Below, in pieces: positions 1-43,092 of a stretch of DNA of 43,092 bases. Below the pieces are notes generated by a model, which saw only the letters and a list, made by a program, of their open reading frames with translations, was not told the DNA's origin and did not search any database. The position numbers and the translations under genes are program-made. The stretch comes from Paenibacillaceae bacterium (lineage in GTDB: Bacteria > Bacillota > Bacilli > Paenibacillales > CANHGK01): NCBI GenBank assembly GCA_947460235.1, contig CANHGK010000019.1, positions 1 through 43,092 on the forward strand, read 5' to 3'. Positions within the stretch are counted from its first letter, which is position 1, and every line of letters begins with the position of its first letter.

Positions 1-102
1 ACCATTTGTACCGCTAGTTCCATTTGTTCCATTTGTACCGCTAGTTCCATTTGTTCCATTTGTTCCATTTGTACCGCTAGTTCCATTTGTACCGCTAGTA
101 CC
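1..102. repeat. 18-bp-type repeat encoding Gly-Thr-Asn/Ser-Gly in the alternative frame
   Basis: Mixed units of GGTACAAATGGAACTAGC and GGTACAAATGGAACAAAT (minus strand) fill this stretch. In the minus frame whose codons start at bases 1, 4, 7 (plus numbering) they read [13 protein letters not shown], a typical surface-protein linker. In the frame inherited from the SLH start they read [12 protein letters not shown]. Confidence 0.75.
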
Positions 103-1109
103 GTTGGTGTTGCCGTTGGTGTTGCCGTTGGTGTTGCTGAAGGACTTGCCATTGCTGTAGGTGTTGCCGTTGGTGTTGCCGTTGGTGTTACCGTTGGTGT
201 TGCCGTTGGTGTTGCCGTTGGTGTTGCCGTTGGTGTTGCCGTTGGTGTTGCCGTTGGTGTTGCCGTTGGTGTTGCCGTTGGTGTTGAGGTCGAGAATACA
301 TTGGGTGTACTCGTCGGAATCAAAATGTTGCCAAGATGGCCAATTACAATTAACGAAGATGTCGCAGTCACAGTCGGTGATGTCACCGGTATCACTGTTG
401 GATTTGGATCAGGCGAAACAATTGAAATATAAGATTGTAATCCCACTCCAATCACCTTAGCTTCGGTCACTTTCCCTTTGTCAAGTAACGATTGGATCAG
501 CATTTTACCAGAACTATTTTGTGTAGTCAACGTAGCGAAACACATTCCGACCACATCATTTTTGGTAAATTTATTGTTAGAAAGTTCAGTAACCTCATCC
601 CAAGTGATTATGCCTCTACGTGCAAGCGTGTTTAGCGCATCGTTATACTCTGGTGAGTAGCCGAGCTGTCTTAAAATTAGCGTCCCAAATGCCTTTCCAT
701 TTAATGCAACCTTTGGCCCAAACGTACCATTCGGCAATCCCTGAACGATTCCAATTTTGACCGCATAGGCAATATAGTTCTTGGCCCAACTCGAAATACT
801 GCTTGCATCTAAGAATATCTTTAAGATTGCATCTGCATCGATGCGTTTGATCTCCTCTTGATCCGTACCAAAAATTTTCAACAACAACACAACGCCAGTT
901 TCCCGGTCCAAAGTGCTACCCAAATCAGGTTGAAAAGAACTTGTAGAAGTCCCGCTGTACAGTCCAAGGTCATTCAATTTCTGGGCTTCGTGTTGGTTTT
1001 CAAATAAATTCACTGCGGGCACCGATGCCCCACTCGTAAAAGTAACCACGCCACATAAAAGTAAACAGCTTAAAAAGCTAGACAAAAACCTTTTCAATCG
1101 AAATTTCAT
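1..1109 (-). CDS. SLH-domain surface protein with Thr/Pro/Ala repeat tail (partial, runs off the left edge)
   Basis: Translation from the ATG at 1107-1109 gives a signal peptide ([15 protein letters not shown] then a hydrophobic stretch ending near TSGA). About 170 residues with two S-layer homology repeats follow; the second contains [17 protein letters not shown] and [20 protein letters not shown] domains bind pyruvylated secondary cell-wall polymer, so the protein is probably anchored on the cell surface. After residue ~230 the sequence becomes a Thr/Pro/Ser linker and then a TPTA repeat encoded by a 12-bp tandem repeat (105-288). GGGGTGG lies just upstream of the start. The frame stays open to base 1, but past base ~104 it reads an unlikely Met/Gln/Val/Leu string, whereas the neighbouring frame reads a clean Gly-Thr-Asn-Gly repeat, so a frameshift in the repeat is suspected. 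The 3' end is outside the window. Confidence 0.85.
103..288. repeat. 12-bp tandem repeat inside the SLH protein gene
   Basis: The plus-strand unit GTTGGTGTTGCC recurs about fourteen times with few changes. An 18-bp interruption at ~139-156 keeps the 3-bp register. Read on the minus strand the unit gives TPTA in the frame of the SLH gene or NTNG in the next frame. Because the unit is a multiple of three, whole-unit gain or loss changes length without changing frame. Confidence 0.9.
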
Positions 1110-1256
1110 TTTTCCACCCCTAAATTGAGATTCATGAAAATATCCCGCATGCTAAATTTTTTTGAAAAACCCATTCGTTCAATTTGATATCATTCGTTGC
1201 AAATTCCTAGATTTCACATTTTAATTACTTCTTCTAAAAAACACTTGAATTTGAAA

Positions 1257-1285
1257 AATACAATGTAAAACTCGTACTTCATCAA
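1257..1285 (-). promoter_or_regulatory. Candidate sigma-A promoter for the SLH protein gene
   Basis: On the minus strand TTGATG (1280-1285) and TGTATT (1257-1262) are separated by 17 bp, about 150 bp upstream of the ATG at 1109. Both hexamers are imperfect, so this is a moderate match only. Confidence 0.4.
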
Positions 1286-1442
1286 ACATTCGACACCAAT
1301 ATCAAATATCCTACGCTCAAAAAACCGTCTTTCTGTGATCAGGAATTTTTCCAATCAATTTGAATCCACACGGTTTCGATTTTCGCTATTCATGCAGAAT
1401 GTTATATCTTTGCTAACATTCTTAAATCACAAAATATGTATA

Positions 1443-1487
1443 AACAAAAAAAGCCTTTACCCCCTAACGAATTAGAGAAGAAAGGCT
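1443..1487 (-). terminator. Rho-independent terminator downstream of the broken CBM gene
   Basis: AGCCTTT (1452-1458) and AAAGGCT (1481-1487) form a 7-bp stem. On the minus strand it is followed by a T-rich run (complement of 1442-1451). It sits about 45 bp beyond the stop of the leftward gene ending at 1530. The loop is long (22 nt), so the hairpin is only fair. Confidence 0.55.
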
Positions 1488-1529
1488 CAACTTATTATGA
1501 AATGAGCACACACCGTTGCGACACTACGC

Positions 1530-2104
1530 TTATTGAGATCGCATAAACGTAACGTCGTCGATTTGCATCGAGGTGAATCCTTTAGCATTTAGATAAAAAC
1601 CGACATCTACTTGTCCAGTCGACACATGAACCTGAGACGTATACTCGATCCATTGGCTGTCTGGACTTATAGTAATGAACATCTCTGAACTCCCTTGACC
1701 ACTCAGTTCAACCCTTGAAGATTCTGGTAATTTACCAGAATAAGAGATGAGCCGAACGTGTGCAGTTATTGTATAATCGCCAACTGCTAAACCATGGATC
1801 ACTTGGTGGATGCTCTGTTGATAATCATTAGTGTCCCAAAAATAAACTTTATGGACGCCCTCAAATGCATCCCGACCATCGACACTTGCTTTGACTAACT
1901 GGTTGGCCGGATGCCATTCGGTCCAATCACTTTGGCAATGTCCACATCTATTTCTCGCGCTTGTGAGTCCTGAACATTCTCATTCAGTATAAAATGCACC
2001 ACCAAAAACAAAACCGCTAAGATCAGTGGGATAAAAACTACCTTTAATTTGAAACGAAAATTTGAAAACTTGAAAAAATTCCTTCCAACTTTTTTTCTTT
2101 CACT
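1530..2104 (-). pseudogene. Secreted protein with carbohydrate-binding jelly-roll module (frameshifted)
   Basis: The downstream frame (about 1979-1530) reads WTEWHPANQLVKASVDG, then AFEGVHKVYFWDTNDYQQS, then GLAVGDYTITAHVR, and ends with a beta-rich stretch closing on SMQIDDVTFMRSQ. This is the pattern of CBM4/9-type carbohydrate-binding modules in secreted Bacilli enzymes. A different frame just upstream encodes a membrane/signal segment with core LKVVFIPLILAVLFLVVHFI, then NENVQDSQAREIDVDIAKV, stopping at an in-frame TAG near 1895-1900. So signal segment and binding module are split by a frameshift near 1900-1950. No good ATG heads the signal segment; a GTG near 2104 leads into a third frame, so the 5' end is damaged too. 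A catalytic domain is not visible. Confidence 0.65.
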
Positions 2105-2110
2105 AGCTTA

Positions 2111-3010
2111 GATTGTTCATCACATTTTGTAAAAGTTAACCCTATTTTTTTCAATATCGATTAAAATTGTTTTTAGAATTGGCGATCATTTATTCAGTTG
2201 CAAATCACGAAAAGTCCATAACATAAGCGATCGGGTTTATAGTTGGTGGTGTTATGCGTAAAAGTAGTACGATTCCACGTACTTGCATCTGCATCGAGTT
2301 CCTGGCTTAGAACATCTTATTTGAGATGAGATAAATATTCATTTGAAACAAATGAAACCATATGAAAAATGTATTTTTTTGCCGTCACCATTTCAATCGA
2401 AATCCACTTCTTTAATTTCTTTTATTAAATTCCCCGTTTTTTTGATGCGCTGATTACCACTTACCGCGTGATACGAAACAGAAATAAATTGTATTTTTCA
2501 ACCTATTTCATTGGCGTGGACACCTCACCCACGGGTTTTAAATAAGAAGTCGATATTTGAATTGCTGATGTTGCTTCCTATGAACTCATTTTATCGGAAT
2601 CTCCTACACCAAACATATATAATAAAAAAGTATCGAAAAAATCATTATTTTCATCTCATATCCCACCTTTGGCTTAGTGATTGCACTCGAATTTTTGTTC
2701 GAAAATATGATAAGTGTCGATCGATCACGTAAAGTATATTTACCTCAAACGTCATCTTAGCATCATTTAGAATTTGAGAACATGTGGACAGAAACGATGA
2801 TATACGGCGAGTTATAAGGATACCTATTGATACGCTTCTGCATAACCCACATTCATTCTCCGCCAGCAAAGCCGTACTGATCGTCGTCAAAGCATCCGAC
2901 GTACAAGGTTCGCAGTTTCAGTTGAATCCGAAATAACAAGAAATTCTCAGTCCGGTAATTTTTGATTCACTTCATGTATAATGAATGCATCCCTCAATGC
3001 ACAAAGGAGA
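2111..3010. other. 900-bp region without a convincing gene
   Basis: The short open frames here show no family motif and no ribosome site. Two things are visible. One is a perfect 8-bp inverted repeat, TTCATTTG-AAA-CAAATGAA, at 2338-2356, operator-like in form. The other is a 52-codon open stretch at 2778-2936 without a proper start, ending SQFQLNPK, which could be the decayed 3' end of a lost gene. I assign no function to either. Confidence 0.5.
2977..2982 (+). promoter_or_regulatory. Candidate -10 box (TATAAT) for the reductase gene
   Basis: A perfect TATAAT lies 36 bp upstream of the start at 3018. No clear -35 is present at 17 bp. Transcription from here would begin near 2989, which argues against the upstream in-frame ATG at 2985 being the start. 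Confidence 0.45.
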
Positions 3011-3017
3011 ACATGAC

Positions 3018-3593
3018 ATGCGGAAACTCGTTTTATTTTTGCACGCATCGCTTGATGGTTTTGTAGAAGGGCCGAACGGTCCAATGGACATGGGTTGGAT
3101 TTCCTATGATGCGGATTTAGAGAAACACGCGCATCACATTTTGAGCACTGCTGATACCATCATTTGGGGGCGTGGTACCTACCAGATGATGCATAGCTAT
3201 TGGCCAACGATGATTTCGAACCCAGAAGCATCTGAACATGAACGAAATCATGCCGCGTGGATCGAAAATGTCACCAAAATCGTTTTTTCAACTACACTTG
3301 ATCACGTCGAATGGAAAAATTCGAAACTTGTGAAAGAGAATGTCGAAGAAACAATCAAAAATCTTAAAAATCAGGAAGGCAACGATATCATCATCCTTGG
3401 CAGTCCTCGATTGGCCCACTACCTCATGCAACTCAATTTAATCGATGAGTTCAAAATATCTGTATCGCCCGTCTTGGTAGGAAGCGGATTGCCGCTTTTT
3501 CAAGGGATCAAGGAAAAGTTAAACTTGAAACTGATCGAGAACAAAACATTTGAGAGCGGAGCCATCGGCCTTATGTATCAAACCGTAAGATAA
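3018..3593 (+). CDS. RibD C-terminal / dihydrofolate-reductase-like protein (YwjB/YyaP type)
   Basis: The 191-aa protein begins MRKLVLFLHASLDGFVEGP, the N-terminal strand and SLDG motif of the RibD C-terminal/DHFR-fold family. Further hallmarks are TIIWGRGTYQMM (nucleotide-binding loop) and NDIIILGSPRLAHYLMQ, followed by SPVLVGSGLPLF near the C-terminus. Members are NAD(P)H-dependent reductases of mostly unknown substrate and are probably cytosolic. I chose the ATG at 3018 because AAAGGAG lies 8 bp before it; the in-frame ATG at 2985 has no ribosome site and falls at the predicted transcript start. It stands as a single gene ahead of a VOC protein. Confidence 0.85.
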   Translation: MRKLVLFLHASLDGFVEGPNGPMDMGWISYDADLEKHAHHILSTADTIIWGRGTYQMMHSYWPTMISNPEASEHERNHAAWIENVTKIVFSTTLDHVEWKNSKLVKENVEETIKNLKNQEGNDIIILGSPRLAHYLMQLNLIDEFKISVSPVLVGSGLPLFQGIKEKLNLKLIENKTFESGAIGLMYQTVR

Positions 3594-3686
3594 CGGCTTT
3601 TCATATAGGATTAGCAGGTAATTACGATTCAGAAATCACGAGAACGTTGAAATGTACTATAACGAATTTAAAGAGGTGTTTTGACA

Positions 3687-4103
3687 ATGGCATTAACGTC
3701 CATATTCACGAGCTTTAACGTGCCTGTTAAAAACGTTGAACAATCGAAAGTGTTCTTCACCGGAATCGGATTCACGCTCAATCCGAATTTCCCCGATAAC
3801 GAGAATTCGGTAGCTGTAGTGATTGGCGAAAACCTTCAGGTCATGCTGATCGATCGAACATTTTTTAATACACTCACGGAGAAAGAAACAGTCGATACGA
3901 GCAAGTATGCGCAGATGACGATTGCTTTGGCTTTCGAGAGCCGAGAAAAGGTCGATGAAATCGTGAATACCGCGTTATCCTTGGGCGGGAAATTGCACGC
4001 TGAACCTGAAGATTATGGGTTTATGTATCACTGGGGCTTCGTGGACTTGGACGGCCATTTGTGGGCCATTAACTACATGGGCTTAGATGCGACACAAGAT
4101 TGA
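3687..4103 (+). CDS. VOC superfamily protein (glyoxalase/bleomycin-resistance fold)
   Basis: This 138-aa protein has the two-module beta-alpha-beta-beta-beta pattern of the vicinal oxygen chelate superfamily: SFNVPVKNVEQSKVFFTGIGF at the N-terminus, VMLIDRTFF at the end of module one, and a C-terminal module ending GFVDLDGHLWAINYM. Such proteins act as lyases, dioxygenases or drug-binding resistance proteins; the substrate cannot be read from sequence. AAAGAGGTG at 3670-3678 supports the ATG at 3687 over the in-frame TTG six bases upstream. The gene lies between two other small cytosolic proteins in the same orientation but not tightly enough to prove an operon. Confidence 0.85.
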   Translation: MALTSIFTSFNVPVKNVEQSKVFFTGIGFTLNPNFPDNENSVAVVIGENLQVMLIDRTFFNTLTEKETVDTSKYAQMTIALAFESREKVDEIVNTALSLGGKLHAEPEDYGFMYHWGFVDLDGHLWAINYMGLDATQD

Positions 4104-4442
4104 GTCGAGCAGATCGCATACGACGAATTCGCAATCTGCTTCATGGTTGCGGATTCGATCACTTGCGTCGAATTACTTTCCCGCACAAATGGCACGAGAT
4201 ACATCAACATAAAAAAGATAAATGGCAATCGAAACCGAAAATTTCAACGGTTTCAGCCACACATTCAAAGCAAGCAACTTTCGAAAATCAACCATGGATA
4301 ATAGAAGTCAATCCCCTTTCCCTCGTTCACAACTTCCCACATTTGCACATTTGGTTCTTCACATCGCGCACATTCCGTTAGATCAAACACTGGACGCTGT
4401 GTTAAAATCAATTTAACCACCCTCACACAAAGGAGCGGCGTC
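4104..4442. other. 339-bp intergenic stretch
   Basis: Open frames here (for example from 4222) lack a ribosome site and family motifs, and their codon pattern is poor. I see no hairpin strong enough to call a terminator for the VOC gene. Confidence 0.5.
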
Positions 4443-4937
4443 ATGCAATCCACTACATTACGAATCTGCTTATGGTTTGATCAACAAGCAGAAGAAGCCG
4501 TACGATTCTACACATCGATCTTTGCCGATTCTGAAATTGGAGAGGCATCTTATTTTGGCACGGAAGGTTATGAACATCACGGCATGCCTGCAGGTACCGT
4601 CGCTACCATTGATTTCCGATTAAATCACATGCATTTCACAGCATTAAATGGCGGTCCGATTTTTACATTCAATGAAGCCATTTCCATTGTCGTCGAATGC
4701 GATACTCAATCGGAAATCGATCATTACTGGCAACATTTAAGCGTAGGAGGCGAACCTGGTCCTTGTGGCTGGTTAAAAGATCGTTTCGGCGTATCTTGGC
4801 AAATCAATCCACATGTCCTTCGTGACATGCTTCGTACCAAAGACGTTGCTGCGAAATCACGCGTAGAGCAAAAATTATATACCATGCAGAAACTAGAGAT
4901 CGCAGCATTGAAAAGCGCATTTGATTCGGAACAATAG
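4443..4937 (+). CDS. PhnB-like VOC protein (3-demethylubiquinone 3-methyltransferase domain)
   Basis: The 164-aa protein opens with LRICLWFDQQAEEAVRFYTSIF, the signature start of PhnB/glyoxalase_6-type VOC proteins. It continues with GTVATIDFRLNHMHFTALNGG and closes the fold with CGWLKDRFGVSWQINP. The family name comes from weak similarity to a methyltransferase; no methyl-transfer site is visible and most members are of unknown function. AAAGGAG lies about 8 bp before the ATG. A strong terminator follows at 4998-5034, so it ends its transcript. It is the second VOC-fold protein within 1.3 kb but is not a close duplicate of the first. Confidence 0.85.
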   Translation: MQSTTLRICLWFDQQAEEAVRFYTSIFADSEIGEASYFGTEGYEHHGMPAGTVATIDFRLNHMHFTALNGGPIFTFNEAISIVVECDTQSEIDHYWQHLSVGGEPGPCGWLKDRFGVSWQINPHVLRDMLRTKDVAAKSRVEQKLYTMQKLEIAALKSAFDSEQ

Positions 4938-4997
4938 GCGTCATCGTCCACCTGAGGTGATGATCCATTTCAGAATTGGATTCCTTTGGTAAAATGA

Positions 4998-5034
4998 AAA
5001 AGAGGGATTCGCAATCATGCGTTCCCTCTTTTTT
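4998..5034 (+). terminator. Rho-independent terminator after the PhnB-like gene
   Basis: AAAAGAGGGA (4998-5007) pairs perfectly with TCCCTCTTTT (5023-5032), and the T-run continues to 5034. An A-run on the other side means it could also work leftward. Confidence 0.9.
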
Positions 5035-5503
5035 ATGTTCAAATTGAGATTTCATAGAAACCTAAATTACGCATTCTCTTGCAAAATAATTTAGAAAGTA
5101 CTTCCCATTAGTCCGCACTACCTTTTCCACAAGAATTCGAAACACATCCTGTTTTTGCTGATTTTCAAAGTGGCATATTCAACATGATTCTCTTGAACAA
5201 TCACCTCAAAAATATTAAAGCAACATTTTCCAAAATCGATATGTCCTAAAATAAGATGTTCAATTTCCGAAGATATATCGCGCTAATTCTTCATTCGTTG
5301 TTTGGTCCAAAAATATGGGAAATATCGAATTACCAACTGATGACACCATGTACTCAAACAAAAGTGAACGGTTAAAAACATTCGCTTCGTTCTGTGCGTG
5401 AAGCGTGCGAGCAAGCAATTGGTTTGTTCAATGTGGATTCGCTAAACGTTCGAAAAAAAGATTCCTTCCAATTATTTCATGCGGGAATTGGGATATAAAA
5501 TAA
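5035..5503. other. 470-bp intergenic stretch
   Basis: No convincing gene on either strand. A short open stretch around 5385-5505 (plus strand) has neither start nor family motif. Base composition is AT-rich like the neighbouring non-coding DNA. Confidence 0.5.
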
Positions 5504-5959
5504 TCAACTTCTTTTTTTAATTTCAATGATGCTTAAGATAAACATGACGATACACAATGGCAATAAAAAATAATTTGCAATTCCCCCTGGAGGCGTTCCA
5601 TGCAATAAAATAGGAGGTTTCATTACTCCAACAGCCATTCTTCCAACTGTTTCCAATAATAATATCAAATAAAACAGAGGTATCAGTTTTCTGTATCTAA
5701 ATGCAACCAATAACTGAATAAAAGCATATAGTAGCTGCGAAAGTCCCCATAATCCAAAAGCAAAAACAATATTCTCTCCGCCCTTTGATAACTCCAATCC
5801 GGCAATACTTCCTGCTCCTCCGTCCGCTGCAAAAAAATGAATACAGCTTCTAACCGTGCTAACAATGGCTAATATTGTGAAAATCCACAGTGCAATTTTA
5901 TTGCCTTTATAATCATTATCTACTGTTTTGGGAAATATATGATTAAGTATTTTATTCAT
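5504..5959 (-). CDS. Small four-helix membrane protein of unknown function
   Basis: The 151-aa protein has four hydrophobic segments: IALWIFTILAIVSTV, IVFAFGLWGLSQLLYAF, LIPLFYLILLLETVGRM and YFLLPLCIVMFILSI. It ends in a positively charged tail (EIKKRS) and should be an integral cytoplasmic-membrane protein. I do not recognise a named family. The ATG at 5957-5959 is preferred over the in-frame ATG at 5977 because AGGGGAAG lies about 8 bp upstream of it, inside what would otherwise be codons 2-4. It stands alone and leftward between two non-coding stretches. Confidence 0.75.
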   Translation of the reverse strand: MNKILNHIFPKTVDNDYKGNKIALWIFTILAIVSTVRSCIHFFAADGGAGSIAGLELSKGGENIVFAFGLWGLSQLLYAFIQLLVAFRYRKLIPLFYLILLLETVGRMAVGVMKPPILLHGTPPGGIANYFLLPLCIVMFILSIIEIKKRS

Positions 5960-6195
5960 GTTCTGACTTCCCCTCATCTAAGTCCTTCAATCCTTCTTCG
6001 ATTTTTGCACGCACGTATAATTCATCAATAATATCATTCCACCTCAACAATAAACTTCAAAAATTTGTTCAAAATATACTCGCAATATGCTTACCAAACA
6101 TCATAAAAAATATTGCAATATCGACTTTTTTGTCTGGATATTCCTTCAATGGCGATACGCTCTTTCGTCACGGGGAATTTGAGACAGACAGTGAA

Positions 6196-6243
6196 GAGGC
6201 TGTTCCAAAGTCATGAAAAACTGACACTTTGGAACAACCCCTC
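6196..6243. terminator. Strong hairpin downstream of the CBM20-type secreted protein gene
   Basis: GTTCCAAAGT pairs perfectly with ACTTTGGAAC, and the stem extends outward to GAGG/CCTC with one imperfect step. It lies 7 bp beyond the stop of the leftward gene ending at 6250, so it probably terminates it. The T-run on the minus strand is poor, and sequences of this kind are often dispersed palindromes, so a repeat element is an alternative. Confidence 0.6.
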
Positions 6244-6249
6244 ATTTAT

Positions 6250-8430
6250 TTAATGCTTTTCAAATTTACTGACGCTGATCGTTACTTCTTCTTCATTGTT
6301 TTTGACAACAAAATTGCGATTCCCAGTGTATCGCTCGACCTCATTCCATGCTGATGTTTGACCATTCAACAACACTTTGTAATTAAACGATTTATTGAGC
6401 GTAGTCACGAAATCCACAACCCATGTGTTTGTGTTTGGAAGTCTATCTGCCAACAAAGCATCTGTTTTCCAAATTGGTGTAGACAAATCACTAGCTACGT
6501 AAACTTTGTCTACATTTGGATTGATGGTATTGATTACAGCATCTAATTTTATATTCAAACGAACGTGGGCTTTTGTTGATGTAATGTTTTTAAATTTTGA
6601 AATCAAAATGGTTTCCTCATTCGATCCATCGACCAATGTTTTCGTGACATGTTTTGAGACAATGTTTCCATCGTTTGTTAATTCTTCGTAATTGGATGAC
6701 TTGTCGATCAATACTTTGTATTCATAAGTGGACGCGCCATTCAAAACATTAGATGTGACCAAAAATTTGAATTCACCTGTTTTGTATTCAGTCATTTTCC
6801 AAGCATCCGTTGGGGTCCAATTATTGTCTTTTGATGCAATATAAAGGTTACGACCAGCAACAGCAATGGCTTTCACATAAATGGTTAACTCTTTGGGTTT
6901 GGCGATTATAAATGTTTTCGTATATGCATCAGAATAATTGCTTGTATTATTCACAAGATATTTCACTTGAAGCGTATAGGTTTTACCACTAACATAACCG
7001 CTTGCATTCACCGTTGCTTCCAATTTGGATAGATTGACATTTGGAACTCCAATTTTCGTATCTTCAGAAACGCCATTGATTGCGTTGCCATTTGAATCTA
7101 ATAGTTTAAATTGAACTGCATATTGACCTTGAATTGGGGCGGTTAGATAAAATGAATTGCTAACTATATTATATTCAATCGTTGCACTGGTCGGTTTTGG
7201 AGGTTTCGTCGCTGTAATGGTGACTGCACTGAATTTGCTTTTTGAAGCATTACCATTTTCATCTGAATAAAAACCTTCCACAACATACATTCCAGCATCT
7301 AACATTGATACATCAAAAGAGCCATAAGTACATCCATTGGTAAATGTGCAAGGTGAATTGGTGTTATTAACTCCCGTCTCACTGGTCGTGCTAATGGACG
7401 CGTTTAAATCATTGATTTTATACAAAGAAAATTTAGCCGTTGCATTCGATACATAAGAACGATCAGTTTTGACGGAAATCTGACCATTCGCAAATGATGT
7501 TTGAATTTGATTTGGTGGACTAAGCAAAGGAGCGGTATAATCGATTAACTTAGATGTTCCATATGATAAACTACCATCAGCGTTTTTAAAGTACGCCGTA
7601 ATAATGTATTTACCATAAGAATTAATTCCTGTATTTGCTAACGGAAATTGAGTGGAATAACCACTGATATAATTTTGGCTAAAAATTTCAGTTTGTTCAT
7701 CATTTGTTTTGGTAATTTTGATTTCAACTGATTGATTAATGGTTGAATCTGGCATGGAATAAAATAATGAAAATATACCTTTTTCGATTGTATATCCTAA
7801 ACTTGGTCCCTTGGATGGTGTTGTTGAAGTACTCATTGATGTTTGAAAAACCGCATCTCCATCTAATTCCATTAAATTAACTGCAGTAGTCGTCATATAG
7901 AATTTGCCGTTTGCATAGACGCTACGATCTCCTGTAAACCACGCCCATTCATATGGAGTACTAGATGAAGAACTGGTTAAATGAATGGCATACATTTTAC
8001 CTGCTGTTAATTGTACATTTGAGAATGAAAATGAAGTCAATAACTTTTGTGTTTGATCAAAACTTGATACACTTTCTTTCGTAACGATTTTTGAACCTAA
8101 AATGACACCATTAGGTTTGCCTGATGAATCTGTTCCCATAATATCTACGCGCAAACCAGCACCATCATTAGTGGTGTTGTCTAGACCCGTATTGGGTTTA
8201 TTAATAGAAATACCTAATTCAAGCAATTCTAAATTTCCAGTAACCGATGGCGTGAATGTTTGATAAAAATCACTGGAATTATTAATTCCAGCATTAGAAT
8301 TGGATTGTGAGATTTGTTTTTGATCTAATTGCAATGAATTTGTTGCGTAAACGGATGAGGATAAGATAAAAAACAATGAAAAAACAAAAAACGTAATGAA
8401 TTTGTTATGGTAAGTATTTATTTTTTTCAT
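6250..8430 (-). CDS. Large secreted protein with Ig-like region and two CBM20-like starch-binding modules
   Basis: The 726-aa protein starts with a clear signal peptide (MKKINTYHNKFITFFVFSLF, cleavage near SVYA). Residues ~40-200 form a beta-rich domain (QTFTPSVTGNLELLELGI; LTAGKMYAIHLTSSSS) common in surface lectin-like proteins. Residues ~205-510 are beta-strand repeats resembling Ig/fibronectin modules. The last ~215 residues hold two modules: the first has NLYIASKDNNWTPTDAWKM, and the second has KVYVASDLSTPIWKTD, SFNYKVLLNG and ERYTGNRNFVV, the pattern of CBM20 starch-binding domains. No catalytic domain is seen. Start: the ATG at 8428-8430, preceded by AAAAAAGGGGTAATC, is far better than the in-frame start 69 bp upstream. 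It probably binds glucan or cell-surface polysaccharide outside the cell. Confidence 0.75.
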   Translation of the reverse strand: MKKINTYHNKFITFFVFSLFFILSSSVYATNSLQLDQKQISQSNSNAGINNSSDFYQTFTPSVTGNLELLELGISINKPNTGLDNTTNDGAGLRVDIMGTDSSGKPNGVILGSKIVTKESVSSFDQTQKLLTSFSFSNVQLTAGKMYAIHLTSSSSSTPYEWAWFTGDRSVYANGKFYMTTTAVNLMELDGDAVFQTSMSTSTTPSKGPSLGYTIEKGIFSLFYSMPDSTINQSVEIKITKTNDEQTEIFSQNYISGYSTQFPLANTGINSYGKYIITAYFKNADGSLSYGTSKLIDYTAPLLSPPNQIQTSFANGQISVKTDRSYVSNATAKFSLYKINDLNASISTTSETGVNNTNSPCTFTNGCTYGSFDVSMLDAGMYVVEGFYSDENGNASKSKFSAVTITATKPPKPTSATIEYNIVSNSFYLTAPIQGQYAVQFKLLDSNGNAINGVSEDTKIGVPNVNLSKLEATVNASGYVSGKTYTLQVKYLVNNTSNYSDAYTKTFIIAKPKELTIYVKAIAVAGRNLYIASKDNNWTPTDAWKMTEYKTGEFKFLVTSNVLNGASTYEYKVLIDKSSNYEELTNDGNIVSKHVTKTLVDGSNEETILISKFKNITSTKAHVRLNIKLDAVINTINPNVDKVYVASDLSTPIWKTDALLADRLPNTNTWVVDFVTTLNKSFNYKVLLNGQTSAWNEVERYTGNRNFVVKNNEEEVTISVSKFEKH

Positions 8431-9258
8431 ATGATTACCCCTTTTTTGTTTTTTCGATCCATTCGAGACCCTTTTTGTTTTATTTGAACCTCCTCTCATT
8501 GAAATGAATCTTCGTCTGTTCGTAGGTCTTTAGACTGTCTTTAATACACTTGCGATTTCGTTCTTGGAACGTGGTTCCATCCAGGTTGCGACATCCATGA
8601 TGGATGCAAAGTCATCATAATTACGATGATTACAAAGACCAATGCACATTAATATTTCAAACAAATAACTACCCCTCCGCGTTATCAATGAAAACGCTGG
8701 GACATCGTAGGTTCGAACCAGATATACCTAATGCCCATAACATCGGTTTACGCCTGTTGCTCACACAACAGGACTTACATAACGGGGGTTCTTTAAACAG
8801 CGTATTTGAAACGAAGTTTCAATTCCTCATAGGTAGGATACAAACCCGTGAATCAACACTGTTTATGAAGTTTTTAGGTATCTCCATTTTTACACATTTC
8901 CATACTAATATTCAATGTTTTCTGAAAATTCAGTTTAGATTGGTTTTGAAGGTTCTTTACTAAAACGTCAAACCCCTGATATTTGCACGTTTAAGACCTT
9001 TCACAAAATAGACACAAGTTTACTTTTAACAACACGCGTAAAATCAAGCAAAATTGCGCCCTCTCGAACTTCGACCTCATATCACTGCATATATTCCGTT
9101 GTTTTCAAAAACTTTTCCGAATTACCTGCAAGAAATCAGTTGCTTAATTCGATTATTGAGTACAAAAACGTTGACCGAAAGATCGTTCCCATCGATCGCA
9201 TTCCATAAATCCTCGCTAATCTGCATTTGCTCATTACTGAAAATTTGCAGCGACAAGA
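8431..9258. other. 830-bp non-coding stretch carrying one CRISPR repeat
   Basis: Apart from the solitary CRISPR-type repeat at 8816-8845 and small inverted repeats near 8594-8625, nothing coding is supported. The 119-codon open frame at 8604-8963 runs straight through the repeat and lacks a ribosome site. No cas gene is near. Confidence 0.6.
8816..8845. CRISPR. Single orphan CRISPR repeat (30 bp)
   Basis: The 30 bases begin GTTTCAATTCCTCATAGG and end TAGGATACAAAC. On the minus strand this is GTTTGTATCC...GAGGAATTGAAAC, the form of the 30-bp repeats of type I-B/III arrays in Bacilli and Clostridia, with the conserved GAAAC end. No second copy occurs at the 60-75 bp spacing expected of an array, and I found none elsewhere in the window. 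The left end also overlaps a small palindrome, TTGAAAC-GAA-GTTTCAA (8807-8823). I read it as a relic of a lost array or a stray single repeat. Confidence 0.6.
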
Positions 9259-9669
9259 TGGTTCGCGAAAAATCAGTCAGTTAACCGAACCGCTACATCC
9301 GAACACCGCAAGACGCGTACGAATTCATCAAAACATTTTTGCAGGAAGCCGATCGTGAACATGTCATCGTTGTTTGCCTTGACGCCAAATTCAAACCAAC
9401 TTCCCCTACAACCTGCCACATCGGAAGATTAGACACCTGCGTTGTTCAATCCAGAGAAGTATTTAAGACCGATACGATCAGTAACGCCTCTTCAATCATC
9501 ATCGCACATCCGTCCGTCTGGTCTGTCATCTCCTACTAATGAAGATTTAACACTAACGAAACGTCTGCTCCAATCCGGCGAAGTACTCGGAATCCAAGTA
9601 ATTGACCACATGATCATTGGCAACGACTGCTTCTACTCACTGAAAGAGCGTGAACAATTACTACTTTAA
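9259..9669 (+). pseudogene. radC: RadC/JAB-domain protein, mobile-element type (broken)
   Basis: Joined across frames this reads MVREKSVS-stop-PNRYIRTPQDAYEF, then LQEADREHVIVVCLDAKFKP, SREVFKTDTISNASSIIIAH and, in another frame, SPTNEDLTLTKRLLQSGE, LGIQVIDHMIIG and YSLKEREQL. This is the C-terminal RadC JAB1/MPN-like domain. Damage: a TAA at 9283-9285 where family members have a Tyr/Leu-type residue, a frameshift near 9510-9530, and loss of the metal site, since HxHPSGD is reduced to HPS. The protein cannot be an active metallo-isopeptidase fold. Such short RadC copies are typical cargo of phages, plasmids and ICEs, matching the DUF960 relic just downstream. Confidence 0.8.
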
Positions 9670-9689
9670 TTGAAGAGAAAGCAACATCA

Positions 9690-9887
9690 ATGTTTCCGAA
9701 TTTTCCTTTACCAACCATGGGTGGACGCGTATTTTGGAAAACTATCGACGAAAATAATGGTTGGAAACTGCAACAAAATGGCATCACCGACCACTATTGG
9801 GTACTTGATCCACACGATTACCGACAAGCATGGGGCACGAATTTACGTAAAATGCGAAGAACGTTCGAATTATTTTCAGGAGAGTGA
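9690..9887 (+). CDS. Small conserved-looking protein, 65 aa, of unknown function
   Basis: The 65-aa protein begins MFPNFPLPTMGGRVFWKTID and continues with GWKLQQNGITDHYWVLD and a basic C-terminus (LRKMRRTFELF). It keeps a normal codon pattern and an open frame between two broken genes, with a purine-rich GAAGAGAAAG upstream. I do not recognise a named family. It ends 4 bp before the ATG of the DUF960 relic, so the radC, 65-aa and DUF960 genes were probably one operon of a mobile element. Confidence 0.6.
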   Translation: MFPNFPLPTMGGRVFWKTIDENNGWKLQQNGITDHYWVLDPHDYRQAWGTNLRKMRRTFELFSGE

Positions 9888-9891
9888 TCAG

Positions 9892-10122
9892 ATGTTCAAC
9901 AATGAAAGATATGCCACAAGTTGCATCATGGAGGAAATTCCGTTTGAGGTTCAATTAGTTGTCTGGACCTGGATCGACAATTTGAAGATCACTGAAGTGA
10001 ATTTGGATTACCTGCAGGTATTTGAATTGTAGACAGTTGATAACAAAGAAGGCGGTGGGATCAAAGTGACCCACCACCAAGCGCAACCAGAATATCGTGA
10101 AATCCATGTGTTTCCGTTTTAA
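9892..10122 (+). pseudogene. DUF960 family protein with an in-frame stop
   Basis: Starting at ATG 9892 (AGGAGAG just upstream) the frame reads MFNNERYATSCIMEEIPFEV, QLVVWTWIDNLKITE and DYLQVFEL. It hits TAG at 10030-10032, then continues in the same frame through KVTHHQAQPEYREIHVFPF to TAA at 10120-10122. The whole 76-codon frame matches the layout of DUF960 proteins (start MFxNxRY, EEIPxExQ, DYLQVFEL, then QxPEYxxExxF at the end). One C-to-T change turning CAG (Gln) into TAG would explain the stop. DUF960 proteins are usually encoded on phages, plasmids and ICEs; their function is unknown. Confidence 0.75.
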
Positions 10123-10158
10123 TAAACTGTTATGTACTAAAGGAGATATCGTCGAGTA

Positions 10159-10753
10159 TTAAATCCCTTCTCCAGTTCGATTCCACCGTGCGAGAAAATA
10201 CTCTACCCAATCAGGAATTTCTTCAGCCAAATATTCGATCTTCCCATTTATGATCTCAAGCAAATCGCGAGCCTCAAACGTATTATCCCAAAGGATCAAT
10301 TGAACTCGACCAACGGAGATGCACGAAATAAATGCTCCTGTGCACGTTCATATCGTCTAATAATATCTTCAATGGGAATATCATGCCCGCCCATTTTCAC
10401 ACGTTCTTTAACTCGGTCAATATGCCTTTGCATGCGATCTAATCCAATAAAATGCATAACCTCACGGAAACCTTGTTTCTTAGCTTCTTGCATTTGTAAA
10501 AATGGCAATCTGCCGGACAATGTCGTTTCCATCACAAAGGATTGTTTGTTATGTATCATTTGTTCAACCAATTGAATCGAAAATCGACCGGTTTGAATCG
10601 GGCTTTTTCCGGTTGACGAGGATTTAATGATTTTGCAATCGCATCCGGGTCGATGATGTACCCGCCGCCCTTAAATATCGTTTTTGATATAAATGTGCTT
10701 TTGCCCGCACCATTTTTCCCAGCAATAATCGACATGATCGGCTCATTGCTCAT
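10159..10753 (-). pseudogene. Zeta-toxin family kinase (two frameshifts)
   Basis: From ATG 10753 the frame reads MSNEPIMSIIAGKNGAGKST (Walker A; one Lys where Asn is usual), then GGYIIDPDAIAKSLNP and PEKARFK before drifting out of frame near 10585. A second frame gives VEQMIHNKQSFVMETTLSG, HFIGLDRMQRHIDRVKERV and HDIPIEDIIRRYERAQEHL. A third frame, entered near 10305, gives LILWDNTFEARDLLEIING to a TAA at 10159. Together they match zeta-type P-loop kinases, which phosphorylate UDP-activated cell-wall sugars. Two single-base-type frameshifts break the gene. Its start lies inside the end of the upstream antitoxin-like gene, an 11-nt overlap typical of translationally coupled toxin-antitoxin pairs. 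Confidence 0.8.
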
Positions 10754-10909
10754 ACGGAACCTCTTCTCGCTCACCATTCTCACGATCAATCACAACAAAT
10801 CACCGATGCCGTAGTAAACGGATGCACCTTTTTGTTTTGCTAGTTCTTTCGCTTCACAAATGGACTCGTTAAACATTTCTCGTAATTCATCCCGCGAAAA
10901 TTGATGCAT
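10743..10909 (-). pseudogene. Small antitoxin-like gene upstream of the zeta toxin (frameshifted)
   Basis: From ATG 10909 (GGGGGG upstream) it reads MHQFSRDELREMFNESICEA, KELAKQKGASVYYGIGDLL and then TGA. One frame over, the sequence continues VIDRENGEREEVPYEQ and stops at 10743-10745, overlapping the toxin start. Insertion of one base near 10797 would restore a ~55-aa protein with an acidic end. The position (directly upstream, overlapping by 11 nt) and size fit an antitoxin partner of zeta-like toxins; I cannot name a family. Both partners being broken suggests the toxin was lost first or at the same time. Confidence 0.6.
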
Positions 10910-11039
10910 CTTGATCCCCCCTACAGTGCGCCTCTCCATATTTTATTACGAAATGAGATGCTCGTTAACGACTCTAACCCATTTGTCTATGTAATCGAAA
11001 ATTGCGCCGCTTTTCAATTTCGTATCGATTTGTTGAATT

Positions 11040-12161
11040 TCAACCCCGATTCCGATACCCCAACGCCTCTAGCGTCAAATCCGTATATCCTGCCCCAATC
11101 CGATATGCACGAATCCGCTCTTCCCCACTCGCACCTTCGATCAGTCCTTTTTGCAACCATTGCTTGGCCCACTTTGTGATCGTAATCGCCTCTACTTGGA
11201 AAAGCCCTGCGATCTCTTTCGGCTTCACAGGCCGTTTGCATTCAAGTAGATAACGCAACAACGTCTTTTCATTCGGCGATAACGTCGCAATTCGCGGATC
11301 AATTTCTGATGTCGAAAATTGAATCGAGAGATTGGCAACTCGTTCAAAAGCGAGTGCCATAATGCGCACGAAATATTGGATCCATGGTGCCAAATCTGAC
11401 GGATTCGCTCTGCCGTCATAGTAGAGGGCCGGCAATCCCATTTGTAAATGTCGATAGTACCCCTGCAAGTCCTCGACATAATATTCTTCCATGGAATGAA
11501 ATCCTTTAACATCATAATTAGCAGTCGCAAGGATATAGGATGCAAGTGCACGAGCCGTCCGACCATTCCCATCTTCAAAGGGATGAATCGTTAACAATTG
11601 AAACGTAGCGATCGCAGCCTTAATTGGAACGGGCAAATCATTCTCCGTTTGAATCCATTCGATGAATTGATCCATCAAATCAGGCACATCACAATATTCC
11701 GGGGGAATATATTCTGGTTTACGAGTTTGGTTATCATATACCGCAAAAAGTACACCGGGCGGTGTCGGTCCACGATATTCGCTTTGAGCTGCCCGACGAC
11801 CAGCTCCATGTTGTACAATAATCGAATGCAATCGCTTGATAAATTCAGCTGTGATCGGAGTATGTGCTTGTTTTTGCTGCGACAAATACGATAGTGCTTC
11901 CCAGTAATTTCGCACTTCCTCTTCCACCGGAATTCGAAAATCATCCTGTTTTTGTTTCACAACGCGAGCCACTTGTTCCAAATCCAGCGTATTGCCTTCA
12001 ATCCGTGTAGAATAGTGTGTCATTTTTAATTTCGCTTGTTCTTTCAAATCATTTTCAATGTGCGCGGGGATTGGCATCAATTCAACAATCGCTCTGGATC
12101 GCTCAATTGACATCAGATCTTTTACGATTTGCAACGCAAATGTAAATTTGGGCGTGAACAC
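11040..12161 (-). CDS. Fic family protein, self-inhibited by an N-terminal helix, with C-terminal winged helix
   Basis: The 373-aa protein carries the Fic catalytic motif HPFEDGNGRTAR from His193, so it should transfer AMP (or another nucleotide part) to target hydroxyls. The inhibitory-helix motif SxxxEG is present as STRIEG at residues 51-56, before the core, which makes it a class II Fic protein. Around residues 125-155 it has the beta-hairpin target-binding flap. The last ~80 residues (SPNEKTLLRYLLECKRPVKP, EAITITKWAKQWLQKGLI) form a winged helix-turn-helix. The start is GTG 12161 behind AGAAGGGATG. It is one of the few intact genes of the island. The phased repeat array at 12203-12286 and a perfect -10 lie directly upstream, so autoregulation by its own winged helix is plausible. 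Confidence 0.9.
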   Translation of the reverse strand: MFTPKFTFALQIVKDLMSIERSRAIVELMPIPAHIENDLKEQAKLKMTHYSTRIEGNTLDLEQVARVVKQKQDDFRIPVEEEVRNYWEALSYLSQQKQAHTPITAEFIKRLHSIIVQHGAGRRAAQSEYRGPTPPGVLFAVYDNQTRKPEYIPPEYCDVPDLMDQFIEWIQTENDLPVPIKAAIATFQLLTIHPFEDGNGRTARALASYILATANYDVKGFHSMEEYYVEDLQGYYRHLQMGLPALYYDGRANPSDLAPWIQYFVRIMALAFERVANLSIQFSTSEIDPRIATLSPNEKTLLRYLLECKRPVKPKEIAGLFQVEAITITKWAKQWLQKGLIEGASGEERIRAYRIGAGYTDLTLEALGYRNRG

Positions 12162-12197
12162 GGTTTCGACATCCCTTCTGCGATTAATCTTAAACTA

Positions 12198-12203
12198 ATT
12201 ATA
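12198..12203 (-). promoter_or_regulatory. -10 box of the fic promoter
   Basis: The minus strand reads TATAAT here, 36 bp upstream of the GTG start. The -35 position at 17 bp spacing reads TAACGA, a poor match that lies within the phased repeat array, suggesting that an activator or repressor acts there. Confidence 0.5.
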
Positions 12204-12286
12204 CGCTATTTTTACGTTATTCGTTACTATTCACACGCTATTTAGTTGCTATTCATACGCTATTTGATATTATTCGAACGCTATTT
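12203..12286. repeat. Helically phased TATT / ACGCTATTT repeat array upstream of fic
   Basis: TATT occurs at 12207, 12218, 12228, 12239, 12250, 12261, 12271 and 12282, a spacing of 10 or 11 bp each time. Every second copy from 12235 belongs to ACGCTATTT (12235, 12257, 12278, with others at 12203 and, degenerate, 12214). All copies therefore face the same side of the helix. The array abuts the -10 box of fic. It ends beside an AT-rich hairpin (TGAGTTTTT and AAAAACTCA, 12286-12309). Confidence 0.8.
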
Positions 12287-12492
12287 GAGTTTTTTGGCAT
12301 AAAAACTCAGCTAATATATGTTTTTATCATACGAAAGAATTTCGATTAATTGCATTCAGAATTACCATAAAATATAAGATTATGGTCAAAAATAATTGAT
12401 ATAGAACGTTACAAGCATTATACTGGTAATACGTTTGCACAAGTGGCTTGGCTTGGTTATCGCGTTTGGATGAAAAATATGAGGTGATCTTT

Positions 12493-13182
12493 TTGGACTT
12501 TAAAACTTTATCTTTGATTAGTTTGGATTACGCATTTGATGTCCATTCTGACGAAGAGAGTATCCGCTTAGACTGGAATCATGATACGAGCAAATTTTAT
12601 TATCTCAAACAAAAGTTTTTGCCAAACGCTGACTTGAAATTCAAAAATGATGATAACGATCTCATTCGTTTTCGTTCAATCTGGCAAATCGATTTACTCA
12701 CGATAAAAACGATCGAAGTCATACCCTACGGCAATTACGACATCGATGAATTCAGAACTTGCAGCAACAATTATTTTTATTTTCACCAAATTGATTATCT
12801 AACAGGCAGTTCGATTGTCAGATTCAATAAATCAACACATGAAGTAGAGAAGTGTTTTCAAACCGCAGAAGATTTTCACGGATTTGAAATCGTAACCGAT
12901 CGATACATCGTCTATCGCTCAGAAGATCGTGAACCGGATCTCTCAGAATTAATCATTATCGATATGAACAACTTAGAATTTACATCCATTGAAATGATTA
13001 GGGATGATGAGCAACAATTTGAATTTGAATTCTTAAAGAACGAGAATGGCGAAATTGAATCTGTTATGCTCACCCGATGGGTTCCACCTGATGTAAAACC
13101 TTCTACGTTGGATCGTCTCGTTTGTTGTAAATGGACGGATGTGGTCAAAACATTAACTTGGAAGCCTTATCGCATTGGTTAA
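12493..13182 (+). CDS. Hypothetical acidic protein, 229 aa (possible immunity protein)
   Basis: Starting at TTG 12493, preceded by GAGGTG at 12481-12486, the protein begins LDFKTLSLISLDYAFDVHSD. It is acidic, soluble and rich in beta-strand patterns (IDLLTIKTIEVIPYG; LSELIIIDMNNLEFTSIEMI), with no signal peptide, membrane segment or known motif. I do not recognise its family. The acidic composition, cytosolic nature and position beside a truncated secreted gene (13207) in an area of toxin-like genes suggest an immunity protein, but that is inference. The in-frame upstream start at 12448 lacks a ribosome site. Confidence 0.55.
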   Translation: MDFKTLSLISLDYAFDVHSDEESIRLDWNHDTSKFYYLKQKFLPNADLKFKNDDNDLIRFRSIWQIDLLTIKTIEVIPYGNYDIDEFRTCSNNYFYFHQIDYLTGSSIVRFNKSTHEVEKCFQTAEDFHGFEIVTDRYIVYRSEDREPDLSELIIIDMNNLEFTSIEMIRDDEQQFEFEFLKNENGEIESVMLTRWVPPDVKPSTLDRLVCCKWTDVVKTLTWKPYRIG

Positions 13183-13206
13183 AAATTAATTCAGGAGTTC
13201 AGACAA

Positions 13207-13359
13207 ATGATGAAGAAATTATTTTTAAATGTTATCCTTTGCTTTTTAGCACTTTCGATCCCAACTATGTCTTTTGCGGGAACAAATTATGATCTTGGCA
13301 AAGGTTGGTCGTTTCGACTCGATACCATTTCAAACACTGGATTCAATAAAGACATGTGA
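13207..13359 (+). pseudogene. 5' fragment of a secreted protein gene (signal peptide plus about 25 residues)
   Basis: Behind AGGAG (13193-13197) the frame gives MMKKLFLNVILCFLALSIPT, then MSFA (a signal peptidase I site) and GTNYDLGKGWSFRLDTIS, stopping at 13357-13359. A 50-residue secreted peptide is possible, but the frame ends where homology to a helicase 3' end begins (about 13363), so I read it as a gene cut by rearrangement. Its signal peptide matches, without gaps, a second relic at 18859 next to rlmH. Confidence 0.6.
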
Positions 13360-13362
13360 CCA

Positions 13363-13545
13363 CTCGATAGGTAATCCAATTCCCTTTTCTTGTTCATGCT
13401 CATCAGCGTCGGGATGTATAATACTCATCCACTCAACTACGAATTTTATTCGTCATTATTCGCTCTCCGTATCAGTCGAAATGGCGAAAAATGCAGGAAA
13501 GGCATCTATCGCTTCAGAAAAAGTGATGGATGCCAAAATATGATC
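13363..13545 (-). pseudogene. Helicase 3'-end relic and terminator-like block (copy A)
   Basis: Minus-strand bases ~13413-13368 read PTLMSMNKKRELDYLS. They match FPMLISMYKKRKLGYRSM of the helicase fragment at 16840-17394, with roughly three quarters of 37 aligned bases identical. A second block, GGCGAAAAATGCAGGAAAGGCATC ... GGATGCC ... AATATGATCA at ~13483-13545, matches the terminator block of that helicase (16792-16842). The two blocks occur in opposite order to copy B, so this may be the scar of two tandem copies. Confidence 0.55.
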
Positions 13546-13635
13546 ACTCAATCCAAAGTTTTCAATTCCTACACTTTTAAAACTCAACATTTCTTGAATC
13601 ACTTTGAAAAGTACCACTCACTTGTTAATAGACTT

Positions 13636-14748
13636 TTATCCCAACTCATTCAATACCCTCACCACGTCAGCCGCCGCGCGTTCAGCCGAGCGAAGCGCTG
13701 CTTCCAGATGCCCACCCTGTTCCGCAACGGTTTCTGTCCCTGCAAAAAAAATCTTCTGTGCCCAATCATTCCCCACATGCAATGGCCCGTATTTCGGAAA
13801 ATCGCGCATCGGCTCACCATCTTCCTCGACAGCCGTGGCCGCATCCGCGAACCAATCTTTATACAAAAATGCCACCATATGTTCTTCAGCCGCAGCTGAA
13901 CCGAAAAGTCGCACCAATTGTTCTACAACCATCTCTTTCACACGAAGCTTGCCAAGCTCGTGCCGCATGCTTGCATGCATGCCAAAAAATCCAAACAATG
14001 CACCCGCTCCCGTTTCAGGCGAAGCATCGTGAATCTCTTGCAACGGACCTACCCAACTTGAAACGAAACCCGAAAGTCCCTTTTCACGCCAAAAAGGACG
14101 CTCATAGACAATTACCACTTTCGCCTGCGCAGCCATCCACGTCGGCTTGGCAACCATGCTTCTTTGCAATTCCGTATCCAATTCCGGTGCAAAAGCAATC
14201 GTACGCGAAACCAAACGCGGTGGCAATGCAACGACCACTGCACGCGCGCGGATACTTTCGCTCCGCCCGGATATCTCAATGATGATCGAATCACGATCCA
14301 CTTGATGAATCGATAACACACGCGAATTCAGTTGCACGATTCCTTCAGGCAAGATGCCAGCGACCGCATCGATCAACGCTTGTACACCGCCATCAAACCG
14401 CAATGAAAATGCTATCGCACCATCAGGCAAAAGCAATTTTTGCGGCACCTCATTCCGCGACCGTTCCGACAACATCAGTCCAGCGGTATATTGTGCAAAC
14501 GTCTTCAATTTAAGCGCTTCTACCAAAGCGGAGATCGTCGGCTCATGCTCCGGCCAAAACCAGGTCGGACCCAAATCAAATGACCCAAGCTCAGGTCTAC
14601 CCTGGACTTTTTCACTCAATACGCGACCGCCGATCCGATCACGCGTTTCCAATATTATGCACTCGATCCCTTGTTCTGTGAGCAAGGATGCCGCACGTAG
14701 CCCACTTAACCCGGCACCTACGATGATCACTGGTTCTTTTTGATTCAT
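13636..14748 (-). CDS. FAD-dependent amine oxidase / phytoene-desaturase-type oxidoreductase
   Basis: The 370-aa protein begins MNQKEPVIIVGAGLSGLRAA with the dinucleotide motif GxGxxG, followed by ETRDRIGGRV, the second FAD contact. The body has PTWFWPEHEPTI and LRFDGGVQALIDAV, and the C-terminal FAD contact is FFAGTETVAEQGGHLEAAL. This is the layout of flavin amine oxidases, which oxidise primary or secondary amines to aldehydes and ammonia; the substrate is unknown and no signal peptide is present. Start: ATG 14748 behind GGAG rather than the in-frame start 60 bp upstream. The gene looks clearly GC-richer than its neighbours and is intact among ruins, which suggests separate acquisition. 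Confidence 0.85.
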   Translation of the reverse strand: MNQKEPVIIVGAGLSGLRAASLLTEQGIECIILETRDRIGGRVLSEKVQGRPELGSFDLGPTWFWPEHEPTISALVEALKLKTFAQYTAGLMLSERSRNEVPQKLLLPDGAIAFSLRFDGGVQALIDAVAGILPEGIVQLNSRVLSIHQVDRDSIIIEISGRSESIRARAVVVALPPRLVSRTIAFAPELDTELQRSMVAKPTWMAAQAKVVIVYERPFWREKGLSGFVSSWVGPLQEIHDASPETGAGALFGFFGMHASMRHELGKLRVKEMVVEQLVRLFGSAAAEEHMVAFLYKDWFADAATAVEEDGEPMRDFPKYGPLHVGNDWAQKIFFAGTETVAEQGGHLEAALRSAERAAADVVRVLNELG

Positions 14749-14829
14749 ATATATACTCCGATCTAGTAGAAAAGTGTCTGATGATATGGCATATATTTTA
14801 GATTCCAAAAAATAAAGAGGGATAAGTAT

Positions 14830-15582
14830 ATGAAAAACACTACTTTAAAGTTAACTGCTATATTTTTAAGTGTTTGCAAAAAACTCGAACAGACAGTCGG
14901 ATGGCATTCAAACGATACAAAATGATAATCATTTTCTTATTGTAAGAGCTGAGAAAAATGGAGATGAGTTGTTCGCAACTTATAATAAGCTAACAAAAGA
15001 CTTAACTTTTCATACTGTAGAAAAACCTAAAAATATTTTTCGAATCGGATTCAAAAATGAAAATGACTATAAAGTTCGCGTGAATCAACTCGAAAATAGC
15101 AAACCAATTCGAGCATTTATGACTGATGTGACGAATAGAAAGACAATTGAAATTTCAGATGATACTGTTATTGCACAAGCACCTCTAGCCATACCAATAT
15201 TCGAATGGCTTGGAGGTATCATTCTAAGATATTTGTTTGGTTTAATGCAACAGTTGTTATTGGCGGCGTTTCATTCGTTGCCGTCTCTAATATTGCTACC
15301 TCAATTAAAAATAACAACTATCCATATTATTTAGCCGTAGTTCGTGGTGATGAAGTCTATGTAAGTACAGCGATCGATTTTTATTCAGCAACTAATGCTC
15401 TTAGAGCGGGAAAAGATATTTTTTCAAAAAACTCAACCTTGGCATCTCAGGTAGCCTATTTTGCAAGTAACAACCAATCACCAGTTGGTCCTGAAGTACA
15501 TCAAAACGGTGACCCAGGTTATTATTACCATTATCATTGCAAGAATCGAATGTATAATGGCGTACATGCATTTTATCTATAA
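14830..15582 (+). pseudogene. Secreted toxin-like protein (two frameshifts)
   Basis: Behind AGAGGGATAAGT the frame starts MKNTTLKLTAIFLSV (signal peptide) and is shifted near 14868. It continues FAKNSNRQSDGIQTIQNDNH, VRAEKNGDELFATYNKLTKD and TIEISDDTVIAQAPLAIPIF, and is shifted again near 15250. It then reads ATVVIGGVSFVAVSNIATS, DEVYVSTAIDFYSATNAL and the C-terminal YYYHYHCKNRMYNGVHAFYL. A signal peptide, a central hydrophobic region and a His/Tyr-rich C-terminus resemble the putative toxins of Bacilli annotated SAR2788-like; I recall this rather than prove it. An intact small gene follows 27 bp downstream, as in toxin-immunity pairs. Confidence 0.6.
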
Positions 15583-15609
15583 TCAAAGACCAGCAAGTGA
15601 GGACTTACG

Positions 15610-16065
15610 ATGAAAATTACGCGTGAACCAATTGGGGAACAATATCATATGCTAATTGATTTTATCTCAACAAATTGTGATCAGTTTTTTCTAGTTGAAC
15701 GTGATGATATGGATGTTGAAGAGAATGCTCGATTATTGAAGAAAGAGCTTCAACCGAATTTACTTGCCATCAAAAATCAATCCGCTTGGATTGGCACCAA
15801 ACTTTTAAATGGTCAAACCGCAAAAGTTCATTACTATTACCTAACCGAAAATACAAAACAAATCCTGAAAAAATACGCATCAAGTCTTTACAGCTGGACT
15901 CAACCTGAATTATTGGAAGACCTCACATTTTTAAAAAACAATAATCCTTGGTTCGTAACCGTTGGGCATGAAAAATTTGCTTATTTCGAGGAAAATTCTC
16001 CCGAAATCGAAGAAGCGCTAAATGAACTTAAAATTCCCTTAACACCTCGCCGCCGGAATTCATAA
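15610..16065 (+). CDS. Candidate immunity protein (HE-motif family), 151 aa
   Basis: The cytosolic, acidic 151-aa protein has WTQPELLEDLTFLKNNNPWF followed by VTVGHEKFAYFEE. That pattern (W-x-P-x2-x-DLxF ... W ... HE) recurs in small proteins encoded next to polymorphic or secreted toxins and is sometimes misnamed SpoIIIAH in databases. It starts at ATG 15610 with GTGAGG upstream, 27 bp after the decayed toxin-like gene, in the same direction. An intact immunity gene beside a dead toxin is expected if the cell still meets toxin-bearing relatives. The toxin-immunity link is inference. Confidence 0.6.
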   Translation: MKITREPIGEQYHMLIDFISTNCDQFFLVERDDMDVEENARLLKKELQPNLLAIKNQSAWIGTKLLNGQTAKVHYYYLTENTKQILKKYASSLYSWTQPELLEDLTFLKNNNPWFVTVGHEKFAYFEENSPEIEEALNELKIPLTPRRRNS

Positions 16066-16076
16066 TAAGATAGAAA

Positions 16077-16639
16077 ATGATACAACTAATCGCTTTGTTT
16101 ACTATGACAATTGATCATCTTAATAGAATTTATTCATTTGGTATAGCAAGTGAAATAATCGGGCGTTTGTCCATGCCGTTATTTGCTTGGGGTATTGCTA
16201 AGGGAATCGTTCGGTCTGGGGATATTCGGAAATATATTTTCCGCCTGCTCATGTTGGCAATCGTCTCACAAGTTCCCTATTGGTATTTTTTCCAATCACA
16301 TCAATTGAATATTTGTTTTACACTTTTGGATGGATTAATTATTTTGACGATTATTCGTTCAGATTATAATTGGATTTTGAATATGGAATATATTGCATAT
16401 CAATAATTATGATATTTTATTTCATTGATATTTCATGGTTGCGTTTGATTTTACTGTCATTTGTAACCGTCTTAGCGACATCATTTTATGAATATCTTGA
16501 AGTGCAAATTCTTGCGATTTTTTCTTTTGTTATAATTGAATTTCTTCGTAATTTTGATTTTGATATCCCGAAAAATGTGAAATATTCATTTTATCCAGGG
16601 CATTTGGTCATACTGATTTTCCTAGAAAAGTTTACTTGA
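16077..16639 (+). pseudogene. TraX family membrane protein (frameshifted)
   Basis: The frame from ATG 16077 reads MIQLIALFTMTIDHLNRIYS, GRLSMPLFAWGIAKGIVRSG, IFRLLMLAIVSQVPYWYFF and LNICFTLLDGLIILTII, the order of motifs in TraX proteins (IDH near the start, GRLSxPLFAW, RLxxxAxxSQxPY, LNxxFTLxxGL). It stops at 16404-16406. The next frame, entered near 16370-16395, carries on with FEYGIYCISIIMIFYFID and FLRNFDFDIPKNVKYSFYPG to 16639. TraX acetylates F pilin in conjugation; its Gram-positive homologues are of unknown role. One frameshift separates the N- and C-terminal membrane halves. Confidence 0.75.
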
Positions 16640-16794
16640 TTTCCCGAATAAGTTCTCTTTTTAGCATATATTTACTCATATTAAATGCCTACTCATTATG
16701 GATTTTTTTGCAAATAATACACAATCATGATTCCGCATCTAAAATAAACCTCTTAATTTGTGATACGATTCAATTTGTATCTTTTGACGGCGAA

Positions 16795-16837
16795 AAATAC
16801 AGGAAAGGCATCCGCCTGTTGGAGGATGCCCTAATAT
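16795..16837 (-). terminator. Terminator of the helicase fragment
   Basis: On the minus strand GGCATCC-(loop)-GGATGCC is followed by TTTCCTGTATTTTT. It lies just beyond the stop of the leftward helicase frame (16840) and is duplicated in degenerate form at ~13483-13545. Confidence 0.65.
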
Positions 16838-16839
16838 GA

Positions 16840-17394
16840 TCAGTCAAAACCTTCATATCCCATAGACCGATAACCCAATTTCCGTTTCTTATACATGCTA
16901 ATTAGCATTGGGAAAAAGTGATCCACATAATCGTAGATTCGCACTTCCGATTTATTCATGTGATTTCGATGTAACCGTCCTGCATACTGCAGCAAATTCC
17001 CCTTCCACGAAATCGGATGAACAAGAAACAGTGTGTCCAATCGCTCATCGTCAAACCCTTCCTCAATCAACTTCGCAGTCGCTATAATAACACGCTCTTC
17101 ACGATCATTCACCTGTTCCATTTGTTTTCGAATCTTGTCACGCTGCTTTTTCCCCATCCCACCGCGCAACACGATTACATTCTTCGCAAAATGAGCCAAT
17201 CGCTTCTCGAAATATTCCGCATGTGCGACTCGATCCACAAGTAAAATCGGTGATCGCCCCTCATCCAAACATTTCAGTAAATCATCAAAAATCAAATCGT
17301 TTCGTTGATTATCTTGAATCAATTTTTCATAAATCGCTTGAATCGCTGAACTCTCCATTACAAATGGCAGCATCATTTTCGGCAGGTATGACAA
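16840..17394 (-). pseudogene. C-terminal part of a superfamily 2 DEAD/DEAH helicase (COG1061 type), N-terminal half missing
   Basis: The 184 residues hold the second RecA-like domain only: IYEKLIQDNQRNDLIFDDLL, EGRSPILLVDRVAHAEYFEK, KNVIVLRGGMGKKQRDKI (motif IV region), EERVIIATAKLIEEGFDDER (motif V) and NLLQYAGRLHRNHMNKSEVR (motif VI with QxxGRxxR). It ends FPMLISMYKKRKLGYRSMGYE. Walker A and DExH motifs are absent. The frame is cut at about 17390, exactly where a rightward gene begins mid-protein, so a rearrangement removed the N-terminal two thirds. A partial copy of its 3' end lies at 13.4 kb. Confidence 0.8.
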
Positions 17395-18059
17395 TTCCTG
17401 TAGCTCAATTAATTACTGCAATATTGGGTTTAGGTGTAGTCGGTTTGATTGCGTATTATTGGGATATCGTAAAGCCCGTTTGGGACAATTTAATTAATTG
17501 GTTTAAGATAACATTTAATTCAATCACTGATACGATTGATGACGTGTTCGGTAGTATCTATATAAACCTGTGTTCAGATTCTGCAAAATGGACTTTCCGT
17601 GATACCTATACCGCAATTTCATCCGAGAAACACTTATCCAAAAACTGCCTGGATACGGTTCGTAAAAATGCTCCAACTGAATTATACTATTCTCCAAGAC
17701 AAGTCGTATTCATGGCTATTTTTGATGTTCCAAAAGATTTAAAATGTGATATCAATGCTTTAATGGATCAAGACAGCCAAAAATCAAAAACGTATTCTAA
17801 CAAAAATTATAATATAACCGGTTATAAATTATTTGTACTATATGGTTTCGATGTTCAAACGGGAACCAAAAATCAAATTTTCCATGCGCATCTCCGAACA
17901 AATGCTAAAGCCCTAATTGAAACAACTTTTTTACGATATAAAAATCAATTAACGTGGAAAATACTCCCTTCTCCCGTAGAAAACGAGCCAAAATATAATG
18001 CAGGTAGCAAAGCTTCTCCAACGAGACTCTCAGAGTCAGAAAATCTGAAACAAATTTAG
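17364..18059 (+). pseudogene. Toxin-like protein gene truncated at its 5' end (membrane segment plus soluble C-terminus)
   Basis: The frame continues a hydrophobic helix, IPVAQLITAILGLGVVGLIA, then DIVKPVWDNLINWFKITFN, then about 150 soluble residues (KDLKCDINALMDQDSQKSK; YKLFVLYGFDVQTGTKNQIF; SKASPTRLSESENL). Upstream of ~17390 the frame is only the reverse complement of the helicase fragment, so the natural N-terminus, presumably a signal peptide, is gone. ATG codons at 17364 and 17388 could still start it but lack good ribosome sites. The architecture (helix, then C-terminal domain, then a small gene behind it) is like that of the broken toxin-like gene at 14830, though I see no sequence identity. 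Function unknown. Confidence 0.55.
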
Positions 18060-18077
18060 TGTTAGGAGCATATGTTT

Positions 18078-18731
18078 ATGATATCTATAATTATTGATGA
18101 ATTAACGAATTTGAAACATAACAACCAACTTGGGCAAACAATTCAAGACTATAATTTGATTTTTAGCGATCTTATAAAGAATCAAATTACTCAGTTGAAA
18201 TCTGAAAGTAAAATTAAGGAGTTATCTCACCTATTCGAATCGATAGGACTTTTCATCCAACAATCCAACCATTTTGAGCCAGTCATTTCAGATAAAAGCA
18301 TATATTGGTCAGGCACTCTACTGCACTGCAGTGCAATTTATGCATGTGCTACTGGTCGAAAAGATTACGCTTGCGCACTCGCTCGGATAAACGAATTAAA
18401 CATTCGCAACTATTTGTTAACTGCCAACCTATCTAGCATAACAACTTTAATTTATCAAGAATTACTCGCTGAGATCCAAAGTGTTATATCAAGTGAAATG
18501 GCCACAACATTATTTAATAGTGTCTATGAATCGCTTACCAAATTAGGACTACAAGACGAAACATGCTTTGATGAAATGAGTGAAGTTCAAGAACCGTATT
18601 GGACGTACTGCACTGACGAAATTTTAAGTGCATTAAATATAGCTTTTGGTATACAATGCGACCAAACTGAAATCCTACATCATCGTGAAAGGATCAGCAA
18701 AAAAATATCTTGGATTGATTTTTTCCATTGA
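18078..18731 (+). CDS. Hypothetical soluble helical protein, candidate immunity protein, 217 aa
   Basis: The protein starts MISIIIDELTNLKHNNQLGQ and is largely alpha-helical, acidic and without signal peptide or membrane helices. Landmarks are YWSGTLLHCSAIYACATGRK and LTANLSSITTLIYQELLAEI. I recognise no family. AGGAG lies 9 bp before ATG 18078, better spaced than the in-frame ATG at 18072. It follows the truncated toxin-like gene by 18 bp and ends at a strong terminator, so it was the second gene of a two-gene unit. An immunity role is inferred from position only. Confidence 0.55.
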   Translation: MISIIIDELTNLKHNNQLGQTIQDYNLIFSDLIKNQITQLKSESKIKELSHLFESIGLFIQQSNHFEPVISDKSIYWSGTLLHCSAIYACATGRKDYACALARINELNIRNYLLTANLSSITTLIYQELLAEIQSVISSEMATTLFNSVYESLTKLGLQDETCFDEMSEVQEPYWTYCTDEILSALNIAFGIQCDQTEILHHRERISKKISWIDFFH

Positions 18732-18763
18732 AGTAAAATATTGTGAATATTCCACAGCATTAT

Positions 18764-18807
18764 GAGCCACTGTTCCGGTGAGTTTGAGCCACCAACAGTG
18801 GCTTTTT
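18764..18807 (+). terminator. Rho-independent terminator after the 217-aa gene
   Basis: AGCCACTGTT (18765-18774) pairs perfectly with AACAGTGGCT (18794-18803), followed by TTTTT. The octamer TGAGCCAC occurs in the left arm and again, as TTGAGCCACC, in the loop. Confidence 0.85.
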
Positions 18808-18858
18808 CAGAACGGAATATTCATACTGAATAGAAGATCGGAAATGAGCAGATGAACT

Positions 18859-18918
18859 GTGAAAAAAATATTCCTAATCGTGTTAGTTTTATTTTAAGCA
18901 CTCACAATTCCAAGTTAC
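18859..18918 (+). pseudogene. Signal-peptide relic abutting the rlmH 3' end
   Basis: GTG 18859 gives MKKIFLIVLVLF, then TAA (18895-18897), then ALTIPSYL in the same frame. Read with Leu for the stop (TTA to TAA) it aligns without gaps to MKKLFLNVILCFLALSIPT of the truncated gene at 13207. The homology stops where the rlmH stop codon region begins (18915), so this is the 5' scrap of a second copy of that secreted protein gene. Confidence 0.5.
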
Positions 18919-19397
18919 TTGTGGTATTGCTCTCCCCGATTAATCTTAAACGCCCGATAAATTTGCTCTAACAATATCGGCCTCACCATCTGATGTGGAA
19001 ACGTCATTTTTGATAGGGACAACTTAGCGTCCGCCCTTTTCATTACCGCCTCAGACAACCCATGCGACCCACCAATCACGAACGCCACTTTTGACTTTCC
19101 TCTAATTCCCCACTCATCCAATGATTTTGCAAGCTTCTCAGAGGTCCACAACTCACCCTCAATTGCCATTGCCACCAACACTGCATCCGCTCCAATCGAA
19201 GCCAAAATTCGTTCGCCTTCTTTTGTAATCATCCGCTCAATTTCCGCATCACCGGCAGTCTCTGAACCTTTTTCCTCTGCGAGTTCGACGACGCGACATT
19301 TACAGTACGCTTGGAGCCTTTTCATATATTCTTGAACGGCATCCGTCCAATATTTTTCTTTTAACTTACCGACGGTAACAATATCGATTTGCATCAT
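18915..19397 (-). CDS. rlmH: Ribosomal RNA large subunit methyltransferase H
   Basis: The 160-aa protein shows the full RlmH (SPOUT) pattern: MQIDIVTVGKLKEKYWTDAV at the start, AFVIGGSHGLSEAV (S-adenosylmethionine-binding knot) and the C-terminal KMTFPHQMVRPILLEQIYRA ending GEQYHK. It methylates pseudouridine 1915 of 23S rRNA on assembled ribosomes. The start is ATG 19397, or the next codon, also ATG; AAGGAG lies upstream. The gene is a chromosomal core gene. Its 3' end (GAGCAATACCACAAGTAA on the coding strand) corresponds to the site used by SCC elements in staphylococci, and here the decayed island begins immediately downstream. Confidence 0.95.
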   Translation of the reverse strand: MMQIDIVTVGKLKEKYWTDAVQEYMKRLQAYCKCRVVELAEEKGSETAGDAEIERMITKEGERILASIGADAVLVAMAIEGELWTSEKLAKSLDEWGIRGKSKVAFVIGGSHGLSEAVMKRADAKLSLSKMTFPHQMVRPILLEQIYRAFKINRGEQYHK

Positions 19398-19497
19398 TTG
19401 ATGTATAGCTCCTTAATCATGAATTGTTTCTTTATTTTATCACAGCACTTTTCTTTCCGCTCCTTGCTCGTAACTCTCGACTCTCGACTCTTAACCC

Positions 19498-19513
19498 TTG
19501 CCCAATTGGGCAA
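19498..19513. promoter_or_regulatory. 16-bp perfect palindrome upstream of the UDP-glucose dehydrogenase gene
   Basis: TTGCCCAATTGGGCAA is fully symmetrical and lies 52 bp before the ATG at 19565, in the intergenic space between divergent rlmH and ugd. It has the form of an operator for a dimeric regulator; the TTTT after it also leaves a short terminator-like hairpin possible. Confidence 0.4.
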
Positions 19514-19564
19514 TTTTCTCCGCACATATCATGCTTTTAGAGCGCGAAAGGAGCATGGAATTTC

Positions 19565-20938
19565 ATGGAACTTACGATCATTGGTGCGGGATATGTAGGA
19601 CTAACGACGGGAGCAGTACTGGCGGAACTAGGGCATGTGGTAACAATTGTAGATTGTGACAGGCGTAAAGTGGATCGATTAAAAGAGGGTATTATGCCAT
19701 TTTACGAACCAGGATTGGATGGGTTGGTTTCTGATCAATTGCGTACTGGACGATTGCAATTTGAAAATGAAATTACGATAACAAATCAAACGGAGTTAGT
19801 GATGGTTTGTGTTGGCACACCGCCAAATGAAGATGGCTCCCCTGATCTTGGTGCATTGACTTCGGTGGTCGATGATCTTGCAAAGCAATTATTGCTCGGT
19901 CAAATCGTATTAACAAAAAGTTCGGTTCCACCTGGTACGAATTCGTGGATTTGCAAACGATTGAGTGATGCAGGGATACGCGAAATGGATTGTCCGGTCG
20001 TTTCAAATCCGGAGTTTTTACGTGAAGGAACGGCGATCGAGGATACGAGACGTCCAAGTCGGATGGTTTTTGGCATCGACGACAGACTTTCATTAGCACC
20101 GAGAAACGAATTGTTAGAACGACTTTATGAACTTTATCGCGGCATTCATTCACCGCTGCTTGTGACAAACTGGGAAGGAGCGGAACTTGTTAAATATGGT
20201 TCGAACGCTTTTTTAGCTGCGAAAATTTCTTATATTAATGAGTTGTCGTGCATTTGTGATGCGTATGGCGCGGACATCCGCGATGTATCGTGCGGGATTG
20301 GGATGGATCCGCGAATTGGACCTGATTTTTTAAAAGCAGGACTTGGATATGGCGGCTCATGTTTGCCGAAGGATTTGTCGGCACTAGCGTATTGTGCGGA
20401 GTCACGCGGCGTAACTAGTCATATGTTCGAAGAGATCGGTTCGATCAACGAACGGCAAATGCTCGCATATGCGAAACAATTTTTAACAGAAATTGATACA
20501 GAGCGGTCGTCAAAAATAAACACGGAGCAAAAGATACGCGTTGCGGTTTGGGGAATCGCGTTCAAACCTGAAACCGATGACACAAGAATGTCGCCCGCAA
20601 TTACATTTATGAAACAATTGCTAGCTTGGGGTGTGGAAGTTCACGCATATGATCCAATGGCAATTTTTTCGGCGCACGGTTTGTATTTGCATGATGATCC
20701 GTATGCAGCGCTATTGAACGCTGACGGGTTAGCGGTAGTAACGGATTGGCCCGTTTTTGCAATGAATCAAGTGAATTGGGCATTTGTTAAAGAAACAATG
20801 CGCGGTTCGGTCGTGCTAGATGCGAGAAATATTTATCATTTTGGCCATTTAGAGAAATACGGTCTCATTCCAGTCGGAATCGGGCGCCCTCTTTTACAAC
20901 ACCAGTCGATCATTTCAGAGATGAGAGGGAACTCATGA
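19565..20938 (+). CDS. ugd: UDP-glucose 6-dehydrogenase
   Basis: The 457-aa protein starts MELTIIGAGYVGLTTGAVLA (NAD-binding GxGYVG). It continues MVCVGTPPNEDGSPDLGAL, TKSSVPPGT and SNPEFLREGTAIEDTRRPSR, then FLAAKISYINE, and GYGGSCLPKD with the catalytic cysteine. The C-terminal UDP-binding domain has VAVWGIAFKPETDDTRMSPA. It oxidises UDP-glucose to UDP-glucuronate with two NAD+, feeding surface or spore polysaccharide. Length fits the family (about 440-460). AGGAG lies 11 bp before the ATG. The stop overlaps the ATG of the CotSA-like glycosyltransferase by 4 bp (ATGA), so the two are translated together. Confidence 0.92.
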   Translation: MELTIIGAGYVGLTTGAVLAELGHVVTIVDCDRRKVDRLKEGIMPFYEPGLDGLVSDQLRTGRLQFENEITITNQTELVMVCVGTPPNEDGSPDLGALTSVVDDLAKQLLLGQIVLTKSSVPPGTNSWICKRLSDAGIREMDCPVVSNPEFLREGTAIEDTRRPSRMVFGIDDRLSLAPRNELLERLYELYRGIHSPLLVTNWEGAELVKYGSNAFLAAKISYINELSCICDAYGADIRDVSCGIGMDPRIGPDFLKAGLGYGGSCLPKDLSALAYCAESRGVTSHMFEEIGSINERQMLAYAKQFLTEIDTERSSKINTEQKIRVAVWGIAFKPETDDTRMSPAITFMKQLLAWGVEVHAYDPMAIFSAHGLYLHDDPYAALLNADGLAVVTDWPVFAMNQVNWAFVKETMRGSVVLDARNIYHFGHLEKYGLIPVGIGRPLLQHQSIISEMRGNS

Positions 20939-22071
20939 AACTCATTTGGATTTGTACGGAGATGTTACCGAGTCCTGCAATTAAAGGCGGCGCGATCCAA
21001 ATTATGATTGATGGCGTCCTTCCTTTTATCTCTAAAAAATTTGATATGACCGTTGTTTCGATTCGTGACCCACAGTTGCCAAGACAAGAAATAAAAAACG
21101 GCATTCGATATGTACGGTTCCCGTCTGCAACTTATCGTCAGCATGTAGCAAACTGGTTGGCGAATCAATCATCGGCGCTCGTACATGTATTTAATCGACC
21201 ACAAAACGCTTCTCAATATAAACGGACAGCACCACAGCATCGTTATGTCGTAAGCTTACATAATGAGATGTTTCATTTGACAAAAATGAATGATGCGCAG
21301 GGTCGACTAGCCATTCGATCGGTAAAACGAATTTTAACAGTGAGTGATTTTATGGGAAGAACGGTAACTTCACGTTTTCCCCATGCAAAACCAATCGTGG
21401 AGACGTGTTATTCTGGTGTTGATTTGAGCACCTATGCACCGGTATGGACAGAACGTGCGCAATCCGAACGACAAATGTTCCGCAAAAAAATGGGATGGTC
21501 CAACCAGAAAATCATCCTGTTTGTTGGTCGATTGACCATAAAAAAAGGTCCGCATTTACTCATTAAGGCAATGCCTGAGATATTGAAAACATATCCTGAC
21601 GCAAAACTAGTGATTGCTGGAGGGAAATGGTTTAGTGACAATACGAGAAATGCATATGTTCGTTCTTTATATGAATTAGCTAAACCATATGGTGATCGTG
21701 TTTATTTTGCTCAATATGTACCTTCAAATGAAGTTAGGACCTATTTTTTGGCGGCAGATGTTTTTGTATGCAGCTCGCAGTGGCAAGAACCGCTCGCAAG
21801 GGTGCATTATGAAGCGATGGCGGCGGGGACACCGATTATTACCACGGCTCGCGGTGGCAATCCAGAAGTGATTCGTCATGGTGTAGACGGTGTCGTATTA
21901 CAAAATTACTCATCCGTCCGAGCGTTTTCAGAGTCAATCATTGATACACTTGCACACCCGATTCGCGCCAGAAAACGTGCAAAATCAGCATTTATTAACG
22001 TAAAAAATAAATTTAGTTTTAAGCATGTATGTGCACGATTGGAAGCTGCGTACGCTCGAGCACTTCGATGA
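20935..22071 (+). CDS. cotSA: CotSA-like spore coat glycosyltransferase (GT4)
   Basis: The 378-aa protein begins MKLIWICTEMLPSPAIKGGA and keeps landmarks of Bacillus subtilis CotSA: GGAIQI, LVHVFNRP, SLHNEMFHLTKM, ILTVSDFMGRTVTSRFPHA, YSGVDLSTY, LFVGRLTIKKGPHLLIKAMP and DVFVCSSQWQEPLARVHYEA followed by AMAAGTPIITTARGGNPEV. The E-x7-E-type donor-site segment is present (EPLARVHYE). It is a retaining GT-B sugar transferase. In B. subtilis CotSA is a spore-coat protein. Coupled translation with the UDP-glucose dehydrogenase suggests, by inference, that it uses a UDP-sugar. It has no signal peptide, so it acts in the mother-cell cytoplasm if the role is conserved. Confidence 0.85.
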   Translation: MKLIWICTEMLPSPAIKGGAIQIMIDGVLPFISKKFDMTVVSIRDPQLPRQEIKNGIRYVRFPSATYRQHVANWLANQSSALVHVFNRPQNASQYKRTAPQHRYVVSLHNEMFHLTKMNDAQGRLAIRSVKRILTVSDFMGRTVTSRFPHAKPIVETCYSGVDLSTYAPVWTERAQSERQMFRKKMGWSNQKIILFVGRLTIKKGPHLLIKAMPEILKTYPDAKLVIAGGKWFSDNTRNAYVRSLYELAKPYGDRVYFAQYVPSNEVRTYFLAADVFVCSSQWQEPLARVHYEAMAAGTPIITTARGGNPEVIRHGVDGVVLQNYSSVRAFSESIIDTLAHPIRARKRAKSAFINVKNKFSFKHVCARLEAAYARALR

Positions 22072-22170
22072 CATAAACAAGGAACGTATTGATTGCTTAC
22101 TGAAGAAACGGTGCGCATCACACTCGCGCAACGACTTTGGTGAGCTTTCTTTATTATTCTTCCGAATCTG

Positions 22171-22179
22171 TGCTACAAT
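22171..22179 (+). promoter_or_regulatory. Extended -10 promoter for the DedA gene
   Basis: TGCTACAAT is an extended -10 element (TGnTAnAAT type) 40 bp upstream of the ATG at 22220. No good -35 is visible, which is common for extended -10 promoters. Confidence 0.5.
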
Positions 22180-22219
22180 GAATCCATAGAAAAATGTCTT
22201 TAGGTGTGAGGAAAAAAAC

Positions 22220-22813
22220 ATGGATCATTGGATTTCGCAATATGGGATCATTGGAATTGGAATTATCATGTTCATGGAAATGGTTGGCATTCCCTTTCCT
22301 GCAGAAACAACACTAGTTTTTAGTGGAATTGCATGGGCCAATGGTACGTTGGATCCTTTTTATCTCATTCCGATTGCAATTATTGGACATGTTCTTGGTT
22401 CATCTGTTGGATATGGTGTTGGGCGCTCCGTTGGTCGATTAGTGATCCTTAAATACGGACGTTACGTTTGGATTACACCTGAGAAATTAGCGATTGCAGA
22501 ACAAAAGTTTCAAAAATTTCAATCCGCTGTGATTATTTCTGCTAAATTTATTGCAGTTGTACGCATTCTAATTCCGTTTATTGCAGGAATTAACCGAATG
22601 CCATTTTGGCGTTTTACAATCATCAATTTTATTGGCACTTCACTTTGGGTATTTACATTTGTATTTAGCGGTAAGTTTCTTGGCAAATTGGTACTGCAAT
22701 TTGAAGATGAACTTAAAGAATATTTATGGCCGGTCATTGGGATTGTTGCACTTATTATCATTGTGATTTTGTTAATTAAAAAAATAAAACGGCCTGAGTC
22801 CCCTCAAATTTAA
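22220..22813 (+). CDS. DedA family membrane protein (VTT domain)
   Basis: The 197-aa protein has the DedA layout: an N-terminal re-entrant helix (GIIGIGIIMFMEMVGIPFPA, with the conserved E and PxP near ETT), GHVLGSSVGYGVGRSVGR, the signature ISAKFIAVVRILIPFIAGINRM, then WRFTIINFIGTSLWVFTFVF and a last helix before a basic tail. DedA proteins are implicated in undecaprenyl-phosphate or phospholipid flipping at the cytoplasmic membrane. The start ATG follows GTGAGG. It is a single gene, closed by a hairpin shared with the convergent receiver-protein gene. Confidence 0.9.
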   Translation: MDHWISQYGIIGIGIIMFMEMVGIPFPAETTLVFSGIAWANGTLDPFYLIPIAIIGHVLGSSVGYGVGRSVGRLVILKYGRYVWITPEKLAIAEQKFQKFQSAVIISAKFIAVVRILIPFIAGINRMPFWRFTIINFIGTSLWVFTFVFSGKFLGKLVLQFEDELKEYLWPVIGIVALIIIVILLIKKIKRPESPQI

Positions 22814-22827
22814 GGGTTCGGCCGTTT
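22787..22827. terminator. Bidirectional terminator between the DedA and receiver genes
   Basis: AAACGGCC (22787-22794) pairs with GGCCGTTT (22820-22827), with inner CCCT/AGGG pairing. On the minus strand it is followed by a T-rich run (complement of AATTAAAAAAATA), so it best serves the leftward receiver gene. It overlaps the last codons of dedA. Confidence 0.8.
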
Positions 22828-22834
22828 GAATGAA

Positions 22835-23257
22835 TTAAACGTTCGCTTTCTTTGCAGGGAATAATAGCTTACGTACCCGTTGAAGAAATACATTTGCATC
22901 GATTGGTTTACCGATGAAATCATTAACCAAGAATTTTCTAGCAAGTGATATCACTTCAACCGATGGGTCACCAGTGACCAATAGAATTGGTGTCAGTTTT
23001 GATTGCGGGCGCTTTCGGATCGTTTCAACAACATTCATTCCATTCACCCCAGGCATAAACACATCACAAATGATTAAATCATAGGTTTCAGGTGGTTGTT
23101 TCCAAGTCATAAAATCTTCTCCACTTGGAAAAATGTCAACATGATATCGGTTTGCTTCTAGAATTTGTTTAAGTAGCATGCGGAATGGAGAACTATCATC
23201 TACAACCGCAACGCGTTTTTTCTGTTGTTCTTGTGATTGTTCAATCGGTTCAGTCAA
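22835..23257 (-). CDS. Single-domain response regulator (CheY-like receiver)
   Basis: The 140-aa protein has a ~14-residue Gln-rich leader and then a complete receiver: VAVVDDSSPFRMLLK (acid pocket), YDLIICDVFMPGVNGM (phospho-acceptor Asp65), LLVTGDPS (switch Thr) and FIGKPI (Lys117). There is no output domain. The TTG start at 23257 has AAAGGA 9 bp upstream; the in-frame ATG at 23266 would touch the ribosome site. It is divergent from the Hpt gene and next to a hybrid kinase, so Hpt to receiver phosphotransfer is likely. An FIGKP end and an N-terminal extension set it apart from the CheY of the main operon. Confidence 0.85.
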   Translation of the reverse strand: MTEPIEQSQEQQKKRVAVVDDSSPFRMLLKQILEANRYHVDIFPSGEDFMTWKQPPETYDLIICDVFMPGVNGMNVVETIRKRPQSKLTPILLVTGDPSVEVISLARKFLVNDFIGKPIDANVFLQRVRKLLFPAKKANV

Positions 23258-23316
23258 GACATTCATTCCTTTCTTAATCACTAAATTTTATTATATCATG
23301 AGAAGGAGACTAAGTC

Positions 23317-23673
23317 ATGCAATTTGAAGAACTTGATGCAAGCATGAAAGAAATTATTATGGAATGCCAAGCCGATTTTTTAAGCGATGGCACTGCTCGA
23401 TTTACTGCGATGGAACAAATGATTCTAGATTGGAAAAGCGGAAATTATGAACAACTGAAACTCGTTCATGATGTGCATTTACACATTCATTCAATGAAAG
23501 GTGTTGCCCGAACGATTTATTTTGATCATTTGCATGAAATGACCGAGTTAACAGTCACATGGATCCGTCAAAAACAAGATCATGAATGGACAAGCGAGTT
23601 GGTCGAACAACTTATTCAAAGTGTTCACGAAATGAAATCATCGTTCGACCAATGTAAAGTCTTCTCTAATTAA
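23317..23673 (+). CDS. Free histidine phosphotransfer (Hpt) protein
   Basis: The 118-aa helical protein has the Hpt motif LHIHSMKGVARTI with the phosphorylatable His58 (HxxKG). It has no other domain, so it should shuttle phosphate from the hybrid kinase to the neighbouring receiver protein. Start: ATG 23317 behind GAAGGAG. It faces the kinase gene tail to tail, the coding ends overlapping by 8 bp (23666-23673), and is divergent from the receiver gene. Free Hpt proteins are uncommon in Bacilli, which makes this phosphorelay notable. Confidence 0.85.
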   Translation: MQFEELDASMKEIIMECQADFLSDGTARFTAMEQMILDWKSGNYEQLKLVHDVHLHIHSMKGVARTIYFDHLHEMTELTVTWIRQKQDHEWTSELVEQLIQSVHEMKSSFDQCKVFSN

Positions 23674-26239
23674 TTACAGCATTGCTCTCCTGATCATTGG
23701 GAGAGTTTTTTTGTTTTAATTTTTCTTGACATTTTGCATGCCATTGAATAAGTAGATTTTTTAGTTCTTCAATACGGATTGGTTTAGAGACATAATCATC
23801 CATGCCTGAAGCTAAACACAATTCACGATCACCTTGCATTGCATTTGCTGTCATCGCAACGATCATTGGTCGATCTTCTTCTGGCAACAATCGAACCAAC
23901 TGCTGCGTCGCTTCAATACCATCCATAATTGGCATTTGCATATCCATAAAAATCACATCGTAATTTTTCATACGCACCGAATCAACAGCCTCTTGTCCAT
24001 TTTCCGAAACATCAGCTTTATAACCCATTTTTTCAAGCACTTTTAAAATTAATTTTTGATTAACCTTGTTATCCTCAGCGATCAAGATCGATAATGGATA
24101 TTTGCTTGAAAGTGTCTCATCTAAAAGTGGTTCAATGAATGGTGTTTGAATTTGCTGCGTTGCTTTCCCGTGTCGAATACCTCGGTCCAAAATATCCCAC
24201 AATACACCCATTTTAATTGGATAGCTCGGAACGGCAATAATTTGTTGTCTCAGTCGGTCGGGCACATCAATTTGCTGTGATGGTTGATCAATACACCAAA
24301 CAATTGGAATCGCTTTTTTTCGTAAATATTCAGTAACTTCGATTGCAAATGGCGCTTGAAGTTCACTATATGCACGATGTGTCATCCAAATAATATCAGG
24401 GTGTGTGATCTCAAGCTCCGTTTGATTCATTATCTCACTGAAACCTTTAACACGTTTGTATTTAGCTCCCCATTGAGCCAACCATATTTGAAGCATATTT
24501 CCCATATCATCATTTGGTTCGACCAATAAAATCTGTTTTTCCGAAGAAAGTAAATATGCGATTTTAGATCCTTCTTGATCTGATTTATCGACGACGAATG
24601 AGAAATGGAATACTGATCCATCACCCAACGTACTCTTCACATCGATTTGACCACCCATAATTTCTACCAAACGTTTACAAATTGCCAATCCCAATCCTGT
24701 ACCACCATATTTACGTGTTGTAGACGAATCGATTTGGGTAAATGTTTGAAATAATCGATCTATTTTGTCTGTAGGAATTCCAACTCCCGTATCGGATACT
24801 GAAATAGAGATTCGATGTTTATTCGCGTTTTCGTGTGGATCCATTTTGACAGTAACTTTCACATTACCACTTTCTGTGAATTTAACTGCGTTTCCTACTA
24901 AGTTAGCTAATATCTGATGCACACGAGTAACATCACCAGACACCAATTGCGGTACATTCGAATCCAATGTATAAATCGTCATCAATTTTTTTTCTGAAGC
25001 TTTTGCACTAAAGAGGTCCAAAACTTCTTCAACGGTGGATTGAATCGAAAACGGACGATTTTCAAGTTCCATTTTTCCAGATTCAATTTTGGAAAAGTCC
25101 AATATATCATTGATAATTGCAAGCAATACATCTCCGCTACCACGAATGGTCTCAACATATTGCCTTTGCTCATCGCTAAGTAGTGTACTTTGTAGCAATG
25201 CCGTCATGCCGATTACACCATTCATTGGTGTGCGAATTTCGTGACTCATTGTTGCTAAAAACTCAGCTTTTGCATTTGATGCAACCTCTGCAGCTTCTTT
25301 TGCTTGGATCAATTCACGCTCATTTCGTTTGCGCGCGGAAATATCCCGTACAAACAAACTGTATAAATATCCACTGCCCCATCGCAATTCCATCATGCTA
25401 AACTCAACTGTAAAATCTTGACCTTTGCGGTTTTTGGCTTGGGTTTCAATTCTCCGATTTAACATGGAGCGGTCACCGCGATCGAACAACGGTTGAATCG
25501 CTGGCAACACTTCGATCAACATAGGACGGGCCATAACTTCGTAATAACTCCAACCGAATAATTTCTCTGCAGGTGGATTCCAATCAGTAACAAACCCTAC
25601 TTCATCAAATACGATAACCGCATCCGGTGCATAGTTAATAATTGTTCGGAACCGATGTTCACTTTCACGCATTTGTGCATACATTCTCTGCGTTTCAGTA
25701 ATATCATGTGCAATCATTAAATAACCTAAAACCGCATCAAACTCATTTTTTTGAACGTTACCGGTAAGAGAAAATGCAAGATTTTTACCGTTCACATCTT
25801 TACCAAACACATTTTGTTTTTCCGTGCTGTTTTTATTTTGAAGCGGTATTATGACGTCTTGGCGAAAGCGATCGCCCGGAAACAGCAAATCTACCGATCG
25901 TCCAATCAATTGTTCCTCGGAATACTGAAAATGTACCAATACCGCTTTGTTGACTTTTTGAATTTCAAACTCTGGTGAGAGAATAAAAATCAAATCGCCG
26001 ATCGATTGAATAAATTGTTCGATCTGTTGATTATTAGAATGCATCATCGCCGTCACGATACTTAACGGCTGCACGGTATTTTCTTTCTCGGGTTTTGTTT
26101 TCCACAAAAAAACTGCGATCGCACTCAAAACGAGAGCATCTGCCCAGAGTTGCCCATCCATGAACCAAATTGCAAATGTACCAATCAGAAAAACAATGCC
26201 CCATTTGAGGTATTCCCGATTCAATAAAACGCTAAGCAT
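23666..26239 (-). CDS. Hybrid sensor histidine kinase (2 TM, 2 PAS, HisKA, ATPase, two receiver-type domains)
   Basis: The 857-aa protein starts with two membrane helices (~11-47) and a very short outer loop. PAS1 follows (~75-182, [18 protein letters not shown]), then PAS2 (~193-302, [20 protein letters not shown]), HisKA with [18 protein letters not shown] (His333) and the ATPase with N box [15 protein letters not shown] and [10 protein letters not shown] first receiver-like domain ([15 protein letters not shown]...) lacks the usual phosphate-site sequence and is probably a pseudo-receiver. The last receiver is complete ([41 protein letters not shown]). It resembles BarA-type kinases but without a built-in Hpt; the free Hpt gene next door probably supplies that step. 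It ends the che-like operon and overlaps the convergent Hpt gene. Confidence 0.9.
23684..23712 (+). terminator. Terminator of the Hpt gene, inside the 3' coding end of the kinase gene
   Basis: CTCTCC (23685-23690) pairs with GGAGAG (23700-23705), followed by a run of seven T. It lies within the last codons of the leftward hybrid kinase gene. Confidence 0.75.
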
Positions 26240-26343
26240 TTGATCACCTAACTTTTCTATTTCAATCTAGTTGGATCAGACAAAAGTACCGTGCAACATT
26301 AACGTATCTACTCGTCCATTATTTGTGGACGTGTAATCTTTGA

Positions 26344-26670
26344 TTATTTCTCTAGTACCGCCCATTGTTCAATCTGGCATAACGAAAGAATTTCCGATAT
26401 TGCGCGACTCGATGTTTTGATACTAATATTTGAAACGTTTATTCGCAATCGAGTCAGCCATACGATCAAATGATGCATACAAACATAATCAATTGTTTTA
26501 ATAGCAATTAATGAAATTGTAACTTGAGATACACGAACATCGATGTACTTGTCCAACCAAAAGGAACGCATTGTTTCCAAGTTTTTTTGATTTAGATCGC
26601 CTTCCACTTGAATTAAAAGTGACGAAGGTTGTTGTGACCACAATATCGTTAATTCTCCAATTGCACTCAT
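26344..26670 (-). CDS. Small STAS-like protein in the chemosensory operon
   Basis: The 108-aa protein begins [20 protein letters not shown], then [40 protein letters not shown] and [15 protein letters not shown], the beta-alpha order of a STAS (anti-sigma-antagonist) domain. The usual phospho-acceptor Ser after the central strand (DSxG) is replaced by DYVCMH, so phosphorylation is doubtful. Its ATG overlaps the stop of the MCP gene by 4 bp. Small STAS proteins sit in several proteobacterial che operons. Confidence 0.65.
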
Positions 26671-28070
26671 TCAAATACATCTACTTGTTTAATCATTTTT
26701 TCTGCTTGTTTGTTCATGCTCTCGCTAGAACTTGCAATTTCTTCAACCAATGATGCATTTTGTTGCGTAACATCGTTTAGTTCAATTACAATACTTCGCA
26801 AACTATTCGCATTCTTAGCTTGTCCACGTAAATTATTTGTAATTTCAACAACTCGATCAACCGTATTCCCTGTGTTGGTAACAATATCACTAAATGATTT
26901 TTTGGTTTCAATCATTAGTTCATTACCCGTTTCTACTTTGCTAATATTTTTTTGAACCAATTGTGCAATATCTTTTGCGAACTCTGCGGACCGACCTGCA
27001 AGATTACGAACTTCCGCTGCAACGACCGCAAATCCTCGTCCTTGGTCTCCCGCACGCGCCGCTTCAACTGCTGCGTTCAATGCGAGCAAATTCGTTTGGA
27101 AAGCAATATCATTAACTTTACTGATGATCTCTGAAATTGAACGATTTGATTCGGTAATTTCACGCATTGCATTCATCATTTCGGCAACGACATGATTTCC
27201 TTTTTTGACGATTTCTAGGGTTTGTCTAGAAATATTTTCTGATTGATCGGCAACTTGAACCGATTGATCCAACGTCGATGTCATCCGTTCAACAGTGCTG
27301 AAGACGCCATCTAATTGAGCGGCTTGTTCTTGGGTTCGAACAGATAAATCTTGGTTGCCTTGAGAGATTTCAGAAGTGCTTAGTGATACAGATATCGCGG
27401 AGTCTTTAATTTGATCGACTGCTCGACGAATAATTTTGAACATAAGGAATGCAAGATATATGCCGCCAAGAATGATCAGCACAAACATAATCAGTGTAAT
27501 CGAGATCGCTTGTTGATTTTTTTCTCCAATAGCATTTGTTGCATCTTCAAATTCCTTTTGGAATGAAGCGATTAATTTTTCAGTCAACTGAAATAATTTG
27601 ATTTTGTACTGATCGGATTGATCATCAATCTCACGGTATTGTAATTTCAAATTGATCTCGGATAATGTATTTTGTTTATTATAAATTTCAACCACAGAAT
27701 CAAAAATATTAATATAATTATTTGCTTCTTTTTGAATTTGCGATAGCAGTGCGTTTTCTTCTTCGGTAATTGTGTATTGACGTAACTCATTGACCAACGT
27801 GTTTAGTGTTTCCGATGATTTACGGTGTTCGTTAATGACTTCTGAATTATTGTTAATGATTAAATCCGCTTGGTTACTATAAACCACACCAATTTGTGAG
27901 CGAAAGTCTATCGCCAATTTTTGAGCTTGTACACGATGAACTTGTATATCTGAATCATTTTTTATTTGGTAAACAATTACTAGCAAAATAGAAAACGCCA
28001 ATGAAATTGCAACACCTAAAATCAAAAGACCTGTGAATATTTGTTTTTTTAATTTGGTTTGATTTTTCAA
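26667..28070 (-). CDS. Transmembrane methyl-accepting chemotaxis protein, HAMP-less, Tsr-class (36H) signalling domain
   Basis: The 467-aa protein has a first membrane helix ([20 protein letters not shown]), a ~150-residue helical outer domain like 4HB_MCP, a second helix ([20 protein letters not shown]) and then, within ~20 residues, the signalling coiled coil starting [24 protein letters not shown] domain does not fit in between. The hairpin tip is [20 protein letters not shown] followed by [17 protein letters not shown]. From ISxGN to RAG the length equals that of E. coli Tsr (36 heptads). No C-terminal NWETF-type tether is present. Start: TTG 28070 with AAGGAGG 7 bp upstream; the longer in-frame start would overlap cheW. 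Confidence 0.9.
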
Positions 28071-28101
28071 CGTTTTGCCCTCCTTGGCGTAATCAGTTGA
28101 T

Positions 28102-28572
28102 TTACATTGAAATAAGTTGATCTGAATCAAATAAAAATACAATTTGTGATGTCGCTTTACCGATTCCTTTGATATGACGGGTACGGACTTCCTCTGCAAA
28201 CTCTTGATCGATCACTTGGATATCTTGTTCTTTGAAGGTCACAATATCGGATACTCTGTCCACAATTACGCCAATGGTTTTGCGTTGATATTCAATGATA
28301 ATGACAATCGTATATGCATCGTAATCTGCACGTGGCATGTTAAATTTACTGCGCATATCGATCAGTGGAATAATTTTACCGCGAAAGTTAATAACCCCTT
28401 CCACGATTGGATTCGCATTATAAATTTTTGTTGGTTTACTATATCGAATAATCTCTTGCACAAGCAAAATATCAATCCCATACATCTCTTCGCCAATTTG
28501 ACACGTCACAAATTGGTTGTTACCTGTCAAGTTCTTGATTTGGGTGCTCAATTGATCCTCATTTGGATGCAT
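28102..28572 (-). CDS. cheW: Chemotaxis coupling protein CheW
   Basis: The 156-aa protein has the CheW double SH3-like fold: [59 protein letters not shown] and [15 protein letters not shown]. It bridges receptor and CheA in the array. AAGGAGG precedes ATG 28572. It lies between cheB and the MCP gene; a 31-bp gap to the MCP start indicates co-transcription. Confidence 0.93.
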
Positions 28573-28625
28573 TGAAATCGCCTCCTTGCGACGGGTTTCC
28601 TAGTTTTCAAACTCACTTGCATTGT

Positions 28626-29705
28626 TTATCGTTGTGAGGAAAATGCACGTTGTACAATCGCTCTACCAATTTGATCAATATGGTACACTTGACTAGCGGC
28701 ACCAATTTCGATTGCGCGACCTGGCATTCCAAATACCATAGAACTTGCTTTATCTTGTGCAACCGTGAAGGCTCCACGTTCGAACATGTTTCGCAAACCC
28801 GCTGCTCCATCTTCGCCCATTCCAGTCAAGATTACCCCAATCCCTTTATTTCCGGCAGCCATTGCAACCGCATTAAATGCGTAATCGATGGATGGTCGGT
28901 GATGGTTGATTGGATCGCCTTGTTCAATTCGGATCATATATTCACCATTGCGATTTTTTTCGATCGATGTGTGATAATCACCTGGCGCTACATAACAGAA
29001 CCCATCTTTCATTACTTCTCGGTCTTCTGCCACTTTACATTTTAATTGCGAATGGTTTGAAAGTTCATTTGCATATGGACCAGTAAACGCACCAGGCATG
29101 TGCATCACGACCAATACCGGAGGCATTTGACCAGGGAATTGTGCGACAACTTTTTTCACAGCAATCGTACCACCGGTTGACGCACCGATAACAACGACTT
29201 GTTGTGACGTAGTTTGATTGAATACTTGTACTTGTGTTGTTACCTGAGTTTGCGGCTTCATCTCTGCATTTCTCAAGTTTCGGCGAAGTTCAGCAATATT
29301 CACATCTGCTGCAGTCCGCACTTTACGCATAATGATCGAATGAATTGATTCTAGATTTGAACCCGTACGCACGGTCGGTTTTTCGATAAAATCAACCGCA
29401 CCTAGTTCCAAAGCACGCATGGCAATATCGCTGCCTTGTTTTGCAAGCGTACTAATGATAACAACTGGAATCGGGAATGTGGTCATTAATTTTTTTAAGA
29501 ACGTCAAGCCGTCCATAACTGGCATCTCAATATCCAACGTGATGACATCCGGTTTCAACAGTTGAATTTGTTTTACCGCTTCCAATGGATCTGCAGCCGA
29601 GCCTACAATTTGAATCATTGGATCCTGACTCAAAATATTTGCAAGAATATCCCTCACAAGTTGTGAATCATCAACAATTAATACTTTAACTAGTCTTGCC
29701 AACAT
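28626..29705 (-). CDS. cheB: Chemotaxis protein-glutamate methylesterase CheB
   Basis: The 359-aa protein has a receiver (VLIVDDSQLVRDILA; DVITLDIEMPVMDGL with Asp58), a linker, and the methylesterase domain with catalytic Ser in VVVIGASTGGT, His in VVMHMPGAFTG and Asp in LTGMGEDGAAGL. It removes methyl groups from, and deamidates, receptors after phosphorylation by CheA. Start: ATG 29705, AGGAGG 10 bp upstream; TTG 29711 in the same frame is an alternative. Its start overlaps the end of cheD. The methyltransferase CheR that normally opposes it is not in this window. Confidence 0.93.
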   Translation of the reverse strand: MLARLVKVLIVDDSQLVRDILANILSQDPMIQIVGSAADPLEAVKQIQLLKPDVITLDIEMPVMDGLTFLKKLMTTFPIPVVIISTLAKQGSDIAMRALELGAVDFIEKPTVRTGSNLESIHSIIMRKVRTAADVNIAELRRNLRNAEMKPQTQVTTQVQVFNQTTSQQVVVIGASTGGTIAVKKVVAQFPGQMPPVLVVMHMPGAFTGPYANELSNHSQLKCKVAEDREVMKDGFCYVAPGDYHTSIEKNRNGEYMIRIEQGDPINHHRPSIDYAFNAVAMAAGNKGIGVILTGMGEDGAAGLRNMFERGAFTVAQDKASSMVFGMPGRAIEIGAASQVYHIDQIGRAIVQRAFSSQR

Positions 29706-30264
29706 CTCCAATAGTCCTCCTCGTTCGTTCCACCCCGACTGGTTTATCTATTTCCACCGGTTCTCTACCATCATATTTTTCAATCGTACGTACTTCTACA
29801 TGAAATGTATCTGGAAACATAAAGATCCTTCTTCCAATGAAACCGCCTGTCTGGTCTACCAATACTGGAATTCGGTGCATTTCCAAATACGCCTTTGCGA
29901 ACCGAACATTTTGCTCTGATATTTGCGACGAAGACTTATCCATAATCCGACCACCGCCAAAAATCTTAGCTTCTAATTTATTGGGATTTGCTCCTTGTTG
30001 AACCATTTTTTGAATCATATAATCCAATGCAAAGTAACCGTATCTGCCATCATTCATTTGAGTTATCGACTGCAGATCGTTTTTCCATGGAAGCATATAA
30101 TGATTCATCCCAGAAATTCCAGCTATTGAATCTCGTAAGCAAACAGCAACGCAAGAACCTAATAAAGTACTTATCAAAATTGATTGGTCTTTCGTTACGT
30201 AAAATTCACCAGCAAAAATATCATAAGATACTCGTTCATACTTTGGATGAAACGTCCTCATCAT
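29686..30264 (-). CDS. cheD: Chemoreceptor glutamine deamidase CheD
   Basis: The 192-aa protein has FYVTKDQSILISTLLGSCVA with catalytic Cys38, GMNHYMLP with catalytic His55, the conserved AKIFGGGRIM, and NVRFAKAYLEMHRIPVLVDQ, typical of CheD. It deamidates receptor glutamines. The ATG at 30264 has AAGGTG about 8 bp upstream; the GTG at 30285 is less likely. At ~190 aa it is longer than Bacillus CheD (~165 aa), as in proteobacterial copies. Its 3' end overlaps cheB. No cheC is present. Confidence 0.92.
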   Translation of the reverse strand: MMRTFHPKYERVSYDIFAGEFYVTKDQSILISTLLGSCVAVCLRDSIAGISGMNHYMLPWKNDLQSITQMNDGRYGYFALDYMIQKMVQQGANPNKLEAKIFGGGRIMDKSSSQISEQNVRFAKAYLEMHRIPVLVDQTGGFIGRRIFMFPDTFHVEVRTIEKYDGREPVEIDKPVGVERTRRTIGDVGKTS

Positions 30265-30302
30265 GGCGATATCACCTTCTTCCACGCCTCTAAGAATATC
30301 GT

Positions 30303-32489
30303 CTACATCATAAAACTATTCATGTGAAACTTAGAGGTTCTGAACACGTAAGAAACATCAATGATGGTAACCACTTGACCGTCCCCCATAATGGTCGCAC
30401 CCGCTACACCATCAATACTTCCTGCATTCTCTTTAATACTGCGAATAACAACTTGTTCTTGACCAATAATATGATCTACATGAAGTGCCATTTTTTTAAC
30501 GCCTTCACGCAATATTATCAGAATCCCATCCGATTTATTGCGATTTTTCGAATAAATCCCAAACACATCACTCATGCGGATATATGGAATAAATTCATCT
30601 CGGATTTGTACGATTGTCCCTTGATTCTCAATTGACTTAATCATCGATGGAACAGGACGCATCAATTCAACAACGTTTGTTAATGGCAAAATGAAACGGT
30701 CTTCCGCAACTTGAATCATCATGCCATCGATAATTGCTAATGTAAGCGGTAATTTGATTTGGAAAGTTGTACCCTTACCAAGTTCAGAGAACACTTCAAC
30801 TTCGCCGCGCATTTTTTGAATATTCGTCAATACGACATCGAGTCCCACACCGCGACCGGATAGATCAGTAATTTGTTTCGCTGTTGAAAATCCCGGTCTG
30901 AACAGTAAACGGTACACTTCTTGTTCCGAAAGTTTTTGACTTGGTTGAATTAATCCTTTTTCGACCGCTTTGTTAATCACGGCTTTTTGATTAATTCCAC
31001 GTCCGTCCTCAGAAATTTCGATGATAATAAAACCTTCTTGATGATAGGCTCGAAGCGTTATTTTTCCTACCGGATCTTTCCCAGCAGCATGACGTTCTTC
31101 CGGCGTGTCCATCCCATGGTCAATGGCATTTCGAATAATATGTTTAAGTGGGTCGGTCATTTGTTCGATGACGTTTTTGTCGACTTCCGTTTCCTTACCT
31201 TCAAGATACACTTCAACTCGCTTACCGGTTTCTTTCTCTAGGTCGCGAATCATGCGTTGGTACCTCGAAAACAAACCAGCAATCGGGATCATCGTTGTTT
31301 TCATGACTTCTTCTTGCAAATAGCGAATGATTTTATCTACTTCTTGGAAAGCATTTGAGAGTTCCGTATTTTGTCGACGCTCACCGGTCAAGCGATATAC
31401 CAATTCTTTAACACGCGATTGCGAAATGACGACTTCTGCCACATAGTTGAGCATTTGTTCTAATTTCGCCGTATCCACTCGAATCGTTTCGCTGGATGTA
31501 AGCATCTTTTTATTTTCGCTATTGCCATCATTTTCTTTTGAATCTTTCGGTTCTTTTATTGGAATTTTTGGAACGTCCTGTGATGGTGAACTCGTCCAAT
31601 CATCTTCCAACCAAAGTTCAACCGTAGAATTCGTATTCGTAACAGCCGTTTGTTTCATCGGAACATGCAATTCTACGACGGAATCGCCAACCGTAATTTT
31701 AGGGGCTGGAGCAAACGCAGATTCTACCGAATCATATGTAGCAGTTCGATTGTATACAATTTGATTTTCATCTTTGACAAAAAGGAACACGGTATCGAAA
31801 TCAGATTCCGAGGAAGCGCTTTCTAACCATATTTGCCAAGAAACATAAATTTGTTCAGGATCCAATTCTTCTAATGTTGGTAACTGAGATTGATCCATTA
31901 CGATTCGTTTCACTTGACCTAAACCTTCCAACTCCATGATTAACATGAGTGGGTCTGTACCATTTTCAAACAATGTCGGTTGAAACTTCATCTCAATGTG
32001 TACATATGGAAATGCAGCCTGATTAGACCACGGATTATCGTTGAACGATTCTTCCGCAGTTTCAATCACTTCTTCTACTTTCGCATTCGCACGAGCTTTG
32101 CGCTTCTTTTTCCCGCCATTCAACACTTTCTCGCTGTTTACGATCATTTCTTCACAACGTTGTTGGAATGATCCTGCATCGAGGTCTCCACTTTCAATAA
32201 TACTCCGAAATAAATCTGCTGAAGCAATCAACAGATGAAACATATCCTCATTAAATGCAACTTTACCTTGACGGACGCGATCTAAAATATCTTCGAGATG
32301 ATGTGCGACCCGGTTGATCCGGTCAAACCCCATCAAACCCGCGCCACCTTTAATGGTATGCATCGCGCGAAAAACTTCATTAATTAATTCTTCGTCATCC
32401 GGGTCATCTTTCAAGGCGAACAGCCCTTCTTCTAGAAGACGAAGATTATCGTCCGTTTCTTCAAGAAACGTCTGAATCAACTCATCCAT
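30303..32489 (-). CDS. cheA: Chemotaxis histidine kinase CheA
   Basis: The 728-aa protein has P1 with FRAMHTIKGGAGLMG (phospho-acceptor His44), a long variable middle region (~120-330) that includes an acidic, Ser-rich linker and no clear P2, P3 dimerisation (IRVDTAKLEQMLNYVAEVVI), P4 ATPase (LKHIIRNAIDHGMDTPEER; EDGRGINQKAV; GRGVGLDVVLTNIQKMRGEV) and P5, the CheW-like domain (LPLTNVVELMRPVP; ALHVDHIIGQEQVVIRS). It phosphorylates CheY and CheB. It is followed by cheD after ~38 bp and preceded by cheY after 13 bp. Confidence 0.95.
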   Translation of the reverse strand: MDELIQTFLEETDDNLRLLEEGLFALKDDPDDEELINEVFRAMHTIKGGAGLMGFDRINRVAHHLEDILDRVRQGKVAFNEDMFHLLIASADLFRSIIESGDLDAGSFQQRCEEMIVNSEKVLNGGKKKRKARANAKVEEVIETAEESFNDNPWSNQAAFPYVHIEMKFQPTLFENGTDPLMLIMELEGLGQVKRIVMDQSQLPTLEELDPEQIYVSWQIWLESASSESDFDTVFLFVKDENQIVYNRTATYDSVESAFAPAPKITVGDSVVELHVPMKQTAVTNTNSTVELWLEDDWTSSPSQDVPKIPIKEPKDSKENDGNSENKKMLTSSETIRVDTAKLEQMLNYVAEVVISQSRVKELVYRLTGERRQNTELSNAFQEVDKIIRYLQEEVMKTTMIPIAGLFSRYQRMIRDLEKETGKRVEVYLEGKETEVDKNVIEQMTDPLKHIIRNAIDHGMDTPEERHAAGKDPVGKITLRAYHQEGFIIIEISEDGRGINQKAVINKAVEKGLIQPSQKLSEQEVYRLLFRPGFSTAKQITDLSGRGVGLDVVLTNIQKMRGEVEVFSELGKGTTFQIKLPLTLAIIDGMMIQVAEDRFILPLTNVVELMRPVPSMIKSIENQGTIVQIRDEFIPYIRMSDVFGIYSKNRNKSDGILIILREGVKKMALHVDHIIGQEQVVIRSIKENAGSIDGVAGATIMGDGQVVTIIDVSYVFRTSKFHMNSFMM

Positions 32490-32502
32490 GACTGTACCCC
32501 CT

Positions 32503-32886
32503 CTATTTCACGAATTTACGAACGACACCGATTAAAGACTCCGCTGTATACGGCTTTACGATCCAACCAGCAGCTCCCGCCTTCTTGCCTTCCATCTTCT
32601 TCTCATCTTGAGACTCTGTCGAAAGAACAACAATCGGAATAAACTTGAATTGATCTAACTGTTTCACCGCTTTAATAAAACTAATGCCATCCATACGTGG
32701 CATATTGATATCGGTAATGATCATCGAAGGCTTTCGCGATTGTCCGATCATCTCATTTAATCTGTCAATCCCAAATTGCCCGTCTTCCGCAGCCACGACC
32801 TCATAACCCTCTTTGCTTAATGTAAACGTAAGGGAAGTTCGAATTGTTTTGGAATCATCAACAATTAAAATCGTCTTGTTACTCAT
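32503..32886 (-). CDS. cheY: Response regulator CheY
   Basis: The 127-aa single receiver has ILIVDDSKTIRTSLT, MIITDINMPRMDGISF with phospho-acceptor Asp59, VVLSTES (switch Thr/Ser) and WIVKPY with Lys111. The AGAAGWIVKPY end is like that of CheY in proteobacterial alternative che clusters. It lies 13 bp upstream of cheA in the same operon. It could act on a flagellar switch or another output; no flagellar gene is in the window. Confidence 0.88.
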   Translation of the reverse strand: MSNKTILIVDDSKTIRTSLTFTLSKEGYEVVAAEDGQFGIDRLNEMIGQSRKPSMIITDINMPRMDGISFIKAVKQLDQFKFIPIVVLSTESQDEKKMEGKKAGAAGWIVKPYTAESLIGVVRKFVK

Positions 32887-32899
32887 GTATGCACCTCAT

Positions 32900-33949
32900 T
32901 TATGCAGTAATCATTTGTGTGCCTGAACGTTGTAACCAATGAACTAAAACATCGCTAGGAGACTCTAAGCGAAATGCAATCCCTTTTTGCTCACATGATT
33001 TTGCTAATGAAAGTAATAACTGTATGCCTGAGGCATCAATATCTAGCACATTACTTCCGTCAACAACCACCGTTCCGCTTTGTTTTTCAAAAACAGATGA
33101 CACTTGTTCCAAGATTAAGCGTTGCTCCGATTTGACCGCATAAATCGTCAAACTATCTGCAAGTTTAACATAAATATAATCGTTCGCACGTTCAACAAGT
33201 GTATCCGGTTCATCAAATAATATAATTTCACCCTCATTTGATCCGACCGAAAGTTCAATTTCACCGACAATTTGTTGCGCGTATTGTCGTTCGTAAACGC
33301 TACGAAGTCGTTTCATCAACGGTTCCAATTCTTGGATGACTGCTTGATCGAATGTTTCACGTTGGTGCACATCGACATTCGGCTGTTTCATATCAATGAC
33401 CATTTTCAGTTGAGCAATCTTTTTGCGGCCATCAATGAGTACCGCCTGCATATCAGCAAATCGCAAATCCATTTCTGGCCATGCACGATAAAATTCTTGC
33501 GTATTTTCCCAACCGGTAAATACCGTTTGCCACAGTTCTAGTTCTGCAGCCATCTTATCGATGCTTTTGGTTACAATTGAAATAAGTACATCAACCGATC
33601 GCACAAAAGGATATACTACAAAATCCTCCAAAACTTCATCACTGATGGTAACGCCACGAGTCCAAGGATGGTTTTCACGACTGCGCTCCAGAAAGGATTG
33701 AACATGTTCGACGTGTTGTTTCAATAGATCATGCAATTGCGCTCGTTCAATTGCTTCGCGCAACTGTTCGTATTCTTGATCCGTCAATTGCGTGCCAAAT
33801 TGGGATCTAGATTCCAACAACAACATACTGTCTAACCAATCTTCATAAAACTGATCCATTTGATTCGACCATGAAGATGTCCATTTTTGAAAAACATCGA
33901 TTGCTTGCACTACAAGTTGTCTTCTCGATTGATCCCAAATCATATTCAC
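32900..33949 (-). CDS. Unknown helical domain fused to a C-terminal STAS domain
   Basis: The 349-aa protein has ~250 residues of amphipathic helix rich in Trp, Gln and Glu (KWTSSWSNQMDQFYEDWLDS; LELWQTVFTGWENTQEFYRA; LEPLMKRLRSVYERQYAQQI). A C-terminal STAS domain follows, with TVVVDGSNVLDIDASGIQLL and LRLESPSDVL-like RLESPSDVLVHWLQRSG. The acceptor Ser sits in DASG, so phosphorylation is possible, unlike in the small STAS-like protein downstream. I do not recognise the N-terminal part. It lies between the soluble MCP-like protein and cheY in one operon (29 bp and 13 bp gaps), so it probably acts with them. Confidence 0.75.
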   Translation of the reverse strand: MNMIWDQSRRQLVVQAIDVFQKWTSSWSNQMDQFYEDWLDSMLLLESRSQFGTQLTDQEYEQLREAIERAQLHDLLKQHVEHVQSFLERSRENHPWTRGVTISDEVLEDFVVYPFVRSVDVLISIVTKSIDKMAAELELWQTVFTGWENTQEFYRAWPEMDLRFADMQAVLIDGRKKIAQLKMVIDMKQPNVDVHQRETFDQAVIQELEPLMKRLRSVYERQYAQQIVGEIELSVGSNEGEIILFDEPDTLVERANDYIYVKLADSLTIYAVKSEQRLILEQVSSVFEKQSGTVVVDGSNVLDIDASGIQLLLSLAKSCEQKGIAFRLESPSDVLVHWLQRSGTQMITA

Positions 33950-33978
33950 GTCCGAACCCCTTTCAAGCGTGTAAAATA

Positions 33979-35823
33979 TTAAGCGGTACGACTTTTTTTA
34001 CTTTGATTCATGAGTTGGAATTCCATGATCACATCTTGGAATTTACTTGCCATCTCTGATAATTCCGGATTTTTTATATCCCATTTCATCACTTGGTGTT
34101 GGTTCAGTAGCAGCTGACGAATCGATGCAAATTGATCGCGAATATTTCCAATCTCATTAATCAAATCCGATGTTTCTCCTGCTGCCATCTTCATCGGCCC
34201 CATTGCCTCAACCACATGCTCATAAGATGTCACAACTGTATCCGCAGCAACACTCATCGAAGCAAATCCGTTCACTAGCGAGGTTTGAATCGTTTTTAAG
34301 CGATCCTTAGCCGTATCAATAAAATACATCTCGTCATTATATCTGCGTTGGCTCGCCAACCGGACATCTTTAAATCCTTCCAACATTTTGTGCATAGAAC
34401 GTTTTACTAATGCCAAGCTTTCAGAGTTCCCCGCAATCGCTGCAGTAACATCGCTAACGACACCATCGATCTCAATACCAAATGATTTTAATGTTTGTTG
34501 GTCCACTTTCGCCAATTCTACATGTGAGAGGAATCGAATAATGTCCAACATCGAAACTTCTTGAGAAACGTCTTTAATTCCATTCTCGAGGTTATGGAAG
34601 TGTTCATTGATCTGTGCGTTGAACGGCGCACAATCATCCAAACAAGTTTGAATAATGCTAACTTGAGCAATATGCATATTTAGGTCATCTAAAAATTCAA
34701 CGATCCCATTTGCATAGTTTGTTTGGCCTTCTGTCGGTTTGGATTTTCCAGAAAATTGCTCAGCAAGTGCACGCATAGACGGCTGAATTTCTTGAATCCG
34801 CTCGGAACCTTCTTTGGCGATGTCATAGATATCTTCACTATACCTTCCAACGCCATCTACAGCAAACCCCGAAATATTAATAATCGCGTCGAATCCTTTG
34901 GAAATAAACGTCGCATAGTCTAATTGTTGTTCAATCGGAGCTCCGTAGTTCGCCAATTCTGTAAAACGTTCAAACTGCTCGCGCACAAGTTCGTATGCAT
35001 CAAGCCATTTATCCAACATTGCAGAATAATTTGCTTTTTCTTTTAACTTGGAAACCATTAACCCATAATCCGAATTTAACATGTCCATTAACGCTGAAAC
35101 TTCGCGGTAGTATTGTTCTAACCCACCAGAAGCATTCGATGCTTTTTCAATTAATTTCGGAAATTGCGGAACGACAACCGCATTCATTTTTGTTTGTGTC
35201 TCCAAAATACCATGTAAATGCGCCTTAAAATCTTCGTTCCACTGTACGACAGTGTTCAACAATTCAATAATTTCCGTGAACGTTTTATCCAAATAAACGG
35301 ATGTTTCATGCAAATGGTCAGATACTCGTTCGAAAGATGCACCTGTTCCGCCCAAGTGAATCGCGAATATGATCGCATTTAGTGAGATAAATTTTACATC
35401 AATAATAATTCGCTGCGTTTCAACAACTTGAGCAATACTACTTTCAAGACCGTGCTCGCCATCATCTTCAGCATCAGACATATGTTTTAATTCATGATTT
35501 AATCGTTCATTATCAATGAGCAAATGATGCATATTCAATCCATGCTCTTGAATCAATCTTAAATTTTCAGAAATCACCCATTTTTTCGCGCCACTCTTAC
35601 GACGCGGAGCACCTTTTTTCTGTGAGGATTCAACATTAGAAAAATAAGGTCTAATTTGACCAATGGTTTGATTCATCTCGGAAGCAGATTGTTCCACCGC
35701 CTGCCATTTTGTTTGCAATTGATCAAACGGCAAAAACAGATTACTCATCCAATTCTGGATCGTTTCTGCTGTACGTTCGATTTGTTCTTGGATTTCCCGG
35801 CAATCATCGGTAAACTGGGTCAT
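33979..35823 (-). CDS. Soluble MCP-like coiled-coil protein with a degenerate hairpin tip
   Basis: The 614-aa protein is almost all coiled coil and has no membrane segment. At about residues 150-200 it reads IDVKFISLNAIIFAIHLGG, then TGASFERVSDHLHETSVYLD. This parallels the MCP tip ([20 protein letters not shown], then [15 protein letters not shown]), keeping LNA, A, G, G, F and V but losing the Glu and Arg residues that contact CheA/CheW. A second helical half holds LDIIRFLSHVELAKVDQQTL. Start: ATG 35823 with GGAGGT 7 bp upstream; the longer in-frame start 102 bp upstream has no ribosome site. It is the first gene of the operon. It may be a receptor-derived scaffold or cytoplasmic sensor; the exact family is unknown to me. 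Confidence 0.75.
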   Translation of the reverse strand: MTQFTDDCREIQEQIERTAETIQNWMSNLFLPFDQLQTKWQAVEQSASEMNQTIGQIRPYFSNVESSQKKGAPRRKSGAKKWVISENLRLIQEHGLNMHHLLIDNERLNHELKHMSDAEDDGEHGLESSIAQVVETQRIIIDVKFISLNAIIFAIHLGGTGASFERVSDHLHETSVYLDKTFTEIIELLNTVVQWNEDFKAHLHGILETQTKMNAVVVPQFPKLIEKASNASGGLEQYYREVSALMDMLNSDYGLMVSKLKEKANYSAMLDKWLDAYELVREQFERFTELANYGAPIEQQLDYATFISKGFDAIINISGFAVDGVGRYSEDIYDIAKEGSERIQEIQPSMRALAEQFSGKSKPTEGQTNYANGIVEFLDDLNMHIAQVSIIQTCLDDCAPFNAQINEHFHNLENGIKDVSQEVSMLDIIRFLSHVELAKVDQQTLKSFGIEIDGVVSDVTAAIAGNSESLALVKRSMHKMLEGFKDVRLASQRRYNDEMYFIDTAKDRLKTIQTSLVNGFASMSVAADTVVTSYEHVVEAMGPMKMAAGETSDLINEIGNIRDQFASIRQLLLNQHQVMKWDIKNPELSEMASKFQDVIMEFQLMNQSKKSRTA

Positions 35824-35909
35824 TATTCGTACCTCCATTTCACTTATGAAACAATCATCTAGAACATTTCGACACTTCTCGATTTTATTCCTTTCCAAAT
35901 GTACAAAAA

Positions 35910-35942
35910 GTAAAAAACCGCCCACAAATTTAATGGCGGTTC
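35910..35942 (-). terminator. Terminator of the NlpC/P60 lipoprotein gene
   Basis: AACCGCC pairs with GGCGGTT (35916-35922 with 35935-35941), and on the minus strand a TTTTTT run follows. It lies ~20 bp beyond the stop at 35963 and separates this gene from the chemosensory operon. Confidence 0.85.
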
Positions 35943-35962
35943 AACACAATAAAATATATGCA

Positions 35963-36940
35963 TTACATTACACGTTTTGCAAACAATAACCGATACGACC
36001 ACTTCGGATCATCTACGCGGTTCGTTGTTACACCTGGGCTTCCGTACGTGTGTATAAAAGTACCGTTTCCAATGTACATCCCGACATGACCGACCACTTG
36101 ATTATTCTTAAAACGACCAGGCGTGAAGAAAAACAACAAATCACCTGTTTTCAAATTCGCTTTTGCCACTTCATTTCCAATCATCGCTTGTGACCTTGAA
36201 GACCTTGGGATTGATACTCCAGCGTGTGCATACACATACTGCACAAACGAGGAACAGTCAAAATGATGGGATACTGTATACGGTTTCGCTGAAAATTCAT
36301 ACGGTGTTCCGGCGAAACTTTTCGCATACGACACAAGCGAATCTAACGTTGCTGTAGTTGCTGGCGTTCCCGTCCCACCCGTTGTGCCTAATGACATTGA
36401 ATTCATACGATTGGCAAGTTTTCCAGCCGGCAAATTCGTTTTACGCAATGTCGATGATCGATCATCGACTGTTTCAATTGATAGTTGATTTTGATTTGGC
36501 GACCATGTCACGGACCTTCCGAGCAAAACAGCTAAAGAGCTAGTACTCAAGTACCAATTCCCGTCCATTTGCTTTAGGGGGTGCGGCATTTGAATCGGTG
36601 CATTTTGTGCATGTGCCATCCGTTGATTCGGATACACTTCATATTGAACATCACTTTGCCCAATTTGAAGTGAACGTCCATTGTTTGCTTTGACCAATTG
36701 ATATCCAGTTGCGTTCACCGCTTCTTTAAGTGGTACCCAGACCGTTCCTTGTTCATCGGTCAGTACGTTCATTTGATCAATAACCGGCTTGCCGGACATC
36801 AAGAGCACTGCAGATTGTTTATTAACAGAAGACATTTTCATCATGCTCATCGGTTTCGGTTGAAACGTACACCCCGATAACGAGAGCATCGCAGTTACTA
36901 CGGATAAACATACGAACTGCCGAATAGCACGGACGCTCAT
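35963..36940 (-). CDS. Lipoprotein with copper-amine-oxidase-type N domain and NlpC/P60 endopeptidase
   Basis: The 325-aa protein has a lipoprotein signal (VVTAMLSLSGC, lipid on Cys24). A stalk domain of the copper-amine-oxidase N-terminal type follows (TVWVPLKEAVNATGYQLV; WYLSTSSLAVLLGRSVTW), then a Ser/Thr/Gly linker, and the NlpC/P60 domain with catalytic Cys in HFDCSSFVQYVYAHAG, His in VVGHVGMYIGNG and the third polar residue near FIHT. It should cut gamma-D-glutamyl-diaminopimelate bonds of peptidoglycan on the outer membrane face. GGGGGG lies 5-6 bp upstream of ATG 36940. It has its own terminator and is followed leftward by the che operon. Confidence 0.9.
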   Translation of the reverse strand: MSVRAIRQFVCLSVVTAMLSLSGCTFQPKPMSMMKMSSVNKQSAVLLMSGKPVIDQMNVLTDEQGTVWVPLKEAVNATGYQLVKANNGRSLQIGQSDVQYEVYPNQRMAHAQNAPIQMPHPLKQMDGNWYLSTSSLAVLLGRSVTWSPNQNQLSIETVDDRSSTLRKTNLPAGKLANRMNSMSLGTTGGTGTPATTATLDSLVSYAKSFAGTPYEFSAKPYTVSHHFDCSSFVQYVYAHAGVSIPRSSRSQAMIGNEVAKANLKTGDLLFFFTPGRFKNNQVVGHVGMYIGNGTFIHTYGSPGVTTNRVDDPKWSYRLLFAKRVM

Positions 36941-36985
36941 TGCGACCCCCCCTTTCGGCAGTAGTATGTCACCATTTTCTGTTGA

Positions 36986-37972
36986 TCAAACAAGAACGAG
37001 CAAAAATCCAACGATTCCCCCGCTAACCGCGCCAATGATCATTATCCATTTCAAAATGCCATTAGAAACTGTTACGTTCTTTTTCAGGTCTCCAACCAAT
37101 TGATCGGTCCATTCGGGTATATTCTTCAGAATCGCCGTCGTCAACTGTCCGGACCACGTTTGAGCCTGATCCTCTAACCACGTTTCATCCACCGGAAAAT
37201 CATGAATTGCCTCAAACAAATCAAGCACTGGAATAATCGGTGCCAGTTGATCGGCAAGTGCATCAAATGCAGCGTCTGCTTCCTCAAAGTCGGGGCGAAG
37301 CTTCAAAATCACATCTCGAATGGATTGCTTCGACTCGTGTTCCCAAATATCTTCAATTTGATCCGCTAACACAATTGTTAAATTTGGATTATTCAGTGCA
37401 GATACGAGATAAGGCATCAACTTCTCTGTTAACACCATCGGATTCAAAAACATCGCCGCAAGCGGACCCAGAAAACCAGAAAATTGCGGAATCAACTGTT
37501 TGATTTGTTCTTCAATAACTTTTCGTGATTCAGGACGGTGCAACCAATTTCTAACCCCATCCAACAATATAACTGCTGCTGGCCGAAAGTCCGTTGGATT
37601 GATTATCTCCTGCACAGATCTATCCAAAAACGGTTGGCGCCATGTCCAGCGCAAACATTCCACCACTAACTGCCTCAATTTGTTTTGTTTCCATTGTAAG
37701 ATGATTTCACGAAATGTTTCGGGAGATGTGACCGAATGAATGAAATCTCCGGTGGTCAAATGTTTACCGCGTTTTTTATCACGTAATGTTTGCAATGTAT
37801 TATGTACGGCTTGATCGATTTTCGCACGCACCATCTCCGAATTATCAATCACAGAGGATGTAATGATTTTTTTCAGATCAGATTTCAACACGATTTGACC
37901 AATTGACCAATGTACGCCCGCACCGATTACCCCTCCACCAAGCACGTGAGCTAACACTTCAATAAAACTCAC
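36986..37972 (-). CDS. yheB: DUF445 family membrane protein (YheB-like)
   Basis: The 328-aa protein starts at GTG 37972 (AGGAGGGG upstream) with VSFIEVLAHVLGGGVIGAGV, an N-terminal membrane helix. It continues with HWSIGQIVLKSDLKKII, long helical repeats (AVHNTLQTLRDKKRG; EEQIKQLIPQFSGFLGPLAA; LVSALNNPNLTIVLADQIED) and a C-terminal membrane helix (WIMIIGAVSGGIVGFLLVLV). This is the two-ended DUF445 layout of YheB/YtwF. In Bacillus subtilis yheB is next to yheC and yheD, and here it is divergent from four YheC/D-like genes, which supports the name. Upstream in-frame ATGs lack a ribosome site. Function unknown; a sporulation link is inferred. Confidence 0.8.
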   Translation of the reverse strand: MSFIEVLAHVLGGGVIGAGVHWSIGQIVLKSDLKKIITSSVIDNSEMVRAKIDQAVHNTLQTLRDKKRGKHLTTGDFIHSVTSPETFREIILQWKQNKLRQLVVECLRWTWRQPFLDRSVQEIINPTDFRPAAVILLDGVRNWLHRPESRKVIEEQIKQLIPQFSGFLGPLAAMFLNPMVLTEKLMPYLVSALNNPNLTIVLADQIEDIWEHESKQSIRDVILKLRPDFEEADAAFDALADQLAPIIPVLDLFEAIHDFPVDETWLEDQAQTWSGQLTTAILKNIPEWTDQLVGDLKKNVTVSNGILKWIMIIGAVSGGIVGFLLVLV

Positions 37973-38037
37973 TTTTGACCCCTCCTGACACCAAAATGCA
38001 TCTTCCATCATACCTTGATTTGAGAGGACGGATGTAG

Positions 38038-39333
38038 ATGACTGTTGTAATTCTTCATACGGATTGGAATGATGCATTCACACCAAATGAACCCGATATT
38101 GCGACCATTTTCATTTATTTACCCGTTCAATATCATCGAACATCGAATTCAGTGTGGCATTTCCAAATTGGAAAATGGAAAATGCGTCCTGTTGTTAATT
38201 TTATGAATATCCCTCGTTTTTCGCAACCAAAAATGACGTTGCCTTCCGAATGGAAATTAATCCTTCCCCTCGATTTACCTGGTGCGATTCGATTTAGGAT
38301 CGACCTAAAAAAACGCACCCTCATTGGTGGTCCCTGGACGACCGTTTTCTCGGAAGGTGCCAAGATTGAAAAAACGGATTATGCAAAAATGCTTGCAACA
38401 AATGCCAAGAAAAAAGGGATTATCCTGAATTGGGCGTCAAAGTCTAGTCACATTTCGCCGTTCAGTAATATTATCTATAACCGTGTCGGTAGACGAAGCA
38501 TTGAAAAATCTGAAGAATTTCAAAAAGACTGGTCCATGCATAATCAATCTGCGCATTGTTTTAACTATTCCTTTTTGGATAAACAAGTAACAGATCAATT
38601 CATTCAAAACGATCCCACGATCTCACGATTTCGAATTCCAACGGACTTCTTGCCATGGAGAAATCGACTACCTAACATTCGCGATACCGTTGTCTCTTCC
38701 CTGCAACATCAAGATGTACATTTTTTTAAGCCTATCGAAGGTAGTGGCGGCCACGGAATTTGGCGGATCACGTATTCAAATCGAGCGGACTCCATGCTTA
38801 CACTCGAATCATCCACTCAAAAAAGGCACATGCATCAGAATGATTTTTTGCAATGGATGGTCAATAAACTGAAATTGAAAGCGTACATCTGGCAAAGAGG
38901 GATTACACTCGCAACCCACGGAAATCAAAGATTCGATGTACGGGCACTTGTACAAAAAAACAAACACGGCCAATGGACCGTCAGCTCGTTGGTTGTGCGA
39001 ATTGCTCCGTATCATGCATGGTTATGTAACCAACAGCAAGGTGCGATTGTTCAACCCGCAAATTCCATTTGCGATGAATCACTGATCAGTAAATTGAAAA
39101 AGGTTGCCCTGTTAACTGCCACATCATTCCAACGTCAAATATCTTGGCCATATCCTCCCGGCGAATTTGGGATTGATTTATTCGTTGATCAAAATGAAAT
39201 GATTTGGATCGCGGAAGTCAATTCCAAACCATCCAAACAATTCTTAAAAACAAAATCGGACGGCAAAATCCCGAAATCGATTGAGTTGATGACCGATTAT
39301 TTTATTTATGTCCATGAACGGCAGAAGGAGTGA
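38038..39333 (+). CDS. YheC/YheD-like ATP-grasp protein, copy 1
   Basis: The 431-aa protein has an N-terminal domain with the family mark IIYNRVGRRSIEKS and then an ATP-grasp fold: VHFFKPIEGSGGHGIWRI (phosphate loop), RFDVRALVQKNKHGQWTVSS and GEFGIDLFVDQNEMIWIAEV followed by NSKPSKQF (metal-binding end). YheC and YheD of Bacillus subtilis are spore-coat-associated ATP-grasp proteins of unknown reaction; the fold implies carboxylate-amine or peptide-type ligation. It starts at ATG 38038, divergent from the DUF445 gene, and is 7 bp from copy 2. It is the most divergent in the VVRIAPYH segment, where the others have GxGxR. Confidence 0.88.
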   Translation: MTVVILHTDWNDAFTPNEPDIATIFIYLPVQYHRTSNSVWHFQIGKWKMRPVVNFMNIPRFSQPKMTLPSEWKLILPLDLPGAIRFRIDLKKRTLIGGPWTTVFSEGAKIEKTDYAKMLATNAKKKGIILNWASKSSHISPFSNIIYNRVGRRSIEKSEEFQKDWSMHNQSAHCFNYSFLDKQVTDQFIQNDPTISRFRIPTDFLPWRNRLPNIRDTVVSSLQHQDVHFFKPIEGSGGHGIWRITYSNRADSMLTLESSTQKRHMHQNDFLQWMVNKLKLKAYIWQRGITLATHGNQRFDVRALVQKNKHGQWTVSSLVVRIAPYHAWLCNQQQGAIVQPANSICDESLISKLKKVALLTATSFQRQISWPYPPGEFGIDLFVDQNEMIWIAEVNSKPSKQFLKTKSDGKIPKSIELMTDYFIYVHERQKE

Positions 39334-39339
39334 ACGGTA

Positions 39340-40722
39340 ATGAAATGGACGGCATGTACATTGAGAGAACACGACAAAAATGAATCGGTTGCAATGATGA
39401 ACCATGAACTTGCGAATGAATGGTTTGGAACGTCAAATTTGGTGATTCCATTCTACTCAGGTTCGCACCAATTGAATCTTCCATTAACTCGAAATACGAA
39501 ACGAAACAATCCTTCACTTGATTTTCCAACGAGTGCATTTCGTGCCTTACATATTCCATATTCATCGAATATCGGGATTCGTAAAATCGGTACTGGTATC
39601 GAAATCGGTCCTTGGATCGGATTACTTACAGCAGGTAGCCCCCGCACATCAAGTCAACCATTCGGAGCACGTTCAAATTATATTCGCTCATTTTTACAAT
39701 CTGCCCGTTCCATGGGGTATTATTTTGCATTCACATTAAACGATATAAACTGGCATAATCGTACCATTGATGGATTTATGGTAGACCGCGAAGGACGTTG
39801 GCATCTCCGAACCGTTCCATATCCAAATGTCGTGCACAATCGCATCCCGACGAGAGGTCTAGAACAAAGCAAACCGATGCTTCGCTTCCAACAAGAGTTA
39901 AAACGATTGAATATCCCGATTTTTAACGCTGGATTTTTTGACAAATGGAATGTGTATTCCTCGTTACTCCGCGATTCGAATGCGGCAAAATTCATTCCTG
40001 AAACGCATTTATCACCAGATCAATCGATGCTGAGTGTTTTATTATCCGAACAACCTGACTGGTATTTGAAACCGATTAACGGCTGTCTTGGCATCGGTAT
40101 TTATAAGCTCTCCAAAAAATCAAACGCTGACATTGTATTACAATCGACGGTCCGCGGAAAAAATGATTCAAAAGAGTTCGATGATCCGAACGATGTCATC
40201 CGTTATCTCAAACGAAAACATGGCACTTTAAAAGATTACGTCATCCAAGAAAAAGTGAATTTGTTACGCTGTGAAAATGATCCCATCGATTTTCGCGTGC
40301 ACTTAAACAAGACACGATCCGGTGATTGGGCAGTTAGTGGGATCGGGTCAAAGCGTTCCGCTAAAAATAGTGTGACAACACATGTGCGTAATGGCGGTCA
40401 ATTGCAATCAGCCTTGCCGATGCTCCGTAAAATCCAACCACAACAAGCTGAACATATGCATTATAAACTCGAACAAACCGGCATAAAAATAGCTCAAGCC
40501 ATTGCCGATGAATCCGTTAACCCAGTAGGGGAGCTCGGCATCGACCTTGGAATCGATCAACGCAATCGAATTTGGATGTTTGAAGCAAACGCCAAACCCG
40601 GTCGTTCCATCTTCAAATTACCGGAGTTAAAGGATGCAAACCGACATTCCTTTCAGATGCTCCGTGATTATGCCGTTTATCTAAGTGAAACGTCCAATAC
40701 AACAGGTGGATATGATGATTAA
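39340..40722 (+). CDS. YheC/YheD-like ATP-grasp protein, copy 2 (YheC-length)
   Basis: At 460 aa this is the longest copy. It has an extra N-terminal domain of ~110 residues (VIPFYSGSHQLNLPLTRNTK; GPWIGLLTAG), then VVHNRIPTRGLEQS, WYLKPINGCLGIGIYKLS, IDFRVHLNKTRSGDWAVSGI and GELGIDLGIDQRNRIWMFEA followed by NAKPGRS. The start ATG is 7 bp after copy 1 with AAGGAG upstream, and its end overlaps copy 3 by 8 bp. The size and the N-terminal double-barrel-like region fit YheC, while copies 1 and 3 fit shorter members. Substrate unknown. Confidence 0.88.
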   Translation: MKWTACTLREHDKNESVAMMNHELANEWFGTSNLVIPFYSGSHQLNLPLTRNTKRNNPSLDFPTSAFRALHIPYSSNIGIRKIGTGIEIGPWIGLLTAGSPRTSSQPFGARSNYIRSFLQSARSMGYYFAFTLNDINWHNRTIDGFMVDREGRWHLRTVPYPNVVHNRIPTRGLEQSKPMLRFQQELKRLNIPIFNAGFFDKWNVYSSLLRDSNAAKFIPETHLSPDQSMLSVLLSEQPDWYLKPINGCLGIGIYKLSKKSNADIVLQSTVRGKNDSKEFDDPNDVIRYLKRKHGTLKDYVIQEKVNLLRCENDPIDFRVHLNKTRSGDWAVSGIGSKRSAKNSVTTHVRNGGQLQSALPMLRKIQPQQAEHMHYKLEQTGIKIAQAIADESVNPVGELGIDLGIDQRNRIWMFEANAKPGRSIFKLPELKDANRHSFQMLRDYAVYLSETSNTTGGYDD

Positions 40723-41827
40723 AGTCCCGAACCAACTCCAAAAAAAACCATTGCTCGGCATTTTGACGATTTCCGACGATCACGGTGGATTCAAAGGGAA
40801 TAAAATGTATTTTCAAGCAATTAGCCAGGAAGCCCAGCGACAAGGTGAACGTGTCGTCATCATCCCGATTCACAAATCAACTTCTGTCGATCAAATGGAT
40901 ATCAGCGATGGTTGGCAATGGAGTTCTTCTGCTCATCAATGGAAAAAGAAAGCGTCATTGGTTCCTAGCGTCGTTTATAATCGAATCCCTTCTAGGAAAG
41001 CAGAATCATCCGACCTTGGGGCATATTGGATTTCTCAGATTAAACAACGTTTCAAACTTCCGCTGTTTAATCCATTTTTCTTCAACAAATGGCAATTATA
41101 TCAGTGGCTCAAATTTTCCGGCATTGAAGGATTACGCATTCCTTTCACATGCAGGTTACATAACCCAGAAGATGGATTAATGATGTTAAAAAGTTATGAA
41201 CGAATTTATCTTAAACCGGTTGACGGCAAGGCTGGCATCGGATTTTTCGTTTTGAATAGACAAGGAACATTCTTTCAAAATGAGAGCGGTACAAAATATG
41301 AAACACTCGAAACGGAACAGGTACGTTGGCAAAACATCGGGACGGTCATTGGTCAGCAAAATTACATTGCCCAACAATCCATTGCGCTTGCCACCAATGA
41401 CGGCAGGCCGTTTGACATCAGGGTATTGGTGCAAAAAAACCGCCGAGGACAATGGAAAATGTCCGGAGTTGGTGCTCGTGTGGCAGGAAGTCATGCGATT
41501 TCTACACATGTTCCGCGCGGTGGATCGATCGCTCCAGCTAGAGATGTCCTTAGTAATGCTTTCGGCGCGAATGGATCAGCGTTGTTATTAAAAAAAATCG
41601 AACAAATCGCAATCCATTGTGCAATGCATATCGAACAATGTTGTCGGTACTCGCTCGGAGAATTATCACTAGACCTCGGAATTGACGAGCATATGCGCTG
41701 TTGGTTTTTCGAAGCAAATTCAAAACCGATGACGTTTGACGAACCAGAAATTTTTACAACCTCGGTCAAACGGATCATTGAATACGCCAAATTTTTGCGA
41801 TCCGCTTCAACAGGGAGTTCTACATGA
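40715..41827 (+). CDS. YheC/YheD-like ATP-grasp protein, copy 3
   Basis: The 370-aa protein has PLLGILTISDDHGGFKGNK at its start, VVYNRIPSRKAESSD, FNPFFFNKWQLYQWL, IYLKPVDGKAGIGFFVL, FDIRVLVQKNRRGQWKMSGV and GELSLDLGIDEHMRCWFFEA followed by NSKPMT. Start: the ATG at 40715, 5 bp after AGGTGG; 40712 is also ATG. It overlaps copy 2 by 8 bp and copy 4 by 4 bp, so all copies are translationally coupled. Confidence 0.88.
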   Translation: MIKVPNQLQKKPLLGILTISDDHGGFKGNKMYFQAISQEAQRQGERVVIIPIHKSTSVDQMDISDGWQWSSSAHQWKKKASLVPSVVYNRIPSRKAESSDLGAYWISQIKQRFKLPLFNPFFFNKWQLYQWLKFSGIEGLRIPFTCRLHNPEDGLMMLKSYERIYLKPVDGKAGIGFFVLNRQGTFFQNESGTKYETLETEQVRWQNIGTVIGQQNYIAQQSIALATNDGRPFDIRVLVQKNRRGQWKMSGVGARVAGSHAISTHVPRGGSIAPARDVLSNAFGANGSALLLKKIEQIAIHCAMHIEQCCRYSLGELSLDLGIDEHMRCWFFEANSKPMTFDEPEIFTTSVKRIIEYAKFLRSASTGSST

Positions 41828-42921
41828 ATTTAGGCATATTACTTTTTCCCAATTCAAACGGTTCGTTAGAAGGTTCCGAGGCCTCCACGTGGAAACACAT
41901 GATTCGTTACGCAAAAACATATAACATGCACGTTTCCTTATTAAATGCATCAACGTTTGACCGACACATCCATTCCTTTGACGTAATCTGGGATCGTGCA
42001 CGATGGCAAAACTCTACGCAATTCACTTCTTTTTTTAAATCGCGTAAAAGAGTATTTCATCAGTCAACGGAAGAACGTGGTCCGATATGGATGAACGGGC
42101 CGTTCATCAACAAATGGGCATTCCACAGGCGATTCGTTCACCGAGCTGCCGCACTTGGCATTTGCTTTCCGCAGACGTTTCACTGGGAAGATCTACAAAA
42201 CCAAACCATCAATCTCGCTTCACGATCAACGCGTTGGTATGTCAAACCTGTAAATGGGACCGGTGGAAGAGGAATTTTATTACTCGAAAAGCATGGCAGA
42301 ACAATACTGTGCACAGGATCAGACGAAAAACGGAACAAACGCAAATGGTTACTTGATTCAGATCGACACATGCATTCGATGATCAAACATTGGATAACGT
42401 CACCTTTTAATGCCATGTACGGACAAAATTATATTATTCAGCAAGCGGTCGATACACGTTTATCCGATGGTCGAGTCCATGATTTCCGATTACTTGTTCA
42501 AAAAGATCGAACTGGGGAATGGTGCGTGTCCGGCATCGGCGCTCGGATTGGTGGAAGCGGTCAGAACGGATCCAATTTACATGCCGGCGGCAGTTGTTGT
42601 TCCTTCGATGAATTTTCGCAAGAATTATGGAGCCAAAAAAAACTTCAATTCATTCGAGGTCAATTGATGAAAACTGCGCTAGCGATCGCAAAACTATGTG
42701 ATGGATCTCCTTCTTACCAATGTGAATTCGGATGTGATTTAGCCGTTGGGCCTACTGGAGACATTTTTGTATTGGAATTAAACCCAAAACCAGGACGTAA
42801 ATTATTCACTCAAATTAGCGATCGGGAAGCATTTGAATTTACACACACTCGGCCGATCGACTATGCCATGTGGTTGTATCATGAACGACAACTGCATAAA
42901 GAAACATCCAAACGAAAATAG
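41824..42921 (+). CDS. YheC/YheD-like ATP-grasp protein, copy 4 (divergent)
   Basis: The 365-aa protein begins MNLGILLFPNSNGSLEGSEA. The family NR-x-x-R position reads VIWDRARWQNSTQF, a divergent form. The ATP-grasp core is kept: WYVKPVNGTGGRGILLL, HDFRLLVQKDRTGEWCVSGI and CEFGCDLAVGPTGDIFVLEL followed by NPKPGRKLF. It lacks the extra N-terminal domain of copy 2. Its ATG overlaps the copy 3 stop (ATGA), and a hairpin follows at 42920-42958, so it ends the operon. Confidence 0.88.
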   Translation: MNLGILLFPNSNGSLEGSEASTWKHMIRYAKTYNMHVSLLNASTFDRHIHSFDVIWDRARWQNSTQFTSFFKSRKRVFHQSTEERGPIWMNGPFINKWAFHRRFVHRAAALGICFPQTFHWEDLQNQTINLASRSTRWYVKPVNGTGGRGILLLEKHGRTILCTGSDEKRNKRKWLLDSDRHMHSMIKHWITSPFNAMYGQNYIIQQAVDTRLSDGRVHDFRLLVQKDRTGEWCVSGIGARIGGSGQNGSNLHAGGSCCSFDEFSQELWSQKKLQFIRGQLMKTALAIAKLCDGSPSYQCEFGCDLAVGPTGDIFVLELNPKPGRKLFTQISDREAFEFTHTRPIDYAMWLYHERQLHKETSKRK

Positions 42922-42958
42922 AGACTGTCCCCGACATTTTTCTCGGAAGACAGTCTCT
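42920..42958 (+). terminator. Terminator after the ATP-grasp operon
   Basis: AGAGACTGTC (42920-42929) pairs perfectly with GACAGTCTCT (42949-42958). The trailing T-rich part (ACTCATTTT) is weak, but the stem is strong. It also stands before the end of the convergent SLH gene. Confidence 0.75.
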
Positions 42959-42985
42959 ACTCATTTTAAATGGTTTACTTAAGCC

Positions 42986-43092
42986 TTAATTGTTAGTAAG
43001 CGCTAACAAATTATAAATCGCTACACTTGCTTCCGCACGTGTTGTGGACATTGCCGCATCAAACCGGTTTCCATGTCCTTTGAACAACTCTA
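42986..43092 (-). CDS. 3' end of an SLH-domain protein (partial, runs off the right edge)
   Basis: The minus strand reads ELFKGHGNRFDAAMSTTRAE, then ASVAIYNLLALTNN and TAA (42986-42988). TTRAExxxxIYNLL is the closing TRAE motif of an S-layer homology repeat at a C-terminus. The protein is probably secreted and wall-bound; the rest lies beyond 43092. Confidence 0.75.
   Translation of the reverse strand, partial: ELFKGHGNRFDAAMSTTRAEASVAIYNLLALTNN

Follow-up and report, generated by a model that had tools for sequence, protein, structure and literature searches.

A solitary CRISPR repeat beside a putative worn leader, probably left from a collapsed type I-B-family array, in a Paenibacillaceae genome

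In Weizmannia coagulans the CRISPR repeat GTTTGTATTTTACCTATGAGGAATTGAAAC is listed as type I-B, and in the account given of that species several orphan arrays without cas genes are read as remnants of lost loci (PMC8954581). Single repeats are also described outside arrays: solitary repeat units, or RNA anti-CRISPRs (Racr), number 2,103 on viruses and 90 on plasmids in the figures reported by their survey (PMC10651486), and the ectopic repeats of CreTA modules are presented in the cited work as repeats of a type I-B setting that do not belong to an array (PMC9458426). Here we describe a repeat that stands alone in a contig of 43,092 nucleotides from a Paenibacillaceae bacterium, the whole of which is referred to below as the window, and compare it with these systems and with related loci in other genomes.

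The repeat is 30 nt long and is read in the canonical CRISPR repeat orientation on the minus strand, where positions 8845-8816 give GTTTGTATCCTACCTATGAGGAATTGAAAC. It matches the Rfam family CRISPR-DR2 (RF01315) over model positions 1-30 of 30 with 48.1 bits, against a gathering score of 37, and an E-value of 1.2e-7 in a search of 3.5 kb; a score above gathering over the full model places it in that family. The 13-nt repeat core GAGGAATTGAAAC at 8816-8828 on the minus strand is found once where 0.12 matches are expected with up to one mismatch, and it has a single occurrence in the whole genome (2,722,827 bases in 42 contigs, 99.2% complete), in which a CRISPR-DR2 scan also gives one match above the gathering score, with the next best at 19.5 bits. 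No other site in the window agrees at 22 or more of the 30 positions in an ungapped scan, and on both strands of 8301-9500 no site besides the repeat itself exceeds 18/30, a level reached only by its own opposite-strand reading. The preliminary description had reported a lone 30-bp CRISPR repeat here, and the full-length family match and the sole copy in the genome confirm that it is real; an array, in the sense of at least two repeats with spacers, is not present at 8816-8845. It had also called the surrounding DNA non-coding. The 119-aa open reading frame at 8604-8963, which overlaps the repeat, has no Pfam or PADLOC match, and non-coding is therefore a fair reading. A spacer candidate at 8740-8815 matched no phage at E-values up to 1. 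We considered and rejected an inverted repeat, TAAACAGTGTTGA / TACGCTGTTTA, with arms on either side of the solitary repeat: its 101-nt fold has a z-score of -2.16, but 242 of 1964 GC-matched sites in the window are as good.

Table 1. Features of the repeat locus and its neighbourhood (window coordinates).
Feature	Position	Strand	Remarks
Solitary CRISPR repeat GTTTGTATCCTACCTATGAGGAATTGAAAC	8816..8845	minus	type I-B/III family, CRISPR-DR2 by Rfam
Diverged (decayed) CRISPR leader, putative	8846..9015	minus	upstream of repeat; alignment to 13 Anoxybacillus/Parageobacillus/Geobacillus leaders
Putative leader core-element remnant GTCGTCGACCTCCAAT..TGCAAAAA..GGGGGATCGACGACA	8963..8997	minus	left arm mostly deleted
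ACTGAATTTTC	8924..8934	minus	identical to block in and after -35 region of Anoxybacillus leaders
Broken radC-like gene (JAB domain)	9309..9667	plus	frameshifted and with stops; phrog_10276 in two frames, PF04002 47.2 bits
DUF960 fragment	9904..10029	plus	PF06124 36.4 bits
Broken P-loop gene, weakly zeta-kinase-like (toxin-antitoxin family)	10559..10963	minus	PF06414 19.3 bits, below cut-off of 22.3
Intact Fic-family gene, next whole gene past decayed stretch	11040..12161	minus	PF02661 65.8 bits; PADLOC SoFic model

The supporting evidence named in the preliminary description was a full array at another place made of the identical repeat. The exact 30-mer is absent from every viral_contigs and genome_contigs record, but versions that agree at 29 of 30 positions are present in arrays: with any base allowed at position 10, 19 stretches match in ten named species of Anoxybacillus, Parageobacillus, Geobacillus and Thermoactinomyces, and the arrays that hold these repeats have up to 61 units. 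The adverse outcome that had also been named, that nothing similar would exist anywhere, thus did not arise. Within the bacterium's own order, 6 of 198 genomes match with up to three mismatches, its own included; the other five differ at three positions, and the best repeat from the order in these 198 genomes reaches 27/30, as against 29/30 in Anoxybacillus, Geobacillus and Thermoactinomyces. A two-repeat array in Anoxybacillus ayderensis (L052), with a leader of the same family, lies directly ahead of cas6, cas8b1/Cst1 and cas7/Cst2 and is of type I-B; it is the only locus with cas genes in NCBIfam scans of the genes near other arrays, which returned mostly housekeeping functions. Arrays of this repeat family are also carried by Geobacillus plasmids.

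The orphan arrays and degenerated I-B loci of W. coagulans belong to the same repeat family, GTTTGTATTTTACCTATGAGGAATTGAAAC agreeing with the window repeat at 28/30 positions, but as they are described they keep many repeats, whereas the window locus has one repeat and a worn leader (PMC8954581). With the solitary units as that survey defines them, the window repeat shares the presence of one repeat of full length, an identity to known repeats of 90% or more (29/30) and 100-bp flanks with no second or partial repeat in the ungapped scan; unlike them it comes with no recognised mobile element and no promoter-like site on its own strand, and it has a leader remnant upstream (PMC10651486). It resembles the CreTA repeats in standing outside an array and in its type I-B context, but those are characterised as degenerate and working with a resident Cascade, whereas the window repeat is intact and the Cas6 and DevR models find no I-B effector (PMC9458426). 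By these models the locus also lacks the I-B effector genes of a CreTA module, which is made up of repeat-like units and a toxin RNA under Cascade control beside cas genes. We found no paper in the literature that joins a CRISPR single-repeat remnant, leader and orphan, and none for the Geobacillus-type 30-mer.

The CRISPR system of the host is of type II. The only Cas1 gene of the genome is on contig C25, where a complete type II locus (L013, G000:C25, positions 3275-9790) comprises a Cas9 of 1122 aa, Cas1, Cas2 and a 28-unit array; Cas9 matches TIGR01865 with 738 bits, Cas1 matches the type II model TIGR03639, Cas2 is matched as well, and the array has a different, 36-nt repeat, ATTTTAGCACAACCAGAGATCACCGGGAGTTATAAC. 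Models for Cas7/DevR (PF01905), Cas6 (TIGR01877) and Csm1/Cas10 (TIGR02578) have no match in the host genome, and the four matches of the Cas3 core model are all below cut-off and of a kind that control genomes give too. A type I-B system, sought as cas6, cas7/DevR, cas3 and a type I Cas1 in the genome, is not found in this host. The absence of cas genes claimed earlier thus stands for the cognate type but not for the genome, which carries the complete type II locus, and the repeat at 8816-8845 stands without its own machinery while the cell has a CRISPR system of another type. Contig C25 also holds conjugation-type genes (a VirD4-like open reading frame by eye) and a group II intron, and begins (L013 1-120) with about nine copies of a 14-nt tandem repeat, ATATCTAATACTGA.

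Leaders from Bacillaceae and from the order of the window's host (L049-L067, L014, L008, L072-L101) have in common a conserved 45-nt element with palindromic arms, GTCGTCGACCTCCAAT..TGCAAAAA..GGGGGATCGACGACA, located 100-150 nt ahead of the first repeat. In the 200 nt that precede the first repeat, the Anoxybacillus and Geobacillus leaders show a further block, ATTGACTGAATTTTC, downstream of this element. The flank of the window repeat retains CGTGCAAATATC (8978-8989), GGGGTTTGACG (8966-8976) and ACTGAATTTTC, in the same order and orientation as in the leaders. In the core remnant 25-26 of the 45 positions are kept, 10 are deleted and 9-10 of the 35 aligned positions are substituted, a match equalled by 0-1 of 500 shuffles. 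The junction between leader and repeat, ACGG followed by GTTTG, is that of leaders L014 and L081. The internal spacing differs, the distance from the core to ACTGAATTTTC being about 20 nt shorter in the window, with extra nucleotides before the repeat.

The whole flank was compared with 13 reference leaders, 12 of them from loci with 29/30 repeats and one from a plasmid (L044); L057, L060, L063, the second L065 leader, L045, L061, L064 and L056 were left out as near-duplicates or because they are cut by contig ends or Ns, and L054 and L048 served as test cases outside the reference set. This test, controlled by shuffles, by tiles of the window and by other loci, was designed after the motifs had been seen and was adopted after a negative nhmmer search. 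The flank at 8846-9015 scores a global z of 4.1 and a local z of 5.5, with none of 500 dinucleotide shuffles as good in either case, whereas the opposite, downstream flank gives 0.5 and -1.3 (160 and 458 of 500 shuffles as good). None of 994 other tiles of the window equals its global mean score; for local scores 1 to 37 of the 994 do so, depending on the setting. Held-out leaders of arrays (L014, L008, L005, L048, L054) reach global z values of 3.2 to 14.3 and local values of 10.9 to 38.4, four of the five without a shuffle as good on either score and L048 with 1/500 global and 0/500 local, and five single repeats from phages and other viruses give z values of -2.5 to 1.4. A solitary repeat in another genome (L007 in G107) has no leader signal (37 and 200 of 500 shuffles as good), so that one explanation does not cover all solitary repeats of this family.

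Applied to the whole window, nhmmer does not single out the flank: two blocks have E-values of 5.2 and 7.7, no better than unrelated sites, and the leader claim therefore rests on position and alignment. A MAFFT alignment of the flank with the leaders is no more than suggestive. The mark of an array remnant would be leader homology upstream of the repeat and not downstream; this pattern is found by the shuffle test and is weak by nhmmer. Judged from its sequence, the flank resembles a worn CRISPR leader, with a weak match.

We consider it likely that 8816-9015 comprises the leader and one repeat left from a collapsed array of the type I-B family. The ancestor would have had leader-repeat-spacer-repeat units at this locus, and recombination between the first and the last repeat probably removed all of the spacers and the other repeats at once. 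The matching cas genes are absent, and would have been lost subsequently unless they were never near. The leader has diverged, presumably once neither transcription nor spacer uptake depended on it. The decayed neighbours, a broken radC, a DUF960 fragment and a broken P-loop gene, support array loss. The locus probably does nothing now and is a dead relic, because the model search found neither a Cas6 that could cut its transcript nor an I-B Cas1-Cas2 pair for adding spacers. Among the origins proposed in the preliminary description, the last trace of an array has support from the position of the decayed leader, which lies on the side of the repeat where a leader is expected. A recombination scar would fit as the mechanism, in that repeats would have recombined with each other. 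A mini-array on a mobile element finds no support: there is no second repeat and no promoter-like site close upstream, and the comparison with phage and plasmid sequences gave no similarity across 8300-10150.

A collapsed CRISPR array is a known and ordinary kind of thing; the puzzle is an intact repeat beside a decayed leader. With about 27% of the core-element positions changed, about eight changes would be predicted in the 30 nt of the repeat and 0-1 are seen, which speaks against a neutral relic. Either the leader element was lost by another route, or an incomplete element was already present in the ancestor, or selection still acts on the repeat.

Searched for with up to two mismatches, the 45-nt core element was found in 11 of the 392 genomes examined from the order, and not in that of the window. 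Among 30 core-element loci, 27 have at least two repeats downstream, L081 is followed by a single repeat, and L092 and L101 have none in the test, although an array with another repeat is present at L092. In genome G391 (L081/L102; L102 7130-7326) an intact leader is followed by one repeat of the same family, and in G048 (L006/L088) a leader is followed by one whole and one worn repeat. Both share with the window the order, the leader core element and a single whole repeat of the family, but their leaders are intact whereas that of the window is decayed; G048 has cas6 elsewhere in its genome, and G391 has no Cas6 match but keeps other, longer orphan arrays of the same family. These loci are plausible intermediates toward a leader with a single repeat. 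An intact array, an orphan array, a leader with one repeat and a worn leader with one repeat are each seen in different genomes, from which we infer their succession.

The main rival to a collapsed array is that the solitary unit is an RNA anti-CRISPR, which would have arrived with a phage or mobile element and whose repeat transcript would occupy the Cas6/Cas7 of an invader's or a neighbour's I-B or III system. It would suit a repeat that is perfect while its surroundings have decayed, and like units of the same family occur in Paenibacillus phage Scottie and in a Parageobacillus phage, besides the many recorded on viruses and plasmids. It is nonetheless improbable, since 8300-10150 has no phage or plasmid similarity and the leader signal found here is missing from the phage units. 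Solitary units usually sit directly behind a promoter; between 8400 and 9300 there is one promoter-like site, fewer than in shuffles, at 9026-9054 on the strand opposite to the repeat; none lies on the strand of the repeat, and no terminator was found in the same interval. The host moreover has no I-B/III target by the models tried, as against the 83% of prophage units reported in that survey to match the subtype of their host (PMC10651486). The units of Scottie (L022, 2440-2600) and of the Parageobacillus phage (L023, 2430-2600) look Racr-like by eye, with promoter-like boxes close upstream and one whole and one partial repeat, followed by a stem with a T-run in Scottie and by stem-like sequence in the Parageobacillus phage.

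A relic encoded by the host and kept by selection, in which the repeat would have some local role, for instance binding a protein, trapping Cas proteins that arrive on plasmids or receiving incoming arrays by recombination, would explain why the repeat has 0-1 changes beside a leader core with 9-10 substitutions in 35 aligned positions and 10 more deleted. That comparison presumes a full core element in the ancestral leader, however, and the Geobacillus leader L054 has no core although its array is kept; the pattern would look no different after a large deletion or with a variant leader, and we regard selection as an unlikely explanation. Distinctly unlikely is the more specific proposal that the repeat outlived its array as something still useful, its transcript or DNA site in the host trapping Cas6/Cas7 or capturing I-B arrays and so guarding a Cas9-reliant cell against the class 1 CRISPR of plasmids. 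Should selection be acting on the intact repeat, RNA anti-CRISPRs would have in it a counterpart on the chromosome. That there was never a chromosomal array, and that illegitimate recombination with foreign DNA such as a plasmid of thermophilic Bacillaceae left a single repeat as a scar, is very unlikely: the repeat, and ACTGAATTTTC likewise, is nearer to Anoxybacillus, Geobacillus and Thermoactinomyces than to its own order, and Geobacillus plasmids do carry such arrays, but the flanks have no plasmid similarity and the leader signal spans about 150 nt, so that at least a leader-repeat unit would have come, which is an array again.

As the remnant of a collapsed array, the locus would illustrate clearly the way in which a CRISPR locus may vanish, with the cas genes gone, the array reduced to leader and one repeat, and the leader decaying, and with possible earlier stages in the same order. 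Upstream leader homology, which the five tested viral units lack, would also allow array relics to be separated from phage-borne solitary repeats. The stretch from about 8870 to 11000 is full of broken genes, up to the intact Fic gene. At the beginning of the window, positions 1-432 hold 9- and 12-nt repeats, which lie in the 3' end of a minus-strand gene that encodes a repeat-rich surface protein and is truncated by the end of the contig.

What the first reader, a model, noticed from the sequence alone, without database searches (positions are those of the whole stretch)
12203..12286. Eight TATT elements phased every 10-11 bp directly upstream of a Fic gene
TATT starts at 12207, 12218, 12228, 12239, 12250, 12261, 12271 and 12282; alternate copies lie in ACGCTATTT. 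All fall on one helix face next to a perfect -10 with a poor -35. This looks like a cooperative operator array or engineered curvature, and the Fic protein itself has a C-terminal winged helix, so autoregulation is possible.
Basis: partly seen in the sequence, partly recalled or inferred. Interest (0 to 1): 0.65.

Follow-up and report, generated by a model that had tools for sequence, protein, structure and literature searches.

The report
Helix-phased operator array beside Fic gene
Next to the gene for a bacterial Fic enzyme that carries its own DNA-binding domain sits a row of eight short repeats, one per turn of the DNA helix; the same kind of row lies beside related Fic genes in many other bacteria, so it is very probably the landing strip through which the enzyme controls its own gene.

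Summary
On the fic strand the unit is an 11-mer, AATAGCGTATN, and the last unit runs straight into the -10 box TATAAT.

Orthologues show that it is functional. Phased 11-bp arrays lie beside fic in other Bacillota (clades A, B, C) while flanking DNA is unrelated. The unit drifts with the clade (AATAGCGTAT, AATTARRGAAC, AATAGCGAAT) but the 11-bp period stays. A more distant Fic subfamily (about 37% identity) has two 11-bp repeats between -35 and -10. In 398 genomes both motifs occur almost only next to fic. Fic is the only gene shared by the loci, and its C-terminal winged helix is the obvious binder.

Best explanation: a cooperative head-to-tail operator for Fic's own winged helix that represses fic. 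Autorepression by a Fic-HTH protein is known (Yersinia CccR), but on a palindrome; a tandem direct-repeat array is a new variant. Arrays placed downstream of fic in several relatives are not explained by promoter occlusion alone. Binding has not been shown.

The parts
12200..12285 (-). Array of eight phased units, fic strand: AATAGCGTTCG AATAATATCA AATAGCGTATG AATAGCAACTA AATAGCGTGTG AATAGTAACG AATAACGTAAA AATAGCGTATA
   Evidence: Sequence; TRF; chain statistics; unit model
12198..12203 (-). Perfect -10 box TATAAT; it overlaps the last full unit and a degenerate ninth unit (ATTAGTTTAAG, 12199-12189)
   Evidence: Sequence; the same junction, core then TATAAT, in L014, L016, L012, L013, L015
12170..12179 (-). 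Ribosome-binding-site-like AGAAGGGATG of fic
   Evidence: Sequence; inference
11040..12161 (-). fic: 373-aa class II Fic protein, inhibitory motif STRIEGN (residues 51-57), active site HPFEDGNGRTAR, GTG start
   Evidence: ORF; Pfam Fic E 6e-18; alignment A1
11094..11276 (-). C-terminal winged helix of Fic (about residues 296-356; recognition helix about 325-338)
   Evidence: AlphaFold2 model, pLDDT about 80-90 there; Foldseek matches to SoFic and CbFic2

Best explanation
The array is a multi-site operator for the winged-helix domain of the Fic protein encoded next to it. Each 10-11 bp unit binds one winged helix in the same orientation and on one face of the DNA, so molecules line up head to tail and bind cooperatively. 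In the window (clade A) and in clade B the last unit abuts or overlaps the -10 box, so a loaded array excludes RNA polymerase and represses fic: negative autoregulation keeps a potentially toxic AMP-transferase low. Shown here: the array, its phasing, its conservation, its near-exclusive linkage to fic, its junction with the -10 box. Inferred: binding by Fic itself, one monomer per unit, cooperativity, repression.
For: Lag 11/22 is the strongest self-similarity next to fic in all clade A, B and C orthologues. The window's array aligns to clade A and C arrays beyond 200 shuffles while its flanks do not. In clade A, unit positions 1, 3, 4, 8 and 9 are conserved and position 11 is free, so this is selection on a core and not recent slippage. 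The triple-unit motif hits 11 of 398 genomes, 8 at fic orthologues and 1 beside a truncated fic. The 37%-identity subfamily has two 11-bp repeats inside its promoter; that motif hits 7 of 398 genomes, 6 of them at that fic, one of these with an IS110-type element in between. Fic is the only gene common to the loci. Unit sequence changes together with the recognition helix between clades. An orthologue ORF without the winged helix, L041, has no array. Precedents: CccR represses its own gene through its HTH (PMC9755527); BldC binds direct repeats as cooperative multimers (PMC5859096).
Against: No binding data. In L025, L029, L030, L088, L053 and L054 the repeats are downstream of fic, where promoter occlusion cannot work directly. 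L006 has a winged helix but only an inverted pair of units, and the clostridial 46-50% clade shows no clear 11-bp array. No clear -10 box was seen next to the arrays of L026-L028. The helix/unit correlation rests on few independent clades.
Confidence: 0.7

Rival explanations
1. The array is mainly a DNA platform that sets the enzymatic or oligomeric state of Fic in cis; promoter control is secondary and only happens where the array lies upstream.
For: Arrays lie downstream of fic, in the same orientation, in L025, L029, L030, L088, L053 and L054. CbFic2, a class II Fic with a C-terminal wHTH, switches from AMPylation to deAMPylation on DNA binding (PMC10628234).
Against: In clades A and B and in the 37% subfamily the repeats sit precisely on promoter elements. 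CccR's regulatory and toxic activities are reported to be independent (PMC9755527).
Confidence: 0.15
2. Another DNA-binding protein, not Fic, binds the array and controls fic.
For: The binder has not been identified. Upstream of fic in L025 and L029, where the array is downstream, there are unrelated palindromes.
Against: No other gene is shared by the loci, and arrays are absent from nearly all genomes without fic, so an unlinked general regulator is unlikely.
Confidence: 0.08
3. The repeats act by intrinsic DNA curvature.
For: Predicted curvature of the window array is above 299 of 300 shuffles, and that of L026 above 98% (wedge parameters recalled from memory).
Against: Curvature is ordinary in L014, L028, L012 and L025. 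The conserved core is GCG-containing, and two repeats in the 37% subfamily are too few for large curvature.
Confidence: 0.03
4. The array acts as RNA (a repeat RNA antitoxin as in type III toxin-antitoxin systems) or is neutral slippage.
For: The arrays in L029, L030 and L088 lie between the fic stop codon and a terminator-like hairpin, so they are probably transcribed.
Against: In the window the -10 box is at the downstream end of the array, so the fic promoter does not transcribe it; in the 37% subfamily the repeats are inside the promoter. Rfam finds no RNA family at the array. Neutral slippage would not keep some unit positions and free others.
Confidence: 0.04

Closest known systems
CccR of Yersinia pseudotuberculosis (Fic-HTH toxin and autorepressor; PMC9755527)
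   Same: Class II Fic enzyme with a C-terminal HTH that binds its own promoter near -35 and -10 and represses its own gene
   Different: CccR binds as a dimer to an inverted repeat, AGATAATCAT-N26-ATGATAATCT; here up to eight or nine direct repeats with 10-11 bp period
CbFic2 of Coxiella burnetii (PMC10628234)
   Same: Class II Fic with C-terminal wHTH; among the Foldseek matches of the model (8cil)
   Different: DNA binding was studied with random sequences, no specific site is known; its reported target is a host histone
BldC of Streptomyces (PMC5859096; also discussed in PMC11963761)
   Same: Winged-helix protein that binds DNA direct repeats as cooperative head-to-tail multimers, with one DNA turn per molecule on one of its targets
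   Different: MerR-like 68-residue protein, not an enzyme and not homologous as a whole; what is shared is only the array logic
SoFic (Shewanella Fic; PADLOC defence family)
   Same: Overall domain plan and fold; PADLOC SoFic profile E 7e-45
   Different: NCBIfam SoFic equivalog score 43 against a cut-off of 550, so not SoFic itself

Membership tests
Class II Fic AMP-transferases | Active-site motif HPFx(D/E)GNGRxxR | tested here: met
   HPFEDGNGRTAR, with H193 and G198-N199-G200-R201 invariant in the alignment
Class II Fic AMP-transferases | N-terminal inhibitory helix (S/T)xxxE(G/N) | tested here: met
   STRIEGN at residues 51-57; E55 and G56 invariant
Fic with C-terminal winged helix (SoFic/CbFic2/CccR-like) | C-terminal winged helix-turn-helix | tested here: met
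   AlphaFold2 model: helices 296-308, 314-321, 325-338, strands 341-343 and 353-355; Foldseek to SoFic and CbFic2. Predicted, not solved
SoFic equivalog (NCBIfam NF046030) | Score above the curated cut-off of 550 | tested here: not met
   43 bits
CccR-type autorepressor | Palindromic operator, 10-bp arms with 26-bp spacer | tested here: not met
   The window and clades A-C have direct repeats with 10-11 bp period
CccR-type autorepressor | Protein binds and represses its own promoter | not testable with these tools
   Needs EMSA, footprint and reporter
BldC/Xis-like head-to-tail binding on phased direct repeats | Direct repeats spaced by about one helical turn | tested here: met
BldC/Xis-like head-to-tail binding on phased direct repeats | Cooperative head-to-tail protein oligomer on DNA | not testable with these tools
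   Needs protein-DNA structure or biophysics

The most novel reading that the evidence does not exclude
The array is a cis-acting DNA element that controls the Fic enzyme itself: Fic molecules lined up head to tail on the array are held in one catalytic state and released when the DNA is disturbed. Array plus Fic would then be a DNA-gated AMP-transferase switch, which would explain arrays lying downstream of fic.
Probability: 0.15. Interest if true: 0.75.

Novelty: new variant of a known kind. Interest (0 to 1): 0.52.

Why it matters
Several characterised Fic proteins carry a C-terminal HTH, but the only specific DNA site I found in the papers held here is the CccR palindrome. A conserved, fic-linked motif with clade-specific units gives a ready-made target for binding and structural work, and lets one ask directly whether DNA binding controls transcription of fic, activity of the enzyme, or both. 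It also provides a sequence signature for finding this class of Fic operator.

Tried and rejected
Curvature as the main role: high in the window but not general. RNA element: no Rfam family at the array, and the repeats sit inside or upstream of the promoter. Chance or low-complexity TATT: rejected by shuffles. A linked third-party regulator: no shared neighbour. Arrays at the other four Fic homologues of the same genome: none with an 11-bp period. Viral decoys: one viral contig (L087) has five AATAGCGTATC units after its capsid gene and another (L096) two AATAGCGAATG units; the reversed control pattern gave none, but one or two cases among millions of contigs could be chance, so no claim is made. 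Literature on Fic with direct repeats in the held library: none found.

Full report
What was checked. The longest 10/11-bp chain of TATT in the window is 8, against at most 3 in 60 shuffles of the whole window and in 2000 shuffles of the 84 bp. Read on the fic strand the unit is an 11-mer, AATAGCGTATN; two of the eight units are 10 bp long, so every second unit is 21 or 22 bp away, close to two turns of B-DNA. The last unit runs into the -10 box: AATAGCG|TATAAT at 12210-12198 on the minus strand. The -35 region is itself filled by units and does not resemble TTGACA.

The gene. Window 11040-12161 (minus) encodes a 373-aa class II Fic protein with an intact active-site motif, an inhibitory-helix motif, and a C-terminal winged helix in the AlphaFold2 model. 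Foldseek returns SoFic and CbFic2 among the best matches, along with other Fic-domain structures. The protein scores far below the SoFic equivalog cut-off, so it is a relative, not SoFic.

Orthologues. Clade A (window; L011 Rummeliibacillus; L014 Caldalkalibacillus; L016 Alkalihalobacillus) has AATARCGTATN units upstream of fic. Clade B (L012 Tenuibacillus, L013 Evansella, L015 Aquibacillus) has units of the type AATTARRGAAC, with the junction AATAAGG|TATAAT. Clade C (57-60% identity; L026-L028) has AATARCGAATR units upstream of fic. Self-similarity of the 180 bp next to fic peaks at lag 11 or 22 in every one of these, with none of 300 shuffles reaching it except for L011 (p 0.067). A local alignment test shows that the window's array matches clade A and C arrays beyond all 200 shuffles, while its 5' flank and 3' leader match nothing significantly. 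Clade B shares the period and the -10 junction, but its letters align to the window array only weakly (p 0.01 to 0.5).

Unit structure. In clade A, positions 1, 3, 4, 8 and 9 carry 1.2-1.6 bits and position 11 carries 0.05; clade C is similar. Recently copied tandem repeats would be alike at all positions. A conserved core with a free position is what a protein site looks like.

Distant subfamily. Most Fic proteins of about 34-39% identity have TTGCGGCAAAATAGCGGCAATGATATAAT or close variants upstream: two 11-bp direct repeats between a TTGCGG -35 and the -10. L010 looked like an exception, but in that genome the repeats are found 1.8 kb upstream with an IS110-type transposase gene in between. 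L009 lacks the element, and in L051 it lies further upstream. A further group (L053, L054) has CGGCAATTTAA repeats immediately after the fic stop codon.

Specificity. Two motif scans over the same 398 genomes ignored genes altogether. The A/C triple unit hit 11 genomes: eight at fic orthologues; one right after a 5'-truncated fic ORF at a contig end (G454, L088); one where fic is absent but the SEC-C neighbour of fic-bearing relatives is present (G303, L090, probably a remnant); one after leuS (G191). G179 also has a second array without fic. The reversed control pattern gave about three hits in all. The two-repeat pattern of the distant subfamily hit 7 genomes, 6 of them at that fic and one inside an isocitrate-dehydrogenase-like gene. 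No gene other than fic is common to the loci. The four other Fic homologues in the window's genome have no 11-bp array.

Who binds. Fic is the only constant partner and carries a winged helix. The unit changes with the clade, and so does the start of the recognition helix: EAITITKW or KPITITKW with CGTA; TRTITEW or TRTVTMW with CGAA; SRTISKW with ARRGAA. An orthologue whose reading frame ends before the winged helix (L041) has no array. These correlations rest on few independent clades and are suggestive only.

How it most likely works. Shown: repeats, phase, conservation, fic linkage, junction with the -10 box. Inferred: winged helices sit one per unit in the same orientation, cooperatively; the unit at the -10 box makes Fic and RNA polymerase exclude each other; fic is therefore autorepressed. 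Autorepression by a Fic-HTH protein is established for CccR, on a palindrome (PMC9755527). Cooperative binding to direct repeats is established for BldC (PMC5859096, title; summary in PMC11963761).

What does not fit. Six loci have the repeats downstream of fic, in the same orientation (L025, L029, L030, L088, L053, L054). Promoter occlusion cannot be the whole story there. CbFic2 changes its catalytic behaviour on binding DNA (PMC10628234), so a direct effect of the array on the enzyme is a live alternative. L006 has an inverted pair of units (TTTCGTTA-N10-TAACGAAA) in place of the array, and the clostridial 46-50% clade has weak 13-bp repeats or none.

Verdict. A real, conserved, fic-linked, operator-like array: a new operator architecture for a known kind of protein. 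Binding has not been shown.

Noticed in passing
L011 around 2843 and 4199; L012 4466; L013 2796; rlmH-like ORFs in L012, L013, L015, L095: Clade A/B fic genes lie close to sequences like the 3' end of rlmH (ACTTATGATACGGTTC, antisense to EPYHK), the target site of SCC-type cassettes; in L011 such a sequence lies on both sides of fic. fic may be cargo of rlmH-targeted islands.
   Followed up: partly
L087 1510-1571: A viral contig carries five perfect AATAGCGTATC units (the clade A fic unit) between its major capsid gene and a terminator-like hairpin; a decoy for a host Fic is conceivable, chance is not excluded.
   Followed up: partly
L053 and L054, directly after the fic stop codon: Other distant Fic genes have CGGCAATTTAA 11-bp repeats starting at the stop codon (three in L054, two in L053).
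   Followed up: partly
L089 about 11515-11565: A second array of AATARCGTATN units in the same contig as the frameshifted clade A fic of G179, without a fic gene next to it.
   Followed up: partly
window about 10296-10850, minus strand: Directly downstream of fic lies a small ORF and then a zeta-toxin-like P-loop gene (IIAGKNGAGKSTFI), a toxin-antitoxin-like pair.
   Followed up: no
window 8816-8845: Rfam CRISPR-DR2 match (48 bits), a single repeat without a visible array in the stretch searched.
   Followed up: no
window 2-286: Dense 9/12/18-bp tandem repeats at the window start, probably coding for a low-complexity protein.
   Followed up: no
L101 / L104 (G005): An IS110-family transposase gene sits between the conserved two-repeat promoter element and fic, which explains the apparent lack of the element at L010.
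   Followed up: yes
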